A DNA stretch of 64,000 nucleotides, taken from positions 1 through 64,000 of the forward strand of contig VGFU01000005.1 in the NCBI GenBank assembly GCA_016868755.1, given 5' to 3'. A program made the translations under genes and the position numbers. How positions within the stretch are numbered: position 1 is the first letter of the stretch; each line of letters starts with the position of its first letter. Below, piece after piece: positions 1 through 64,000 of this stretch. Below the pieces are notes generated by a model. The model did no database searches, was not told the origin of the DNA, and saw only the letters and a list, made by a program, of their open reading frames with translations. The stretch comes from Bacteroidota bacterium. Lineage in GTDB: Bacteria > Bacteroidota > Bacteroidia > Flavobacteriales > Schleiferiaceae.

Positions 1-3
1 GAT

Positions 4-954
4 ATGGTACTCGTTTTTGCCGAAACCTGGAACGGTCAGTTCAAAAAATCAACATTTGAAGCGGTGCAGTACGCCGCGGCATGTGCGTCCGCTCAAGGCA
101 GCCAAGCCGTCGCCGTGGTCGTTGGACCCGCCTCGGCCCCCGTCGAGTCGCTGGGTGCCTACGGTGCCCACAAGGTGCTCCACCTGCACGGCCCGCAGCA
201 CTTTGAGACGGCCCAACATGCCGCGCTCCTTGGCGACCTCGCCAAAGAACTGAATGCCCGCCTGATCGTCGTCAGCGGAACCGCCAACGGCCGTGCCCTC
301 ACGGGAGCCTTGGCCGTGCGCGCCGAGGCCAGCGTAATCAGCAACGTCACCGCACTGCCCGAGGCCTACAGCCCGGTCCGCGTGGTTCGGGGCGCCTTCT
401 CGTCAAAGGGCATCGAAGTTTGCGAAAGCCGCACCGAGCGCACCGTGATCGGACTGGTTCCCAACGCCTTGGGCGTTAAAGATGCCGCCGGGAGCGACGC
501 CGCCTTTGAGGACCGCAACGCAACCGCCGACCTGCGGGCCAGCCTAGTCGAACAGCAGCTGGCCAGCGGCACGATTGCGCTGCCCGAAGCCGAGCGCGTG
601 GTTTCGGCCGGACGCGGCATGAAGGCCCCCGAAAACTGGGGAATGATCGAAGAACTCGCCCAGGTACTGGGTGCCGCAACGGCATGCTCTAAGCCGGTGA
701 GCGACATCGGATGGCGTCCGCACCGCGAGCACGTCGGACAAACAGGCATTCAGGTCAACCCCCAGCTGTACATCGCCGTGGGCATCTCAGGCGCCATTCA
801 GCACCTAGCTGGGGTGAGCAGCTCCAAGACGATCGTTGTGATCAATAGCGATCCCGAAGCACCGTTCTTCAAGGCCGCCGACTACGGTATCGTAGGTGAC
901 GCCTTTGACATTGTTCCGCGCTTGACGGACGCCCTTCGCAAGCACCTGAACTAA
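4..954 (+). CDS. etfA: Electron transfer flavoprotein, alpha subunit
   Basis: EtfA binds FAD and, as a heterodimer with EtfB, carries electrons from acyl-CoA and other flavin dehydrogenases towards the quinone pool. The 316-residue length is normal. The C-terminal FAD domain (about residues 200-315) is clear: KPVSDIGWRPHREHVGQTG, then a YIAVGISGAIQHLAG segment and the INSDPEAPFFKAADYGIVGD motif, all hallmarks of the family. The N-terminal half is the usual Rossmann-like ETF domain. The ATG lies 4 bases from the window edge, so the expected partner etfB is probably just outside. The next gene starts 3 bases after the stop, so the two are likely co-transcribed. Confidence 0.96.
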   Translation: MVLVFAETWNGQFKKSTFEAVQYAAACASAQGSQAVAVVVGPASAPVESLGAYGAHKVLHLHGPQHFETAQHAALLGDLAKELNARLIVVSGTANGRALTGALAVRAEASVISNVTALPEAYSPVRVVRGAFSSKGIEVCESRTERTVIGLVPNALGVKDAAGSDAAFEDRNATADLRASLVEQQLASGTIALPEAERVVSAGRGMKAPENWGMIEELAQVLGAATACSKPVSDIGWRPHREHVGQTGIQVNPQLYIAVGISGAIQHLAGVSSSKTIVVINSDPEAPFFKAADYGIVGDAFDIVPRLTDALRKHLN

Positions 955-957
955 GTC

Positions 958-1566
958 GTGTCGGGCGCACTGATAACCTTGGCCGTCAAGGGCCTCACCT
1001 ACAGCGAGCGCCCCACGGGCGCCTACGCGCTGCTGCTCGAGGCCGAGGTCGACAAGCGCCGGCTCCCCATTGTGATTGGCGCGTTTGAAGCCCAGGCCAT
1101 CGCCATTGCGCTCGACAAAATGTCGACGCCGCCGCGGCCGATGACCCACGATCTTTTTGCTCAGGCGCTGACTGCCCACGAAGCCGTGCTGGAGCGCGTG
1201 GTCATTCACGCCCTAGTTGACGGCGTGTTTTACGCCCAGCTCCATTTTGCATCCGGGTCTGTGCTCGACGCGAGGCCCTCAGACGCGGTCGCCTTGGCCG
1301 TGCGCCTCGACTGCCCGATCTACGCGACCGAAGAGGTTATGGTGCAGGCCAGCCTCGAGGCCGAGCAAGGTGCCGTCCCCAAGCGAAGCAAGCCGGCCCG
1401 CACCCAATCGGCCGCCGCTGGAACACCCGCTCCTGCGCCCAAAGACGACCCGGCCCTAGCTCGGGCGTCGCGCGATGAGCTCGAGGCGATGCTGGAGCAT
1501 GCCCTGACCAACGAGGACTACGAACTGGCGGCACGCATTCGCGACGAACTCACCCAGCGAGGCTGA
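958..1566 (+). CDS. Bifunctional nuclease family protein (DUF151) with UvrB/UvrC-type tail
   Basis: Residues 1-135 match the BFN/DUF151 fold: LPIVIGAFEAQAIAIAL, PMTHDLF and a SVLDARPSDAVALAVRLDCPIY block. The proven activity in plants is DNA/RNA nuclease; in Bacteroidota the role is not established. After an Ala/Pro-rich linker (about 135-165) comes a short helical motif, ELEAMLEHALTNEDYELAARIRDEL, which resembles the UvrB/UvrC interaction motif; this arrangement is common in Bacteroidota members of the family. The start is a GTG 3 nt after the etfA stop, and no better start lies nearby, so translation is probably coupled to etfA. I see no link to electron transfer beyond position. Confidence 0.85.
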   Translation: MSGALITLAVKGLTYSERPTGAYALLLEAEVDKRRLPIVIGAFEAQAIAIALDKMSTPPRPMTHDLFAQALTAHEAVLERVVIHALVDGVFYAQLHFASGSVLDARPSDAVALAVRLDCPIYATEEVMVQASLEAEQGAVPKRSKPARTQSAAAGTPAPAPKDDPALARASRDELEAMLEHALTNEDYELAARIRDELTQRG

Positions 1567-1614
1567 TTTTGACCTAAATTCAGCCCACCTTAACGCTTTT
1601 TAACCGACTTTACC

Positions 1615-2901
1615 TTGGATTACTACTTCCGCGTGCTCGCCGGATTGCTGCTGCTCGTGGCCATCCTTTATGCCTTCAGTTCAAACCGCCGCGCCATCGA
1701 CTGGATGCTTGTGGGCAAAGGCATTTTGCTGCAGTTTGTGCTGGCGGTTGCCATTCTTCACCTTTCGTGGGTTTCCATTGCCTTTGATGCCGTGGGTAAA
1801 GGCTTTGTTGCGTTGCTGGGCTACACCCGCGAGGGCTCGCTGTTTTTGTTCGGAGACCTCGTCGGCCGCGTCGACACGTTTGGCTACCTCTTTGCCTTTC
1901 AAGTACTTCCCACGATCATTTTTTTCAGCGCCATCACCTCGCTCCTCTTTCACTTCGGCATCCTTCAGCGCGTTGTAGGCGGATTTGCCTGGATCATGAA
2001 GCGCACCCTTAAGCTTTCAGGTGCCGAGACCCTCGCCGCCGCCGCCAACGTGTTTGTAGGCCAAACGGAGGCTCCGCTCCTCGTAAAGCCCTATATCGCC
2101 ACCATGACCCGCTCCGAGCTCATGGCCCTGATGGTGGGCGGAATGGCAACGCTCGCCGGCGCCGTGCTGGCTGCCTACATTGGCTACCTGGGCGGAACCG
2201 ACCCCGAGCGCCAAGTATTCTTTGCCCGCCACTTGCTCACCGCCTCGGTCATGAACGCTCCGGCGTCGCTTTGGATCGCTAAAGTCCTGGTTCCGCAAAC
2301 CGAGACCGTCGTCGACGTCGCCGACGTGCGCATCGAACGCAAAGGCAACTGGCTCGAGGCCATCGCCAACGGTACCACCGACGGCTTCAAAATGGCCGCC
2401 AACGTCGGGGTCATGCTGCTGGTCTTTACCGCGCTCATCGCCCTGTTCAACGGGCTGCTCGCCAACGGCCTCGGCTCCTGGACCGGCCTCAACGACCTCG
2501 TGGCCTCGTGGTCGGGCGGACGCTACACCGAATTCAACCTCCAAGCCATTTTCGGAATGCTGCTCGGCCCCTTCACGTGGCTCCTCGGCGTGCCCTGGTC
2601 CGAAGCTCCGCTCGTCGGCCAACTGCTCGGCGAAAAAACGGTGCTTAACGAATTCTACGCCTACGTCACCATGGGCAAGATGATGGAGGGCGGACTTCTC
2701 GTTAGCGAACGCGCCCAAACCCTGGCCGTTTATGTACTCTGCGGCTTTGCCAACTTTGCCTCGATCGGAATCCAAATTGGCGGCATCGGCACCCTGGCCC
2801 CGGAGCGCCGCAAAGACCTTTCTGAGCTCGGCTTCAAGGCCGTCTTGGGTGGAACCGCGGCCTCGCTTACTACCGCTACGTTGGTCGCGCTGCTCCTGTA
2901 A
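1615..2901 (+). CDS. nupC: NupC/CNT family concentrative nucleoside transporter
   Basis: An inner-membrane symporter for nucleosides, about 428 residues with 8-10 hydrophobic segments. It has the CNT order: N-terminal helices (FSSNRRAIDW), a gate region (FLFGDLVG.. FAFQVLPTIIFFSAITSLLFHFG) and a C-terminal transport domain with the GQTEAPLLVKPYI signature and YAYVTMG. The start is uncertain: the only candidates are TTG at 1615, which lies inside a TACCTTGG sequence that resembles a -7 box, and GTG at 1633. If the box is a real promoter, the GTG is more likely. Together with the downstream thyA it fits nucleoside salvage, but thyA has its own promoter. Confidence 0.92.
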   Translation: MDYYFRVLAGLLLLVAILYAFSSNRRAIDWMLVGKGILLQFVLAVAILHLSWVSIAFDAVGKGFVALLGYTREGSLFLFGDLVGRVDTFGYLFAFQVLPTIIFFSAITSLLFHFGILQRVVGGFAWIMKRTLKLSGAETLAAAANVFVGQTEAPLLVKPYIATMTRSELMALMVGGMATLAGAVLAAYIGYLGGTDPERQVFFARHLLTASVMNAPASLWIAKVLVPQTETVVDVADVRIERKGNWLEAIANGTTDGFKMAANVGVMLLVFTALIALFNGLLANGLGSWTGLNDLVASWSGGRYTEFNLQAIFGMLLGPFTWLLGVPWSEAPLVGQLLGEKTVLNEFYAYVTMGKMMEGGLLVSERAQTLAVYVLCGFANFASIGIQIGGIGTLAPERRKDLSELGFKAVLGGTAASLTTATLVALLL

Positions 2902-2930
2902 TAAGTACCCAGTTGCCAGCCACTGGTTCG
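2898..2930 (+). repeat. Stop-codon-associated intergenic repeat, copy 1 (weak)
   Basis: The short gap between the nupC stop and the thyA promoter is filled by a sequence with words such as CCCAGTTGCC and CCACTGG. These resemble the better copies at 4302, 34898, 40227, 45930 and 57492. This is the weakest copy and may be chance. Confidence 0.35.
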
Positions 2931-2938
2931 TACCTTTG
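2931..2938 (+). promoter_or_regulatory. -7 promoter box for thyA, 4 nt from ATG
   Basis: TACCTTTG is a perfect match to the Bacteroidota -7 box TAnnTTTG. The thyA ATG begins only 4 nt after its last base, so transcription should start at or next to the A of the start codon. The mRNA would then be leaderless. Confidence 0.7.
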
Positions 2939-2942
2939 AATC

Positions 2943-3821
2943 ATGCGCCAGTACCATGAATTAATGGACCGCGTGCTCCGCGAGGGCGCCGACAAATCCG
3001 ACCGAACCGGTACCGGAACCCGCAGCGTTTTTGGCCACCAAATGCGCTTTGATCTGAGCGAGGGCTTTCCCATGGTCACGACCAAGAAGCTCCACCTTAA
3101 GAGCATCCTTCACGAGCTAATTTGGTTTATTTCGGGGGACACCAACATTCGCTACCTCTGCCAAAATGGGGTCCGCATTTGGGACGATTGGCCGTTTGCC
3201 ACCTACTCCAAGTCGGCCGACTACGACGGAATCGGCATGAAGGAGTTCGCCGCGCGCATCGCTGCCGACGCCGATTTTGCCGCCAAGTGGGGCAATTTGG
3301 GCCCCGTGTATGGGTACCAGTGGCGCTTTTGGCCCGGCCCCAACGGCCCGGTCGATCAGTTGCGCGAGGTGCTCGAAGGCATCCGCCGTAACCCCGACGG
3401 ACGCCGCCACATCGTTTCGGCGTGGAATCCGGGCTACATCGACCAAATGGCGCTTCCGCCCTGCCATGCCTTTTTTCAGTTTTATGTAGTCGATGGCAAG
3501 CTGTCGTGCCAGCTGTACCAGCGGTCCGCCGACATCTTTTTGGGGGTTCCGTTCAACATCGCCTCCTACGCGCTGCTGATTCACATGATGGCGCAGGACC
3601 TCGGCCTCGGCGTAGGGGACTTTGTGCACACCTTAGGCGACGCCCACATCTACTCCAACCACCTGGAGCAGGTTCAGCTCCAGCTCAGCCGCGAGCCTCG
3701 CGCCCTGCCCACGCTGAAATTGAATCCGTCGGTCAAGAGCTTGTTTGACTTCCGATACGACGACGTGGAACTGGTCGGCTACGATCCGCACCCGCACATT
3801 CCCGCTCCGGTCGCCGTCTGA
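2943..3821 (+). CDS. thyA: Thymidylate synthase
   Basis: Methylates dUMP to dTMP using methylenetetrahydrofolate and releases dihydrofolate. Visible motifs are the N-terminal [19 protein letters not shown] (phosphate loop arginine), the catalytic cysteine in [33 protein letters not shown], and the C-terminal [10 protein letters not shown] tail that ends in the usual A/V. At 292 residues it is longer than the 264-residue E. coli form because of an insert near residues 80-110 ([19 protein letters not shown]), as in other longer forms. Its stop TGA overlaps the dfrA ATG (TGATG), so ThyA and the enzyme that recycles its dihydrofolate product are translationally coupled. Confidence 0.97.
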
Positions 3822-4303
3822 TGCTGTACGCCATCGTCGCCCACGATCAGAACCTCGCCATTGGCGGTGGCAACGATTTGCTGTGGCACCTGCCCAACGA
3901 CCTGAAGTACTTTAAGGAGAAAACGCGCGGATTCCCCATCATCATGGGCCGCAAAACCTTTGAATCGCTGGGGCGCCCCTTGCCCGGACGCCGCAACATG
4001 GTCGTGACCCGCCAGCCCGGCTGGTCCGCCGAAGGGGTAGACGTTTTTGCCAGCGTCGAAGCCGCCGTGGCAGCACTCAATGGTGCCGACGGGTTCATCG
4101 TGGGCGGCGGCGAGATCTACCGACTCGCGCTTCCGCTCGTAGACGTGCTCTATGTGACCTTGGTGCACACCGAATTTGCCGGCGCCGACACCTGGTTTCC
4201 TGAATACCGCGACCGATTTACCGAAGTGGCGCGCGAAGACCACCCGGCTGACGAGCGGCATGCCTACGCGTATTCGTTTATTCGCCTAAAGGCGAACACG
4301 TAA
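3821..4303 (+). CDS. dfrA: Dihydrofolate reductase
   Basis: Reduces dihydrofolate, the product of ThyA, to tetrahydrofolate with NADPH. The 160-residue protein is full length. It shows the N-terminal IVAHDQNLAIGGGNDLLWHLPNDLKYFKE (active-site acidic residue in the LPNDL segment), the NADPH-binding IIMGRKTFESLGRPLPGRRN, and FIVGGGEIYRLALP. It overlaps the thyA stop by one base, which makes a two-gene thymidylate cycle operon. The gene is followed by a short repeat and a hairpin shared with the convergent clpX. Confidence 0.97.
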   Translation: MLYAIVAHDQNLAIGGGNDLLWHLPNDLKYFKEKTRGFPIIMGRKTFESLGRPLPGRRNMVVTRQPGWSAEGVDVFASVEAAVAALNGADGFIVGGGEIYRLALPLVDVLYVTLVHTEFAGADTWFPEYRDRFTEVAREDHPADERHAYAYSFIRLKANT

Positions 4304-4341
4304 CTAGTTGCTAGTTACTTGCTGCAACGCTCCGCGTTGCA
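4302..4341. terminator. Convergent-gene hairpin inside a stop-associated repeat (copy 2)
   Basis: The 38-bp gap between the convergent dfrA and clpX stops begins with CTAGTTGCTAGTTAC, a member of the dispersed repeat family. It then contains a perfect 7-bp stem, GCAACGC (4324-4330) with GCGTTGC (4334-4340), and a 3-nt loop. There is no T-run, so a terminator role for both genes is inferred from position. Confidence 0.5.
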
Positions 4342-5532
4342 CTACGCCGACTGCTTAGATAGCTTCTGGAGCACCAGGTCCGCCGTAACGTGCACCTTTT
4401 CAGGAAGCTCGTACATGGCGTCGGTCAGTACCGTCTCGCCGATGCCGCGAAGCCCGCGGGCGCCCAGCTTGAACTCAATCGCTTTGTCGACGATGGCGTC
4501 AAGGGCTTCGTCGTCAATGCTGAAGGAAATTCCGTCCAACGCAAACAATCGCTCGTACTGCTTGATTAGGGCGTTTTTGGGCTCGGTGAGGATGCGGCGC
4601 AACGCCACGCGATCCAAGGGCTCGAGGTAGGTCAGCACCGGGAGACGCCCGATGAGCTCGGGGATCAAGCCAAAGGCCTTGAGGTCCTGCGGCGTGACGT
4701 ACTTCAGGAACGCGTTTTCGTCAACCTCTTTGCGCTGAGTGGTTCCGCTAAACCCAACCACTTGCGTGTTTAGGCGGCGGGCAATATGGCGCTGGATACC
4801 GTCAAACGCTCCGCCCGCGATAAAGAGAATGTTGCGGGTATCGACCTCGACAAATTTCTGGTCGGGGTGCTTGCGGCCGCCTTTGGGCGGAACATTAACC
4901 TTGGTGCCCTCGAGCAGCTTGAGCAGGGCCTGCTGCACGCCTTCGCCCGAAACGTCGCGGGTGATCGACGGGTTGTCGCTCTTGCGGGCAATCTTGTCGA
5001 TCTCGTCAATGAACACGATTCCGCGCTCGGCGTCGGCCACATTGTAGTCGGCGGCCTGAAGCAGACGGGTAAGAATGCTCTCGACGTCTTCGCCCACATA
5101 ACCAGCCTCCGTGAGGACCGTGGCGTCGACGATAGCAAACGGAACCTTCAGCATGCGCGCTATGGTCCGCGCCAACAAGGTTTTGCCGGTGCCGGTTTCG
5201 CCCACCATGATGACGTTGGACTTCTCGAGGTCTTCGTCGCCCACGCCGCCGTGCAGCACGCGCTTGTAGTGGTTGTACACGGCCACCGCAAGGATTTTCT
5301 TGGCGTCGTCTTGGCTAATCACGTACTCGTCGAGTCGGGCGCGGATTTCAGCCGGCTTGGGCAATTCCATCGACCCGAGGGCCGAGGCGTCGTCTTCGTC
5401 GGTCTCCTCCTCAAGAATGTGGTGGGCCTGCTCAATGCAGTTGGCGCAGATCTGCGCATCCAAACCTGAAACCAGCAATCCGGCCTCGGTCGACGGACGT
5501 CCGCAAAAAGAACACTGGTTGGCGTCGGTCAT
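4342..5532 (-). CDS. clpX: ClpX, ATP-dependent unfoldase subunit of ClpXP
   Basis: A hexameric AAA+ unfoldase that feeds tagged proteins to ClpP. The 396-residue protein starts with the zinc-binding domain (CSFCGRP and CANCIEQ, about residues 8-35). It then has Walker [14 protein letters not shown], Walker [12 protein letters not shown], the GYVGED pore loop, the PELIGRLPV box II region, and the GARGLRGI sensor 2. It lies 12 bp downstream of clpP and completes the usual tig-clpP-clpX order. I expect one transcript from the tig promoter. The ATG at 5532 precedes the zinc finger directly and is the natural start. Confidence 0.97.
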
Positions 5533-5544
5533 GGATTGCGGGGC

Positions 5545-6216
5545 TTAAGCGCGGGGCTTGCTGACGAGCACCTCGTCGATCATACCGTAGGCCTTGGCCT
5601 CCTCGGAGGTCATCCAGTAGTCGCGGTCCGAATCGTGCTCTACCTTATCAAATGGCTGGCCGGAGTGCGAAGCGATGATTTCGTACAGCTCCTTCTTGAG
5701 CTTGAGGATTTCCTGCAGCGTGATTTCCATGTCGCTGGCCTGACCTTGGGCACCGCCCATCGGCTGGTGAATCATGACGCGGCTGTGCTTGAGCGCGGAC
5801 CGCTTGCCCTTAGCGCCTGCACAGAGCAGCACGGCACCCATGGAGGCCGCCATGCCCGTACAGATCGTAGCCACGTCTGGCGCCACCACCTGCATGGTGT
5901 CGTAGATTCCAAGACCCGCGTACACGCTGCCGCCGGGACTGTTCATGTAGATCTGAATGTCTTTCTTGGCGTCGGCCGACTCCAAAAAGAGCAGCTGGGC
6001 CTGAACGATGTTGGCGACTTGGTCGTTGATTCCGGTTCCGAGAAAAATAATGCGGTCCATCATCAGGCGCGAAAAAACGTCCATCTGGGCCACGTTGAGC
6101 TGACGCTCCTCGATAATGTAGGGCGTCAACGAATTGTCGAGGTAGTGCTCGAGCTGCATGCTGCTGATGCCCTTGTCGAGCATCGCGTACCGCTTAAATT
6201 CTTTTCCGAAATCCAT
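5545..6216 (-). CDS. clpP: ATP-dependent Clp protease proteolytic subunit
   Basis: The serine protease chamber of ClpXP. The catalytic triad is visible: serine in GMAASMGAVLLCAGAKGKR, histidine in SRVMIHQPMGG, and aspartate in the region after KVEHDSDRDYWM. IYMNSPGGSVYAGLGIYDTM is the strand and turn next to the active site. The ATG at 6216 gives 223 residues; a TTG at 6225, overlapping no other gene, would add MNP and cannot be excluded. It sits 9 bp after the tig stop. The first 20 or so residues (GKEFKRYAMLDKGISSM) are a short extension compared with E. coli and are typical of Bacteroidota. Confidence 0.96.
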   Translation of the reverse strand: MDFGKEFKRYAMLDKGISSMQLEHYLDNSLTPYIIEERQLNVAQMDVFSRLMMDRIIFLGTGINDQVANIVQAQLLFLESADAKKDIQIYMNSPGGSVYAGLGIYDTMQVVAPDVATICTGMAASMGAVLLCAGAKGKRSALKHSRVMIHQPMGGAQGQASDMEITLQEILKLKKELYEIIASHSGQPFDKVEHDSDRDYWMTSEEAKAYGMIDEVLVSKPRA

Positions 6217-6225
6217 GGGGTTCAA

Positions 6226-7566
6226 TTACTTCTGGGTTTTGTTCACTTCTTTGACGAAGTCCGCGTAGGTGGCTTTGATTTCTTTTTTACCAAAGGCGCC
6301 CAGCACGAACTGCATCAATTTACGCTGCAAAAGCTGTTCCGAATACTGCTCGGCTTGCGGACGCTCCTTGAGTAGATTCAGGGCCACTGGCTGGGCCTCT
6401 TCTACGCTCAGTTCACGTCCAAACTGGCGCATGCGGGCGACGACTTCCCCGGTGACAAAGTCGACCAGCTCTTCGCGGTGCACGTGAATATGGTGATCCT
6501 TAACCAACTTGGACTCAATGAGCTGCCAACGCATGGCCTTCTCCGTGTTGGGCCACTGCGCCTCGACTTCGGCCGAATCCAGCGGCTTTTCGCCGGCGGT
6601 CGTCATCCATTTTTTCAAAAACTTCGCGGGAAGCTTGAACTTCGCCTCCATCAGCTTGTCGCTGGCGAGGTTGAAAAAGTGCTGCTCGGCGTCGCGCTGG
6701 TAAATTTGGGTCAATTCCTCCTTGATTTTAGCGCGGAGCCCGGCCTCGTCGGTGACCACACCTTCTCCGAAGAGCTTATCAAAGAGCTCAGCGTTCAGGG
6801 CTGCGGGCTCAATATGGTAAATCTGCTCGAGCTTGAACCGGAAGTAGCCGGTGGCTGCTCCGCGCTCCTCGGGAGTAAAACCAAGAACTTGGTACAGATC
6901 AAAATCCTTCTCAAAATCGCTCACGTCGAGCACCAGGCTGTCGCCCTTGGCCAAGGCCTTGAGGTCTTTTTTCAGTGAGCGTCCGCTTACCGCGCTGAGT
7001 CCGAAGCGGCCGTGCTTGTGGGGTGCGCCCTCTAAGGGTTCACCCTTCTTGGTTGCGACGTCGAAATGACCATAAATGAGGTCGTCATCGCCTGCCGCCT
7101 CAACCTCGCTCATCGCTCCATAGCGCTGGCGCAGGTTTTCAACCTCCTTGTCGAGGTCCTTGTCGGTGGGCTCCATGACGTAGTACGGAATTTTCACCTT
7201 ATCACTCACCTCAAGTTCAATACTTGGAGCCACTCCAAGCTCAAACTCAAAAGTGTTGGAATCGGCGGTGAAGTCCACGTCGCCGGCCACCGGAAGGGGT
7301 TGACCCAGAACATCAATTTTCTCGCGCTCGAGGTAGGCGTACAGCTCGTCTTGGAGGCGCTTGTTAATCTCGTCGGCGGTAATTGGGCCCTCGTACTGCT
7401 TGCGAATCAGCGTCATCGGTGCCATGCCCGGGCGAAAGCCCGGAATCCGCGCCTTTTTGCGGTAGTCGGCGAGCTGCTTTTCAACAGCTTCAGCGTACTC
7501 GCTGCGTTCAATCGTTAGCGAAAGGCGCGCGTTTAAATCGGCGTCAACGGTCCAGTTTGCGTTCAT
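6226..7566 (-). CDS. tig: Trigger factor, ribosome-bound chaperone
   Basis: Binds at the ribosome exit tunnel and shields nascent chains. The N-terminal ribosome-binding domain carries GFRPGMAPMTLIRKQYE, which corresponds to the GFRxGKxP signature. The middle PPIase domain is weakly conserved, as is normal in Bacteroidota, and the C-terminal half is the helical chaperone arm. I chose the ATG at 7566 (446 residues). A longer reading from TTG at 7596 would start inside the -7 box at 7594-7601 and is not credible. The gene opens the tig-clpP-clpX operon and is divergent from the SPOR-domain gene. Confidence 0.95.
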   Translation of the reverse strand: MNANWTVDADLNARLSLTIERSEYAEAVEKQLADYRKKARIPGFRPGMAPMTLIRKQYEGPITADEINKRLQDELYAYLEREKIDVLGQPLPVAGDVDFTADSNTFEFELGVAPSIELEVSDKVKIPYYVMEPTDKDLDKEVENLRQRYGAMSEVEAAGDDDLIYGHFDVATKKGEPLEGAPHKHGRFGLSAVSGRSLKKDLKALAKGDSLVLDVSDFEKDFDLYQVLGFTPEERGAATGYFRFKLEQIYHIEPAALNAELFDKLFGEGVVTDEAGLRAKIKEELTQIYQRDAEQHFFNLASDKLMEAKFKLPAKFLKKWMTTAGEKPLDSAEVEAQWPNTEKAMRWQLIESKLVKDHHIHVHREELVDFVTGEVVARMRQFGRELSVEEAQPVALNLLKERPQAEQYSEQLLQRKLMQFVLGAFGKKEIKATYADFVKEVNKTQK

Positions 7567-7593
7567 TGCGAAATAGTATTCGAAAAAGGAGTG

Positions 7594-7601
7594 CAAAGGT
7601 A
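7594..7601 (-). promoter_or_regulatory. -7 box for tig
   Basis: Reads TACCTTTG on the minus strand, 27 nt before the tig ATG. Its partner on the plus strand starts only 7 bp away, so the two divergent promoters share their upstream DNA. Confidence 0.65.
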
Positions 7602-7608
7602 GGTTGTG

Positions 7609-7616
7609 TACCTTTG
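7609..7616 (+). promoter_or_regulatory. -7 box for the SPOR-domain gene
   Basis: Reads TACCTTTG on the plus strand, 13 nt before the first of two adjacent GTG start candidates. The -33 region for this promoter falls on the transcribed side of the tig promoter, so the two may exclude each other. Confidence 0.65.
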
Positions 7617-7629
7617 GGAAAAATACTCT

Positions 7630-8757
7630 GTGGTGAAGAACTACCTCACACTCTTAGCGCTAGGCACATTAACGTTGCCTTCGTTCGCCCAAAGCCCTGA
7701 ATTCTCGCTTTACGGCGGTTTGCCCATGTTCATTCGCGACGGAGCATCTCCCTTTGGTAAATGGGGTGCCCAAGAGGGCGGACTCGACGGACTCAACCTA
7801 ACCGCTGGCGGTGAACTTCAACTTCCTCTTTGGAACGACTGGAGCATGCACGCCGGTCTAGACCTGTATTCGATCCGCGCCCTGGGTTCGGCCGCCACAA
7901 CCCAGCTGACCGGAGCTTCTCCGCGCTTGGGTCTCGGGTACGCCCGTCCCGTGGGGAACGCCGTGGTTCAGTTGCGCGGTTCGCTCGGACTGGCCTCCGT
8001 GCGCACGACGCAAACCGTGGGCGGTGTCAAAACCAAGCTCAACGAAGGCCTATATACCTGGGGGTCTCTTTCCGCACCGGCCTCATTGGGGTTGCGCGCT
8101 TCGCTCCCCTACGGCCCCGGCCGAGTTTACGCCGAGCTCACCTACCGCTACTTCATGTTTGACGACGGCCTAGACGGCTTGGGCGGCGGCGGAACCCGCA
8201 TCGGCGGCCACGACGACCAAATGCTCATCGGGGTTGCCGGCTACACCTGGAATCTTACCCAAGTTCAATCGCGCACCCAGCGCGAGCTGACGGCCGCGAA
8301 GAAGGCAGCTGAATCGGTGCCAAGCCTCAAGCGCACCAACGAAGAACTAAAGATTGCCCAAGCCGAACTGGCCGACGAGCTTGAAGTGATCAAAGTGCAA
8401 AAGCAAAAAGTCGAATCGCGCCTGGATAGCTTGGAAAAAGGGCTCGTCTTAGCGTCATCCACCAACGCCTCTGGTATACCGTCATCAGTCGCGGGTTCTG
8501 CACAATCCAACACTTCGTCTTCATCTTCTGCAAAAGGAGTACAGTACGTCGTAGTCGTAGGCAGCTTCCGAAGCGATCGATTGGCAGCTCAGTACGTGGA
8601 CCGACTTAAAAAATCTGGGGTTAACTGCTCTACGAGCGAAGGCGGAAACGGTTTTGTCCGGGTGTACACGGGCCCCTTCCGCAGCGAACAAGTGGCGTTT
8701 GAAGTCCTCGACAAGGTGCGCGTTGAAACGCCCGGGGCCTGGTTGCTACGTCTTTAA
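7630..8757 (+). CDS. Outer-membrane barrel protein with coiled coil and C-terminal SPOR domain
   Basis: A signal peptide (KNYLTLLALGTLTLPSFAQ) is followed by about 190 residues of alternating barrel-like strands with GLGYARP and YRYFMFDD. A charged heptad segment (RTQRELTAAKKAAESVPSLKRTNEELKIAQAELADELEVIK, about 220-270) should form a coiled coil. A Ser-rich linker leads to a SPOR domain (YVVVVGSFRSDRLAAQYVDRLKKSGV..GFVRVYTGPFRSEQVAFEVLDKVR), which binds denuded glycan strands of septal peptidoglycan. It may therefore tether the outer membrane to peptidoglycan. Two GTG codons (7630, 7633) are possible starts; the longer frame begins inside the promoter. The gene ends before a strong terminator. 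Confidence 0.8.
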   Translation: MVKNYLTLLALGTLTLPSFAQSPEFSLYGGLPMFIRDGASPFGKWGAQEGGLDGLNLTAGGELQLPLWNDWSMHAGLDLYSIRALGSAATTQLTGASPRLGLGYARPVGNAVVQLRGSLGLASVRTTQTVGGVKTKLNEGLYTWGSLSAPASLGLRASLPYGPGRVYAELTYRYFMFDDGLDGLGGGGTRIGGHDDQMLIGVAGYTWNLTQVQSRTQRELTAAKKAAESVPSLKRTNEELKIAQAELADELEVIKVQKQKVESRLDSLEKGLVLASSTNASGIPSSVAGSAQSNTSSSSSAKGVQYVVVVGSFRSDRLAAQYVDRLKKSGVNCSTSEGGNGFVRVYTGPFRSEQVAFEVLDKVRVETPGAWLLRL

Positions 8758-8787
8758 CGTTGAAGCACAGAGCGTACTAAAAAGCAA

Positions 8788-8816
8788 AAACCCGGACCTT
8801 GTGGTCCGGGTTTTTT
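8788..8816 (+). terminator. Rho-independent terminator
   Basis: AAACCCGGACC pairs with GGTCCGGGTTT across a 4-nt loop and is followed by a T-run. It ends the SPOR-domain gene just before the convergent tRNA-Leu. Confidence 0.88.
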
Positions 8817-8818
8817 CG

Positions 8819-8902
8819 TGCGCGAAGGGGGACTCGAACCCCCACATCCTTTCGGACACTAGATCCTGAGTCTAGCCTGTCTACCAATTTCAGCACTCGC
8901 GC
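8819..8902 (-). tRNA. tRNA-Leu (anticodon CAG)
   Basis: An 84-nt class II tRNA on the minus strand. The acceptor stem GCGCGAG pairs with TTCGCGC and the discriminator base is A. The anticodon loop CTCAGGA gives CAG. A long variable arm (TGTCCGAAAGGATG region) and the GGTTCGAGTCC T arm are present. CCA is not encoded. Confidence 0.95.
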
Positions 8903-8940
8903 ATGCCTGGCCCTGGTATTGGAGCCTGATTTTGCCTCAG

Positions 8941-9013
8941 AGCCACTCATGGGACTCGAACCCACGACCCTCGCATTACGAATGCGATGCTCTACCAACT
9001 GAGCTAAAGTGGC
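8941..9013 (-). tRNA. tRNA-Thr (anticodon CGU)
   Basis: A 73-nt class I tRNA. The acceptor GCCACTT pairs with GAGTGGC and the discriminator is T. The D arm is TAGCTCAGTTGGTAGAGCA, the anticodon loop TCGTAAT gives CGU, and the T arm is GTGGGTTCGAGTCCCAT. It lies 38 bp upstream of the tRNA-Leu on the same strand, so the two are probably processed from one transcript. Confidence 0.95.
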
Positions 9014-9045
9014 AAAATGGGGTGCAAATATAGTCGGAGTCCGAG

Positions 9046-9053
9046 TACTTTTG
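9046..9053 (+). promoter_or_regulatory. -7 box for the small barrel gene
   Basis: TACTTTTG matches TAnnTTTG and stands 17 nt before the ATG at 9071. Confidence 0.55.
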
Positions 9054-9070
9054 ACAGAATATTAACTACG

Positions 9071-9712
9071 ATGAAGTATCTACTTTCACTTGGACTGCTT
9101 TATGCCATGCCGGCATTTGGACAATGGTTTGCATCAGTTGGCATGGAGCAACAGGTCTTTTCGAGCACGAGGCTACAAAGCCCGGCAAATCCGATCATCG
9201 AATTGGGACGGGCAACCAAGCAGTCGATTATCGGTATTAGACTTCCCATTGAACCCAATAGCACCCATTGGTCCCAACCGAGTTGGTGGGGTACCTTTCA
9301 ATATGTTCGCAGCATTTATAACCTGCCTGAACTTGAGGGTTTACCTGAGTGGTTTCCTGATTTTTCCAATACCGCCTACGGAATTGGTCGATTGAGCTTT
9401 TTCCGAAATCAAACCGTGGTTGAGGACCACGTCTCCGGATTTGAAAACGGTCTATGGCAGCGAGAAGAGTATACTTTTTCTTATCAAAATCCATCAATTG
9501 GCATAGGTGCAGGATTGCGGACAAGGTTAAAAAATACCGAGTTGTTTGCCGAAGGTGGGTTCAATCTTGGCACGGAACTCCGCACCTCGGTATACAAGGG
9601 AACACTCAATGCCGATGGTTCTCAAACGAGCATAGAATCCTATACCTACGATGAAAAACTTCGCTTCGTATTTCTCGGAATAGGGTTACGCACCTTTTTT
9701 GAGCGCGAATAG
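9071..9712 (+). CDS. Hypothetical secreted protein, outer-membrane barrel-like
   Basis: I do not recognise a family. The start at ATG 9071 gives a clean signal peptide (MKYLLSLGLLYAMPAFGQ) and a 213-residue product; a longer frame from 9017 would begin upstream of the -7 box. The mature part alternates aromatic and glycine residues (SIGIGAGLRTRLKNTELFAEGGFNLGTELRTSVYKG, then RFVFLGIGLRTFFERE), which fits a small beta-barrel that ends in a charged residue after FF. It is flanked by tRNA genes and an OmpA-family gene with its own promoter. Base composition is a little more AT-rich than the housekeeping genes. Confidence 0.6.
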   Translation: MKYLLSLGLLYAMPAFGQWFASVGMEQQVFSSTRLQSPANPIIELGRATKQSIIGIRLPIEPNSTHWSQPSWWGTFQYVRSIYNLPELEGLPEWFPDFSNTAYGIGRLSFFRNQTVVEDHVSGFENGLWQREEYTFSYQNPSIGIGAGLRTRLKNTELFAEGGFNLGTELRTSVYKGTLNADGSQTSIESYTYDEKLRFVFLGIGLRTFFERE

Positions 9713-9758
9713 GCGGACTTTGACCGAAACAAGTCTAGATTAGCTCTAAAGAAATTTG

Positions 9759-9766
9759 TACCTTTG
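9759..9766 (+). promoter_or_regulatory. -7 box for the OmpA-family gene
   Basis: TACCTTTG, 19 nt before the ATG at 9786. This gives a short conventional leader. Confidence 0.6.
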
Positions 9767-9785
9767 AGAGCCAAAAAGTGTAGTT

Positions 9786-10721
9786 ATGAAGAATTTAATC
9801 TTTTTCCTCTGCCTAGTTTTAGGGCTTTCCGCAACAGCGCAAGGCCTAAATCCTGTCTTTGAATTCAGTACGGGTGCAGCTTTTAAGCATGCCGAGGGCT
9901 TTGCTGTTCCCCGGGTTAATCTCGCAGCGCACAAGCTTTATAAGGGGCTTGGCGTTTATACCATGTTCGAGCAACGAAACAACGTTACGTTTGCCGATGA
10001 TTTCAATAAGGATGGTAACTACCAACGTTATGTTGTGGGTCCGACGTTCAATATTAATCAATTCGTCTACCTTTTTGGCGGAATTAGTCCGTTCGGTTCC
10101 TACGGTCTTGGCGGTGAAGGTGGATTTGGCAAGGTTCGCAAAGAAATTGGTGTTGCTGGTGTTTGGAAGAATTACACCATGCACCTTGGCTACTCTAACT
10201 GGGTAGGCGCAAGTGTTGCAGTGGGGTATCAGTTTGGCATCAAACTACCTAAGAAGCCTTCGGTTCCAGAAGTTCCTGTTCGTGTTCCCGAAAAAGTTGA
10301 AGAACCCGTTAAAGAAGCTCCTAAACCTGTTGAACCGCCTAAAGAAGTAGAAACCATTGAGCCGAAAGTTGAGGAAAAGGTAGAGTCCAAAGATCCTATC
10401 CTCCTTGCTGTTGTTCGTTTCTCATTCAATTCTGCCGAGCTCACTCCTGACAGCCGCGCAAAGCTTGATGCACTAGTCAAGACCTACAAGGCGAGTTATG
10501 CCAATAAAGACCTAATGGTAGTCGGCCATACCGATCCCAAAGGAAGCGATGAGGTTAACGACCGAATTGGCCTTCAACGTGCCCAAGCTGTGGCTAAATA
10601 CTTAGAAGTGAACTACGGTATTCAGAATGTCAAAATCGTTGTTCGTTCGGAGGGAGAACGTAAAATCATCAGCACTGACGATTCAGTAAATCGTCGAAGC
10701 GAAGTTTACGTTATTCTGTAA
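9786..10721 (+). CDS. OmpA-family outer-membrane protein
   Basis: A signal peptide (MKNLIFFLCLVLGLSATAQ) precedes an N-terminal barrel of about 140 residues. Next comes a striking Pro/Glu/Val/Lys linker (about 155-205: PSVPEVPVRVPEKVEEPVKE and onwards). The C-terminal OmpA peptidoglycan-binding domain is recognisable by VRFSFNSAELTPDSRAKLDALV, VVGHTDPKGSDEVNDRIGLQRAQAVAKYL and the RSEGERK end, where the D and R that bind diaminopimelate are kept. It anchors the outer membrane to the wall. It has its own promoter and terminator, so it is monocistronic. Confidence 0.88.
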   Translation: MKNLIFFLCLVLGLSATAQGLNPVFEFSTGAAFKHAEGFAVPRVNLAAHKLYKGLGVYTMFEQRNNVTFADDFNKDGNYQRYVVGPTFNINQFVYLFGGISPFGSYGLGGEGGFGKVRKEIGVAGVWKNYTMHLGYSNWVGASVAVGYQFGIKLPKKPSVPEVPVRVPEKVEEPVKEAPKPVEPPKEVETIEPKVEEKVESKDPILLAVVRFSFNSAELTPDSRAKLDALVKTYKASYANKDLMVVGHTDPKGSDEVNDRIGLQRAQAVAKYLEVNYGIQNVKIVVRSEGERKIISTDDSVNRRSEVYVIL

Positions 10722-10741
10722 CTAGAACGTTCATCAAATCA

Positions 10742-10769
10742 AAAAGCCCGACTTCGCAGTCGGGCTTTT
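10742..10769 (+). terminator. Rho-independent terminator
   Basis: AAAAGCCCGACT pairs perfectly with AGTCGGGCTTTT across the loop TCGC. It ends the OmpA gene and, read from the other strand, also follows the tRNA-Leu at 10777. Confidence 0.88.
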
Positions 10770-10776
10770 CTTTTGG

Positions 10777-10858
<82 letters not shown>

Positions 10859-10950
10859 AATCCTTAGGAGTCGCAAAGATACGTGTTCCACCCACCTCGA
10901 AGTGCGGGTTCTTTTTATTCACATTCCGCCCGCCGGTGCGGCAAACGCGG

Positions 10951-10958
10951 TACCTTTG
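10951..10958 (+). promoter_or_regulatory. -7 box for the flavin reductase gene, 7 nt from ATG
   Basis: TACCTTTG ends 7 nt before the ATG, which leaves room for at most a few leader bases. Confidence 0.6.
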
Positions 10959-10965
10959 AAGCCTT

Positions 10966-11889
10966 ATGTCGGTTCTTACCTTGACCCCAAGCGATCTGAG
11001 CACTACTGATTTGCAGCGCACCCTTCAGTTCGCGGTCGGACCACGGCCCATTGCCCTGGTTTCCAGCATCAACCGCGAAGGACAGGTCAACCTATCCCCG
11101 TTCAGTTTTTTTAACCTGTTCAGCTCAAACCCGCCCATCCTGGTGTTTTCGCCCGCCCGACGGGTGCGCGATAACAGCACCAAGGATACCTTGAACAATG
11201 TGCTTCAAGTGCCCGAAGTAGTTATTCACGCCGTGAGCCATGCCATGGTGGAACAGACCAGCCTCTCCAGTACCGAATACCCTTCAGGAACCAATGAATT
11301 CATTAAAGCCGGCTTTACGCAAGTTGCAAGCAGCCACGTTGCACCGCCAAGGGTGGCTGAGGCACCGGTCGCGCTCGAATGCCAGGTAAACGACGTTGTT
11401 GCGCTCGGTGATGGGCCCGGAGCAGGAAACCTCGTCATTTGCGAGGTTCTCGCAATACACATTGATAGTAGCGTACTCGACGAGGACGGTCGGCTCGACC
11501 AAGATCGCCTCGACTTAGTCGGTCGATTGGGTGGCGATTGGTACGTTCGTGCAAAAGGTGATGCATTGTTTGAAGTAGAAAAGCCCATTGCTACGCGCGG
11601 AATTGGGGTCGATGCTTTACCGCGCAGTGTGCGGCTTTCAACTATTCTAACCGGAAACGACCTCGGAAAGCTCGGAAACATTGAAATGCTCCCACTTCAA
11701 TCTGAAGTTGAGGAGTTTATGCAGCATCACCGGATCCAAACTATCTTTAGGCAATATGCCGACCCTATTGAGCGCCGAGAGGCTTTGCACCAATACGCCA
11801 AAGAGCAGCTCGAAAAGGGCAAAGTGCGAAAGGCATGGAAAGCCCTGTTAGTAGACCGCCTAAACACCCACAGCTCTGACGAAGAATAA
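10966..11889 (+). CDS. Flavin reductase family protein (FMN-binding split barrel)
   Basis: Residues 1-200 show the flavin reductase/DIM6-NTAB fold: RPIALVSSINREGQVNLSPFSFFNLFSSNPPILVFSPARR with the typical conserved serine and flavin-contact residues, then the TSLSSTEYPSGTNEF segment and ALECQVNDVVALGDGP. Members bind FMN and often reduce it with NAD(P)H; the partner enzyme is unknown here. A C-terminal helical extension of about 90 residues (PLQSEVEEFMQHHRIQ to the end), rich in charged residues, is seen in Bacteroidota homologues annotated only as flavin reductase. The SSB-like DUF3127 gene follows after 26 bp. Confidence 0.85.
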   Translation: MSVLTLTPSDLSTTDLQRTLQFAVGPRPIALVSSINREGQVNLSPFSFFNLFSSNPPILVFSPARRVRDNSTKDTLNNVLQVPEVVIHAVSHAMVEQTSLSSTEYPSGTNEFIKAGFTQVASSHVAPPRVAEAPVALECQVNDVVALGDGPGAGNLVICEVLAIHIDSSVLDEDGRLDQDRLDLVGRLGGDWYVRAKGDALFEVEKPIATRGIGVDALPRSVRLSTILTGNDLGKLGNIEMLPLQSEVEEFMQHHRIQTIFRQYADPIERREALHQYAKEQLEKGKVRKAWKALLVDRLNTHSSDEE

Positions 11890-11915
11890 CCCCCGACTAA
11901 TTTTTTCTTTTCTCC

Positions 11916-12395
11916 ATGGAACTTACCGGAACCATTAAAAAACTCTTTGATACGCAACAAGTTAGCCCCACGTTTCGCAAGCGCGAAGTCGTGATCGAGA
12001 CCGACGAAAACTACCCACAAGTCATTATGTGTGAGTTCACGCAAGACCGGGCCGATATTCCTTCGCGCTACCGCGAGGGCGACAAGGTAACGGTGTCGAT
12101 AAACATTCGCGGACGCGAATGGACCAACCGCGACGGCGAAACCAAGTACTTCGTGAGCATTCAAGGTTGGCGCATGGCTCCCGGTGACGGCAGCGAATCC
12201 GCTCCGGCTCCCCGCGGCGACCGCGGAGATCGCGGCGGCAACTACGGCGGAGACCGTAACGACCGAGGCGGCGACCGCGGCGGAAACCGCAATCAAGGTG
12301 GCAACTTCGGCGGCGGCGACCCCATCGCACGGGCGGCGCAGCAGCAAGCTCCGGGATTCGACAGCTCGAGCGACGACGACGATTTGCCGTTCTGA
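11916..12395 (+). CDS. DUF3127 protein with RG-rich linker and SSB-like acidic tip
   Basis: Residues 1-90 are the DUF3127 domain found in Bacteroidota (MELTGTIKKLFDTQQVSPTFRKREVVIETDENYPQ, GREWTNRDGETKYFVSIQGW), which looks like an OB-type fold. Residues 95-140 are a Gly/Arg/Asp-rich low-complexity linker (RGDRGDRGGNYGGDRNDRGG). The protein ends SSDDDDLPF. That order, OB-like domain, disordered Gly-rich linker and an acidic tip ending in PF, is the layout of bacterial SSB, whose tip recruits repair and replication proteins. A nucleic-acid-binding role is inferred, not proven. A strong terminator follows. Confidence 0.82.
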   Translation: MELTGTIKKLFDTQQVSPTFRKREVVIETDENYPQVIMCEFTQDRADIPSRYREGDKVTVSINIRGREWTNRDGETKYFVSIQGWRMAPGDGSESAPAPRGDRGDRGGNYGGDRNDRGGDRGGNRNQGGNFGGGDPIARAAQQQAPGFDSSSDDDDLPF

Positions 12396-12420
12396 TTCGC
12401 GCACATCGGATTTTTATAAG

Positions 12421-12449
12421 AAAGCGACCCCAAGTGGGTCGCTTTTTTT
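12421..12449. terminator. Bidirectional rho-independent terminator
   Basis: AAAGCGACCC pairs perfectly with GGGTCGCTTT across a 5-nt loop, followed by a long T-run on the plus strand. It lies between the DUF3127 gene and the convergent ABC permease. Confidence 0.85.
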
Positions 12450-12466
12450 GTGGTTCGTCGGGCGGG

Positions 12467-13318
12467 TTATTTGCGCACGTCGAGCACGTCGCGCAAGGCG
12501 GTTCCAAGAACCTGAAACGCCAAGACGAGCATCGCCAAAGCGACTCCCGGTATCAGTGCCAAGTGCGCTTGACCCGTGAGTAGGTAGGCGTAGTGGTCCC
12601 GAATCATGCCGCCCCACGACGGCATTGGAGGCTGCGCACCCAAGCCTAAGAACGACAAACCCGACTCCAACAGAATGGCACTGGCAAACTGGCTGGCAGC
12701 CAAGACGATCAAGGGCGCGATGGTCTGGGGCATGATGTGCTTCCACAGGATGCGGCGGTCGGGGTACCCCAGGACGCGGGCGGCTTGCACGAATTCCGCG
12801 GGCTTCCAAGCCAGCACTTGTCCGCGCACGAGGCGGGCCACCTCAACCCACGAGGTGAGGCCCACGGCCACAAACACCTGCCAAAATCCCTTGCCGAGCA
12901 CAAAGCTCAACGCCATAACCATGAGGAGCGAAGGGATGCTCCAGAATACTTGGATCAGCGCCGATAGGGCAGCGTCGACGCGCCCGCCGTAGTAGCCGGC
13001 CCAGGCTCCAATGGGAATGCCTACGAACATAGCAATTCCGACGGCGATAAAACCCACCGAAAGCGAAACCCGAGATCCTAGGAGCAGGCGGCCCGTCATA
13101 TCGCGGCCGTAGCGGTCGGTGCCCAGCCAGTGGGTGGTGCCGTCGTTGGCGGTGTACCCGATGGGCTTCGCGCTCTCTGCCAAATTCATTTCGTTGGCCC
13201 ACGGGCTTGGGTCGGCGCTTAGGGCGTAAGCAAAAACTGCAAGCAGCACCCAGAGGCCCAAAACCAGCGCCCCAATGCGGCCAAGTGGATGGCGCCAAAG
13301 AGCGAGTAGGACGTTCAT
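12467..13318 (-). CDS. ABC transporter permease, OppC/DppC type
   Basis: An inner-membrane permease of about 283 residues with a first TM helix at 15-35 and a periplasmic loop with the family mark HWLGTDRYGRDMTGRLLLGSR, followed by 4-5 more helices. The EAA loop is seen as EFVQAARVLGYPDRRILWKHIMPQTIAPLI. Oligopeptide/dipeptide or nickel systems are the usual homes. No binding protein, ATPase or OppB-type partner is in the window, so it must work with subunits encoded elsewhere. Its ATG overlaps the stop of the upstream Prc-type protease by 4 nt (ATGA), which implies coupled translation. Confidence 0.87.
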   Translation of the reverse strand: MNVLLALWRHPLGRIGALVLGLWVLLAVFAYALSADPSPWANEMNLAESAKPIGYTANDGTTHWLGTDRYGRDMTGRLLLGSRVSLSVGFIAVGIAMFVGIPIGAWAGYYGGRVDAALSALIQVFWSIPSLLMVMALSFVLGKGFWQVFVAVGLTSWVEVARLVRGQVLAWKPAEFVQAARVLGYPDRRILWKHIMPQTIAPLIVLAASQFASAILLESGLSFLGLGAQPPMPSWGGMIRDHYAYLLTGQAHLALIPGVALAMLVLAFQVLGTALRDVLDVRK

Positions 13319-15411
13319 CGCAAATCAGCCAGCAAGCGCATGGATTCAACGATCGTTGGGTCGCGGCGTACTGCGCGCAGCCAACGGCGATCTTCTTCGG
13401 CTTTTTCGAGTTTGCTGGGCGTAATCAACACAGCGCTGGTGGTGTCGCTTCGCTCCGAATCGCGGTCAAATCGCTTGACCGCTTCTTCGTCGGAGCGGCG
13501 GTCGGCCACAAAGTGTTCCCACTTTAAAGGAAGTCCCGTGAGCGCTTGCTGGTCGCGCAGAAAATCTGAGTACTCGTTCACGCGCACGAACTCAGGGTTG
13601 GCGTTCACCCTGGCTTGAGCGGCTGCAATTGACGCACTCCGCTTGGGTGAGGGGGCCACGGCTTGAAACACCGCGGGCGCAATGCGGTCCGAGGCAAGTG
13701 CAAAATCGAGTTCGCGTTCGCCGTAGGGCACATACTGGTAGGCATCGGGGATTACCACGTCACTGCGCACGCCGTCAAGCTGGGTCGTTCCGCCGTTCAC
13801 GCGGTAGTACTTCTGAATGGTCAACTTAAACGCGCCCAACGGCTGCTGCTTGGCATAAAACGGTCCGGCGGCGCGGTCAAAATCGAGCATGTTTTGAACG
13901 GTGCCCTTGCCAAACGTTTGCTTAGTCCCCACGATGACTGCGCGACCGTAATCTTGAAGCGCGGCGGCCACAATTTCTGAAGCGGAGGCCGTCGACTCGT
14001 CGACCAGTACAACCAGCGGGCCGTCCCACTCTACGCCCGGCTTGGGGTCATCGTAGGAACGCACGCGCTGCCCTTGCGTCTTCACCTGTACAACGGGGCC
14101 TTGATCAATGAAGTGTCCGGCGATCCCCACGGCGGCCGGCAGCGATCCACCCCCGTTTCCGCGAAGGTCAAAGATGATTCCGCGTGCTCCGGCGGCTTTG
14201 AGGGCGCGCAGCTCGTTCCGCACGTCTTCGGAGCAGTCGCGGTTGCTCTCGTCAAAAAAGTCGACATAAAACTTAGGCAGCCTGATGTACCCAATTCCGT
14301 CGCTCAGCAGGGCACTGCGCGCAAACGTAGCCTCCATTTCGACAATGTCACGTACAATCGGAATTACGCGCTCGCTCCCATCTTTTTTGCGTACCGTGAG
14401 GCGCACTTCGGTACCTTTTTTACCGCGGACCTTGGTTACCACCTTGTTCACACGCATGCCCACTACGTCTTCGGGCTGGGCGTCGCCTTGGCCCACCTTG
14501 AGCAGCTTGTCGCCCACCTCGAGTTCGCCCTGGCGCCAGCAGGCGCTGCCGGTGACGATGCTGGCAATGGTCACGTACTCCCCGTCTTGCTGAAGTTGCG
14601 CCCCAATGCCCTCGAGCTGGCCGGTCATCTCGATTTCAAACGCCTCTTGCTGCTGGGGCGGAAAGTACTGGCTGTGCGGGTCAAACGCCGAGGCAAATGC
14701 GTTTACATAAAACCCGAAATCGTCGGTGCGGTCCATCGACTCCAGTCCGTCAAACCACTCGTCGTGGATTTCGCGTTCTTTGGCGCGAGCTTCGGCTTCG
14801 TTGGCTGCAAAGTCTGGGTGTCCGGGCAAAAAGTCGGCGTTCACGCTGTCTTTTTTCTCGTAGGCCCGGTCGTACAGCCGGTCGAGTACGCGGGACGTGA
14901 GGTAGTCCGCCCAAAAAGCGTCCATGGCCGCGGAGTCCTTAGGGAATCGGCGTTTTTCAGCGTCCATTTCCAGCGTGCGGACCGAGGAGTAGTCGAGCGG
15001 CTTGGCCAGCAATCGGGTGTAGCGGCGGCGCGCCTCGTCGCGGCGGCGGTTCCATAGGGCGGAACTCTCCTCAAAAAACGCGAGGTCGCCCGACTGAAAA
15101 TAATCGTCGAGCTTGAATCGGTGCTTGGCCAAGCGGTCGTAATCCGATTGGTAAAAAAAACGCTTTTCGCCGTCGAGCATCTCGAGGTAGGCCGTGAACG
15201 CGTCTTCGCTGAACGCGTCGTTGATTTCGCGCGGCTGGTAGTGCACCCCTTGAAGGGCCTCGGCGACCAACCGCATGACCAGCGACTCCTTTTCGGGGTC
15301 GCCCTGCTGCACGTATCGGAATCCAAAAGCTGCCCCCGCAACCAACAGCAGTGCGGGAATCGTGTATTTCAAGTTGCGTTTCATAAAGGGAATGCGCAGT
15401 AGTGCGAGCAT
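13315..15411 (-). CDS. prc: C-terminal processing peptidase, S41 family (Prc/Tsp-like)
   Basis: A periplasmic protease that degrades or trims proteins from their C-terminus. A membrane anchor or signal (KYTIPALLLVAGAAFGF) is followed by a long helical N-terminal domain as in E. coli Prc, a PDZ domain (about 230-310: QLEGIGAQLQQDGEYVTIASIVTGSACWRQGELEVGDKLLKV) and the S41 core. The catalytic Ser is in ESTASASEIVAAAL and the Lys in KQTFGKGTVQ. A Prc-type C-terminal region follows. Starts at 15411 (MLALLRIPF) or 15384 (MKRNLKYT) are possible; a TACTTTCG box lies 5 nt before the first. It is coupled to an ABC permease by a 4-nt overlap. Confidence 0.93.
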   Translation of the reverse strand: MLALLRIPFMKRNLKYTIPALLLVAGAAFGFRYVQQGDPEKESLVMRLVAEALQGVHYQPREINDAFSEDAFTAYLEMLDGEKRFFYQSDYDRLAKHRFKLDDYFQSGDLAFFEESSALWNRRRDEARRRYTRLLAKPLDYSSVRTLEMDAEKRRFPKDSAAMDAFWADYLTSRVLDRLYDRAYEKKDSVNADFLPGHPDFAANEAEARAKEREIHDEWFDGLESMDRTDDFGFYVNAFASAFDPHSQYFPPQQQEAFEIEMTGQLEGIGAQLQQDGEYVTIASIVTGSACWRQGELEVGDKLLKVGQGDAQPEDVVGMRVNKVVTKVRGKKGTEVRLTVRKKDGSERVIPIVRDIVEMEATFARSALLSDGIGYIRLPKFYVDFFDESNRDCSEDVRNELRALKAAGARGIIFDLRGNGGGSLPAAVGIAGHFIDQGPVVQVKTQGQRVRSYDDPKPGVEWDGPLVVLVDESTASASEIVAAALQDYGRAVIVGTKQTFGKGTVQNMLDFDRAAGPFYAKQQPLGAFKLTIQKYYRVNGGTTQLDGVRSDVVIPDAYQYVPYGERELDFALASDRIAPAVFQAVAPSPKRSASIAAAQARVNANPEFVRVNEYSDFLRDQQALTGLPLKWEHFVADRRSDEEAVKRFDRDSERSDTTSAVLITPSKLEKAEEDRRWLRAVRRDPTIVESMRLLADLR

Positions 15412-15537
15412 GTTCCCGAAAGTACACAATTCGTGCCGCTGCCGTGGCATTCCGCCACTTTTTATTGCCCGGGCGGAACCATACGCGCGGCACAATGTTT
15501 GACTATGTGGGGCGTCGCACCAATGCGGCCAACATAC

Positions 15538-17889
15538 ATGAAGCTACCAAACCAATTCTGGGGACTTATATTCCTCATTCCTAGCGTATTATTCGCGCAG
15601 AACCGCAGCATTACGGGCTCCGTCGCCGACGCCGCCAACGGCGAGGCCATGCCCGGGGTGGTGGTCGCATGGGAGTCCGCTACTAAAAAAACGAGCATCA
15701 CAACCAATACCTACGGAATGTTCAGTTTGAGTGTTCCCGCTGAGGCCGGTACCGTCAAGGTGCAGCTGCTCGGATACGCTCCGTTCGTGCAAACGATTAA
15801 GGACGGTAAGGAGTCTGTCAAGCTCAGCGTCCGCCTCAAGGAATACACGTTTGAGCTAGGCGAAGTGAACGTGCAGAGCCAAAAGCTCGACAATAACGTG
15901 AAAAGCACGGAGATGTCGGTGAGCAGCCTCACGGCCAAGGAGATCAAGAAGATTCCGCAGCTGCTGGGCGAAACCGACATCGTGCGCACCCTCACGCTGC
16001 TGCCCGGAGTGAGCACCGTGGGCGAGGCTTCAAGTGGCTTTAACGTGCGCGGCGGCAATGCCGACCAAAACCTGATTTTGCTCGACGAGGCCCCTGTGTA
16101 TTCGTCGTCGCACTTGTTCGGGTTTTTCAGCATTTTCAACGCTGATGCGGTGCGCGACGTGACCCTGTTCAAGGGTGGGATGCCGGCCAACTACGGCGGA
16201 CGGCTATCGAGCGTGCTCGACGTGCGCCAAAAAGAAGGCAACAGCGAGCGCTTCGCGGCCCAAGGAGGTATAGGTCTGCTGAGTAGCAGACTGACGCTCG
16301 AAGGCCCATTGGTCAAGCAAAAGGCGAGCTTCATGGTGAGCGGACGTCGGTCCTACTTCGATTTGTTTCTGCCCTATACGGGTAACCTGGAGCTGCAGAA
16401 TACCAAAATTTACTTCTACGACGTGAACGCCAAGGTCAACGCGCGCTTGAGCGAAAAAGACCGCGTCTTTGCGAGCATGTACTTTGGCCGCGACCAATTT
16501 GGCGCTCAGGATTTGTTTGACTTCGGCTGGGGCAACTGGACGTCAACGCTGCGCTGGAACCGGAGCGTCAACGATAAGCTCTTTTTCAACGCCACGGCGG
16601 TGTACTCCGACTACACGTATTCGCTCGGAACGCCCGAAGACGCCGTGCCGTCGTTCAAGCTGGATTCGCGCATCCAGAACACCGTGACCAATTTGGCCTG
16701 GACCTACTACGCCTCGAGCCGCCACAAGCTGGACTGGGGCCTGCAAAGTACCTACTACACGTTTTTTCCAGGCAAAATCAGCGGAGCCTTTGACATTTCG
16801 CTGCGCAAGGAGTTTGCCACGGAGCCGTCCGTCTACTTCAGCGACGACGTTAAAATTAACGAGCGGCTGAGCGCAACCCTCGGCCTTCGCTACAGCGCCT
16901 TCGCCAACTTGGGGACGCGCCGCGTGCTTCAGTACGCCGATCCGCGCTACCCTACCCCCACCAGCATCGTCGACAGCACGTTTTATGGGCCGGGCGAGGT
17001 GGTTCGCTCGTTTTTAGGGCCCCAAGGCCTCGAACCGCGTGTAGCCCTGAACTACGAGGTAGGTCCTAAATCGGCCATCAAGGCCAGCTACAACCGGTCG
17101 CGCCAGTACATTCACCTGATTTCCAACAACACCACGGCCACTCCGGTGAACGTGTGGCGCCCGTCAGGGCCCTACATCGATCCCGCGACGGTCGACCAAA
17201 TTGCTTTTGGCGCGGTGCGCAACTTCAGAGAAGACAACGGAATTCGGGTTACCTGGGAGGCCTACGCCAAACGGTTTTCAAACCTCGTGGACTACCGCGA
17301 TGGGGCCGACTTGGTATTTACCGACGACATCGAAACCGAGCTGCTCTCTGGGCGCGGACGGGCTTACGGCACCGAACTCCTCCTCGAGAAAAAGGTGGGC
17401 AAGCTGACCGGCTGGATCGGCTACACCCTGAGCCGCACGGAGCGTTTGGTCGAGGGGCCCACGCGAACGACGCGCATCAACAACGGCAACTGGTACCCCG
17501 CCAACTGGGATAAGCTCCACGACCTGAGCGTGGTATTCACCTATTCGCTCACCAAAAAATGGGACGTGGGCGGAACCTGGATTTACCAATCGGGCCGACC
17601 CATCACCTACCCCGACGCCCGCGGCGAGTTTGAAGGCATTTACTATCCCGTCTACACCAACCGCAACGGCGCCCGCACCCCCGCGACCCACCGCTTAGAC
17701 CTATCGTTTAACCGCAGCGTAGGCAAGCGGGGCAGCTGGAACTTTGGCGTATACAACGCCTACGGCCGGAGAAATCCCTACAGCATCTTCTTCAGGGCCG
17801 ACTTCGAAAAGCCCACCAACGTGTACGCCTACCGCTTGAGCATCTTTGGCTCGGCAGTGCCCTTCTTCACCTACAACTTCTCGTTTTGA
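15538..17889 (+). CDS. TonB-dependent receptor with carboxypeptidase-like N-terminal domain
   Basis: An outer-membrane receptor driven by TonB. The order is signal peptide (MKLPNQFWGLIFLIPSVLFAQ), a carboxypeptidase-regulatory-like domain (ITGSVADAANGEAMPGVVVAWESATKK, about 23-105), a plug with GFNVRGGNADQNLILLDEAPVYS and SIFNADAVRDVTLFKGGMPANYGGRLSSVLDV, then a 22-strand barrel ending in YNFSF. I chose ATG 15538 because it gives a clean signal peptide; ATG 15505 in the same frame is also possible. The DUF4249 lipoprotein that follows with a TGATG overlap is the regular partner of this receptor subtype in Bacteroidota. The substrate is unknown. Confidence 0.92.
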   Translation: MKLPNQFWGLIFLIPSVLFAQNRSITGSVADAANGEAMPGVVVAWESATKKTSITTNTYGMFSLSVPAEAGTVKVQLLGYAPFVQTIKDGKESVKLSVRLKEYTFELGEVNVQSQKLDNNVKSTEMSVSSLTAKEIKKIPQLLGETDIVRTLTLLPGVSTVGEASSGFNVRGGNADQNLILLDEAPVYSSSHLFGFFSIFNADAVRDVTLFKGGMPANYGGRLSSVLDVRQKEGNSERFAAQGGIGLLSSRLTLEGPLVKQKASFMVSGRRSYFDLFLPYTGNLELQNTKIYFYDVNAKVNARLSEKDRVFASMYFGRDQFGAQDLFDFGWGNWTSTLRWNRSVNDKLFFNATAVYSDYTYSLGTPEDAVPSFKLDSRIQNTVTNLAWTYYASSRHKLDWGLQSTYYTFFPGKISGAFDISLRKEFATEPSVYFSDDVKINERLSATLGLRYSAFANLGTRRVLQYADPRYPTPTSIVDSTFYGPGEVVRSFLGPQGLEPRVALNYEVGPKSAIKASYNRSRQYIHLISNNTTATPVNVWRPSGPYIDPATVDQIAFGAVRNFREDNGIRVTWEAYAKRFSNLVDYRDGADLVFTDDIETELLSGRGRAYGTELLLEKKVGKLTGWIGYTLSRTERLVEGPTRTTRINNGNWYPANWDKLHDLSVVFTYSLTKKWDVGGTWIYQSGRPITYPDARGEFEGIYYPVYTNRNGARTPATHRLDLSFNRSVGKRGSWNFGVYNAYGRRNPYSIFFRADFEKPTNVYAYRLSIFGSAVPFFTYNFSF

Positions 17890-18746
17890 TGGTCCGTTTT
17901 CCCCTGATTTGGTCGGCCGCGGCAGCCCTAGCGCTCGCTTCGTGCCAAGACATCATTGACGTAGAACTACCCGAGGGCGAAACCCGCCTCATCGTCAATG
18001 GCCGCGTAACCGACGGCGATTCCGCCCGAGTCGACGTGAAGTGGAGCGTTCCCTACCTGAACACGAACCCCAACGAGCCTGTGACCAATGCGCTGGTTGT
18101 GCTTTATGAAGATGGGGTGGCGGTCGATACCCTACCGCACCGTGCTAACGGTCGGTACCAGTCAGATTTTCGGGGCCAAGTCGGGCGCAGCTACCGCGTC
18201 GCGGTAAGCGTTCCCGAACGCGACGGCTACCCGAGCGGAACCTGGACATCTGCCACCGAAGCACTGAACCGCTGCAACGACGCTGATTCTATCTACTCGC
18301 AGTACCTGCCGCGCGCTCCCTTTCAGCAGGAAGGCCGCTACGTATTCCTTCACTGGTCCGAGGCTCCGGGCAAGGGCGACCACTACCGCCTGCGCATTTT
18401 TCGCAACGACACCCTCGAGAACCAAACTTTTGACCTGACGGTATTTAACGACGACTTCAACGACGGGTTTGTGTTTCCCACTCCGCCGTCGATCCCCGCT
18501 ATTCAGATTGCGGGCCCCGACTCGGTAGGGGTGCGCTACAAAGTCGAGCTGGGCAGCATCAGCGTGGGGCTTTACAGCTACCTAAACTTGCTGCGCGAGC
18601 AAACGCTGCAGGTGGGCGGACTTTTTGATCCACCGCCGGCGCCGATCATTGGGAACATATTTCGCCAGGGCGACGAAAACGACTACGCGTTGGGGTACTT
18701 CTACGCCAGCGCCATTCGCACGGCGGAAGTGACGATCAGCCAGTAA
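17889..18746 (+). CDS. DUF4249 outer-membrane lipoprotein, partner of the TonB receptor
   Basis: A lipoprotein signal (LIWSAAAALALASCQ, lipobox ASC) is followed by the DUF4249 pattern DIIDVELPEGETRLIVNGRVTDGDSARVDV, YRSDF-like repeats (NGRYQSDFRGQVGRSYRVAV) and a FNDDFNDGFVF segment. The ATG shares a base with the receptor stop, so both are made together. DUF4249 proteins nearly always follow this TonB receptor subtype. By analogy with the SusC/SusD pairs it may cap the receptor or bind its ligand, but no ligand is known. 285 residues, full length. The next gene has its own promoter. Confidence 0.86.
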   Translation: MVRFPLIWSAAAALALASCQDIIDVELPEGETRLIVNGRVTDGDSARVDVKWSVPYLNTNPNEPVTNALVVLYEDGVAVDTLPHRANGRYQSDFRGQVGRSYRVAVSVPERDGYPSGTWTSATEALNRCNDADSIYSQYLPRAPFQQEGRYVFLHWSEAPGKGDHYRLRIFRNDTLENQTFDLTVFNDDFNDGFVFPTPPSIPAIQIAGPDSVGVRYKVELGSISVGLYSYLNLLREQTLQVGGLFDPPPAPIIGNIFRQGDENDYALGYFYASAIRTAEVTISQ

Positions 18747-18774
18747 GCGCTCAGCTTACTATAGTTCAGTCTGC

Positions 18775-18782
18775 TACCTTTG
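18775..18782 (+). promoter_or_regulatory. -7 box for the MscS gene, 4 nt from ATG
   Basis: TACCTTTG with exactly 4 nt (TAGT) before the ATG; a leaderless transcript is predicted. Confidence 0.7.
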
Positions 18783-18786
18783 TAGT

Positions 18787-20055
18787 ATGGACTTGATAAA
18801 CCCTGGGCATTGGACCCGATCCCTTTTTGACCAAAGCGGACTTAGCGATTGGTGGATCAGCAGCTTAACGGTGCTCATCGACCTCGCTGTCCTCGTGGTC
18901 GCCAGCCTCCTCGCCGACTTCTTTGTGCGCCGCATCGTGGTTTCGATCATTCGCCGCGCGGTGGAACGAAGCAAAGCCACTTGGGACGACCACTTTTTTA
19001 AAGAGCGCGTCTTTCAGGCCGTAGTCCATATTCTTCCAACCATGATCATTCGGGGCTTCCTGCCGGTTGTCTTCGAAGATTTGCCCAAGTGGGTGGCTCC
19101 GCTTGATAAATTCCTCGGAATTGTACTCATTTATCAGATTGTAATCGTGATCAACCGCGCTGCCCGCGCGTCGTCGCACGTGGTGGAAGAGCTGGAGGCA
19201 TTTAAGGACAAGCCGGTGCGTACCCTGCTCTCGGTCGTCCTCTTCTTGTCGTGGCTCATTGGCGGATTGGCCGTCATCTCGGTGCTTTCCAATACCTCCC
19301 TCGCCAGCATCCTCGGGGCCCTCGCCGGCGCCACCGCGATTTTCGTGCTGATCTTTCAGGACGCCATCAACGGACTCCTCGCCAACTTTCAAATCGTACT
19401 CTACGACCTGGTTAAAAAAGGCGACTGGATCACCTTTGAGAAGTTTGGCGTCGACGGCGACGTGGTGAGCATCGACTTAACCACGGTCAAAATCAAGAAC
19501 TTCGACAACACCATTTCGTCGGTTCCAGCTAAGGCCTTTGTCACCGATTCGTTTGTTAACTGGCGCGGAATGCGCCTTTCTAAAGTGCGGCGCATCAAGC
19601 GAAGCATGGTCATTGACCTCGAGAGCGTGCACTTTATCGACGAGGCGGAACTCCAAGAATTCCGCAAAATTCAGCGCGTACAGTCCTACCTTGACGCCCG
19701 CGAAGCCGATATCGCAGCGCACAATTCAGAACATGGCGCCGACAAAACCCACCCCGTCAACGGCCGCCACATGACCAACTTGGGCGTTTTTAGGGCTTAT
19801 GCCGAAGCCTACCTACAGGAGCACCCCAAGGTCTCTAAAAAGCAAAGCATTATGGTCCGCCAGCTCGCCATGCAGGGCGAGGGAATTCCGCTCGAAATCT
19901 ACTGCTTTGCAACCACGATTGTTTTTGAAGACTACGAAGCCGTTGCCGCCGACCTTTTTGACCACCTGATCGCCGCAGTACCCAGCTTCGGGCTGCACCT
20001 CTTTCAGGCTCCCACGGCCCAGAGCATGCGTGCCAGCGGGCATCCCGCCGCATGA
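18787..20055 (+). CDS. Mechanosensitive ion channel, MscS family (YbdG-like)
   Basis: An inner-membrane channel that opens on osmotic downshock. There are about four to five hydrophobic segments in the first 190 residues. The pore helix region is SLASILGALAGATAIFVLIFQDAINGLLANFQIVLYD, followed by the MscS beta domain GDWITFEKFGVDGDVVSIDLTTVKIKNFDNTISSVPAKAF and a C-terminal alpha/beta domain. At 422 residues it matches the YbdG subgroup (about 415), which has an insert in the C-terminal part. The last 4 nt overlap the ruvC start (ATGA), so ruvC is translated from the same mRNA. Confidence 0.92.
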   Translation: MDLINPGHWTRSLFDQSGLSDWWISSLTVLIDLAVLVVASLLADFFVRRIVVSIIRRAVERSKATWDDHFFKERVFQAVVHILPTMIIRGFLPVVFEDLPKWVAPLDKFLGIVLIYQIVIVINRAARASSHVVEELEAFKDKPVRTLLSVVLFLSWLIGGLAVISVLSNTSLASILGALAGATAIFVLIFQDAINGLLANFQIVLYDLVKKGDWITFEKFGVDGDVVSIDLTTVKIKNFDNTISSVPAKAFVTDSFVNWRGMRLSKVRRIKRSMVIDLESVHFIDEAELQEFRKIQRVQSYLDAREADIAAHNSEHGADKTHPVNGRHMTNLGVFRAYAEAYLQEHPKVSKKQSIMVRQLAMQGEGIPLEIYCFATTIVFEDYEAVAADLFDHLIAAVPSFGLHLFQAPTAQSMRASGHPAA

Positions 20056-20648
20056 AGCAGCGCGTTTTAGGCATCGATCCGGGTACCGTGGTAATGGGCT
20101 TCGGCGTAATCGACCGCGACGGCTCGGCGATGAGCCTCGTGGACCTGGGGAGCGTGAAGTTTTCAGCCGCCAAAGAATCGGTAGCGCGCCTAGGTGACAT
20201 TCTGAGGGCTGTCGAAGAACTCCTAGACCGGTTTCAGCCCGATGCCGTTGCCGTCGAGGCCCCTTTTTTTGGCAAAAACGTGCAGTCCATGCTCAAGCTC
20301 GGTCGCGCCCAAGGAGTGGTGCTCAGTGCTGGCCTGCGCCGCGGCCTTACGGTGGCGGAATATCCGCCCGCCGTGGTCAAGCGCCGAATCTCGGGGCGAG
20401 GAGCCGCGTCTAAGGAACAACTCGCCGGATTTTTGGCGGGTATGTTCCGCCTTCCCGACGATCCCAAGCGGGCCCTTGACGCCACCGACGCCCTGGCCGT
20501 CGCCGCGTGCCACGCGTTAACGGTCGATCGAGCCGCGGTCTTGAGCAGCGCGGTCTCGGGTTCGCTTCCGGCAAAAAAGAAAGGTTCACCCCGCTCCTCT
20601 TCCTGGGCGCAGTTTTTGGCCCAAAACCCCGACCGAGCCGCCGAATAA
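20052..20648 (+). CDS. ruvC: Crossover junction endodeoxyribonuclease RuvC
   Basis: Cuts Holliday junctions after RuvAB branch migration. The acidic active-site pattern is visible: D in RVLGIDPGTVVMGFGVI, E in DAVAVEAPFFGKNVQSMLKLGRAQGVVL, and the pair in DATDALAVAACH; the KRRISGRGAASKEQLAGFL loop is also typical. The 198 residues include a short C-terminal extension (KKKGSPRSSSWAQFLAQNPDRAAE). It is co-translated with the MscS gene; ruvA and ruvB are not in the window, as is usual outside Proteobacteria. Confidence 0.96.
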   Translation: MKQRVLGIDPGTVVMGFGVIDRDGSAMSLVDLGSVKFSAAKESVARLGDILRAVEELLDRFQPDAVAVEAPFFGKNVQSMLKLGRAQGVVLSAGLRRGLTVAEYPPAVVKRRISGRGAASKEQLAGFLAGMFRLPDDPKRALDATDALAVAACHALTVDRAAVLSSAVSGSLPAKKKGSPRSSSWAQFLAQNPDRAAE

Positions 20649-20701
20649 CCTGCCGCACGATGCGGTATCACGGCCCACTTGGCCCTAGGCAAAGCACAAA
20701 A

Positions 20702-20725
20702 AAACCCGGCGTTTCCGCCGGGTTT
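20702..20725. terminator. Bidirectional rho-independent terminator
   Basis: AAACCCGGCG pairs with CGCCGGGTTT across a 4-nt loop. A T-run exists on the plus side and a longer one on the minus side, so it serves ruvC and the convergent T9SS cargo gene. Confidence 0.87.
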
Positions 20726-20747
20726 CTTCGTACTAAAGCGACCTAAC

Positions 20748-22535
20748 TTAGTGGGTAACCACCACGTTGGCGCGAAGCTCGTTGCTGGCTCCGGGGGCTA
20801 CCACGACGTAGGCTCCGCTGGGAAGTCCGCTCACGTCAAGGGCAAGCTCGCCATCCACCACTGAAGCTTGGTTGGCCTGAAGCACCAAGGCACCGTTCAG
20901 GTCGTACACCGATACGCCCGCCGTGGGAACAAACCCGTTGAGCTTCAGGTACACCATGTGCTGGGCGGGGTTGGGGTACACCAGCGCGTCCACCACCACT
21001 TCTTCAGGCACGCCTGACGTGTTTTGCTCCATGATCAGCTGCAGGGTCGGAATCACGTTGCCGCTGAATCCGCGCACAAACCAGTTGTTGTCAGAACGCA
21101 CCAGTTCGCGCGGTTGCTCGCCCGCGGTCTGATCGTTTAGCTGGTAGGCCACCGCAGTTGAGTGGTTAAGGTAGAGGTCGGCATCAGAAGTATTTACACA
21201 AATGATGTATCGCTGATTATCATCCAGCTCAATCGGATCCGTGAACAGGTGCGTCACCAAGCTGTCTTGTGCATTGGTCGCATAGGTGTAGGTTTCCAAG
21301 GCTACCGGAGACGTATTGGTCACCGCGCAGTTCGGGTCATTCAAATCAGTAAAGGTGTCAAACCACTCATCAACCGAAATATCTACCGTCCGTCCAATCA
21401 GGGTGTCGGTATTTGACCATCCTGCAAATCGCACGCCTTTTAGCAACATTCGGTCGGCCTGCGGGTGGCGGAAGTGAATACACATTCCCCATGATGAGGT
21501 GAAGCTCGACGACTTGAAGGAGTTGTTGTCCAGCGGTTCTAGCGTACTACCGTCAACTCGGGCGTAGCTGAAGATGCTGTCGTTGATTACCGAAGCAAAG
21601 TCGATGTTGTTGTCGAGTGGGAACGATTCGTTAGCCACGTTCACGTTGTAGTTCACTTCATAAGCGCCCAAGGGGTAGCCGTTAAGTTGGAAGGGCGGGA
21701 AGGTGATGTAGCTCGAGTCGCCTGAGTTTAACGGGAACGACGACGTCGACATCGTATACACCGTCGTGGTGCCGCGCTTCACGGTTACGCTCGCAATGAC
21801 GTTAGCCTGGTTGGCTGAGCCGTCGTTGCGGGTCCAAAAGCCCAACTTCATTTTGAAGTCGCTGGTGTCTTGAGCGATCATCGACGGAACCGCCAGAGCC
21901 GGCGGATACATCGCCTCTGCGGGCGAAATGCTCATGTCGTTGGGGAACGCACCGATCTTGTTGCCCAAAAAGGCAACTACCGTTTGACCTCCCTCAATGG
22001 CCGTTCGCAGCATATCGCCGTCGGGACGGGCAATCATCGCAAACGGAATCGTCGCAAAACCTCCGTAGGCACCAGGTCCACAATTCAGTAGGGCATTGTC
22101 GCGGTTGTACAAAATGACAGCGCGAGCGCCAGCACGTTCCGCGAGGTAGACCTTGAGGCCAAATTCGCAGCTTCCACGTGCAATAAGTACGATTTTACCA
22201 GTTAGCCTGTTTTTTTGCCATGCTGAAGTCGTATCGAGGTTGCAGCCCTCGTACTTCAGCGGAATGCCTGGGTAGGCATTGCCCGTATTGGGGTCGGTCC
22301 CCACAACCGTGTTAACCCCTGCGGTACTATCATCCATCACGACTACGGTATCGAGCACCGCATCTGCAGGATTAAGTAGGTCCGCAAGGCCCCAGCCCGT
22401 CGCGTTTCCGTTGTTCGTGTGGGTCAAGCCGCCTTGAAGCGAGCTCGGAGACATGATGTTCAAGACCACTTGGGCCTGTGCAGCCCCCGCCGTCAAGAGC
22501 ACCAGTCCTAAAAGGTGTAGGATTCTCTTCATCAT
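20748..22535 (-). CDS. Secreted PA-domain protein with T9SS type A sorting domain
   Basis: A signal peptide (MMKRILHLLGLVLLTAGAAQAQ) leads into a protease-associated (PA) domain at about 75-195: KNRLTGKIVLIARGSCEFGLKVYLAERAGARAVILYNRD. The middle 300 residues look like beta-sandwich modules and contain no protease signature that I can find. The C-terminal 75 residues are a T9SS sorting domain (VYPNPAQHMVYLKLNGF, GVSVYDLNGALVL, LDVSGLPSGAYVVV), which directs export through SprA and attachment or release at the cell surface. A PA domain without a peptidase suggests substrate binding. Monocistronic, with a terminator downstream. Confidence 0.83.
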   Translation of the reverse strand: MMKRILHLLGLVLLTAGAAQAQVVLNIMSPSSLQGGLTHTNNGNATGWGLADLLNPADAVLDTVVVMDDSTAGVNTVVGTDPNTGNAYPGIPLKYEGCNLDTTSAWQKNRLTGKIVLIARGSCEFGLKVYLAERAGARAVILYNRDNALLNCGPGAYGGFATIPFAMIARPDGDMLRTAIEGGQTVVAFLGNKIGAFPNDMSISPAEAMYPPALAVPSMIAQDTSDFKMKLGFWTRNDGSANQANVIASVTVKRGTTTVYTMSTSSFPLNSGDSSYITFPPFQLNGYPLGAYEVNYNVNVANESFPLDNNIDFASVINDSIFSYARVDGSTLEPLDNNSFKSSSFTSSWGMCIHFRHPQADRMLLKGVRFAGWSNTDTLIGRTVDISVDEWFDTFTDLNDPNCAVTNTSPVALETYTYATNAQDSLVTHLFTDPIELDDNQRYIICVNTSDADLYLNHSTAVAYQLNDQTAGEQPRELVRSDNNWFVRGFSGNVIPTLQLIMEQNTSGVPEEVVVDALVYPNPAQHMVYLKLNGFVPTAGVSVYDLNGALVLQANQASVVDGELALDVSGLPSGAYVVVAPGASNELRANVVVTH

Positions 22536-22611
22536 AAGTGCGTTTAAAGTTTAGGTATGCGGAATTTAGAGAAAATTCCAATACCCTGAACTCAAGGCAC
22601 CTATAAAAAAA

Positions 22612-23019
22612 TTAAATGCTCGGAACTTCGAGGGCGCTTTGAAGGCGATGCGCCATCTCTACAAACTCCTCGGGCTCGAGCTGCAGCTTTGGGTTGGCAA
22701 AATTCAAGTCGGCTTCGCTTCGAAGCGGAACAACGTGCACGTGGGCGTGAGGCACTTCAAAACCCAACACGCTCAAACCAACGCGATTGCACGGCACGAC
22801 TAACTTTTGGGCCTCGGCGACCGCCCGAACTAAATCAAAAACCGCCTGGTAATCGGCTTCTGGAAGCTCAAACAAATTGTCAATCTCTACTTTCGGCACC
22901 ACTAAGGTGTGGCCGTGAGTTAGTGGACGGATATCCAAAAATGCAAAGGCACGATCCGTCTCAGCTACTTTATAGCACGGTACTTCACCTGAAATTATTC
23001 GTGAAAAAATACTAGCCAT
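22612..23019 (-). CDS. HIT family nucleotide hydrolase (Hint type)
   Basis: A 135-residue histidine-triad protein. The catalytic HAHVHVVPL motif sits at about residues 90-98, and the N-terminus MASIFSRIISGEVPCYKVAETDRAFAFLDIRPLTHGHTLVVPK is the standard Hint start. Members cleave the phosphoramidate bond of nucleoside 5'-phosphoramidates. The ATG lies 3 nt after the greA stop, so the two form an operon; the greA-HIT pair is common in Bacteroidota. Confidence 0.94.
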   Translation of the reverse strand: MASIFSRIISGEVPCYKVAETDRAFAFLDIRPLTHGHTLVVPKVEIDNLFELPEADYQAVFDLVRAVAEAQKLVVPCNRVGLSVLGFEVPHAHVHVVPLRSEADLNFANPKLQLEPEEFVEMAHRLQSALEVPSI

Positions 23020-23022
23020 GTT

Positions 23023-23493
23023 CTAGCGTTCTATGGAGACCACTTCAAGTTTCATGATTCCGCTCGGAACCTGAATCTCCGCCATCTCACCAGCTGATTT
23101 TCCGAGTAATCCTTTGCCAATTGGAGAGTTTACCGAAATCTTGCCCGACTTCAAGTCTGCCTCTTGTTCGCTGACCAAGGTGTACTTCATGGTCGCTCCA
23201 TTTGCAGGGTTGCGAACGGTGACCTTTGACAAAATGAGAACCTTGGAGGTATCGAACTGCGACTCATCTACAATTCGGGCATTAGCGACGAGCTCCTCCA
23301 TTTTTGATATTTTCATTTCGAGCAACCCCTGAGCCTCTTTCGCCGCGTCGTACTCGGCATTCTCACTCAAATCACCTTTGTCGCGTGCCTCGGCTATTTG
23401 CTCTGAAATGCGCGGACGCTCCACACTGCGCAAGTGCTCTAGCTCTTCTTTGAGCTTCTTAAATCCTTCGGGAGTGTAGTACGAAACGGACAT
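23023..23493 (-). CDS. greA: Transcription elongation factor GreA
   Basis: Rescues stalled RNA polymerase by stimulating cleavage of the backtracked RNA. The N-terminal coiled coil (YTPEGFKKLKEELEHLRSVERPRISEQIAEARDKGDLSENAEYDAAKEAQGLLE) carries the D and E residues at the tip that act in the polymerase channel (GDLSENAEY). The C-terminal FKBP-like domain has SVNSPIGKGLLGKSAGEMAEIQVPSG. 156 residues, normal length. First gene of the greA-HIT pair. Confidence 0.97.
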   Translation of the reverse strand: MSVSYYTPEGFKKLKEELEHLRSVERPRISEQIAEARDKGDLSENAEYDAAKEAQGLLEMKISKMEELVANARIVDESQFDTSKVLILSKVTVRNPANGATMKYTLVSEQEADLKSGKISVNSPIGKGLLGKSAGEMAEIQVPSGIMKLEVVSIER

Positions 23494-23516
23494 AATCTAT
23501 AGGGGTTAAAAGCGAA

Positions 23517-23540
23517 GAAGACCTCCGCGGGGAGGCCTTC
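23517..23540 (-). terminator. Hairpin terminator after the PorV-like operon
   Basis: On the minus strand GAAGGCCTCC pairs with GGAGGTCTTC (one G-T pair) across a 4-nt loop, followed by TTCGCTTTT. The T-run is interrupted, so strength is uncertain. It separates the T9SS operon from greA. Confidence 0.6.
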
Positions 23541-23562
23541 TCAGTCGAAAACCTAGTTCGCT

Positions 23563-24591
23563 TTACAGTACAATTGCGGTGCCAACGGTGTGGATTCCGC
23601 CAAACGAGGTATTCGTCATTCGGTAGGCATAGCTCAAATCAAGCTTGCCGTCGCCCATCGGAATGTTGAACGTAAATCCCGCCGCCGGGCCCGTGAGCGC
23701 TTCGGTGCGCAGGGCATCAAAGCGGTTGTCAAACTGCGCCCAGCTTGCGCGAAGGGCGAAGAGCTCCTTGTAGGCGTATTCCGCGCCCACCGTGAACTGG
23801 TCCTTCTTGAACGAATTTGAGATGAAGTTGCCGGCAAACGTGAGCTTGTGGCCCTCAATTAGCGTGAATCCCTTACTGGCGCCAATGGACAGCTGGGTAG
23901 GCAACTCAAAATCCTCAGAACGGTTTTGAAAACTGTTGGTGTACATTCCGGTTGGAACGGGAAGCACAATGCTCAAACCATCTCCACGGTACGAAAATGA
24001 CGGCCCAATGTTGCGCATCGTAATACCGAACGCAAAATCCTTAATGTCCTTCGGAACGTATTGAACTCCTGCATCAAAGCACACGCCTGTGGCGCTGAGG
24101 TTGTTGATGGTCGAGTTGTACAGCTTGATGTTGATACCGCCAAAGATGCTTTGGGTGAACTTCTTGGCGTACGCAATCCCAATCACGGTGGCCGACGGGC
24201 GGTACGAGCCTAGACCGCCATCCGGCTGGTCCTCAGTGGTAATCTCGATGTCGCCGTAATTCATGCTGTTCATATGGATGCCCAGCACCCCACCGTTGCC
24301 CGTAGGCGTAATGAGGCTCCCGGCGTTGAGCGCGATTCCGCTGCCCACCAACCACTGGGTGTTAGCAAAACCAGCTTGGAGGCCGTCGATGCGTGCGATG
24401 CCCGCGACGTTACCATAAAGGCCCTCAAAACCCCGAACGTTTGCTGTGTTGCCCTCACCCCAGCCCGCGGTGCGAGCCCAGGGATTTACGAGCAACTCTG
24501 AAGCACCCGCAGACCCAGAACGAACGGGGTTGCCTGCAAAAGCCGAGGCTGCGGCGAGCAGCGTGGCGGTAGCTAAAATCTTTTTCATCAT
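23563..24591 (-). CDS. PorV/PorQ family outer-membrane barrel protein
   Basis: A signal peptide (MKKILATATLLAAASAFAG) precedes the family's N-terminal AGASELLVNPWARTAGWGEGNTANVRGFEGLYGNVAGIARIDG block, followed by repeated barrel strands. Known members PorV and PorQ are T9SS components; PorV binds the SprA translocon and shuttles cargo to the attachment complex. The fit to the broad family is good, but this copy sits at the end of an operon with a TonB receptor and a giant secreted protein and not with por core genes. It is therefore more likely a dedicated paralogue than PorV itself. It lies 9 bp after the upstream stop. Confidence 0.82.
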   Translation of the reverse strand: MMKKILATATLLAAASAFAGNPVRSGSAGASELLVNPWARTAGWGEGNTANVRGFEGLYGNVAGIARIDGLQAGFANTQWLVGSGIALNAGSLITPTGNGGVLGIHMNSMNYGDIEITTEDQPDGGLGSYRPSATVIGIAYAKKFTQSIFGGINIKLYNSTINNLSATGVCFDAGVQYVPKDIKDFAFGITMRNIGPSFSYRGDGLSIVLPVPTGMYTNSFQNRSEDFELPTQLSIGASKGFTLIEGHKLTFAGNFISNSFKKDQFTVGAEYAYKELFALRASWAQFDNRFDALRTEALTGPAAGFTFNIPMGDGKLDLSYAYRMTNTSFGGIHTVGTAIVL

Positions 24592-24600
24592 CTCTCGGTC

Positions 24601-27600
24601 TTAGAAGCCAGTTGGGTTGAACGGACGCATCGTGCCAAACCACTTAACGATGGTTTGTCCAATGCCCGGAGCATCAATGTGAATCAAGTACACACCGCTC
24701 GCAATCGGAACTTGGTAGTTGTTGGTCAAATCCCAGTAAATCCACGTGTCACTGTTGTCTTTGCGCATCGTGCGTACCAACGAGCCGTCGGTCGAGTAAA
24801 TCGACACGGTACAGCGCGGCGGGAGGTTGGTGATCTTAACCCGATTATCGTTCTGTGATGTCTCGTACTGGCTAAGGCTATAGTACGGATTGGGCACCAC
24901 GCGGACCGTAGCCAGGGCGTTTTTAGCCGTCAGCGAGTCCCCCGTAATCGTTGCGGCATTGACGGTGCTAAACATGTACTTTGGGTTTCCTGTATTTGAG
25001 TTGTCGGTCACATAACGCTCGTAGGGGCGACCCATACGAATCTTTACGCGAGCCACCGACGGCAAGCCATTCGCTGCGGTGCGCGGCTCATACAAGTTGG
25101 CGTTATTAAAGCGCGGCTCCATAAGCGGAATGGACACCCACATCAACGACTTCGTTACGCGATTGCGGCTCAGAATATTGCTCATGTTACCAAAATCGGC
25201 GAAAAGCGGGTTCTGTGCTTCAACTGAGCCAGCGTAGTCCAAAGGAGTCCGCGACAGACCAGACTGCAGGTATGGCGCCAGGATGTACAGGTTGTGCTGA
25301 CCACCGAAGCGGTACCCACCGGTAACGTTGTCTGCCAATTGAGCGCGTTCGCGACTCGTCGGATTAAACAGCATGTCGTTGCCACGGTCGCCGATCATCC
25401 AGCTGTTCTCGCCAAATGCGATGTTGAGGCGAGTACCCGTTTCAAGATCAATCGCATAACCGGGGAACCACGACCAGCCCGTGGTCGTTGTGCTGCGCAC
25501 CAGTTCGCCGTTCACGAGATCCCATCCGAGGTCCGAGCGCAAGCGCCACTTGCGGGTTCCGCCCGCATTCAGCGAAGCGTCGTCACCCATTTCGAATACG
25601 GGTACACGCGTCCACTTCGAGCGGTCGTCAGTAAATACGATGTCCACGCTGTGCAATTCTGATGGGCTCATTCGAGCGGTAAAGGCACTCATCGACGAGT
25701 CAGCCGGTCCCATGCCCCAAATGGTGTTGGCACCCGAAAGTCCACGACCAATGAAGCTAGCGTAGGCAAACGGACCCCAAGTTCCGCCAATGATGGTCGA
25801 AAAACGTGACTTGTCATCACCGGGGAAATCTTTATAGAACGACCCAGGAGGTGTTGATACCGAATTATTTCCTGCAAGTAACCAGTTCGTTGGGCCATAG
25901 CTCGCGTCATCCGCTACACCAGTAAGCCAGGGTTTCGTTGGGTCGTCGTACACAACTTCTCCACCAAGAATGCTCTGATTGCGCACGTTCTCAATATCAT
26001 TTCCGGGAGCCTCCTGGTTACGGATATCGACTGAAATACCGAGTTCCGGAACTAATTGCTCCACAAGGAATGAAATAGAACCCGCTGAGGTTGCCACCAC
26101 GTCGCCCGCTTCGTCTTCAATGGCCCAGGTAGCGTTGGCATTGGTTCCACTGAAAATCATCGTGTAGTTACCCGACTTCACGCGCAAGGGATCAACCACT
26201 TTAATGTTCACCGGACCATTGCCCGCTTGGTAAACCGTTTGGTCGAGGCGGAAGTTGGTAACAATAGCGTCTTCAGACTCTTGGGTCAACTCCAGCTTGG
26301 TTCCGCCGTTACCCATACCCTCAATTCGGGTAATGATAGGGGCATCCCCGTAGTTAACCTTCTGAATAGTACCATTGGCCTCAGCACTAACCTGGTGCGG
26401 AATTCCCACATACTTCTTCACGTTGTTGCGGCCGGCCAGGTATGGGCGGCGTTGACCACCGGGGGTCAAAACTTGGTCAAACTTCTCGTATTCATTGTGC
26501 GCATAGGCAACCACAGAGAAGTAATACTCTCGGTGGTTAACAAGACGTCGATCAGTTCCCGTGGCGAAGGCATCCTCGGTTACATGGTATGAAGTTTTGA
26601 TACCGCTATTATTCGATGAAATGGTCATGTCTTGTGGCACAAGCAACTCCAAATCGGGGTCTAGCTCCCAGTTAATCATTCGCGTAACTCCATTCTTAAT
26701 GTCGCATTGAGCGATCAGGCGCGCCTGGCTCGGGTCGTAGCGATCGGCCATCGACACGTCGGCGTTCTTGAGCTGGTAAATCTGAAAGCCTTCAAACTTG
26801 TAGGTGTTGTCGTTGGCTTGAATCAACGGATCGATCTCTTCGTAGTCGAAGTTGTCGTTGTTTTGGCCGTCGCGGTACGAAAGCATCAGGACCACGGAGC
26901 GGTCGAGCTCCTGGATCTCCATGTCGGGCGCGTCGGGGCCGTTCAAGATCTGGAAGCAGTTGTCAAACAGGCTTTGGGCCTTGTCGTCGGCAATGATTAC
27001 ACGTTCCACAGAGTACAAGGGACCTGGATCGTTGGTGTTGCGCGCCCAAACGGCACCCGTCGTAATAAAGTTCAATGCACCTGGAGCCAGTGAGAACGGA
27101 CCAGCGTTGTGCAAGCCACGCTTGTCTTGCTGGTTGTTGGGAGATTCAAACCAATTCTGATCGACGATAGGTGCAGTTACACCCGTTGTATCAAAGGTGT
27201 TTCCTGGGTAGGCAAAAAGGGTCGCCAATCCAGAACCATCGGCGGTAAATCCATCACCATTACCCGTGCAACCAGGTCCACACGGGGTCTCCACAACCAA
27301 CGGGTTACCGTTTTTCCAACGAGACTGCATGTAGTTGTAGAATTCCGAAGCGTTGTTGGGGTTGCCCGAAAATGCTGAACCTGTATTGTTGTAGTACATG
27401 AAGCCCGACATGATGATGCGCTCGTTAACTCCAGTAACCGGATTTTCAGGGATGCACACGCCGTTGCGGTCGCGAACTCCATCGATACAGCCGTCGCGGT
27501 CGTTGTCACGGCCATCGAAATAGTCGGCAAAAGGTCCTTGGAAGAAGTCGAATCCAATTGCTGGCGGATTCATGCCGTATCCAATGGGACCTTCATCGTT

Positions 27601-28587
27601 GATATCAGCGTTGTATACAAAACCAAGTCCGCGCGGGATGTCTGAACCGATGATGTCGTCGAGGTAGTTACCCAAATCGGCGTCGAACCAGGTTGAGAAG
27701 TAGGTGTTGGTAAGTCGGAACGTTGACTTGTTGATGATCCGGTAGTTCTGGAACGTCATGTTGTTGATTTCGTCGTTCGTGGCAAAAGCAAAAGCTTGAG
27801 CACGAATCTCGAAGCCCATGGCTCCGGCGTTGGTTTCGGTGTGAACGTTTCCACGGTCGTTGTAAACCCACCAAATCGTTTGGTCACCATAAAGCACGTC
27901 TGTCTCTTTCAAGCGGCAATCGTAGGCACGGTCAAGGTCATAGGCTGGATAGTCCTCATTGTAGTCGTAGCGTCCGTCGCCATCCAAGTCAATGAACGGA
28001 GCCAAGGTGTAGGGAAGTTCGCCCTCGACGCCGTGCGCCGGCCAGTTCTTGATGATGTCTGGGATGCTACCCTCGTAACCAGGGTACTTTGCTGACACAT
28101 CGCAGTCGGGATCGTTTTTGCAAAGCAGCCATCCGCGGTGCATCTCAACTTGCTCGCGAGTAATAATCCAGTGCCGGTCGTACTTATCGCAGACCTCCTT
28201 GGTTACCGAAGCGAGGCCGTCTGTTGAAAGCGGACCGGGCCAGAAGTCGTTACCGCGCGAACGGTAGGTCATGGCCGCCAATTTGAGCTGGTTTCCTTCG
28301 TCAAGTCCGCCCAACCACAGTGAGCCGGCAAACATCGAGTGTCGGTTACTTCCTTTAGGAACCTCGTAGCGCGCAGTATTTAAATCCCACCACATATCGC
28401 CTCCGCCCAAAATAGTGGTACGTACGTTGTTGATGTTCAAGTCAGATTGCGCACGAGAAGGCTGGCAAAGTTCCTCCACCGTCTTATTCGACCGGGTGGT
28501 TTTGCCTGATGTAGTGCCAACGTCTTCACGAGCGATTGCCGTGAATCCGATTAAAGTTGCAGCGAAGAGAAATAGATGCTTGTTCAT
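24601..28587 (-). CDS. Giant secreted protein with T9SS-type C-terminal domain
   Basis: About 1,328 residues. A signal peptide (MNKHLFLFAATLIGFTAIA) opens a conserved N-terminal region (NNVRTTILGGGDMWWDLNTARYEVPKGSNRHSMFAGSLWLGG). Several Asp-rich, calcium-binding-like stretches follow (DLDGDGRYDYNEDYPAYDLD, DGRDNDRDGCIDGVRDRNGVC). The C-terminus has VVPNPYYSLSQYE, CTVSIYSTDGSLVRTM and YLIHIDAPGIGQTIVKWF, like the FlgD-Ig/T9SS sorting domain, but it ends FNPTGF. No enzyme is recognised. It starts 17 nt after the TonB receptor stop and is followed by a PorV-like gene. ATG 28587 is chosen over 28596 because it gives the signal peptide directly. Confidence 0.78.
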   Translation of the reverse strand: MNKHLFLFAATLIGFTAIAREDVGTTSGKTTRSNKTVEELCQPSRAQSDLNINNVRTTILGGGDMWWDLNTARYEVPKGSNRHSMFAGSLWLGGLDEGNQLKLAAMTYRSRGNDFWPGPLSTDGLASVTKEVCDKYDRHWIITREQVEMHRGWLLCKNDPDCDVSAKYPGYEGSIPDIIKNWPAHGVEGELPYTLAPFIDLDGDGRYDYNEDYPAYDLDRAYDCRLKETDVLYGDQTIWWVYNDRGNVHTETNAGAMGFEIRAQAFAFATNDEINNMTFQNYRIINKSTFRLTNTYFSTWFDADLGNYLDDIIGSDIPRGLGFVYNADINDEGPIGYGMNPPAIGFDFFQGPFADYFDGRDNDRDGCIDGVRDRNGVCIPENPVTGVNERIIMSGFMYYNNTGSAFSGNPNNASEFYNYMQSRWKNGNPLVVETPCGPGCTGNGDGFTADGSGLATLFAYPGNTFDTTGVTAPIVDQNWFESPNNQQDKRGLHNAGPFSLAPGALNFITTGAVWARNTNDPGPLYSVERVIIADDKAQSLFDNCFQILNGPDAPDMEIQELDRSVVLMLSYRDGQNNDNFDYEEIDPLIQANDNTYKFEGFQIYQLKNADVSMADRYDPSQARLIAQCDIKNGVTRMINWELDPDLELLVPQDMTISSNNSGIKTSYHVTEDAFATGTDRRLVNHREYYFSVVAYAHNEYEKFDQVLTPGGQRRPYLAGRNNVKKYVGIPHQVSAEANGTIQKVNYGDAPIITRIEGMGNGGTKLELTQESEDAIVTNFRLDQTVYQAGNGPVNIKVVDPLRVKSGNYTMIFSGTNANATWAIEDEAGDVVATSAGSISFLVEQLVPELGISVDIRNQEAPGNDIENVRNQSILGGEVVYDDPTKPWLTGVADDASYGPTNWLLAGNNSVSTPPGSFYKDFPGDDKSRFSTIIGGTWGPFAYASFIGRGLSGANTIWGMGPADSSMSAFTARMSPSELHSVDIVFTDDRSKWTRVPVFEMGDDASLNAGGTRKWRLRSDLGWDLVNGELVRSTTTTGWSWFPGYAIDLETGTRLNIAFGENSWMIGDRGNDMLFNPTSRERAQLADNVTGGYRFGGQHNLYILAPYLQSGLSRTPLDYAGSVEAQNPLFADFGNMSNILSRNRVTKSLMWVSIPLMEPRFNNANLYEPRTAANGLPSVARVKIRMGRPYERYVTDNSNTGNPKYMFSTVNAATITGDSLTAKNALATVRVVPNPYYSLSQYETSQNDNRVKITNLPPRCTVSIYSTDGSLVRTMRKDNSDTWIYWDLTNNYQVPIASGVYLIHIDAPGIGQTIVKWFGTMRPFNPTGF

Positions 28588-28603
28588 AACGGACATAATG
28601 CTA

Positions 28604-31600
28604 TTACAGACCTAAACGAACGCCCAAACGGAGAAGGCGCGGCGTAGAGAAGTTGGTTGGGTTGACCATTCGCATGGTGTAAAGATCAGAGAACGCTTGA
28701 GCGTTGGCCGTGAACGCAATGGCTTGCTGTCCTTGCGGCGAAGAAAGGTAGCCGTCGTCGTCGGGCGATCCCGTGTAGGGGTAAATACCGAGTACGTTTG
28801 CGGCGTTGAGCACGTTGAGGACCTGGAGGTACACTTCAAAGTTGTTTTTGCCCTTGTTGTAGTACCACACCTTGTTGGCGGTCATGTCAATGCGGAACTG
28901 CCACGGCAAACGAGAACCGTTCAGCAAACCAACCACCGGAGAAGCAGACTCCACTAGGGAGTATGCACGCACACGGCGTGAATAGGGGAAACCAGATCCA
29001 GCAGTAGCTAACATGTTCACCCCTGCATTTTCGAAAACTTTAATCTTACCCCACACAGGACCGTTGTAGTCGGTGCCCTGACCGTAACGGAAATCTATGT
29101 TTCCAGACAAATTGTGGCGCTGGTCGTAGTCCAACGGTACGATGTAGCGAATGTTGGGCAATCCAGTACGAGCTAGAGAAAGACCTGATTCCGCCCCTGA
29201 ACCGGTACCGTCGGCAAACGAAAGTGAGTACTGCGCATTCATCTGAACATTACCCACGCGACGAAGATCATACTGGAAGCTGAAGCCTTTTGAAGTTGTA
29301 AAGTCGCGGTTTCCGTAGGTCACATACGTTGCAGGGTATGCCTCTGTTACCGAAACCGTCTGAATCAAGTCGCGGTATTCGCGGTAAAAGGCATTGATTT
29401 TGAGCGCACTGCGATCAGTGAGCTTTTGGCGGAATCCGATTTCATACTCCGTTTGCTTCTGCGGTAGGAGCTCGGGGTTATCTACTACCGAGGCGTTTCC
29501 GTAAACTAAGTTTTGGTAATCAAAAGGATTGAAGCGAGACTGCGCAGCAGTTGGGCGCTGAACAAGGAGGTCGTAGTGCGCGAAGAACTCAGCTACGTCC
29601 GAAATGGGGAACTGGAACGAAATACGCGGACTTACGGTAACCTGTGGGCGGTAGTCGCGGAACGACTTTTCACTCAACACTGGGGCGTTAGGGTTGCTGG
29701 GATCTGAAAACGCTTCCTCAAAAATCCAAGGCTTAGCTTGACCACCTGATGCGTTGGCGATGAGGGTCGGGTTGGGCTGGGGCGAACCGTCTGCGTTGAA
29801 CCAGTCGAAACCATTGCGGTAGCCCACAATTCGCTTTGGGTTCTTGATGTCGTCAACATAAACCATGTAGCCGTCACCCATGGATGCGGGGATGTCGCTA
29901 CCCTCAAGTCCACCACGGGCCTTGACGTCAGCCACGGTGTGCGCAGGGAATAGCGAGAACGGATCTCGGAGCACCGGCTGGTTGGCGTCGTAGCGGTCTA
30001 CGCGCACGCCGACGTTGAAGAAGAGATCTTCAAACGTGAATTGATCCTGAATGTACCCTGCCATGTAAATGGGCTGGAAGGCGCGCACGGGGTAGGTGCG
30101 GTTGCCGCTGGCGTCGGTGGCTTTGAAGAAGTCGGCCAACGTCGGGTTGCCTGGCTGCAGTGCACCCGTGTAGTCGTAGCCGAAGTAGCTCACGTACGAT
30201 GAACCTCCCGGGTTAACAAGCTCCTGAGCTGAAAAGAGCGACAATCCACCGAATCGAGCAAAATCGTCCGGTGAAATGTTGTCTATATCCAACAGGCGCT
30301 GATCCTTCCCATCGGGATCCCAACCGAGCTGCTTGCGCAAATTGCGATCAAAAGTGCGCGGCTTGGTGAGGTCAATTGCACGGTTGTAGAAGATGGTGTC
30401 TTGGAACACTCCGTCGCGGTAAACCAAAATGGGGTTATCCAAGTCTAACTCGCGCATGTGGTCATTCTGAAGGTTGCGCATCAACGTCCAAAGAGCTGAT
30501 GAAGCCACTCCAAAACTGCGGTCAAAACGCTGTTCGTACTCGAGACCAGCGATGAGCGAGTGTCCCTTAATATCAAAGTTGGTCGATGCAGTAATGCGGT
30601 ACTGCTCGTTTTGGCTGTAGTTATAGCCCGATTGTACGGCACCAACGTTTCCAAAGAGACCGTACGCATCGTACGGACCTTGACCATTCAGGAGTCCGCC
30701 GCCTTGTTGGATATTGACCAAGTTGGCCACGTTATTGGCAATCAACCCACTGTTTACCAGATTGTAGTATGATTGGGTATATGCACCAAGGATTGGGTTG
30801 TAGGAGGACGGAGTAAATGCGATTCCCGTATCGAGATCGAGCAGCTTGCGCCATGCGGTAATCCCTGTCTTAGCATCTTGGCCATATCCATACAGACCAA
30901 TGCGGCCCGTCTCGAAGTTTCCTACGTGACCGTAGCGGAAAATATTATCGCGGTGGTTGGGGTCGTAGCTTTTGAAGTTGTTGATCGTGTAGTCTGCCTG
31001 AATGGTGTAGAAGGCATTCTTAATCAAGCCTTTGTCGTCTCCGCTGCCAAATTGCTGCGTGAAGCGGACGTAACCCGAGAGGTCACGTTGCGTTGAGGCC
31101 CCATTGTTTTCGTAGTTGAAAATGGAATGGAAGAAGCTACCGTTACGTCCGTCAGAGTAAAAGGCGCGACCACCAAGAACCAAGTTGGTCTTTTTACTTG
31201 TTTTAATGTTGATGTTACCCGTTGCGCGGAATACGGTACTCGCCACATTCAAGCGGCTTGGTACTATTTCAAATGCATCGCGGGTAAGGAGTTCGGCTCG
31301 GCGAATGGTGCCGAGACCGGTAGCCGTGGGCATAAGCGGGTTGGCCTTCAAATCGGCTAAGATGTCATCTTTAACCTTGTAAACTGGCGTGGCGTATGGA
31401 CGACCTACGCCTGTGTAGCTGAATTCCGTTGCCAAGAGGAAGCCCACAAGAGGAGCCGTCTTCTCTTTATTAAAAACAAGCGGACCACCCAGGGTCAATC
31501 CACCCAGGTGGTAGTTGTTGCGATCAAAAAGGGCTGAGGTAACGTATTCAACGGTACCGAAGTAGCGAGGGCTTGGACCTTTGGTTGTCGTTGAGATAAC

Positions 31601-32254
31601 CCCGCCGGTAACGTCGCCATATTGAGCAGGCACACCTCCAGTAATTACTTCAGTTGATTGAATAGCTTCGCGAGGAAGGTTGATGTCACCGCGCATTTTT
31701 ACGCCGTCAACAAACACAACGTTGGCATCACCACGGCCACCGCGGAAGAAGGTGCCACCGCTGCGCTCGTCTTGAACGACACTGGCCGTTTGCGCAAGTA
31801 CAGCATTCACCCCGCGACCGGCGAGGTTGCGAATTTGTTCAGCGCCAAAGCTCTGGGCCGTCTTCCCTTTTTCAATCAGCGGTGCTTCATACTTGGCGAC
31901 GACGTCAACGGCTCCAAGCTCTACACTTGAGGTAGACAACGCAAACTTGAGTTCGGTCGGTCGACCTGGGTTGATCTCCACTCCAGTGAAGGTAATTGAG
32001 GTGTAGCCAAACATTTCACAGACTACAGTGTACGTGCCAGGCTGTACCGGGTTGATGTTGTAGTTTCCGTCGAAGTCCGAGGAGCCCGAGGCCACCTTGA
32101 ACTGACCAGATTTAACGGTAATAATAGCCTGGACCAGCTCTTCACCGGTCTTTTTGTCTTTGACTGTACCTCGGAGCGAACCGGGGCGAGCCTGCCCCCA
32201 CGCGAGGGTGGAGGCTCCGAAAATCAGCACTAACAGGGCGTAACGTAGACGCAT
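28604..32254 (-). CDS. TonB-dependent receptor, large, first gene of the PorV-like operon
   Basis: About 1,216 residues. A signal peptide (MRLRYALLVLIFGASTLAWGQ) and a carboxypeptidase-like domain (SLRGTVKDKKTGEELVQAIITVKSGQF, about 24-110) precede a plug with NLAGRGVNAVLAQTASVVQ, FFRGGRGDANVVFVDGVKM and ITGGVPAQYGDVTGGVISTTTKGP, and a long barrel ending LGVRLGL. It is 300-400 residues longer than the other receptors here because of long extracellular loops. The start at ATG 32254 is preferred to an in-frame TTG at 32260. No SusD-type lipoprotein follows; the partners are the giant secreted protein and the PorV-like protein. Confidence 0.88.
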   Translation of the reverse strand: MRLRYALLVLIFGASTLAWGQARPGSLRGTVKDKKTGEELVQAIITVKSGQFKVASGSSDFDGNYNINPVQPGTYTVVCEMFGYTSITFTGVEINPGRPTELKFALSTSSVELGAVDVVAKYEAPLIEKGKTAQSFGAEQIRNLAGRGVNAVLAQTASVVQDERSGGTFFRGGRGDANVVFVDGVKMRGDINLPREAIQSTEVITGGVPAQYGDVTGGVISTTTKGPSPRYFGTVEYVTSALFDRNNYHLGGLTLGGPLVFNKEKTAPLVGFLLATEFSYTGVGRPYATPVYKVKDDILADLKANPLMPTATGLGTIRRAELLTRDAFEIVPSRLNVASTVFRATGNINIKTSKKTNLVLGGRAFYSDGRNGSFFHSIFNYENNGASTQRDLSGYVRFTQQFGSGDDKGLIKNAFYTIQADYTINNFKSYDPNHRDNIFRYGHVGNFETGRIGLYGYGQDAKTGITAWRKLLDLDTGIAFTPSSYNPILGAYTQSYYNLVNSGLIANNVANLVNIQQGGGLLNGQGPYDAYGLFGNVGAVQSGYNYSQNEQYRITASTNFDIKGHSLIAGLEYEQRFDRSFGVASSALWTLMRNLQNDHMRELDLDNPILVYRDGVFQDTIFYNRAIDLTKPRTFDRNLRKQLGWDPDGKDQRLLDIDNISPDDFARFGGLSLFSAQELVNPGGSSYVSYFGYDYTGALQPGNPTLADFFKATDASGNRTYPVRAFQPIYMAGYIQDQFTFEDLFFNVGVRVDRYDANQPVLRDPFSLFPAHTVADVKARGGLEGSDIPASMGDGYMVYVDDIKNPKRIVGYRNGFDWFNADGSPQPNPTLIANASGGQAKPWIFEEAFSDPSNPNAPVLSEKSFRDYRPQVTVSPRISFQFPISDVAEFFAHYDLLVQRPTAAQSRFNPFDYQNLVYGNASVVDNPELLPQKQTEYEIGFRQKLTDRSALKINAFYREYRDLIQTVSVTEAYPATYVTYGNRDFTTSKGFSFQYDLRRVGNVQMNAQYSLSFADGTGSGAESGLSLARTGLPNIRYIVPLDYDQRHNLSGNIDFRYGQGTDYNGPVWGKIKVFENAGVNMLATAGSGFPYSRRVRAYSLVESASPVVGLLNGSRLPWQFRIDMTANKVWYYNKGKNNFEVYLQVLNVLNAANVLGIYPYTGSPDDDGYLSSPQGQQAIAFTANAQAFSDLYTMRMVNPTNFSTPRLLRLGVRLGL

Positions 32255-32335
32255 AAGCAAAGCGTTTTAGGTGGATCCGATTGGAATCAGTGGGCTAAAA
32301 TAACGCAGAATTAATGTGGATAAGCAGGTTCGGCT

Positions 32336-32343
32336 TAGGTTTG
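32336..32343 (+). promoter_or_regulatory. -7 box for the Rieske-like lipoprotein gene, 8 nt from ATG
   Basis: TAGGTTTG matches TAnnTTTG and ends 8 nt before ATG 32352, which argues for the shorter start over GTG 32316. Confidence 0.5.
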
Positions 32344-32351
32344 TTTACGAA

Positions 32352-32786
32352 ATGAAGAAGATTTTTTCACCTTGGCTTGCTTTGGCACTTTTGGTCAGCT
32401 GCGACGGCTCAGACAACCGCCACCCAGTTCCCTACGTGCTGCTGAGCGAAACGATCTTCCTGAACAGCCCCTCAGCCTTTGATCTTCAGTTTGTTGGCGG
32501 AATTTATTCGCGCAACGATTGGGGCCACGGGGGCGTCGCCGTGTACCGCCGAACCAACTTTGGTGATGCCAACGATTTTGGCGCCTACGACCTGAGATGC
32601 CCCAACCACGTATCGCAGTCCTGCGGAGCGGCGCAAATCGTCGAGGGTCTGTATGCGGAATGCGCCTGCGACGGCCAACAGTTCCTGCTGTTTGACGGCA
32701 GCGCAACTAGCGGCACCACCACCTGGGGACTACTACCCTACCGCGTTCAGTACGACGGGGCTTCGCTCCAAATCAGCAACCTTTAA
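32352..32786 (+). CDS. Lipoprotein with a degenerate Rieske-like fold
   Basis: A 144-residue protein with a lipoprotein signal (MKKIFSPWLALALLVSCDGS). The C-terminal half has the layout of a Rieske [2Fe-2S] domain: YDLRCPNH, then AECACDGQQFLLFDGSATSGTTTWGLLPYRVQYDGASLQI, which aligns with the CPCHGSRFD..G....GPA...L..Y.V...G..L.I pattern. The ligand set is not intact: the first motif is CxxH and not CxH, and the second histidine is an aspartate (CACD). It may have lost the cluster or use other ligands. The assignment rests on pattern alone. Its stop overlaps the convergent desaturase stop by 3 bases. Confidence 0.62.
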   Translation: MKKIFSPWLALALLVSCDGSDNRHPVPYVLLSETIFLNSPSAFDLQFVGGIYSRNDWGHGGVAVYRRTNFGDANDFGAYDLRCPNHVSQSCGAAQIVEGLYAECACDGQQFLLFDGSATSGTTTWGLLPYRVQYDGASLQISNL

Positions 32787-33871
32787 GCGACGCTTAAGCG
32801 CTTCAAATGGCGCACATGGGCACCCAAGGCTTCTTCAAACGTGCGGAACTCTTGGTACTGCACATTGAACTCCGCGCAGGTTTCTTTAACGATGCGCGAT
32901 ATTGCCGGATAGTGCACGTGACTGACTCGCGGAAACAGGTGGTGCTCCACCTGAAAGTTTAGACCGCCTAAAAGCCACGTAAGGATGCGGCTGCGGGTAG
33001 CGAAATTCGCGGTAGTCTGAAGCTGGTGGACGGCCCATTCCGACTCAATGTGGGTGGGTTCTGTTACATCAGACTGAGCAAAGGTTGCGCCCTCGACCAC
33101 GTGGGCCAACTGGAATACTACGCTCAATGAAAGTCCGGTTATGGAGGCCATCAGCAAAAAGCCAAAGAACCACGGCCAAAATCCGATAAGGTAAATGGGA
33201 AGGATGGCAACCATCGTGGTATGGATGGACTTCCACATCCAAAATCCGATGTGCTCGGCGAAGGTGAACTTGCGAATGGGTACGTCGCCCACTTTACCCG
33301 TGAAGTACTTTTTGAAGTCGGTGAATGCCAACCAGTAGATGTAGAGGAGGCTGTACAGCACCGGCCAGTAGTAGTGCTGCATGCGGTGAATGCCCTTGTG
33401 GGGTTGGGATTTGGCCATCCGAATCATTCCGCCCGAGTCAATGTCGTCATCGACCCCGTCGATGTTGGTAAACGTGTGGTGAATCGCGTTGTGCTTGTTT
33501 TTCCAGAGCGCCACGCTAGCCCCGAGCATGCTCAAGGTGTGGCCGGCGAGGGAGTTTAGCCATGTGTACTTCGAGTAGCTTCCGTGGGCCCCGTCGTGCA
33601 TCACGTTAAACCCAATGGCCGAGGTGAGCAGGCCAAGGATAACCCAAAACGGCATGGCCGCCCAAAAGTTGGCACCGAAGTAGAGTACGGCTACGTAGGT
33701 TGCAAAAAAGGCCGTGAGCAGTACGCCGGTCTTGGTGTACAAGCGGGCGTCACCCTTAGAAGACTTATTGTGCTCCTTGAAGTACTGGTTAACGCGCTGG
33801 GTCAGGATTTGAAAAAACGGCTGACCGTCAGTATGCGTAGCAAAACGCGGCGCTTTAAAGTTTGTGGACAT
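32783..33871 (-). CDS. Fatty acid desaturase (acyl-CoA/acyl-lipid front-end type)
   Basis: A membrane di-iron desaturase of 362 residues. The three histidine boxes are present: HDGAHGSY (about 92-99), HNAIHHTFTN (about 128-137) and FQVEHHLFP (about 310). Hydrophobic pairs lie between them. It lacks the N-terminal cytochrome b5 domain of eukaryotic front-end desaturases, and the QVEHHLFP third box places it in the linoleoyl-CoA-like group. It probably adjusts membrane fluidity. No ferredoxin or reductase partner is adjacent. Convergent with, and overlapping, the lipoprotein gene at the stop codons. Confidence 0.9.
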   Translation of the reverse strand: MSTNFKAPRFATHTDGQPFFQILTQRVNQYFKEHNKSSKGDARLYTKTGVLLTAFFATYVAVLYFGANFWAAMPFWVILGLLTSAIGFNVMHDGAHGSYSKYTWLNSLAGHTLSMLGASVALWKNKHNAIHHTFTNIDGVDDDIDSGGMIRMAKSQPHKGIHRMQHYYWPVLYSLLYIYWLAFTDFKKYFTGKVGDVPIRKFTFAEHIGFWMWKSIHTTMVAILPIYLIGFWPWFFGFLLMASITGLSLSVVFQLAHVVEGATFAQSDVTEPTHIESEWAVHQLQTTANFATRSRILTWLLGGLNFQVEHHLFPRVSHVHYPAISRIVKETCAEFNVQYQEFRTFEEALGAHVRHLKRLSVA

Positions 33872-33940
33872 AAGTGCAAGTTAAGGCCAATTTCGTGCCA
33901 AGCCGTTTAGGTGCCTATCGGGTTGTCCACCGGCCTAGGT

Positions 33941-34897
33941 TTAAAAAAGAGCCGTCGCGATTTGTTCCGTCTCGTCCGCCTTGCTCATCGTGTAGTAGTG
34001 GAGCACCGGAGCACCCTTAGCCATGAGTTCTTTCGACTGGGCAATGCACCACTCAACGCCAACCTGCTTAACCGCTTCAGGCGTTTTAGCCGCTTCAACC
34101 GCTTCGATCAAGTCGTCGGGCAAATTGAGGTGAAAATTGCGCGGAATGCTCTGCAGCTGGCCCTTGGCCGTCAGGGGCTTAAGTCCGGGAATAATGGGCA
34201 CGGTAATGCCCGCCGCACGGCAGTCGGCGACAAATTTGAAGAAGTGCTCGTTGTTGAAAAACATCTGCGTAACGATGTAATCACCGCCCGCGTCTACCTT
34301 GGCCTTGAGGTGCTTGAGGTCGGCCTTGAGGCTTGGCGCCTCAAAGTGCTTCTCGGGATAGCCCGCCACCCCGATGCAAAAGTTACTCGGGTTGGAGTTT
34401 TGTACCTCGTCGTAGAGGTACTTGCCCTGGTTTAGGTTCTTAACCTGGCGAAGAAGGTCAATGGCGTAGGCGTGTCCGTGGGGATCTGGGGTGAAGCTTC
34501 CCTCATTCTTTAGGGCATCACCACGTAAAACCAACGCATTGTCAATTCCGAGGTAGTGCAAATCAATCAAGGCGTACTCGGTTTCTTCGCGCGAAAATCC
34601 GCCGCAAATGATGTGCGGAACCGTGTCAATACGGAACTTGTTCTGGATGGCAGCGCAGATTCCAACGGTTCCGGGACGCTTTCGTGTGTGAATTTTCTGC
34701 AGCAAGCCAGACTCGTGCTTTTTAAACACGTACTCCTCGCGATGACTGGTCACGTCGATGAACTTCGGGTCGAACTGCATGAGGCGCTCGATGGTGCCAA
34801 AGAGGGAATCGATGGTGTTGCCCTTGAGCGGAGGCAGCACTTCAAAGCTGAACAGGGTCTTGCCCTGGGCGGCGGCTATGTGGTCGGTAACTTTCAT
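33941..34897 (-). CDS. metF: 5,10-methylenetetrahydrofolate reductase
   Basis: An FAD enzyme that makes the 5-methyl-THF used by MetH. 318 residues. Marks include FSFEVLPPLKGNTIDSLFGTIERL, VTSHREEY, the HIICGGFSREETEYALIDLHYLGIDNALVLRGD stretch, YIVTQMFFNNEHFFKFV and PIIPGLKPLT. It lies 31 bp after the second metH gene and is the last gene of the SAM-I-controlled metH1-metH2-metF operon, so methyl group supply and use are regulated together. The short gap before it consists of the dispersed repeat. Confidence 0.96.
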   Translation of the reverse strand: MKVTDHIAAAQGKTLFSFEVLPPLKGNTIDSLFGTIERLMQFDPKFIDVTSHREEYVFKKHESGLLQKIHTRKRPGTVGICAAIQNKFRIDTVPHIICGGFSREETEYALIDLHYLGIDNALVLRGDALKNEGSFTPDPHGHAYAIDLLRQVKNLNQGKYLYDEVQNSNPSNFCIGVAGYPEKHFEAPSLKADLKHLKAKVDAGGDYIVTQMFFNNEHFFKFVADCRAAGITVPIIPGLKPLTAKGQLQSIPRNFHLNLPDDLIEAVEAAKTPEAVKQVGVEWCIAQSKELMAKGAPVLHYYTMSKADETEQIATALF

Positions 34898-34930
34898 AAA
34901 CTGGTTGCTAGTAACAAGTTGCTGTTTGCT
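34898..34930 (-). repeat. Stop-codon-associated intergenic repeat, copy 3
   Basis: On the minus strand this starts with the metH2 stop (AACTAG) and runs CAAACAGCAACTTG, TTACTAGCAACCAG up to the metF ATG. It shares words with the copies near 4302, 45930 and 57492. It lies inside an operon, so it is not an effective terminator. Confidence 0.55.
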
Positions 34931-37562
34931 AGTTGATTAGGGGGCTGAGCCAGCGTTCGGCGTCGGCGAGCGGAATTCCGCGCCGTTGAGCGTAGTCGGA
35001 AATCTGATCGCTGTCGATTTTGGAGAGTCCGAAGTACTTGGCCTCAGGGTGCGCGAAGTAGTAACCGCTGACCGCGGCCGTGGGGTACATGGCCTTGGAT
35101 TCGGTGAGCCGAATGCCCGTATGGTACTCGGCGTCAAGGAGTTCGAATAGCAAATCCTTTTCAAGGTGGTCGGGGCAGGCCGGGTAGCCGGGGGCCGGGC
35201 GGATTCCTTGGTACTCCTCGGCGATCAGGGCATCGTTGGGTAGTTGTTCGTCGGCGGCGTAGCCCCAGAATTCGGTGCGCACGCGCTGGTGGAGGCGCTC
35301 GGCAAAGGCCTCGGCGAGGCGGTCGGCCAGCGCCTGTAGCATCAGCGCTCGGTAGTCGTCGTTGGCGTCCTTGAAGGCTTGGGTGCGCTCGTCGACTCCG
35401 TGGCCGGTGGTCACGGCAAATAGGCCTAGGGTGTCGCTTCCCGAAGGATCGATGAAGTCCGCCAAGGCAAGGTAGGGCTGACCCTCGGCCTTTTGGCCCT
35501 GCTGGCGAAGGGTTAAGAAGCGGCGCTCCCCGTTCGGCGTGACGACCGCGATGTCGTCGCCATCTTGGCGGGCCGGGAAGAATCCGTAGACGCCGTGGGC
35601 GGTAATCCACTTTTCGGCGACAATCTGCCGGAGCATGACCTGGGCGTCGTCAAAGAGGGACTTGGCTTGTGCACCCACTACCTCGTCGGTGAGGATGCGC
35701 GGGTACTTGCCGTGCAGGTCCCAGGCCTGAAAGAAGGGGGTCCAGTCTATGAAATGCACCAGGTCTTCGAGCGGGTAGTCGCGCAGCGGGAACACACCGT
35801 ACTGCTTCGGTGCGGCGGGCTTGGCGCTGAAGTCCGGCTGGTAGCGCTGGGCACGGGCCTGCTCGATGCCGGCGAAGCGGCGTTCGGCGCTGCGGCTGGC
35901 GTACTGCTCGCGCAGGCGTTCGTAGTCGGCGCGGACCTCGGAACTGTAGTCGGCCGCCTCGGCACTGAGGAGCTTTTGAACGACCGGAACGGCGCGCGAC
36001 GCGTCGTTGACGTGCACCAGCGGGCCGTCGTACACTGGCTGAATTTTGACAGCGGTGTGGGCGCGCGAGGTTGTGGCTCCGCCGATCAGCAACGGAATGG
36101 TGAAGCCCTGGCGCTTCATTTCGCTGGCCAAAAACACCATTTCGTCGAGTGAGGGCGTAATGAGTCCGCTCAGTCCGATGGCGTCCACACCGTGTTCGCG
36201 GGCCGCATCGAGGATTTTTTGCGGCGGAACCATAACCCCCAAGTCGATGACTTCGAAGTTGTTGCACTGCAGCACCACGCCGACAATGTTTTTGCCGATG
36301 TCGTGCACGTCGCCCTTGACCGTGGCCATCAAGATTTTGCCTTGCTTGCGCGGAGCCGTTCCGGCTGCCGCCGATTCGGCCGCAAAGTGGGGCTCTAGCC
36401 AGGCCACCGCGCGCTTCATGACCCGGGCCGACTTGACCACTTGGGGGAGGAACATCTTGCCGGCCCCGAAAAGGTCGCCGACCACGTTCATGCCGCGCAT
36501 CAGCGGACTCTCAATCACCGCGAGGGGGCTGCCCAGGGCCAGCATGGCCTCTTCGGCGTCCTGTTCGACGTAGGCGTCGAGTCCGTTGACCAGGCTGTGC
36601 TCAATGCGGGCGTCGATGGGAAGCTCGCGCCACGACTCGTCTTTTTGGCGGACTTGGCCGGCGCCCTTGACGTTCTCGGCGTAGCTGAGCAGGCGTTCGG
36701 TAGCGTCGTCGCGGCGGTCGAGGAGCACGTCTTCAATGCGGTCGCGGAGTTCCGCCTCAATTTGCTCGTAGACGATGAGTTGGCCGGGGTTGACGATGCC
36801 CATGTCCATGCCGTGCTGGACTCCGTGGTAGAGAAAGCACGCGTGCATGGCCTCGCGCACGTGGTCGTTGCCGCGAAAGCTGAAGCTGACGTTGGACACG
36901 CCGCCGCTGACCTTGGCTCCAGGCAGGTTTTTTTTGATCCAGGCCGTGGACTCAAAGAAGTCGAGGGCATTGCGGCGGTGCTCGTCCATGCCCGTGGCGA
37001 CCGGGAAGATGTTGGGGTCGAAAATGACGTCCTCGGCGGGGAATCCGTCCGCCACCAGCAAGCGGTAGGCGCGGCTGCAGATTTCGACGCGGCGGTCGTA
37101 GGAATCCGCTTGGCCCTGCTCGTCGAAGGCCATAACGATCACCGCGGCCCCGAAGCGGCGGCAGTGGCGCGCTTGGTAGAGGAATTCCGCCTCGCCCGAT
37201 TTGAGCGAAATGGAGTTGACGACGACTTTGCCCTGCACGCACTTGAGGCCGGCCGCGATGATTTCCCACTTCGACGAGTCGATCATTATGGGGATGCGTG
37301 CAATGTCGGGCTCGGAGGCTATAAGGTTGAGGAAGGTGGTCATGGCCTCGACGCCGTCGAGCATGCCTTCGTCCATGTTGACGTCGAGGATTTGGGCTCC
37401 GCCGGTGACCTGGTCGCGGGCGATGTCAAGGGCCTCGTCGTACGTTCCTTCTTGAATGAGGCGCAGGAATTTGCGCGATCCGGTGACGTTGGTACGCTCG
37501 CCGACGTTGACGAAGTTGGTCGCCGGAGTAATGACTAGGGGTTCGAGTCCGCTGAGCTTCAT
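34929..37562 (-). CDS. metH: Methionine synthase, B12-binding part of a split MetH
   Basis: 877 residues that carry three of the four MetH modules: the pterin-binding domain ([21 protein letters not shown], about 15-280), the cobalamin-binding module with cap and the axial histidine in [18 protein letters not shown] plus [17 protein letters not shown] and [11 protein letters not shown], and the C-terminal SAM-dependent reactivation domain ([49 protein letters not shown]). The homocysteine domain is encoded by the gene just upstream, and the ATG overlaps that stop (ATGA). The split form is usual in many Bacteroidota. An upstream in-frame extension to 37643 would lie inside the partner gene. 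Confidence 0.95.
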
Positions 37563-38551
37563 TGGGCTTGGGGGATTCGGGGTTGGCGTCCGGCGGCGCG
37601 GGAGGCGAATTCGCGGATGTGGTCGGGGGTGGTTCCGCAGCACCCGCCGAGGATGTTGACGATTCCGAGGTCGAGGTATTCCGCTACTGCGTCGGCCATT
37701 TGCGCGGGCGTTTCGTCGTATCCGCCAAAGGCGTTGGGCAGGCCCGCGTTGGGGTAGGCGCTGATGAGGAATGGCGTGTTGGCCGCGAGCGTTTGCAGGT
37801 AGGGGCGCAGGTCTTTGGCTCCGAGGGCGCAGTTCAGGCCGATGCTGAGTAAGGGCATGTGGCTCATGCTGATCAAGAAGGCCTCGGTGGTTTGCCCGCT
37901 CAGGGTGCGGCCGCTGGCGTCGGTAATGGTTCCGCTGATCATAATCGGAACTTCTTTGCCCGTCGCCGCAAACGCGTCCTGAATCGCATAGAGGGCCGCC
38001 TTGGCGTTGAGGGTGTCGAAGATTGTTTCGACCAAAAGCACGTCCACTCCACCCTCGATCAGGGCCTCGGCCTGCTCCTGGTAGGCTGTGGCCAGCTCGT
38101 CAAAGCTGATGGCGCGGTAGGCCGGACGGTTGACGTCGGGGCTCAGGCTGAGGGTTCGGTTGGTAGGGCCAATGGCGCCGGCCACGAAGCGCGGCTTGTC
38201 GGGTGTGCTGTACGCGTCGGCGGCTTTGCGGGCCAGCTGGGCTCCGGCGAGGTTGAGTTCGCGGACCAGGGTTTCCATACCGTAGTCGGCCATCGAAACA
38301 GTCTGGGCGTTGAAGGTGTTGGTCTCGACGATATCGGCCCCGGCGGCGAAGTACTTGGCGTGGATTTCTTCTACGATCTGCGGTTGGGTCAGGTTGAGCA
38401 GGTCGTTGTTGCCTTTGAGCGGATGCTCCCAGCCGGCAAAGCGCGCGCCGCGGTAGCCGGCCTCGTCGAGGCGGTATTCTTGAAGCATGGACCCCATAGC
38501 GCCATCCAAGATGAGGATGCGCTCGCGGGCGATGGATTGTAGTGGATGCAT
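37559..38551 (-). CDS. metH: Methionine synthase, homocysteine-binding part of a split MetH
   Basis: 330 residues equal to the N-terminal module of MetH, a TIM barrel that binds zinc and homocysteine. Marks are [34 protein letters not shown], the first zinc cysteine in [17 protein letters not shown] and the Cys pair in [15 protein letters not shown]. The start at ATG 38551 gives the standard N-terminus; a longer frame to 38659 would run through the riboswitch expression platform. It is preceded by a SAM-I riboswitch and a hairpin that ends one base before the ATG. Overlaps the second half by 4 nt. Confidence 0.95.
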
Positions 38552-38552
38552 G

Positions 38553-38584
38553 GTCCTTCGTTCGTTGCGCTTATGCAGAAGGAC
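38553..38584 (-). promoter_or_regulatory. Start-capping hairpin of the metH leader
   Basis: On the minus strand GTCCTTC (38584-38578) pairs perfectly with GAAGGAC (38559-38553) across an 18-nt loop that ends in AACGAAC. The 3' arm, which holds the only purine-rich ribosome-binding candidate (AAGGA), ends one base before the metH ATG. This is the likely off-state of the SAM-I switch. Confidence 0.65.
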
Positions 38585-38610
38585 TCTTGGGACGCGCGGA
38601 GCGGTCGCAA

Positions 38611-38722
38611 TCTCATCTTTCCACCTCAGCCTTGCGGCTTCAGCAGCGGGAGTTGGCACCCTACAGGGTTTTTAGGGTTGCCAAGACGTCAACGGGCCCG
38701 TCCCTCAGTCTTTCTGGATAAG
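38611..38722 (-). promoter_or_regulatory. SAM-I (S-box) riboswitch controlling metH1-metH2-metF
   Basis: Read on the minus strand, the S-box elements occur in order: CTTATCC (P1 5' arm), AGAAAGACTGAGGGAC, GGGCCC, TTGACGTCTTGGCAACC, a P3 hairpin (CCCT/AGGG), GGTGCCAACTCCCGC, a P4 hairpin and AAAGATGAGA (P1 3' arm). CTTATC pairs with GATGAG to close P1. This aptamer binds S-adenosylmethionine and shuts off methionine genes when SAM is high. No strong terminator lies between it and metH; a hairpin over the start region suggests control of translation. Confidence 0.93.
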
Positions 38723-38727
38723 CGCTG

Positions 38728-38735
38728 CAAAGTTA
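38728..38735 (-). promoter_or_regulatory. -7 box for the metH operon
   Basis: TAACTTTG on the minus strand, immediately upstream of the SAM-I aptamer, so the transcript would start about at the P1 stem. The leader is then about 170 nt. Confidence 0.65.
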
Positions 38736-38811
38736 GTTCACGCCGGACTGGTTTGCATCGGTCAAATGTTTCGGGTTTTTAATCATTCGTTGGCGTACGG
38801 CGTGGCGTACC

Positions 38812-38819
38812 TACCTTTG
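38812..38819 (+). promoter_or_regulatory. -7 box for metK
   Basis: TACCTTTG, ending 5 bases before the SAM-II aptamer begins. A TTGG 18 nt upstream could be the -33 element. The leader is about 120 nt. Confidence 0.65.
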
Positions 38820-38824
38820 CGGCG

Positions 38825-38879
38825 CGTGGAAGGATTTGTCCGATTGCAACCACGGTAAAAAATGCTAAACCGGTGGACC
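38825..38879 (+). promoter_or_regulatory. SAM-II riboswitch controlling metK
   Basis: P1 is CGTGG (38825-38829) with CCACG (38850-38854). Inside the loop are GATTTG and GATTGCAA, both conserved in SAM-II. After P1 come GGTAAAAAA and TGCTAAA, the conserved A-rich linker. The tail GGAC (38875-38878) is the exact complement of loop GTCC (38838-38841) and forms the H-type pseudoknot. A second GTCC at 38884-38887 could compete for the same GGAC. SAM-II is a compact SAM aptamer known from Alphaproteobacteria and Bacteroidota. Confidence 0.88.
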
Positions 38880-38891
38880 ATTGTCCGGCGC

Positions 38892-38945
38892 AGCAGCAAT
38901 TTACCGCAGTAGGATTCCGAAGCACGCAGATTTAAAACTGTTGCT
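38892..38945 (+). promoter_or_regulatory. Start-capping hairpin of the metK leader
   Basis: AGCAGCA (38892-38898) can pair with TGTTGCT (38939-38945; one G-T pair), and the ATG follows directly. The 40-nt loop makes this weaker than the metH and TPP counterparts, but the position of the 3' arm is the same. Confidence 0.4.
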
Positions 38946-40226
38946 ATGAGCTACTTATTTACCTCTGAGTCCGTTTCTGAAGGACACCCCGACAAAGTCG
39001 CCGACCAAATTTCGGACGCGCTTGTCGACCACTTTCTCGCCTTTGATCCCGATTCGAAAGTTGCATGCGAAACCCTAGTAACCACAGGGCAAGTGGTGCT
39101 GGCGGGCGAAGTCAAGTCGCGCACTTACATCGACGCCGGCGAAATCGCCCGCGAAGTGATTCGCCGCATCGGATACACCAAGTCCGAGTACATGTTTGAG
39201 GCCAATTCATGCGGCGTGTTCAGCGCCATCCACGAGCAATCGCCCGACATCAACCAAGGCGTAGACCGCGCTTCGAAAGAAGAGCAGGGCGCTGGCGACC
39301 AGGGAATTATGTTCGGTTATGCCACCGACGAGACCGACACCTACATGCCGCTGGCGCTCGAGCTGAGCCACTTGCTGCTTCGCGAACTGGCCGCTATTCG
39401 CAAGGAGGGAAAGGTGATGAAGTACCTGCGCCCCGACGCCAAGAGCCAAGTGACCATTCGCTACAGCGACCGCAACGTGCCCGAAGCGATCGATACGATT
39501 GTTATTTCGACCCAGCACGACGACTTCGCAGACGAAAAGCCCATGCAGGAGCGCATCACGGCGGACATCAAGCGCTACCTGATTCCGCGCATTAAGAAGC
39601 AATTGCCGCGCCGCGTGCAGCGACTGTTCAACGCCGACGTGCGCTACTTGATCAATCCGACGGGCAAGTTCGTGATTGGCGGACCGCACGGCGACACCGG
39701 TTTGACCGGCCGCAAGATTATCGTCGACACCTACGGCGGCAAGGGCGCCCATGGCGGCGGAGCCTTCAGCGGCAAGGATCCCTCGAAGGTGGACCGTTCC
39801 GCGGCCTACGCGGCGCGCTACGTAGCCAAGAACTTGGTGGCCGCAGGCGTGGCCAAGCAGGTTCTAGTGCAGCTCGCCTACGCGATTGGTGTAGCCGAGC
39901 CCGTGGGCTTCTACCTGAACACCTACGGCACGGCGGCCGTGCGCGGAGCCGATGGAAAGAAGCTCGCCGACGGCGCGATTGCCGAGCGCGTGCAGAAGCT
40001 GTTTGACCTTCGCCCCTACGGAATCGAGACCAAGTTTGGCCTCCGCAGCCCAATTTACTCGGAGACTGCCGCCTACGGCCACATGGGCCGCGCGCCGCAA
40101 ATCGTGGAGAAGCAGTTCAAGCGCCCGACCGACAAGGGCATCGAAGTCAAGACCATGAAGGTGGACCTCTTCACGTGGGAGAAGCTCGACGCCGTGGATT
40201 CGATTAAGAAGGCGTTTGGACTTTAG
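38946..40226 (+). CDS. metK: S-adenosylmethionine synthetase
   Basis: Makes SAM from methionine and ATP. 426 residues, about 40 longer than E. coli MetK, which is common in Bacteroidota. Motifs: [62 protein letters not shown], the signature [21 protein letters not shown] and [30 protein letters not shown]. It is transcribed away from metH and carries its own SAM-II riboswitch, so SAM represses its own synthesis. The 120-nt leader is one of the longest in the window. A repeat and a terminator follow the stop. Confidence 0.97.
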
Positions 40227-40282
40227 TACCTCGTTTCTGGTTACTGGTTTCTAGTTTTCTGCAACTGGTTTCTGGTATCTTG
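40227..40282 (+). repeat. Stop-codon-associated intergenic repeat, copy 4
   Basis: Directly after the metK stop come CGTTTCTGGTTACTGG, TTTCTAGTTTTCTGC and AACTGGTTTCTGG. The unit TTTCTGGTT is repeated within it. It ends just before the metK terminator. Confidence 0.6.
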
Positions 40283-40288
40283 ATTTTG

Positions 40289-40320
40289 AGCCCTGGCTGC
40301 GCGAGTAGCTGGGGCTTTTT
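40289..40320 (+). terminator. Rho-independent terminator of metK
   Basis: AGCCCTGGCT (40289-40298) pairs with AGCTGGGGCT (40307-40316), two G-T pairs included, followed by a T-run. The T-run overlaps the stop codon of the convergent hicB. Confidence 0.75.
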
Positions 40321-40720
40321 ATTTAGTCGAAAACGTAAGTGTCGCCAGCTCTTCACCGAGTTCATTGATCCCGTTCATGATGCGCAATACTTGCTTTGGT
40401 GAGGGCTCTTTGGTACCCGATACATATTGAGACAATAGACTTGGATTAAGACCTATCCGCTCAGCAAGAAACTTAGCATTGAGTACGCGGTAGTGGCTGA
40501 AAAACTGCTGAAAATCAAACTTTAACTTGAAATTCTGAGGGCCATATTCAATCTGATCATCTTCATGTAAGAGTGACATGGCCTCAGAAATGTTCGCATA
40601 AACTTCATTAATAGAACCTCCTGTTGTGTAGACTGGGAAATCTTGAGTGTACGCAGAATATCCAGTATTCGTTACCTCGACAACTACTGGAATCTTTGGA
40701 TGTTTTTTTTCTTTTTTCAT
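40319..40720 (-). CDS. hicB: HicB-type antitoxin with C-terminal helix-turn-helix
   Basis: 133 residues. The N-terminal half is a degraded HicB fold (IPVVVEVTNTGYSAYTQDFPVYTTGGSINEVYANISEAMSLL), which binds and blocks HicA. The C-terminal half is an XRE-type DNA-binding domain (NAKFLAERIGLNPSLLSQYVSGTKEPSPKQVLRIMNGINELGEEL). The ATG overlaps the hicA stop (ATGA), so toxin and antitoxin are made in fixed ratio. The order is toxin first. The gene is clearly more AT-rich than its neighbours metK and ahcY, which suggests later acquisition. It probably represses its own promoter at the inverted repeat 40924-40953. Confidence 0.88.
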   Translation of the reverse strand: MKKEKKHPKIPVVVEVTNTGYSAYTQDFPVYTTGGSINEVYANISEAMSLLHEDDQIEYGPQNFKLKFDFQQFFSHYRVLNAKFLAERIGLNPSLLSQYVSGTKEPSPKQVLRIMNGINELGEELATLTFSTK

Positions 40721-40905
40721 CGTAAACCGGCGTCTTTTTTAATTCGAAGTTCCAATCCGCGTGCAATTTCTTTAGCTCCATGATTTGGCACAACCAACAT
40801 CACTCCAGGCCTCTCATCATGAATGAACTTCACGTGTGATCCTTTTTGACTTTTGGAGTACCAACCATTGGCTTGCAGCAATCGAATTAGCTCATTTGAC
40901 TTCAC
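40717..40905 (-). CDS. hicA: HicA-type mRNA interferase toxin
   Basis: A 62-residue double-stranded-RNA-binding-fold toxin that cuts mRNA and halts translation. The pattern is KSNELIRLLQANGWYSKSQKGSHVKFIHDERPGVMLVVPNHGAKEIARGLELRIKKDAGL, with the catalytic His in GSHVKF. The GTG start at 40905 gives the canonical KSNELI start; a TTG at 40911 lies inside the promoter box. Upstream of hicB with a 4-nt overlap. The full fold and catalytic His are kept, so it looks active. Confidence 0.9.
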   Translation of the reverse strand: MKSNELIRLLQANGWYSKSQKGSHVKFIHDERPGVMLVVPNHGAKEIARGLELRIKKDAGLR

Positions 40906-40908
40906 ATA

Positions 40909-40916
40909 CAAAAGTA
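40909..40916 (-). promoter_or_regulatory. -7 box for hicAB, 3 nt from the GTG start
   Basis: TACTTTTG on the minus strand, only 3 nt before GTG 40905, so the hicA mRNA is probably leaderless. Confidence 0.6.
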
Positions 40917-40923
40917 CATCATA

Positions 40924-40953
40924 ATTTACTTTTAGCTTTAACTAGAAGTAAAT
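40924..40953 (-). promoter_or_regulatory. Inverted repeat, likely HicB operator
   Basis: ATTTACTT (40924-40931) and AAGTAAAT (40946-40953) are perfect 8-bp arms with a 14-bp spacer, just upstream of the hicAB -7 box. The position over the -33 region fits binding by the HTH domain of HicB. Confidence 0.6.
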
Positions 40954-40963
40954 AATTATTAAC

Positions 40964-40993
40964 AAAAACCCCCGGTCGCTCGCGCGGCCGGGG
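40964..40993 (-). terminator. Rho-independent terminator of ahcY
   Basis: On the minus strand a 10-bp stem (CCCCGGCCGC with GCGACCGGGG, one G-T pair) and 4-nt loop are followed by GTTTTTG. It lies 25 bp after the ahcY stop. Confidence 0.82.
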
Positions 40994-41018
40994 TTCCGAA
41001 TAAAGCCCTTAAAACGGC

Positions 41019-42338
<1,320 letters not shown>

Positions 42339-42359
42339 AGCAATGATTATTTGGAGGCG

Positions 42360-42367
42360 CAAAGATA
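42360..42367 (-). promoter_or_regulatory. -7 box for ahcY
   Basis: TATCTTTG on the minus strand, 21 nt before the ahcY ATG. It abuts the ATG of the divergent fusion gene. Confidence 0.6.
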
Positions 42368-43536
42368 TGGAAAATTCGGGGGCTGAAGTCGCCGAAGTCG
42401 GTCATTTTGGCCTCGTCCTTGCGCGTATTTCTCTTGGTCAAGCCGCTGATTTTGAGGCGGAATTTACTTCAGTCACGGATTTTTTATCTCCCGCCGATCA
42501 GGAGCGGTGGGCTGAGCTAAAACCGGGTCCGAGGCGCGCAGCGTTTTGGGCGGCACGGCAGGCGTTGGCAGCGGCGCTGAGCGGCACCTCAATGAGTCCG
42601 CGCGACGTGAGCTACGATGGGGAGCGCCCCGTACTGCCCCGGGGCAACTTGAGCCTGTCGCACGGCGGAGCTTGGGCGGTCGCGGCGTACCACCCCCTTT
42701 TGCCGGTGGGGATTGACGTAGAGGCTCCGCGCGCCCAGCTCGAACGGGTCATCGCTCGCGTGGCCTGTGAACGCGAAGTGGCGGAACTCGACCATGCGAC
42801 GGTTTGGGGCGCCAAAGAAGCGGTGTATAAGGCAGCTGGAATAAAAGGGCTCGACTGGAAGAAGGAAATTGACGTCCGGTCGACCCGCGAAGCCATGTGC
42901 ACCCGCAGCCACGAACGCTACGCGCTTGAATCGTTTCCAATGGGCGCCGATCGAGTCGTGGTGGCGGTGCGCCAACCGCTGCGCGTTGTGCTTACCGGGC
43001 CTGAAAGCGCAGGGAAAACACAGTTAGCGGCAAAGCTTGCTCGGGAATTCCGTACCCTATGGACCCCCGAAATCGCGCGCGAGTACCTGAGCGAACACGG
43101 CCCGGACTACGCGGCCGACGACGTGGTCAAGATGGCGCGCCTGCAAGCCGAGCGCGCCGAAGAGCTAGCCGCAAGCTGCTCTGAGATTGTCATTGAAGAC
43201 ACGGACGTGCTGACGCAGCGCATCTGGTTCCGCGAAAAGTACGGGCGGCCGAACCCTGAACTCGAAGCTATGCCCCTCAAGGGAGACCTTTATTTGCTCT
43301 GTGCACCTGACCTCGCGTGGACGCAGGACCCCCTGCGCGAGCACCCCAAAGAGTCCGACCGACAACGACATTTTGAGCAATACCATACTGAATTAGAACG
43401 CAATAAAAAAACATTTAACGTGGTTTCAGGACAGGGTTCCGCACGAAAAACCAATGCGCTGCGAACACTTGAAGGCTACGGCGTGTTACCTTTGGCGAAG
43501 CACAGGGGTGCCGGCGATGAGATCCGGCTGAGATGA
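42367..43536 (+). CDS. Fusion of 4'-phosphopantetheinyl transferase and NadR-like kinase/ATPase
   Basis: 389 residues. The N-terminal part (1-200) is an Sfp/HetI-type phosphopantetheinyl transferase: [13 protein letters not shown], the metal-binding [14 protein letters not shown] and [12 protein letters not shown]. The C-terminal part (about 205-385) is an AAA_28/NadR-kinase-like P-loop domain: [43 protein letters not shown] and [32 protein letters not shown]. These are normally separate proteins; here there is no linker and no internal start. A GGAGG ribosome-binding site stands 9 nt before ATG 42367. The last 17 codons overlap the promoter and aptamer of the next gene. Confidence 0.83.
43487..43494 (+). 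promoter_or_regulatory. -7 box for the TPP-controlled receptor, inside the upstream CDS
   Basis: TACCTTTG lies within the last codons of the PPTase-kinase gene and is immediately followed by the TPP aptamer. It gives the receptor its own start site with a riboswitch at the 5' end. Confidence 0.68.
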
Positions 43537-43578
43537 TACCCTAGAACCTGGGCGGGTAATGCCGCCAAGGAAGTCGCG
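43495..43578 (+). promoter_or_regulatory. TPP (THI-box) riboswitch
   Basis: Conserved THI elements occur in order: AGGGGTGCC, a P3 hairpin (CCGG..CCGG), CTGAGATGATACCC, TAGAACCTG, GGCGGGTAATGCCGCC (P5 with its loop) and AAGGAAGT. GGGGT pairs with ACCC as in known P2 stems. P1 is less regular; GCAC (43500-43503) with GTCGC (one bulge) is the best option. It binds thiamine pyrophosphate and lowers expression when TPP is abundant. The 5' part overlaps the 3' end of the upstream coding region. Confidence 0.93.
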
Positions 43579-43581
43579 AAG

Positions 43582-43600
43582 CCGCACCCTTAGCGTGCGG
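43582..43600 (+). promoter_or_regulatory. Hairpin directly after the TPP aptamer
   Basis: CCGCAC pairs perfectly with GTGCGG across a 7-nt loop. The following bases are GCATTTCTG, too poor in T for a good intrinsic terminator. It is probably part of the expression platform. Confidence 0.45.
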
Positions 43601-43608
43601 GCATTTCT

Positions 43609-43640
43609 GTGCACGAGAACCGATTTAACAAACCGTGCAC
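43609..43640 (+). promoter_or_regulatory. Start-capping hairpin of the TPP leader
   Basis: GTGCACG (43609-43615) pairs perfectly with CGTGCAC (43634-43640) across an 18-nt loop that ends in AACAAAC; one base later comes ATG 43642. Stem length, loop length and distance to the ATG equal those in the metH leader. Confidence 0.65.
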
Positions 43641-43641
43641 G

Positions 43642-45924
43642 ATGAACCAACGTTCCATTTTTGTCCTTATGCTGGGCTTTTCGTTGACGCCCGCGACCTC
43701 CCAAATGATTCGGGTGGCCGAATCGCCGGCGGGGTCTGACACCGTCAAAACACAGGTACTCAATGAGGTTTCGCTCGTGGCCAGCCGGCCAAGCGCTCGG
43801 ATTCCCATGCCCCAAATTCGGCTGAAGCCCGGGGACTTGGCCAAGCAGAACGCGGGGCGAGACGTGCCATTTTTGCTGCAGGGCCTGCCCTCGTTTACGG
43901 CCGCCAGCGACGCGGGTAATGGGTTTGGTTACACCTACGTGCGCTTTCGCGGAATGGACCAAACGCGGATCAACGTCACGGTCAACAACGTCGCGCTCAA
44001 CGATCCCGAATCGCATGGCGTATTTTGGGTGAATACGCCCGACCTCGGCTTGAACGCCAACTCATTGGTGGTGCAGCGCGGAGTGGGCACGTCAACCTTG
44101 GGGAGCGGCGCGTTCGGCGCGTCATTGTCGTTTGAAGTTGGGGTGCCTAACGACACCGCTAGCCAGGCGGTTTCTGCCACCTACGGCTCGTTTAACTCGG
44201 CGCGCATCAGCTACGCCGTTCATAGCGGTCTCGTTGGCGCCAAAAAGCGCTGGTCGACCACCGCGCGGGCCACTGCGATGCGCAGCGACGGGTTTGTGGA
44301 CCGATCAGGCAGCCAACTCCAGAGCTACTTGTTTGGTGCCCAATACCGGCTTCCGGCGTTCACGTGGCGCTTGGTCCATTTTGCCGGAAGCGAGCGCACC
44401 CAGCAGGCCTGGTACGGCATTCCTGAAGCTAAGTTCCGCGGCGATGCGCAGGGCGTAATGGACTACATCGGCCGGAACGGGGTTGCGGGCGCGGACTCCG
44501 CAAACCTGATTCAAAGCGGCAATGCGACCTACAACTTCTACCGCTACGCGAACGAAATTGATCAGTACACCCAGCGCCACTACCAGAGTTTGATGACGTG
44601 GATCGTCAGTCCACGCTGGCACGTAACGCAAACGATTGCCGTGGTTACGGGCAAAGGCTACTTTGAGCAGTACCGGCCCTTTATGTCGTTTGCCTCACTG
44701 GGTTTGCCCAATGTTCCCATCGGCATCATGGAGCTCACGGGAACCGAAGGCGTGCGGCGGCGCTGGCTCGATAACGGGAGTTTTGGAGGAACCACTTCGG
44801 TTCAGTACCGCAGGGAGCACTTCCAGTTCGTGGCCGGCATGCAGGATCAGGTGTACGACGGACTTCACTACGGAACGTTGCCGTGGCTTCGCTACAATCC
44901 GTTGGGCGGACTCGACGGGAGCGTGACCGTAGAAGGCGTTCCGGTGGGCACCCAGTCAGCGCAAGCCCACCGGTTTTATGAGGGCTCCAGCTTGAAGCTC
45001 GACGAGGCCTACTTCGCCCGAGCTGAGTGGAGCCTAGGGCGCTGGACGTACCTGGGGGACCTGCAGGTTCGCCGAATTAACTACGAGGGGGTTGGAACGG
45101 ACGTAGATCAAAACGCCTACGATTTTAACGCGTCCTACCTGTTTTTTAACCCCAAAGCGGGCATTTCGTACCAAGACCGCGATTGGACCGTGCGCGCTTC
45201 GGTTGCTCAAGCGCACCGCGAGCCGATTCGTTCAGACTTTATTGACAACGCGGTGGCTCCGCGGCCTGAGCGGGTAACAGATTTTGAGTTCGGAATTGAG
45301 AAGCGCGCCGAGCGTTTTTGGGCCGAAGCCAACGTGTACCTAATGGAGTACCAGGACCAACTGGTTCCAACCGGCGCGCTGAACGATGTGGGGGCCCTGA
45401 TTCGGACCAATGTGGCACAAAGCCACCGCAGGGGCTTGGAGTTGGCGGCCGTTTGGTCTCCTTCGGTCGCATGGAAGATCGGAGCCAACAGCACCTTGAG
45501 CCGCAACCGCATCGCGGAGTTTGAAGAGGTTTTGTACGACTACGCCGACGTTAGTGAGGTCCGCACAAAGTACACCAATACGCCCATCGCCCTTTCGCCC
45601 GAAGCCATGGGCAATGCTTGGGCCGAGTGGCAGCGCCGAGGTCTTTCAGCCCGCGCCACACTGCACGCCGTGGGCCGTCAGTACTTGGATAACACCGGGA
45701 CGTTAGAGCGCTCGCTTGACCCCTACCGCACCGTGGACGCGACCCTTCGCTGGAACCGCGGCCCTGTGGAGTGGCGCCTCGACGCGATCAACCTTTTGGG
45801 CCGTCCGTACGCGCCCAACGGCTACACGTGGGGCTACCTCTACGACGGAGTTCGGACCGACGAAAACTTTGTGTACCCGATGGCCGGAACGCAGCTGCTG
45901 CTGGGATTCAAGCTGGTTTTTTAG
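43642..45924 (+). CDS. TPP-regulated TonB-dependent receptor, probable thiamine or thiamine-precursor importer
   Basis: About 760 residues: signal peptide (MNQRSIFVLMLGFSLTPATS), a LNEVSLVASRPSAR segment like a TonB box, a plug (PFLLQGLPSFTAASDAGNGFGYTYVRFRGMDQTRINVTVNNVALNDPESHGVFW, about 70-170) and a barrel ending LLLGFKLVF. There is no carboxypeptidase-like domain, unlike the other receptors here. Control by a TPP riboswitch makes thiamine, TPP or a pyrimidine precursor the likely substrate; this pairing is known in Bacteroidota. No pnuT-type inner-membrane carrier is adjacent. An in-frame GTG at 43609 lies in the hairpin and is rejected as start. Confidence 0.9.
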   Translation: MNQRSIFVLMLGFSLTPATSQMIRVAESPAGSDTVKTQVLNEVSLVASRPSARIPMPQIRLKPGDLAKQNAGRDVPFLLQGLPSFTAASDAGNGFGYTYVRFRGMDQTRINVTVNNVALNDPESHGVFWVNTPDLGLNANSLVVQRGVGTSTLGSGAFGASLSFEVGVPNDTASQAVSATYGSFNSARISYAVHSGLVGAKKRWSTTARATAMRSDGFVDRSGSQLQSYLFGAQYRLPAFTWRLVHFAGSERTQQAWYGIPEAKFRGDAQGVMDYIGRNGVAGADSANLIQSGNATYNFYRYANEIDQYTQRHYQSLMTWIVSPRWHVTQTIAVVTGKGYFEQYRPFMSFASLGLPNVPIGIMELTGTEGVRRRWLDNGSFGGTTSVQYRREHFQFVAGMQDQVYDGLHYGTLPWLRYNPLGGLDGSVTVEGVPVGTQSAQAHRFYEGSSLKLDEAYFARAEWSLGRWTYLGDLQVRRINYEGVGTDVDQNAYDFNASYLFFNPKAGISYQDRDWTVRASVAQAHREPIRSDFIDNAVAPRPERVTDFEFGIEKRAERFWAEANVYLMEYQDQLVPTGALNDVGALIRTNVAQSHRRGLELAAVWSPSVAWKIGANSTLSRNRIAEFEEVLYDYADVSEVRTKYTNTPIALSPEAMGNAWAEWQRRGLSARATLHAVGRQYLDNTGTLERSLDPYRTVDATLRWNRGPVEWRLDAINLLGRPYAPNGYTWGYLYDGVRTDENFVYPMAGTQLLLGFKLVF

Positions 45925-45929
45925 GGGAC

Positions 45930-46043
45930 TTCGCGCCTGCGGCGCGGCGCTCCGCGCTGTTTCATGCTCCTAGTTTCTAGTTCGCGCCTTTGTCGCGCCA
46001 ACACAAGAAACCAGCAACAAGTAACTATACAGCTAGCCCGCAG
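45930..46043. repeat. Stop-codon-associated intergenic repeat, copy 5
   Basis: Between the convergent receptor and M1 peptidase genes. It has a GCGCCTGCGGCGCGG hairpin, CTAGTTTCTAGTTCGCGCC, then ACAAGAAACCAGCAACAAG and CAGCTAGCCCGCAGCTAGTTACG. Left and right arms are roughly inverse complements, so the whole is an imperfect palindrome. The peptidase stop (AACTAG) lies within it. Confidence 0.6.
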
Positions 46044-47891
46044 CTAGTTACGAACCGCTTGTGGCCACACGTTGTCGTCGCGGTTGACGTCGGCAGTCCA
46101 GTGGCCAGGGTCGACCTCGATGGAGCGAATGCCTTTGAGCGGCGTTTCAACCATCAGATCAAACGTCTTCTGGGTGTAGTTCCAGGGGCCGGCAAGCACG
46201 AGGAGCGGGTCCTTTTTGTGGCCCTGCTGTTCCAGGAGGGGCAAGGTATAGGTCATGCTGGCTCCGCTTTCAAAGGTCACCTTGACGTCGACCGGGAGGG
46301 CCATGGACCCGCGGCGCTCCAGGCGCACAAATGTGAGGGCTCGGTTATCGCTCCACACGCTGTCGATGCCCACGTCGGGGTACTTGGTGGTGTTGATCCA
46401 CTGGTCGTGGTACCAGTCGAGTACCATGCCCGACTCGCGCTCGGCGATGCGCACGAAGTCTTCGGGGCGCGGATGCTTGAAGCTCCACTCGTCGAAATAG
46501 CGGCGCATGGTCCGCCAAAAGGCGTCGTCGCCGACGATTCCGCGCAGCTGAACGAGGTAGAGCGAACCCATCATGTAGGCGGCCATTTGGTACGGAAACT
46601 TACCGTCAAAGTAGTTGGCCGGAGTGCTGGCGGGCTCGCGCCAGGCTGCTTTGGCGGCGCGCTTGGCAAACGTGCTGAGGTAGCCCTCGTGGGCGTTGGG
46701 CTTGTTGGCGCCCGAGATGACGTTCATGACCTCGTCTTCGGCGAAGCTGGTGAAGCCCTCGTCCATCCAGTGGTAGCGCTGCTCGTCGGTGGCGAGCTGG
46801 CCGTAAAACCACATGTGCGAGCCCTCGTGGGCGACGACGCTAAAGGTTCCGAGGTAGTCGTCGCCGTGCGATTCCATCAGGGTGCACATGGGGTACTCCA
46901 TGGCGCCCTCGCCGCCCTGGATGACGCTGAATTGGGGCCAGCGGTAGGGTCCGAAGTGCGAATTCATGAAGGCAAAGTAGGTGGCCACGTCGGCGCGAAA
47001 GCGCTCGTTCTCGTACATCATGCGCGACTTGGCGTCGGGCAAATAGAGGTAGTGAATCTGCGTTCCGGTGGGCAGCGTGAAGCGTTGGTGCTGGTACTCG
47101 CGGTCGGCGGTCCAGGCAAAGTCGTGCACGCTGTCGGCGGCAAAGCGCCAGGTAATGCGCGCCTTTTTCTTGTGCTTGACGGGCTTGTCGCTGTAGCCGT
47201 GTCCGATTTCGTCGGGGTTTTGGAGCACGCCGGTTCCGCCGAGCACAAAGCCCGCGTCGGCGGTGACGTTGACCTCAAACCGGCCAAAGTCCCCATAAAA
47301 TTCGCGGGCCACATACAGGTCGGGGTGCCAGCCGTCGCGGTCGTACACGCACATTTTGGGGTACCACTGCGTGAAGCTGTAGTCCACGCCCTCTTTGTTG
47401 TCACGGCCGGCGCGCTCGATGACGATCGGAATCCGGGTGGTGTACTCCAGCTCAAAAACGTGCGTGGCTCCGGGGGCTATGGGTTCTTGGAGCTGGGCGC
47501 GCAAGATGGTCTGGTTCAAGTGAAACGCGACCTCGCGGCCGTTGTGCTTGACCGACCGCACGATTTGCTCGCCCTCTTCGTGGGGCTTGAGCTGCTCGAT
47601 TTTGGTTCCGATCGCCTTGTCTTTAAACTGGGTCGGAATGTTGGCCATGTTGCTCATCATGCTTCCGGGCTGAAACGCGTTCCAGTACAGGTGCATGAAG
47701 ATTTCGTCGAGCGCGTCGGGGCTGTTGTTGGTGTACTCGAGGCGCATCTTGCCCTCAAGGCGGTGCTGGTTGTGGTCGAGGTCGACGTTTATTTGGTAGC
47801 GAACCGACTGCTGCCAGTAGCCTGTGGGCGGAGTTTGGGCCCAAATTCCTACGGCCCAGAGGGCGGCGGCGATGCTCAAGAGGTTTTTCAT
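46044..47891 (-). CDS. Secreted M1 family zinc metallopeptidase
   Basis: An aminopeptidase-type enzyme of 615 residues with a signal peptide (MKNLLSIAAALWAVGIWAQ), so it acts in the periplasm or outside. The zinc site is HEGSHMWFYGQL with the third ligand in HWMDEGFTSF, and GGEGAMEYPMCTL takes the place of the GAMEN exopeptidase motif. The protein lacks a T9SS sorting domain. It is the last gene of a tadA-MBL-M1 operon (12 bp from the MBL stop). The stop codon lies in the repeat that fills the convergent gap. A long open frame on the opposite strand is a codon-usage shadow. Confidence 0.92.
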   Translation of the reverse strand: MKNLLSIAAALWAVGIWAQTPPTGYWQQSVRYQINVDLDHNQHRLEGKMRLEYTNNSPDALDEIFMHLYWNAFQPGSMMSNMANIPTQFKDKAIGTKIEQLKPHEEGEQIVRSVKHNGREVAFHLNQTILRAQLQEPIAPGATHVFELEYTTRIPIVIERAGRDNKEGVDYSFTQWYPKMCVYDRDGWHPDLYVAREFYGDFGRFEVNVTADAGFVLGGTGVLQNPDEIGHGYSDKPVKHKKKARITWRFAADSVHDFAWTADREYQHQRFTLPTGTQIHYLYLPDAKSRMMYENERFRADVATYFAFMNSHFGPYRWPQFSVIQGGEGAMEYPMCTLMESHGDDYLGTFSVVAHEGSHMWFYGQLATDEQRYHWMDEGFTSFAEDEVMNVISGANKPNAHEGYLSTFAKRAAKAAWREPASTPANYFDGKFPYQMAAYMMGSLYLVQLRGIVGDDAFWRTMRRYFDEWSFKHPRPEDFVRIAERESGMVLDWYHDQWINTTKYPDVGIDSVWSDNRALTFVRLERRGSMALPVDVKVTFESGASMTYTLPLLEQQGHKKDPLLVLAGPWNYTQKTFDLMVETPLKGIRSIEVDPGHWTADVNRDDNVWPQAVRN

Positions 47892-47903
47892 GTCGTAGGC
47901 AAA

Positions 47904-48737
47904 TTACAGTTTTTGGACTTCGGCGAGGCGCGGACCCTTTTCGGTCGCCGTGAGTATGGCGACTTCGTTCAGCGGATCGTGCTCGAGAAAGAGCAGGTAC
48001 TCGCGGTCGGCGGCCTCGTTGAGGATGCGCGCCTTTTCTTCAAGGGTCAGCAGCGGCCGGGTGTCGTAGCCCATCACATAGGGCAGTGGAATGTGGCCAG
48101 TAGACGGCAGCAAATCGGCCATGTACACTAGGGTCTGGCCGCCGTGGTCGAGAATCGGGCACATCTGGGCGTCGGTGTGGCCGTTGACGACAAAGGCGTC
48201 GAAGCCAAGTGGGGTGCTGATGCGCGCGGAATCTCCTTCGATTAGGTTAAGCTGGCCGGATTCCTGCAGGGGCATGATGTTCTCGCGCAAGAAGCTGGCT
48301 TTTTCGCGCGGATTGGGGTTGGTGGCCCAGTCCCAATGGCGGGCGTGGGACCAGTAACGGGCGTTTGCGAAGGCCGGACGCAGTTGGTCGCCGTGGCGCA
48401 CCACGGCTCCGCCCACGTGGTCGAAGTGCAAATGCGTCAAAAACACGTCGGTGACGTCGTTGCGGTGAAACCCGAGCGCGGCCAAGCTGCGGTCGAGTGT
48501 CGCGTCGCCATGCAGGTGGTAGTGGCTGAAGAACTTCTCGTCTTGCTTGCCGCCGATCCCCGTGTCGATCAGGGTCAGGCGGTCGCCATCTTCGACTAGC
48601 AGGCAGCGCATCGCCCAGGTGCAGAGGTTGCGCTCGTCGGCGGGATTGGTGCGCTCCCAGAGCGACTTAGGCACGACGCCGAACATGGCGCCGCCGTCGA
48701 GCTTGAAAAAGCCCGTTTCGATGGTGTACAGCTTCAT
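47904..48737 (-). CDS. MBL-fold metallo-hydrolase
   Basis: 277 residues with the metallo-beta-lactamase motif THLHFDHVGG and further ligands in VNGHTDAQMCPIL, YMADLLPSTGHIP and LFLEHDPLNE. It resembles AHL-lactonase/glyoxalase-II-like hydrolases (LIDTGIGGKQDEKFFSHYHLHGDATLDRSLAALGF), but the substrate cannot be told. No signal peptide. Its ATG overlaps the tadA stop by 4 nt (ATGA), so it is translated from the tadA message. Confidence 0.9.
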   Translation of the reverse strand: MKLYTIETGFFKLDGGAMFGVVPKSLWERTNPADERNLCTWAMRCLLVEDGDRLTLIDTGIGGKQDEKFFSHYHLHGDATLDRSLAALGFHRNDVTDVFLTHLHFDHVGGAVVRHGDQLRPAFANARYWSHARHWDWATNPNPREKASFLRENIMPLQESGQLNLIEGDSARISTPLGFDAFVVNGHTDAQMCPILDHGGQTLVYMADLLPSTGHIPLPYVMGYDTRPLLTLEEKARILNEAADREYLLFLEHDPLNEVAILTATEKGPRLAEVQKL

Positions 48738-49192
48738 TTTTTGCGTTTAGCTCGAAAGAATTCGGTGAGCACGTCGCCGCAAAGCTCGGCCTCGACTCCG
48801 GTGGTCACCTGCGTTTTGGGGTGCAGCTGGCCGCCCATGGTACGGAATCCGCGCTTTTCGTCGCTCGCCCCGTACACGACGCGGCCGATTTGGCTCCAAA
48901 ATAGGGCGCCGGCGCACATCGTGCAGGGCTCAAGGGTGACGTAGAGCGTGCAGTCGGGCAGGTACTTGGCCGCCAGCTCGTGGCTGGCCGCCGTGATGGC
49001 CTGCATTTCGGCGTGGGCCGTGACGTCGTGCAGCCGTTCGGTCAAATTGTGGCCGCGGGCAATGACGCGGTTTTGCCACACCACGACCGCTCCCACCGGT
49101 ACCTCATCCTGGTCCATGGCCTTCACGGCTTCTTGGATGGCGAGGCGCATGTAGCGCACGTCGTCTTCGGGGGTCACGGGGGCGAGCGGCAT
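48734..49192 (-). CDS. tadA: tRNA-specific adenosine deaminase TadA
   Basis: Deaminates A34 to inosine in tRNA-Arg(ACG). 152 residues. The zinc site is complete: AHAEMQAI with the catalytic Glu and the [27 protein letters not shown] segment. The start at ATG 49192 ([22 protein letters not shown]) is normal; the much longer open frame reaching 50266 is the antisense of aspS. Divergent from aspS, with about 48 bp between the starts. First gene of the tadA-MBL-M1 operon. Confidence 0.95.
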
Positions 49193-49227
49193 GGCGTAAA
49201 AATACGGCCCGGCTCCGGGCGGCGCGT

Positions 49228-49235
49228 TACCTTTG
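49228..49235 (+). promoter_or_regulatory. -7 box for aspS, 5 nt from ATG
   Basis: TACCTTTG ends 5 nt before ATG 49241; the aspS mRNA is probably leaderless or nearly so. It also argues against the longer in-frame start at 48980. Confidence 0.68.
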
Positions 49236-49240
49236 CAGCC

Positions 49241-50986
<1,746 letters not shown>

Positions 50987-50994
50987 GTACCCGG

Positions 50995-51047
50995 GTGTGC
51001 TTTTGACGTTCCGAATCCTCAGATAACGAAGTTAAACAAAAGCACAC
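50995..51047 (+). repeat. 11-bp perfect inverted repeat between aspS and the T9SS gene
   Basis: GTGTGCTTTTG (50995-51005) and CAAAAGCACAC (51037-51047) are perfect complements with a 31-bp spacer. It lacks a terminal T-run. It may be a stable 3' end structure of aspS or an operator for the downstream gene at 51072. Confidence 0.6.
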
Positions 51048-51071
51048 ACTAAAGCAGCGTATTTTTACCGA

Positions 51072-54000
51072 ATGCGCTTAAACCTTTTTGCTTTGCTGAC
51101 GGTTGGAACCGTCGCCCTTTTTGCTCAGAACCAACCCAATTGGCTGGAGCTTTGGAACGACCCCTCGTCCAACGTTTACGACGTGGTGCGCGAATTTGAC
51201 GCTGCCTTTGAAGGCAAAGCCACCGAAAAAGGTAAGGGCTGGAAGCAGTTCAAACGCTGGGAGGCCTTCATGGACCCGCGCGTCTACCCGACCGGTCAAC
51301 GTCCGCAACCCAACGCCCTTTACCTCGGCATGCAGCAGGTGCAAAGCAGCTGGGGAAGCACCTCGACCGGCGCCAGCGGCATCGGCCAGTGGACCCCTGT
51401 AGGGCCCTTTGACGGCAACCCCATTCAGGGCATCGGGCGCGTCAACACCGTGGCCTTCCACCCCACGGACCCCAATGTGATTTTTGCCGGAGCTCCGGCG
51501 GGCGGACTCTGGAAAACCACCAACCAAGGAACCAGTTGGACTACTAATACCGACCTGCTTCCGAACCTAGGGGTGAGCGGTATCGCCATTGACCCCCTGT
51601 TTCCCGACACGATGTACATCGCTACGGGGGACCGCGACGCCGACGACACCTACAGCATAGGAGTATTGAAGTCAACGGACGGTGGCGAAACCTGGAAAAC
51701 GACCGGACTCAGCCTCTTGCTGACGAACTACGCGCGATTAACGGGCATGGTCATTCACCCCACCCAGACCCAGTATCTGGTGGTTGCTTCGCGCAACGGC
51801 ATCTACCGAACCACCAATGGTGGCACTACATGGTCGATGGTTCAAGGCGGCAGCTTTCAATCGCTAACTTCAGTCGCTGGTGCGCCGCACTTGCTGTATG
51901 CGGGCACCAATGCTAACGGACGAGTTTGGTTTTCGCGGGATTTCGGTGCAACGTGGACTCAGATCACAGGAAACGGACTCCCCACGAGCGGCCCCGCCCG
52001 CTGCGAGGTGGCGACCACCGGTGCCGATACCAACTACGTATATGCCTTGTTTGGCGCCAACAACAACGGACTGTATGGCGTGTACCGCTCCACCAACCGA
52101 GGCGCAACCTGGACCCAAATGCACGGATCCACCCCGAACCTCATGGATTGGTCGACCAATGGTGGTGGCAGTGGCGGTCAAGCGTGGTACGACTTGGCCA
52201 TTGCCGTTTCACCCCTCAATAAAGACGTACTGCTCGTGGGCGGAGTCAACATTTGGCGTTCCAACAACGGTGGCGCAAACTTCTCGCTGAGCGCCCACTG
52301 GTATGGCGGAGGCGGAGTTTCGAACGTCCACGCGGACCAGCACTGGTTCACCTTCAGGCCCGGCACCAACGAACTTTGGGTAGGCAACGACGGCGGAGTT
52401 TATGTTTCGCCCAACGGCGGCATCGCCAACAACTGGCAAATGCGCAGCAACGGCCTCGGAATCACGCAGTACTACAAAATCGCCACCACACCCGTCAACC
52501 CTAACTGGACTATGGCGGGGGCCCAAGACAACGGAACCCACCTTAAAAAAACAAGCTGGGCTCGAGTGCGTGGAGGCGACGGCATGGACTGCGGCATGGA
52601 CCCTACCAACGAGCTCGTGATGTATGCGTCGATCTACTACGGCGACTTTGAAAAATCTAATAACGGAGGGGCGAGTTTTAATGCCACGTTTAACCTCCCA
52701 CCGAGCGGTAATGGCAACTGGGTTACCCCGTTCTTGGTCAGCCGCCACAATAACAACGTACTCTATGCAGGATTTTCACGAGTGTGGAAGTCCACCAATG
52801 CCGGCGTAAGCTTTTCGGCTACCAGTAACTCAAATCTCCTGGGAAGCGACAATATTGACGTGCTGGCCGAATCGCCCAGCAACCCCAACGTGCTGTACGC
52901 GGGCATCAACCAGTACCTTTTCCGCTCGACCGACGGCGGAATCACCTGGATCCAGCACAGCGGCGGCGCCGGCAGCCACGTCATTACGGGCATCGCGGTG
53001 GACCCCAACGATCCGCTGCACATTGCGGTCAGCCGCAGCGGCTACGTGGGGAGCCAAAAAGTATTCGAGTCGTTCAATGGCGGACAATCCTACAGCAACA
53101 TAAGCGGAAGCCTTCCGAACATTCCCGCCAACGCCATTGCCTTTGAGCCAGGCGGCAACAACATGATCTACGTTGGCACCGACCTCGGCATGTTTGTGCG
53201 CGACAACCTTCTGGGCGACTGGGTTCCGTTCAACTCTGGCTTGCCCAATGTAGTCGTTACAGATATCGAAATACTGAGCACGCCCCGAATTGTGCGCATC
53301 GGCACCTACGGCCGAGGTGTTTGGCAGTCTCCCTTTGCCGGCGACCTCCTCAAGCGTCCAACGGCGGCCCTTAAGGTACAGCCCGCCTCCACGTGCGGAC
53401 TCGGAGACACCCTGCAGCTCAGCGACGCCTCGACGGGGCTCGTAACGGCCTGGAAGTGGAGCGTGATTCCCGCTACCGGCGCCACCCTGATCGGGGCCAC
53501 GACGGCGACGCCCAAGCTCGTCATCCAGCAAGCCGGCATCTACTCGGTGCAGCTGGTCGCCAGCAACGTGTACGGCAGCGATACCGCGCTGGGTGTTCAA
53601 ACGATTGCCGTGGGCGGATTCCCGCTTCCGGCCAACGAAGGCTTCACCACCGGCTTTGGTCAGCGCTGGGCCGTCGAAAACACCGACCGCAACGCCACCT
53701 GGGAGGCCTTCTCGACCGCCAGCAGCGACGGCGACAACGCCTCGATGCGCATGCCCCACTTCGCTCTTGCCTCCACGGCTATCGGCCAGCGCGACGCCCT
53801 AATTTCTCCGGTTTTTGCCTTAGATAGCGGAGCCTCGCTTACGCTCGACGTAGCCTACCGCCAAGTTTCGGCAACCCAAGTACCCGACACGCTGCGCATT
53901 TGGATGAAGCCCTGCAGCGCTTCGACCTGGACACTCCTCGCTACCCGCGTCGAAACAGGCACCCTGAATTGGGCGACGGGGCCAGCCCAAGCCAGCGCAT

Positions 54001-55604
54001 TTGTGCCTTCAACGGCCGCCGACTGGCGCCGCGACAGCCTGTACCTCGGGGCGCTGGTTGGGCCGACGCGCTTCAAAATTGAAGCGCGCCACGGCGGCGG
54101 AAACCACCTGTACCTCGACCGGTTCCGCCTGAAAACGGCCACCACCGCCGCACCCGTCGCCAACTTTATTTCGCCCGACACGGCCTGTGCTGCGCGAACC
54201 ATTCCATTGTTCGCAACGGGCTCGCCCGCCTCGGGCTCCGCCCTCGGCGCGACCTACGCGTGGAGCTTCCCCGGAGGAACCCCGAGCAGCAGCACCCTCG
54301 CCAACCCCAGCGTGAGCTACGCTACGGCGGGCGTCAAGTCGGTTTCGCTGACGGTAACGACTGCGGGCGGCACCTCAAGTGTCAGCAAGAACATCGTGGT
54401 CACGGCGGCTTCGGTTCCGAGCGTGAGCATAGTGAACCAGTCTGGCAGCATCTGCGCCAACAGCCCCGCGACCTTTGCCGCTACGGCGGTCAACGGTGGC
54501 AGCAGCGTGCGCTACCAATGGACCGTCAACAACCAACCGCGCGGATTTAATACGCCCACGTTTACGACGTCGAACCTGCAAAACGGCGACGTGGTACGCT
54601 GCCAAGTATACAGTAGTGAGCCTTGCGCGAGCCTTCCGATGGTGACCTCCAACGCTATTACGGCAACGGTTTTGGCGCTTCCGGCGGCGAACGCAGGCAC
54701 CTACAGCCCGGCCTGCGTAGGCGACGGACCCATTTCGCTGAGCGGAACCCCCGCGGGCGGCACCTGGAGCGGAACCGGCGTCAGCGGATCAACCTTTGAT
54801 CCCACCGGCCTTGGTCCCGGCAACTACACGGTGACCTACGCCTACACAAACAGCGCCGGATGCACAGGCACGGCCACTGCCGTGATTCAGTTGGCCGCCT
54901 CGCCCAACGTGTTCTTGACGTTTACGACGGACGTAATGTGCATCAGCGATCCTGCAGTGGCTCCGGGCGGCGGATTCCCCGGTGGCGGAACGTATTTGGT
55001 CAACGGCACGCCGACGACCAGCATTGTTCCGTCCCAGCTCGGAACGGGTCAGCACGCCCTCACCTACCGCTACAGCAACGGGCTGTGCGTGGTGGAGCGC
55101 GTAGACAGCTTCCACGTGGTCGCAGCTCCGCCGGTGCCGAGCATCCAAATCCTGAACGGGGATTCGCTGTACTGTCCGCAGGCCGCCCTCAACCCGCTTT
55201 GGAAGGTTCAGTGGCTCGACGCCAACCAATCTCAGATTGCGGGCGCCAACCAGGCAAGCTTTACCGCCTCGGCTCCGGGCACGTTCTTCGTTCGCCTTCG
55301 CGCCGGTACCAGCTGCGCCGCAACGAGCAGCGCCGCGGTGGTACTGAACACGGCAGAGCGCCAACTTGCCGGAATCACCTTGCGCCCGAACCCGACCCGC
55401 GACCGCGTGGAGGTTTCGTGGAATCCGACGGCCGACCAGGCCTGGACGGCCGAGCTGCGCAGCCTTGACGGGGCCCTTATCGGCTCGTACGAAGGTGTGG
55501 ACGCACGCTGGAGCCTTGACCTCAGTGCGCTTCCAAACGGAATCTATGCGCTGCGCCTCACCCAAGGGGACCGCAGCAGCACGGAGCAGGTCGTCAAACT
55601 ATAG
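51072..55604 (+). CDS. Giant secreted BNR/sialidase-repeat and PKD-like protein with T9SS sorting domain
   Basis: 1,510 residues. After the signal peptide (MRLNLFALLTVGTVALFAQ), residues 100-750 hold many BNR/VPS10-like propeller repeats with Asp/Gly boxes (STDGGETW, TTNGGTTW, STNRGATW, STDGGITW). About 750-1150 have a PKD-like domain (TYAWSFPGGTPSSSTLANPSVSYATAGVKSVSLTVTT) and a jelly-roll-like module. Ig-like segments follow, and the C-terminal 75 residues are a T9SS type A sorting domain (LRPNPTRDRVEVSWN, LDLSALPNGIYALRLTQGD). The role is probably surface adhesion or glycan binding; no catalytic site is evident. Monocistronic between an inverted repeat and a terminator. Confidence 0.88.
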   Translation: MRLNLFALLTVGTVALFAQNQPNWLELWNDPSSNVYDVVREFDAAFEGKATEKGKGWKQFKRWEAFMDPRVYPTGQRPQPNALYLGMQQVQSSWGSTSTGASGIGQWTPVGPFDGNPIQGIGRVNTVAFHPTDPNVIFAGAPAGGLWKTTNQGTSWTTNTDLLPNLGVSGIAIDPLFPDTMYIATGDRDADDTYSIGVLKSTDGGETWKTTGLSLLLTNYARLTGMVIHPTQTQYLVVASRNGIYRTTNGGTTWSMVQGGSFQSLTSVAGAPHLLYAGTNANGRVWFSRDFGATWTQITGNGLPTSGPARCEVATTGADTNYVYALFGANNNGLYGVYRSTNRGATWTQMHGSTPNLMDWSTNGGGSGGQAWYDLAIAVSPLNKDVLLVGGVNIWRSNNGGANFSLSAHWYGGGGVSNVHADQHWFTFRPGTNELWVGNDGGVYVSPNGGIANNWQMRSNGLGITQYYKIATTPVNPNWTMAGAQDNGTHLKKTSWARVRGGDGMDCGMDPTNELVMYASIYYGDFEKSNNGGASFNATFNLPPSGNGNWVTPFLVSRHNNNVLYAGFSRVWKSTNAGVSFSATSNSNLLGSDNIDVLAESPSNPNVLYAGINQYLFRSTDGGITWIQHSGGAGSHVITGIAVDPNDPLHIAVSRSGYVGSQKVFESFNGGQSYSNISGSLPNIPANAIAFEPGGNNMIYVGTDLGMFVRDNLLGDWVPFNSGLPNVVVTDIEILSTPRIVRIGTYGRGVWQSPFAGDLLKRPTAALKVQPASTCGLGDTLQLSDASTGLVTAWKWSVIPATGATLIGATTATPKLVIQQAGIYSVQLVASNVYGSDTALGVQTIAVGGFPLPANEGFTTGFGQRWAVENTDRNATWEAFSTASSDGDNASMRMPHFALASTAIGQRDALISPVFALDSGASLTLDVAYRQVSATQVPDTLRIWMKPCSASTWTLLATRVETGTLNWATGPAQASAFVPSTAADWRRDSLYLGALVGPTRFKIEARHGGGNHLYLDRFRLKTATTAAPVANFISPDTACAARTIPLFATGSPASGSALGATYAWSFPGGTPSSSTLANPSVSYATAGVKSVSLTVTTAGGTSSVSKNIVVTAASVPSVSIVNQSGSICANSPATFAATAVNGGSSVRYQWTVNNQPRGFNTPTFTTSNLQNGDVVRCQVYSSEPCASLPMVTSNAITATVLALPAANAGTYSPACVGDGPISLSGTPAGGTWSGTGVSGSTFDPTGLGPGNYTVTYAYTNSAGCTGTATAVIQLAASPNVFLTFTTDVMCISDPAVAPGGGFPGGGTYLVNGTPTTSIVPSQLGTGQHALTYRYSNGLCVVERVDSFHVVAAPPVPSIQILNGDSLYCPQAALNPLWKVQWLDANQSQIAGANQASFTASAPGTFFVRLRAGTSCAATSSAAVVLNTAERQLAGITLRPNPTRDRVEVSWNPTADQAWTAELRSLDGALIGSYEGVDARWSLDLSALPNGIYALRLTQGDRSSTEQVVKL

Positions 55605-55620
55605 GATGGGCGTGAACTCA

Positions 55621-55702
55621 GTAAATTCGGATGTAACCGAATGAAAAACCCCGCCTCGGCGGGGTTTTTTGCTTAAATGTGTTCGGATATAACCGAATTT
55701 AC
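55621..55702. terminator. Terminator nested inside a pair of 16-bp palindromes
   Basis: AAAACCCCGCC pairs with GGCGGGGTTTT and a T-run, a strong terminator serving the T9SS gene and the convergent purQ. On either side is a palindrome, TTCGGATGTAACCGAA (55626-55641) and TTCGGATATAACCGAA (55682-55697), that differ at one base. The outer ends GTAAATTCGG and CCGAATTTAC form a perfect 10-bp inverted repeat. Confidence 0.8.
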
Positions 55703-55707
55703 GTTGT

Positions 55708-56403
55708 TCAAAGCGAAACGGTGAACTGAAGGAGGCTCTCAAACAAGGCCACTCCGTCCGTATTCAATAGGTTGGCGTCAGCGGCGCGCTCGGGGTGGGG
55801 CATCATGCCCATGACGTTACGCACCTCGTTGCAGACTCCGGCGATGTTTTGTACCGAACCGTTGGGGTTGGCCTCGGGGGTGATGGCGCCGTCGGCCTCG
55901 GCGTAGCGGAACATCACCTGGCCATTGCCGTTCAGGACCTTGAGGGTCTCCTCGTCGGCGTGGTAGCGTCCTTCGCCGTGGGCAATGGGGATTTGGTAGA
56001 CTCCGGTGTCTGAAAGACCGGCGGTCATGGGGCTAAGGCCTGATCCGCGCACAAGGTGCACGTTTTTGCAGATGAACTTGCCGGTGTGGTTGCGCAGCAG
56101 GGCGCCCGGAACGAGTCCGGCCTCCGTCAGAATTTGAAAGCCGTTGCACACGCCGAAGACGTATCCGCCGCGGTCCGCGTGCTTGACGACCTCCTCCATG
56201 ATCGGCGAGAAGCGGGCGATGGCCCCAGAGCGCAGGTAGTCGCCGTACGAGAATCCGCCGGGGAGCACCACCATGTCGACGCCCTGGAGGTCGCGGTCCT
56301 TGTGCCAAAGGCTAATGGTTTCGCATCCCAGACCCTCGCGGAGGGTGTGGATCATGTCTTGGTCGCAGTTCGACCCAGGAAAAGTTACAACTCCGAATTT
56401 CAC
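55708..56403 (-). CDS. purQ: Phosphoribosylformylglycinamidine synthase, glutaminase subunit PurQ
   Basis: The amidotransferase subunit of the fourth step of purine synthesis. 231 residues. The triad is visible: Cys in GYVFGVCNGFQILTEAGL, and His and Glu in MGMMPHPERAADA. The N-terminus VKFGVVTFPGSNCDQDMIHTL and VVLPGGFSYGDYLRSGAIAR are typical. The start is GTG 56403, which overlaps the ureohydrolase stop (GTGA). A perfect -7 box stands 4 nt before it, inside the last codons of the upstream gene. purL and purS are not in the window. Confidence 0.95.
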   Translation of the reverse strand: MKFGVVTFPGSNCDQDMIHTLREGLGCETISLWHKDRDLQGVDMVVLPGGFSYGDYLRSGAIARFSPIMEEVVKHADRGGYVFGVCNGFQILTEAGLVPGALLRNHTGKFICKNVHLVRGSGLSPMTAGLSDTGVYQIPIAHGEGRYHADEETLKVLNGNGQVMFRYAEADGAITPEANPNGSVQNIAGVCNEVRNVMGMMPHPERAADANLLNTDGVALFESLLQFTVSL

Positions 56404-57479
56404 GCGGCAAAGGTACAGCGTCCGTTGGCCTTGCCGAGCACGTTGGCGAGCCGGTACAGCAGTCGTGCGGCCACGTTGGCGTCCCAATCTCCCTCGGGTC
56501 CGGGGGCCACCTCATTGAGGTCAAAGCCAAGGAGTTGGCGACCCGAAGCCAGCACCTGCTCGACCAGGTAAAGCACCTGCTCGACCTCGAGTCCGCCCGC
56601 CACGGGCGTGCCGGTGTGCGGACAAAGTTTGGGATCCAACCCGTCGATGTCAAAGCTGAGGTAGACCTGCTGCGGAAGTTCCGCCACAATCAAATCCACC
56701 TGCTGGGCCCAGGTGCGGCCGTGAAACGCGGACTGCTTGAGGTCGCGGTCGTAAAACACTGCGCAGCGGTTGCCCAGCCCGGCGGCCACCGCCACCTCTT
56801 CGGCGCAGTAGTCGCGGATTCCAACCTGAACTATTTTGGCGATGCCTTCGTGCTTCATCGCGTTGTACATAATCGACGCGTGGCTGTAGGTGAAGCCCTC
56901 GTAGGCCACCCGAAAGTCCATGTGGGCATCAATTTGCAGAATTCCCATGCCCGGATGGCGGTCGGCCAATGCCTGAAGGTAGCCGAGCGGTGTACTGTGG
57001 TCTCCGCCCAACAGGGCCACCAGCTGCCCGCGGTCGAGGTAGCGTTCGACGTCGTGACGGACCTTTTCGACCATCCACGCGCAGGCTTCGTTAATCCGGG
57101 CCAGCAACTTTTGGCTGGAGGCCATTCCGGCAGTTCCATCGGCGAGTGCGGCCAGGTAGACCTCGGCCCGCTCGCGGTTGCGCTCAGACTTTTCGGCCAG
57201 CTTGGTCGAGGCCGGAGCCATTGCCAACCCCATCTTCCAGGCGTCGGCCACAAAGGGGTCCCACAGGTCGACCTGCGCGGTCGCCTCCTTGATGGCGGCG
57301 GGGCCTTGGGCCGTGCCCGAGGCGTAGCTCACGGTCACCTCCCAGGGCACCGGAACCACCACGACCTCTGCGTCTTCCACCGCATACGGAAGTCCATAAA
57401 TCTGGTCCCCCGTCGCGAGTCCGTTGGGGTCAAAATCGGCCTGCGAGAGGGCGCGGCGCTTACGGCGTGCTTCGTCCAT
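56400..57479 (-). CDS. Ureohydrolase family enzyme (formimidoylglutamase/agmatinase/arginase-like)
   Basis: A di-manganese hydrolase of 359 residues. The metal ligands are all present: GGDHSTPLGYLQAL, LQIDAHMDFRVAYEGFTYSHASIM and YLSFDIDGLDPKLCPHTGTPVAGGL. The N-terminal 40 residues before the core (YAVEDAEVVVVPVPWEVTVSYASGTAQGPAAIKEAT) and a helical insert at about 105-150 (KLLARINEACAWMVEKV) are common in Bacteroidota formimidoylglutamase-like members. Arginase, agmatinase and formimidoylglutamase cannot be told apart from this. No histidine-degradation genes are nearby. ATG 57479 has a -7 box 4 nt upstream. Confidence 0.88.
   Translation of the reverse strand: MDEARRKRRALSQADFDPNGLATGDQIYGLPYAVEDAEVVVVPVPWEVTVSYASGTAQGPAAIKEATAQVDLWDPFVADAWKMGLAMAPASTKLAEKSERNRERAEVYLAALADGTAGMASSQKLLARINEACAWMVEKVRHDVERYLDRGQLVALLGGDHSTPLGYLQALADRHPGMGILQIDAHMDFRVAYEGFTYSHASIMYNAMKHEGIAKIVQVGIRDYCAEEVAVAAGLGNRCAVFYDRDLKQSAFHGRTWAQQVDLIVAELPQQVYLSFDIDGLDPKLCPHTGTPVAGGLEVEQVLYLVEQVLASGRQLLGFDLNEVAPGPEGDWDANVAARLLYRLANVLGKANGRCTFAA
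56408..56415 (-). promoter_or_regulatory. -7 box for purQ inside the ureohydrolase CDS, 4 nt from GTG
   Basis: TACCTTTG on the minus strand encodes part of the C-terminal CTFAA of the upstream protein. Spacing to the purQ GTG is 4 nt, the same as in front of thyA, the MscS gene and the ureohydrolase. Confidence 0.65.
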
Positions 57480-57483
57480 GAAG

Positions 57484-57491
57484 CAAAGGTA
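57484..57491 (-). promoter_or_regulatory. -7 box for the ureohydrolase gene, 4 nt from ATG
   Basis: TACCTTTG on the minus strand with CTTC before the ATG; a leaderless transcript is predicted. Confidence 0.7.
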
Positions 57492-57632
57492 GTGGGCTTG
57501 CTGCGCTGCGCGCCCAAGTGGTTTCTGGTTTCTCGTTTCTGGTGCTCAAAAGCTTTAGGGACACTTCGGAAGTATGGCTGCTGCGCAGCTAGACACAAGA
57601 AACAAGTAGCAGAAACAAGTTGCGGGTTGCTA
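57492..57632. repeat. Stop-codon-associated intergenic repeat, copy 6
   Basis: The best copy. GTGGTTTCTGGTTTCTCG and TTTCTGGTGC on the left, a central GCTGCTGCGCAGC hairpin, and CACAAGAAACAAGTAGCAG, AAACAAGTTGCGGGTTGC and TAGTTGCTGGCTACC on the right. The arms are imperfect inverse complements. The right end supplies the last codons and TAG stop of the lamin-tail-like gene. Confidence 0.65.
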
Positions 57633-59900
57633 GTTGCTGGCTACCAAATAGCTGCGCCGGACCGAGCGTCCCTCCGACGGGGTGAAGCGGAATTCCCAGA
57701 GCCACGTTCCCCGATGCGGAGGCGCGTCGGGCGCCTCGAATTGGTGTTGGGGCGGAATCGGCCAAGGCGCAGACCATGGCGTGGTCCAACGGCCCTCGGG
57801 GTCGGTCCAGCGGGTTTCGATTAGCCAGGCACGGCCCGGGTCAAGGTTCCAGGCCAGCAAGGGTGGCCACCGGCGCTGAATGAGGTCAAACTGGCCCTCG
57901 GAGGGTTGCGGAACGGGCTGCGGCCAGCGGCCCGGGGTGGCGGAATCGAGGCGCGTCAGGGTCCAATCTTGGGGGTCCGGGCCGCGGCGCTCTAGGGACA
58001 TTCCTTCTCCTTTTCCCGGGGATTCACGAATGCTTGAAGGGAATTGCTGCGGCGAAATCTGGGCCCAATCGATGCGGACGCCGTCGCTCCGGCGGAGGTC
58101 CAAAATGCCTCCGTCGTCGGTAAGCGGAAGGTCGTGGGACGTGGCGCCCGGCCCGCCCGGCACCGCCGGCCGGGCCCAGGCCCCGGGGCGCGGGGCGCCC
58201 CGGGGCCCCGCCGCAGAGTCGCCGGCCGGGTAGCGGCGCAGCACGGCAAGCGGATCCGCCGCCCCAAACACCGCGTGGCCGGGGAGGAGAAACCGGCCGG
58301 CAACCGCGGCGCGGCGCCACGTCACGGAATCTGAAGCCCAAAAGAGCTGGGAGAGGTCCAGTACGCGGGAGCTGGTACTGCGAAGCTCCACAAAACGGCC
58401 TTCGCCCGGTAGGGGATTTAATAGCACCTCGCTGATTTGAAGGTCGCCCGGCTCGGGGTCGACCGGCCAGCCCGCGACCACCCGGGTGCAGTCGCCTGGG
58501 GTCCCGTCGGCGTGTACCCAGCCGGGGAGCAGCGGAAGCAGCAGCTCTTCGCCGGGCGAGCTGGGCCATCGGTCTTCAGGGGAGTGCCCCACCCAGCGCA
58601 GGTCGGTGCGCTCAGCGTGGCGGCGCGTGGCGATCCATATTCCGCCCGAAAAGCCGGAAAGCGCCGCCGAATCAAACGGGTAGTGCGCTGGCGTTTCCAC
58701 GGGCAAGGGGTGGCGCCAGTCGATGTGGAGGACGCTGTCGCCGAGGAGGCCGAGGATTCCGCCCTGGCGAGGGCCCACCGGACTAAACTCGATGCGGCCA
58801 GGGCTTGACCCCAAGGCGTTGCGGGAGGACTGCCAGGCGCGCGGCAGCGCCGCGAGCGTTGGATCGCACTCGAGCGACCATCCGCCCAAGGCTTTGTCGG
58901 CCGGCTGGTGCATGTCGGGCTGGGTGCGGCCCCAGGCCAAAAGCCCTCCGTCGGCGTCAGCCAGAGACCAAAAGGCGGCCGAGGCGCTTAAGGCCAGCGG
59001 TGCGTTCCAAACTTTTAGGGAATCCGGCCAATCTGCGCGAGCGTCGGCCAGCAGCAGCACCTCCCCGGGCTGCAGCACCCGGTCGGGTAGCGTCCAACGA
59101 CCCGTTCCGAGGCTAAAGGTCCAGCCCACGGCGCGTCGGGCGGAGTCCGCGGTAACCAAGAGCTCCACGAAGTCCCCCGGCGCCGACCGCCAGCTCACGC
59201 GAGGGTCGGGATCCACCAATAGTTCGGTGACCGCAACATCGCCGAGGCCGGCGCGGCGGTAGATGGGCGGGCGCTGAAGTTCCGAGGCGCTGAACGACAA
59301 AGGGCCCCAGCCAACGCCACGAGTGCGCGTAGTGGTCACGGTCGCCCCAAAGCGCACTTCGCCCAAGGATGGCGCACTGGAATCGGCATTTCCCCAGGCG
59401 GAACCGCTGTCAATCGCCCCTCCAAGGGTGTCGCGAAGGACCCAAGCGAGGCGTTGGCCAGCCGTGGAATCCCAAGACCACGACCAGTCGATTACCGAGG
59501 AGGCCCGATTGAGCAGGCCCGCGGGGCTCGCGGCCAGCAGCAGCCCGTCGGTGCGCCGCAGCAGCCGCAGCTGGTCGTTGGTCCGCCCGAATTCTAGGCG
59601 GTAGCCGCTCGCCGCCGTGGAGTCCAAGGCCTCCCAAAAGGCAAAATTGACCGAAGAGGGGTTAAAATCGAGGCGAACACGGCCCGCGGCCTGCGCGGGC
59701 CGGGCCCCGAATCCCCGGCGCCAAAGTGCATAGGTTCCGGCGGCGGGAGCGGCCAACCGCAGTTCTGCCCCGCTGCTAAAGGCCGAGGTGTCGCCCCTCC
59801 AGAGCGCTAGGCCGTTCGACCAATGTTCAATCCACGGGCCCCACTGGGCTCCGACGCCTTGGGCCAGCAGCCCGAGGCTTAACGCAATTAACCTCTTCAT
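57630..59900 (-). CDS. Secreted protein with lamin-tail-like domains
   Basis: 756 residues, very GC-rich. The signal peptide is MKRLIALSLGLLAQGVGAQ. An N-terminal lectin-like sandwich (about 20-210) is followed by at least two segments resembling the lamin-tail domain: VAVTELLVDPDPRVSWRSAPGDFVELLVTADS (about 225) and LQISEVLLNPLPGEGRFVELRSTSSRVLDLSQLF (about 490), each with the EL/FVEL pattern. There is no canonical T9SS sorting domain; the C-terminus (FRFTPSEGRSVRRSYLVASN) resembles the FlgD-like fold, but its last residues come from a repeat, so the true end may have been changed. Function unknown. Divergent from asd. Confidence 0.65.
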   Translation of the reverse strand: MKRLIALSLGLLAQGVGAQWGPWIEHWSNGLALWRGDTSAFSSGAELRLAAPAAGTYALWRRGFGARPAQAAGRVRLDFNPSSVNFAFWEALDSTAASGYRLEFGRTNDQLRLLRRTDGLLLAASPAGLLNRASSVIDWSWSWDSTAGQRLAWVLRDTLGGAIDSGSAWGNADSSAPSLGEVRFGATVTTTRTRGVGWGPLSFSASELQRPPIYRRAGLGDVAVTELLVDPDPRVSWRSAPGDFVELLVTADSARRAVGWTFSLGTGRWTLPDRVLQPGEVLLLADARADWPDSLKVWNAPLALSASAAFWSLADADGGLLAWGRTQPDMHQPADKALGGWSLECDPTLAALPRAWQSSRNALGSSPGRIEFSPVGPRQGGILGLLGDSVLHIDWRHPLPVETPAHYPFDSAALSGFSGGIWIATRRHAERTDLRWVGHSPEDRWPSSPGEELLLPLLPGWVHADGTPGDCTRVVAGWPVDPEPGDLQISEVLLNPLPGEGRFVELRSTSSRVLDLSQLFWASDSVTWRRAAVAGRFLLPGHAVFGAADPLAVLRRYPAGDSAAGPRGAPRPGAWARPAVPGGPGATSHDLPLTDDGGILDLRRSDGVRIDWAQISPQQFPSSIRESPGKGEGMSLERRGPDPQDWTLTRLDSATPGRWPQPVPQPSEGQFDLIQRRWPPLLAWNLDPGRAWLIETRWTDPEGRWTTPWSAPWPIPPQHQFEAPDAPPHRGTWLWEFRFTPSEGRSVRRSYLVASN

Positions 59901-59906
59901 CGTCCG

Positions 59907-59914
59907 TACTTTTG
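59907..59914 (+). promoter_or_regulatory. -7 box for asd
   Basis: TACTTTTG, 28 nt before ATG 59943, overlapping the start region of the divergent gene. Confidence 0.58.
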
Positions 59915-59942
59915 CAGCAATACTAAAAACCCCTGCCGCGCT

Positions 59943-60941
59943 ATGCGTTTAGCTCTAGTTGGTGCCACCGGAATGGTTGGCGAAGTCATGCGAAAAGTCC
60001 TTGTGGAACGTGGGTTTCCGGTCACGGAATTTATTCCGGTGGCTTCTGAAAAATCCGCAGGAAGCACCTTAAACTGGAACGGGGCCGACTACGTCGTGCG
60101 CACGCTGGCAGAGGCCATAGCGCTCAAGCCCGACCTGGCCATTTTCTCGGCGGGCGGAAGCACTTCGCTCGAATGGGCCCCAAAGTTTGCCGAAGTCGGC
60201 TGCTTTGTAGTTGACAACAGTTCCGCGTGGCGCATGGAACCGGGTATTCCGCTCGTGGTGCCCGAAATCAATGCCGATGCGCTAAACGCCGACGTCAAGA
60301 TCATCGCGAACCCCAACTGCTCCACGATTCAGCTGGTGATGGCCCTCAAGCCGCTGCACGACGCCCACCCCATCCGCACCGTGCGCGTCAGCACCTACCA
60401 AAGCGTGACCGGGACCGGCAAGGCCGCCGTGGACCAGCTCGCCAACGAGCGCGCCGGCAACTTCGACGGCCCGATGGCCTACGCCTACCCGATTGACAAA
60501 AACTGCATTCCGCACTGCGACGTGTTCCTTGAAAACGGGTACACCAAAGAAGAAATGAAGCTGCACCACGAGACCAAAAAGATCCTTGGCGACGATTCGG
60601 TGGGCGTGAGTGCCACCGCGGTGCGGGTTCCGGTTCAGGGCGGACACTCCGAGTCGGTGCTCGTGACCTTTCGCGACGCGCGCCCCTCGATCGACGAGGT
60701 GCGCAAGCTCTTGGCAGCGATGCCCGGAGTGGTGGTTCAGGACGACACCGCCGCAAAAGACTACCCGATGCCTCGCTTTGCCGAAGGCCGCGACGAGGTC
60801 TTTGTCGGCCGGATTCGCGAAGACGTGGTCTGCGACCGCTCCATCCACCTTTGGATTGTGTCCGACAACCTGCGCAAGGGCGCGGCAACGAATGCCGTTC
60901 AAATTGCCGAACACCTGATTTCGGCCGGATTTTTGCGGTAA
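59943..60941 (+). CDS. asd: Aspartate-semialdehyde dehydrogenase
   Basis: Reduces aspartyl phosphate to the semialdehyde, the branch point to lysine/diaminopimelate, threonine and methionine. 332 residues. The NADP-binding start is LALVGATGMVGEVMRKVLVERGFP, the catalytic cysteine is in IANPNCSTIQLVMALKPLHD, and VSTYQSVTGTGKAAVDQL and RVPVQGGHSESVLV are family motifs. It feeds the methionine pathway that is otherwise clustered at 34-40 kb, but it has its own ordinary promoter and no riboswitch that I can see. Confidence 0.96.
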   Translation: MRLALVGATGMVGEVMRKVLVERGFPVTEFIPVASEKSAGSTLNWNGADYVVRTLAEAIALKPDLAIFSAGGSTSLEWAPKFAEVGCFVVDNSSAWRMEPGIPLVVPEINADALNADVKIIANPNCSTIQLVMALKPLHDAHPIRTVRVSTYQSVTGTGKAAVDQLANERAGNFDGPMAYAYPIDKNCIPHCDVFLENGYTKEEMKLHHETKKILGDDSVGVSATAVRVPVQGGHSESVLVTFRDARPSIDEVRKLLAAMPGVVVQDDTAAKDYPMPRFAEGRDEVFVGRIREDVVCDRSIHLWIVSDNLRKGAATNAVQIAEHLISAGFLR

Positions 60942-60993
60942 GCGCGCCGCAACTTCCGCCCCCCACTAAACCTTTGACCCAAGCCACCGTCTG

Positions 60994-63420
60994 ATGAACA
61001 TGTTCCGCACCCTCGCCCTCTGGCTTGCTCTGGCCGCGAGCCCGCTGCTCGCGCAAACCTTGATTGTTGGCCAAGTGATGGACGGAGAAGAACCGATTCC
61101 CAACACCGCCGTGCGCGTCATGGGACCCAACGGCCCGGTAGCCCAGACGGTGACCAACACCCAGGGTCAGTTTCAGCTGAACGTGCCCAACGGCAGCTAC
61201 CGACTGGTGGCCCGTCCGCTCGGGTACCAACCGGTGATGCGCCCGATTGAGGCCATCGGAACCCCCATCAAACTCGGAATTTTAAAAGCGATTGCCAGCA
61301 CGACCGAACTCGAAGAGGCCAAGGTCGAGGCCCAGTCGGCGCGCGCCCTACTCGGAATGGACCGCAAAGTCTACGACGTCGCCCAGGACCTCAACGTGCA
61401 GGGCGGAACCGGAACTGATATTTTACGCCAGGTACCCAACGTTTCGCTCGACATGGACGGCAACGTGCAGTTGCGCGGCGACGAAAACGTTACCATTTTG
61501 ATCGACGGGCGCCCCGCTTCGCTGCTGGGGTTCAGCGGCTCCAACGCCTTTGACCGCCTCCCCGCCGGAAGCGTGCAGCGCGTCGAAGTAATCACCAACC
61601 CCGGTGCGCAGTTTGATGCCCAAGGCTCTGGGGGCGTAATCAACATCGTGACCAAGAAGAACCGCGAGCTTCCGCTCAACGGCAACGTAGTCGCCGGGAT
61701 CGGCACCAACGCCAAGTACAGCGCCTCCACCAGCCTTTTGGTGCCGGTGGGCAAAGTCCGCGTGTTCACCAACCTTTCGTGGGACAACCGCCGCAGTTTT
61801 TCGGGCGGCACCGTCGAACGCAACTTCTACTTTCCCGACACGGCATACACCCAAAAGCACTGGTCCTACGGTACCAGCCTGGGGGGCGGACTCAACGGCC
61901 GCCTGGGCATCGACATTCCCCTCAACAAGGTGTGGACCGCCAACCTTTCGGTTGGCCTCAACCAAGACCAGCGCACCGAAGAAGATACCACGTCGTACAA
62001 GAACACCTCAGGATCAGCCAAGCTCAGCGCCGTGCAGCGCGCGAACAGCGACCGCGCTTCGGCCAACGGCGACGTCGCCCTACGCCTCGAACGCAAATTC
62101 AAAACCGAGGGCGAAAAATGGACCGTTGACCTGAACTATGCGGACCGCGGACGCGACGAGTGGAACGACAACACCTTCACCGCCGACGCCGGCTACCCCG
62201 CCCAACTGACCTACGGCGGCGTGTACCTGCAGCGATTTGAAACCCTCGAGTCTACCCGCAACCTCAACCTGCAAACCGACGCCGAGCAGGTGCTTAACAG
62301 CAAGAGCAAGTTGAGCCTTGGGGGTCGCAGCACCTACTTCGCACGCGACAGTCGCCGCGACGCGATGTACCTGACCACGCCTGTCAGCAGCAGCTTTCTC
62401 GACGACACCCTGCGCACCCAGTCGGTGGACCAATGGCAATGGGTGCACGCACTCTACGCCACCTACGGCTACGTGTTCAACCCAAAATGGAAAGCCCAGG
62501 TCGGAATGCGCTACGAGGTCGCCAACCTCAGCTTCATTTTGAAAACCGGCAGCCAGCTGGACTTCCTGTACCCCGGCTACTTTCCGAGCGCCTTCGTCAC
62601 CTATTCACCCAAAAAAGGCACCGAGTTTCAGGCGAGCTACGCCATGCGCGTGAACCGCCCCGGCGAAGAGCAGCTGAATCCAATCGTCGACTACTCAAAC
62701 CCCCAGTCGTTCCGCAAGGGAAACCCCGAGTTGATGCCCGAATACACGCATGCGTTTGAGGTCAGCGCCGCCAAGTACGCCAAATGGGGCTCGGCGACCC
62801 TCAACAGCTACTTGCAGCACACCACCAACATGTTTTCGCGCTACGTTCAGGTCGACCCCACTGGGCTGGTAACGGTAACCTGGTCCAACTTCGACACGCG
62901 GGATCGCTTTGGCCTCAGCGGCAACACCATGGCCCGCTTCGGCAAAAAGCTGAGCATTCAGGGCTCGGCCGACGCGTTCTGGTCGGTAATCAAGGCGCAA
63001 AACCTTCAGGCCGGACTCACGCAGTCGGGCTTTGGTTGGTCGGGGCGCGCAAACGCCATGTACAATCCGACGCCAGCGCACCAAATTCAGCTGACGTTTA
63101 ACCAAATGGGCGCAGGACCCACCGGTCAAGGATACTTTAAGGGAATGCAAGCCTGGGACCTCGGCTACAAGTACGATTTGGTGAAAAACAAGCTTTCGCT
63201 GACCGTGCGCCTGAGCGACGTGTTCAAGCAGCGCCGTTTTCAGATCGAGCAGCATCCGCCTTTTACCGACATTTACTTCATGCGCTACCGCGAAAGCCGC
63301 ATCGGGTTTGTTACACTTCAGTACAACTTTGGCAAGCAAGATCGCAGCATGCAGCGCAGCGGGCGCGGAATGGGCCCCAGCGGCATGGGGGGCGGCGGCG
63401 GAGAAGACATGGGCATGTAA
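60994..63420 (+). CDS. Outer-membrane beta-barrel receptor (TonB-dependent type) with carboxypeptidase-like domain
   Basis: 808 residues. The signal peptide is MNMFRTLALWLALAASPLLAQ, then a carboxypeptidase-like domain (LIVGQVMDGEEPIPNTAVRVMGPNG, about 22-105), a plug (DILRQVPNVSLDMDGNVQLRGDENVTILIDGRPASLLGFSG, VEVITNPGAQFDAQGSGGVINIVTKKN) and a barrel of the OMP_b-brl_3 type. The C-terminus continues past the last strand with a Gly/Met-rich tail (GRGMGPSGMGGGGGEDMGM), which is unusual because barrels normally end in an aromatic residue. An AACCTTTG box (60969-60976) stands 17 nt before the ATG. Substrate unknown. Confidence 0.87.
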   Translation: MNMFRTLALWLALAASPLLAQTLIVGQVMDGEEPIPNTAVRVMGPNGPVAQTVTNTQGQFQLNVPNGSYRLVARPLGYQPVMRPIEAIGTPIKLGILKAIASTTELEEAKVEAQSARALLGMDRKVYDVAQDLNVQGGTGTDILRQVPNVSLDMDGNVQLRGDENVTILIDGRPASLLGFSGSNAFDRLPAGSVQRVEVITNPGAQFDAQGSGGVINIVTKKNRELPLNGNVVAGIGTNAKYSASTSLLVPVGKVRVFTNLSWDNRRSFSGGTVERNFYFPDTAYTQKHWSYGTSLGGGLNGRLGIDIPLNKVWTANLSVGLNQDQRTEEDTTSYKNTSGSAKLSAVQRANSDRASANGDVALRLERKFKTEGEKWTVDLNYADRGRDEWNDNTFTADAGYPAQLTYGGVYLQRFETLESTRNLNLQTDAEQVLNSKSKLSLGGRSTYFARDSRRDAMYLTTPVSSSFLDDTLRTQSVDQWQWVHALYATYGYVFNPKWKAQVGMRYEVANLSFILKTGSQLDFLYPGYFPSAFVTYSPKKGTEFQASYAMRVNRPGEEQLNPIVDYSNPQSFRKGNPELMPEYTHAFEVSAAKYAKWGSATLNSYLQHTTNMFSRYVQVDPTGLVTVTWSNFDTRDRFGLSGNTMARFGKKLSIQGSADAFWSVIKAQNLQAGLTQSGFGWSGRANAMYNPTPAHQIQLTFNQMGAGPTGQGYFKGMQAWDLGYKYDLVKNKLSLTVRLSDVFKQRRFQIEQHPPFTDIYFMRYRESRIGFVTLQYNFGKQDRSMQRSGRGMGPSGMGGGGGEDMGM

Positions 63421-63450
63421 ACCCTTTGGCTCCAGCTGCGTTACTTCGGT

Positions 63451-64000
63451 ATGCGTTGTGTTCTTCATCTTTGCCTTCTCGGTGCCCTTAGCGCTGTTTC
63501 GGCCTGTGCCCAACCCACTAAAAATTCCGCGCCCGTGTCTCTAATGCCCGCTGCCCCTGCCCAACCCGGAAACGAAACCCTCATTCTCGCCTCAGGCTGC
63601 TTTTGGGGAACCGAGTACTTTCTGAAGCGCATCGACGGCGTCGTCGCCACGACCGTTGGCTACACCGGTGGCCACGTAGAAAACCCGAGCTACGAGCAGG
63701 TCTGCACCAAAAAAACAGGCCACTACGAGGCCTGCCTGGTGGAGTTTGACCCCACGCGCACGACGGCCGATGCCGTACTCCGCACGTTTTTTGAAACGCA
63801 CGACCCGACCCAGCGCAACGGACAAGGACCCGACCTCGGTCCGCAGTACCGCAGCGCGGTGTTTTACCAAAACGAATCCCAGCGCGACCAAACAGCCGAG
63901 CTCATTGCCCTGCTGCGCGCCAAGGGCTACGACGTGGCCACCGAGCTCCTTCCGGCGGCTCCATTTTACTCCGCCGAGGGCTACCACCAAGACTACTACG
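63451..64000 (+). CDS. msrA: Peptide methionine sulfoxide reductase MsrA, lipoprotein form (truncated by the window edge)
   Basis: Repairs methionine-S-sulfoxide in proteins. The start at ATG 63451 gives MRCVLHLCLLGALSAVSACAQP, a lipoprotein signal with Cys in SAC, so it acts in the envelope. The catalytic motif is ILASGCFWGTEYFLKRIDGVVATTVGYTGGHVENPSYEQVC, followed by GHYEACLVEFDP, FFETHDPTQRNGQGPDLGPQYRSAVFY and FYSAEGYHQDYY. The reading frame is open to the last base, so about 183 residues are seen and the remainder lies outside. It follows the receptor gene after 30 bp. Confidence 0.93.
   Translation, partial: MRCVLHLCLLGALSAVSACAQPTKNSAPVSLMPAAPAQPGNETLILASGCFWGTEYFLKRIDGVVATTVGYTGGHVENPSYEQVCTKKTGHYEACLVEFDPTRTTADAVLRTFFETHDPTQRNGQGPDLGPQYRSAVFYQNESQRDQTAELIALLRAKGYDVATELLPAAPFYSAEGYHQDYY

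Follow-up and report, generated by a model that had tools for sequence, protein, structure and literature searches.

Three long, closely spaced genes on the minus strand of this 64,000-nucleotide stretch of DNA (the window) raise the question of what a TonB-dependent receptor (TONB), a very large secreted surface protein (GIANT) and a PorV-like barrel (PORV) would do together. The trio spans positions 23563–32254, and the closely packed three-gene set given in a preliminary description of this DNA is confirmed. TONB (28604–32254, minus strand), identified by Pfam, an AF2 model, PDB fold matches and its homologues upstream of GIANT, comprises 1216 aa from an ATG, or 1218 aa from an alternative TTG at 32260 (28604–32260, minus strand). 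GIANT (24601–28596, minus strand; 1331 aa), supported by its ORF, its homologues and an AF2 model, follows after 7 or 16 nt depending on start codon choice, an in-frame ATG at 28587 giving 1328 aa. PORV (23563–24591, minus strand; 342 aa), assigned to the FadL family of barrels from NF033709, a tree and its adjacency to GIANT, begins 9 nt further on. Downstream of the trio are greA (23023–23493, minus strand) and a HIT-family gene (22612–23019, minus strand), both identified by Pfam and conserved as neighbours in the class, and a small lipoprotein-like gene (32316–32786, plus strand) is divergent from TONB. A promoter and terminator scan gave signals no better than those of shuffled sequences.

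Some further features of the surroundings were recorded. Most order-level loci have a TONB-divergent gene similar in size to the one at 32316–32786; those that were read carry a degenerate Rieske-like motif (CPxH...CPCHG), with Pfam support for a Rieske domain in one relative only (E 0.07). A ruvC gene (20052–20648, plus strand), convergent with the cluster, seems to be retained past HIT in the order; here, the gene of a PA-domain T9SS protein (20748–22535) separates RuvC from HIT.

The trio is inherited together across much of Bacteroidota. A GIANT query was run against 296 genomes sampled from the order and 296 sampled from the phylum, with matches in 138 and 153 of them, respectively, and GIANT was present in 48 of the 49 genomes of the window's family. 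The matches in one genus of family f3, seven genomes of the phylum set, were weak (E 1e-5 to 1e-3) and may be partial, and several families within the order and class that have a T9SS lacked GIANT or matched it only weakly. The named loci (n = 80) came from Saprospiraceae, Chitinophagales and Flavobacteriales; carriers include many uncultured lineages as well as the cultured Saprospira grandis DSM 2844 and Neolewinella species. The order TONB–GIANT–PORV recurred in about 20 families, among which GIANT can be as little as about 25% identical to its counterpart in the window. TONB was directly upstream of GIANT at 66 of the 75 named loci, from Saprospiraceae to Flavobacteriales, with readable upstream sequence, and PORV directly downstream at 66 of the 78 with readable downstream sequence (contig ends removed five upstream and two downstream flanks); the loci without TONB or PORV include spurious ORFs of a simple gene caller and paralogues. 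Conservation of the trio over the phylum is more than chance. Most GIANT-bearing genomes have a single copy or a few, and GIANT is kept in small genomes of 1.3–1.9 Mb; distant phylum members carry several paralogues.

The linkage was also seen in a reciprocal test on 28 genomes (18 with and 10 without GIANT), in which the coordinates of profile hits were compared with GIANT positions. The PORV profile gave 19 matches above 360 bits, all 19 beside a GIANT, with the next score at 213; none of the ten GIANT-less genomes contained a strong PORV match (top score 97 bits). Full-length matches of the TONB profile lay immediately upstream of GIANT, and in the GIANT-less genomes the profile reached at most about 133 bits; an N-terminal fragment found on a contig from genome G332 stayed unplaced. 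Strong PORV matches thus adjoined GIANT in every case, and genomes without GIANT were without all three genes; the refuting condition named in the preliminary description, separation of the genes in most genomes, did not materialise. The test thereby supported the view that one giant cargo and one receptor have a PorV-family paralogue of their own.

Which of the adjacent genes belong to the unit was indicated by gene order and by evolutionary distances. At every complete order-level trio locus examined the order was TONB–GIANT–PORV–greA–HIT; the exceptions were GIANT paralogues, either additional or decayed. Among more distant members of the phylum, where GIANT is 25–32% identical to the window protein, the trio was kept and greA and HIT were missing beside it. 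Across 65 complete five-gene loci, pairwise distances among TONB, GIANT and PORV correlated at 0.87–0.90, versus 0.22–0.61 between trio members and the equally adjacent greA and HIT genes, whose short sequences give noisier distances. On both counts greA and HIT were rejected as mechanistic partners, and they are probably not part of the mechanism. At sequence level, the correlated distances within the trio are read as common descent, not contact; in a covariation analysis (86 paired rows, Neff 72), pairs between the GIANT C-terminal domain (CTD) and PORV were not enriched among the top 100.

PORV scored 127.5 bits with the PorV family model NF033709 (cut-off 90), making it a member of the PorV/PorQ family, and all 23 aligned PORV members matched that model at E ≤ 0.01. 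Its scores with the models for PorV proper (NF033710; 47.7 bits, cut-off 250) and PorQ proper (NF033711; 62.2 bits, cut-off 220) were far below the cut-offs. In the tree, the trio barrels formed one clade (support 99/96) separate from those of PorV and PorQ, from another clade without a name and from the barrels of paralogous receptor-barrel clusters. Two other identities were discarded: PORV is not the only PorV of this genome, a canonical PorV being found elsewhere at 423 bits, nor is it the NCBIfam “PorV2” (NF052325), which 19/23 members matched but with 65–80 bits in those checked against a cut-off of 325, the window PORV giving no match at 0.01.

The genome encodes SprA, PorZ and a PorV whose gene adjoins a PorU-like one, as well as PorQ, for which the top score of 163 bits does not reach the cut-off of 220. 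Because these canonical components are present, PORV is an additional barrel. SprA was found in all 153 GIANT-positive phylum genomes, compared with 228/296 overall; a naive hypergeometric probability for these counts takes no account of relatedness among the genomes. As GIANT always co-occurs with SprA, it is most likely exported by the ordinary T9SS translocon, and the idea of a self-contained export machine, raised in the preliminary description, is not supported.

The GIANT CTD (24604–24924, minus strand; residues about 1225–1331) is a long, type-A-like T9SS signal. With the type A model TIGR04183 it scored 18 bits, 22.3 bits, or 23.3 bits with neighbours in frame, around the cut-off of 23; with the PorZ C-terminal domain model it was matched at E 4e-7 and 31.9 bits, versus 22.3 bits with the type A model. 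The “T9SS-like tail” noted earlier is less firm than described, the generic model scoring near its cut-off and the PorZ CTD model scoring better. GIANT was the only CTD protein in the genome besides PorZ to score higher with the PorZ than with the type A model; another CTD protein of this genome gave 21.6 and 55.9 bits, respectively. Within the GIANT family, 23/27 members matched the PorZ model and 20/27 weakly matched the type A model. The length from PNPY to the end was mostly 95–120 residues and includes a conserved extra tail (..KWFGxMRPxDLxxF), whereas the local type A control measured 77. In P. gingivalis, the uncleaved CTDs of PorZ and PorU have 96–108 residues and cleaved ones 67–88 (PMC11285876). 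The GIANT CTD thus resembles the uncleaved PorZ type more closely than ordinary type A tails, and since it prefers the PorZ model and has a length like that of published uncleaved CTDs, its retention after export is a reasoned prediction. Because some features of type A tails persist, among them a lysine close to the C terminus, and 20/27 members weakly match the generic model, ordinary handling by PorV and PorU may also apply.

Such handling leads to another explanation of the locus, in which GIANT would be an ordinary type A cargo, carried by PorV and relieved of its CTD by PorU, the product being released or linked to lipopolysaccharide; PORV would be a separate transporter of hydrophobic molecules, and the operon would group the surface functions for one substrate. 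The type-A-like CTD with its conserved lysine, the occurrence of canonical PorV, PorU, PorQ and PorZ in the genome, and the fact that FadL-family barrels can be transporters (PMC12611786) are consistent with it. We nevertheless consider it unlikely, given the strict one-to-one relation of the PORV clade with GIANT, the best CTD score with the uncleaved PorZ type, and the correlated distances of the trio.

The body of GIANT offered less to recognise. It begins with a signal peptide (28531–28596, minus strand; residues about 1–22, cut after TAIA by eye), in which no lipobox Cys was seen when the sequence was read by eye; because of this, GIANT needs another anchor if it stays on the cell. A region conserved throughout the phylum (26482–28470, minus strand; residues about 43–705), delimited by homologue match ranges and invariant columns, carries an invariant Asp cluster of the DPDLG..DDYVG(C)D type. 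The calcium-type Asp repeats described earlier reduced to two DxDxDG-like motifs, DLDGDGRYD (27964–27990, minus strand; residues 203–211) and DNDRDGCID (27481–27507, minus strand; residues 364–372); they form no repeat array. No Pfam domains were found in GIANT. The AF2 model of residues 23–1222 (pLDDT 90, pTM 0.76) was mainly beta, and no convincing solved relative of the core was identified (TM at most 0.22). An enzymatic domain was rejected, as there was no Pfam match and glycoside phosphorylase/hydrolase matches were weak (E about 1e-4, TM at most 0.22). Ligand binding by GIANT is a guess, the best structural matches of its core being weak.

A large, beta-rich, Asp-rich secreted protein could also be a structural surface-layer or adhesion protein, with TONB and PORV serving as its membrane anchors. 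The N-terminal region of TONB does show weak similarity to an anammox S-layer protein model, probably reflecting only a shared regulatory-like domain. An adhesin would not usually be so highly conserved along 1300 residues, nor have so many invariant positions, however, and a structural layer needs no TonB-dependent receptor; we regard this explanation as improbable.

TONB itself is a TonB-dependent receptor, with both a plug domain and the barrel fold. It consists of an N-terminal carboxypeptidase-regulatory-like domain (CarboxypepD_reg, 3.6e-15), a plug (4.8e-6, above cut-off) and a barrel that appears to have very large extracellular loops. Its AF2 model (pLDDT 89.7) found TonB-dependent transporters (TBDTs) as best solved matches in the PDB, with E down to 7e-27, among them BtuB, PhuR and XusA. 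The TM score reached 0.81 when normalised to the target and about 0.4 when normalised to the query, so more than half of TONB lies outside the common TBDT core, a part that in the model appears to be mainly long extracellular loops. TONB was rejected as a SusC/RagA protein because no SusC family model matched in Pfam or NCBIfam and the top structural matches were other, classical TBDTs. GIANT likewise failed as a SusD: it had no SusD match in Pfam or NCBIfam, its model was mainly beta, SusD was not among the listed fold matches, and the lipobox was missing. Membership of the SusD/SusC families is contradicted by these results; the preliminary description had offered, as a comparison, that GIANT might sit over the receptor as SusD does over SusC.

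Taking these features together, we propose that GIANT would be exported to the surface as T9SS cargo and collected there by the adjacent PORV, which would hold it through its uncleaved CTD, as PorQ holds PorZ and PorV holds PorU (PMC5562754), and as PorP/SprF-like barrels hold type B cargo. Anchored in this way, GIANT would serve the large-loop TONB as a substrate-capturing surface subunit for energised uptake across the outer membrane. That the locus is an energised uptake module, in which a T9SS cargo held by its own PorV-family barrel works with TONB in one complex, has in our judgement an even chance of being correct.

The nearest precedents are the PorQ-PorZ and PorV-PorU pairs (PMC5562754), which share with the proposed module a FadL-family barrel of the PorV/PorQ family holding a T9SS protein whose CTD is retained; for GIANT, whose CTD best matches that of PorZ, such retention is a prediction. 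By contrast, PORV forms a separate clade, GIANT has neither sortase nor PorZ domains, and the trio operon includes a TonB-dependent receptor in a genome that has the canonical components as well. The genes of the cargo-specific PorP/SprF shuttles come directly after those of their type B cargo (PMC12618676, PMC9143113). PORV is similarly a dedicated barrel gene directly downstream of one cargo gene, although the GIANT CTD is type A-like, PORV is of the PorV family, and no receptor has been reported in the PorP/SprF scheme. In SusCD and other pairs of a TBDT and a surface lipoprotein, such as XusAB, a large TonB-dependent receptor of Bacteroidota is likewise found next to a large surface protein. 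GIANT is neither a lipoprotein nor SusD-like, TONB lacks SusC family matches, and PORV is extra, so the trio may be likened to SusCD in its logic only, as a non-homologous analogue whose lid would be unrelated and whose anchor would be a protein where SusD has a lipid.

A fourth comparison is with the Bacteroidota BAM complex. In its BamG-BamH pair (PMC12578637, PMC12611786), a FadL-family barrel is, by description, likewise a platform for an extracellular protein, but BamH is a lipoprotein and no TonB-dependent receptor is involved. The trio could correspondingly be a machine for outer-membrane assembly or envelope maintenance, TONB giving energy or a docking barrel for surface building and not importing nutrients. 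The precedent of BamG, and a few-copy GIANT kept in genomes of 1.3–1.9 Mb and in 48/49 of the window's family, would fit such a role. We think it quite unlikely, because TONB retains the plug and barrel of an importer, the trio is missing from several T9SS-bearing families, and the several paralogues of distant phylum members look more like substrate-specific sets.

Barrels of the PorV family, cargo of the T9SS and TBDTs are each of known kinds. No description or function of the trio was found in the open-access literature searched, a scope outside which subscription papers and preprints lie, and relative to that literature the phylum-wide three-gene combination is new. If the proposed uptake module is real, the T9SS would be needed to build a nutrient-uptake complex, beyond exporting enzymes and adhesins, and PorV-family barrels would specialise per cargo like PorP/SprF barrels. 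It would also assign a role to a conserved family of surface proteins of more than 1000 residues that lack any Pfam domain, and a partner to a class of TonB-dependent receptors. A broader reading, which we offer tentatively and hold to be possible but somewhat doubtful, is that the trio represents a phylum-wide class of energised uptake complexes with a T9SS-built lid, in which a third pair of FadL-family barrel and uncleaved CTD, separate from PorV-PorU and PorQ-PorZ, locks an exported protein of more than 130 kDa onto the large-loop TONB. Such a class would be the ancient equivalent of SusCD, and its absence from many of the sampled families with a T9SS would explain why it has gone unnoticed.

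Several related loci were noted alongside the trio. Outside the window, the same genome carries a second, divergent set (L116; G000:C1:138000-156000) around a 945-aa TonB receptor and a 335-aa PorV-family barrel, with a 708-aa protein weakly similar to GIANT, a 732-aa T9SS protein, and lipoprotein-like proteins of 483 and 397 aa; at L214 and L215, the sizes of the genes around a receptor-barrel pair resemble those of this set. The unnamed clade of PorV-family barrels (about 355–376 aa; L220, L221, L222, L223, L224 and L227) is well supported and also occurs in GIANT-less genomes. Among GIANT paralogues, one locus (L111; G510:C88) has three tandem genes of about 900 aa with no adjoining receptor or barrel, and another (L048; G026:C9) has a broken additional copy with internal stops. 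In one family, a shorter paralogue of about 700–740 aa lies within about 10 kb of the trio (L052, L120 and L124).
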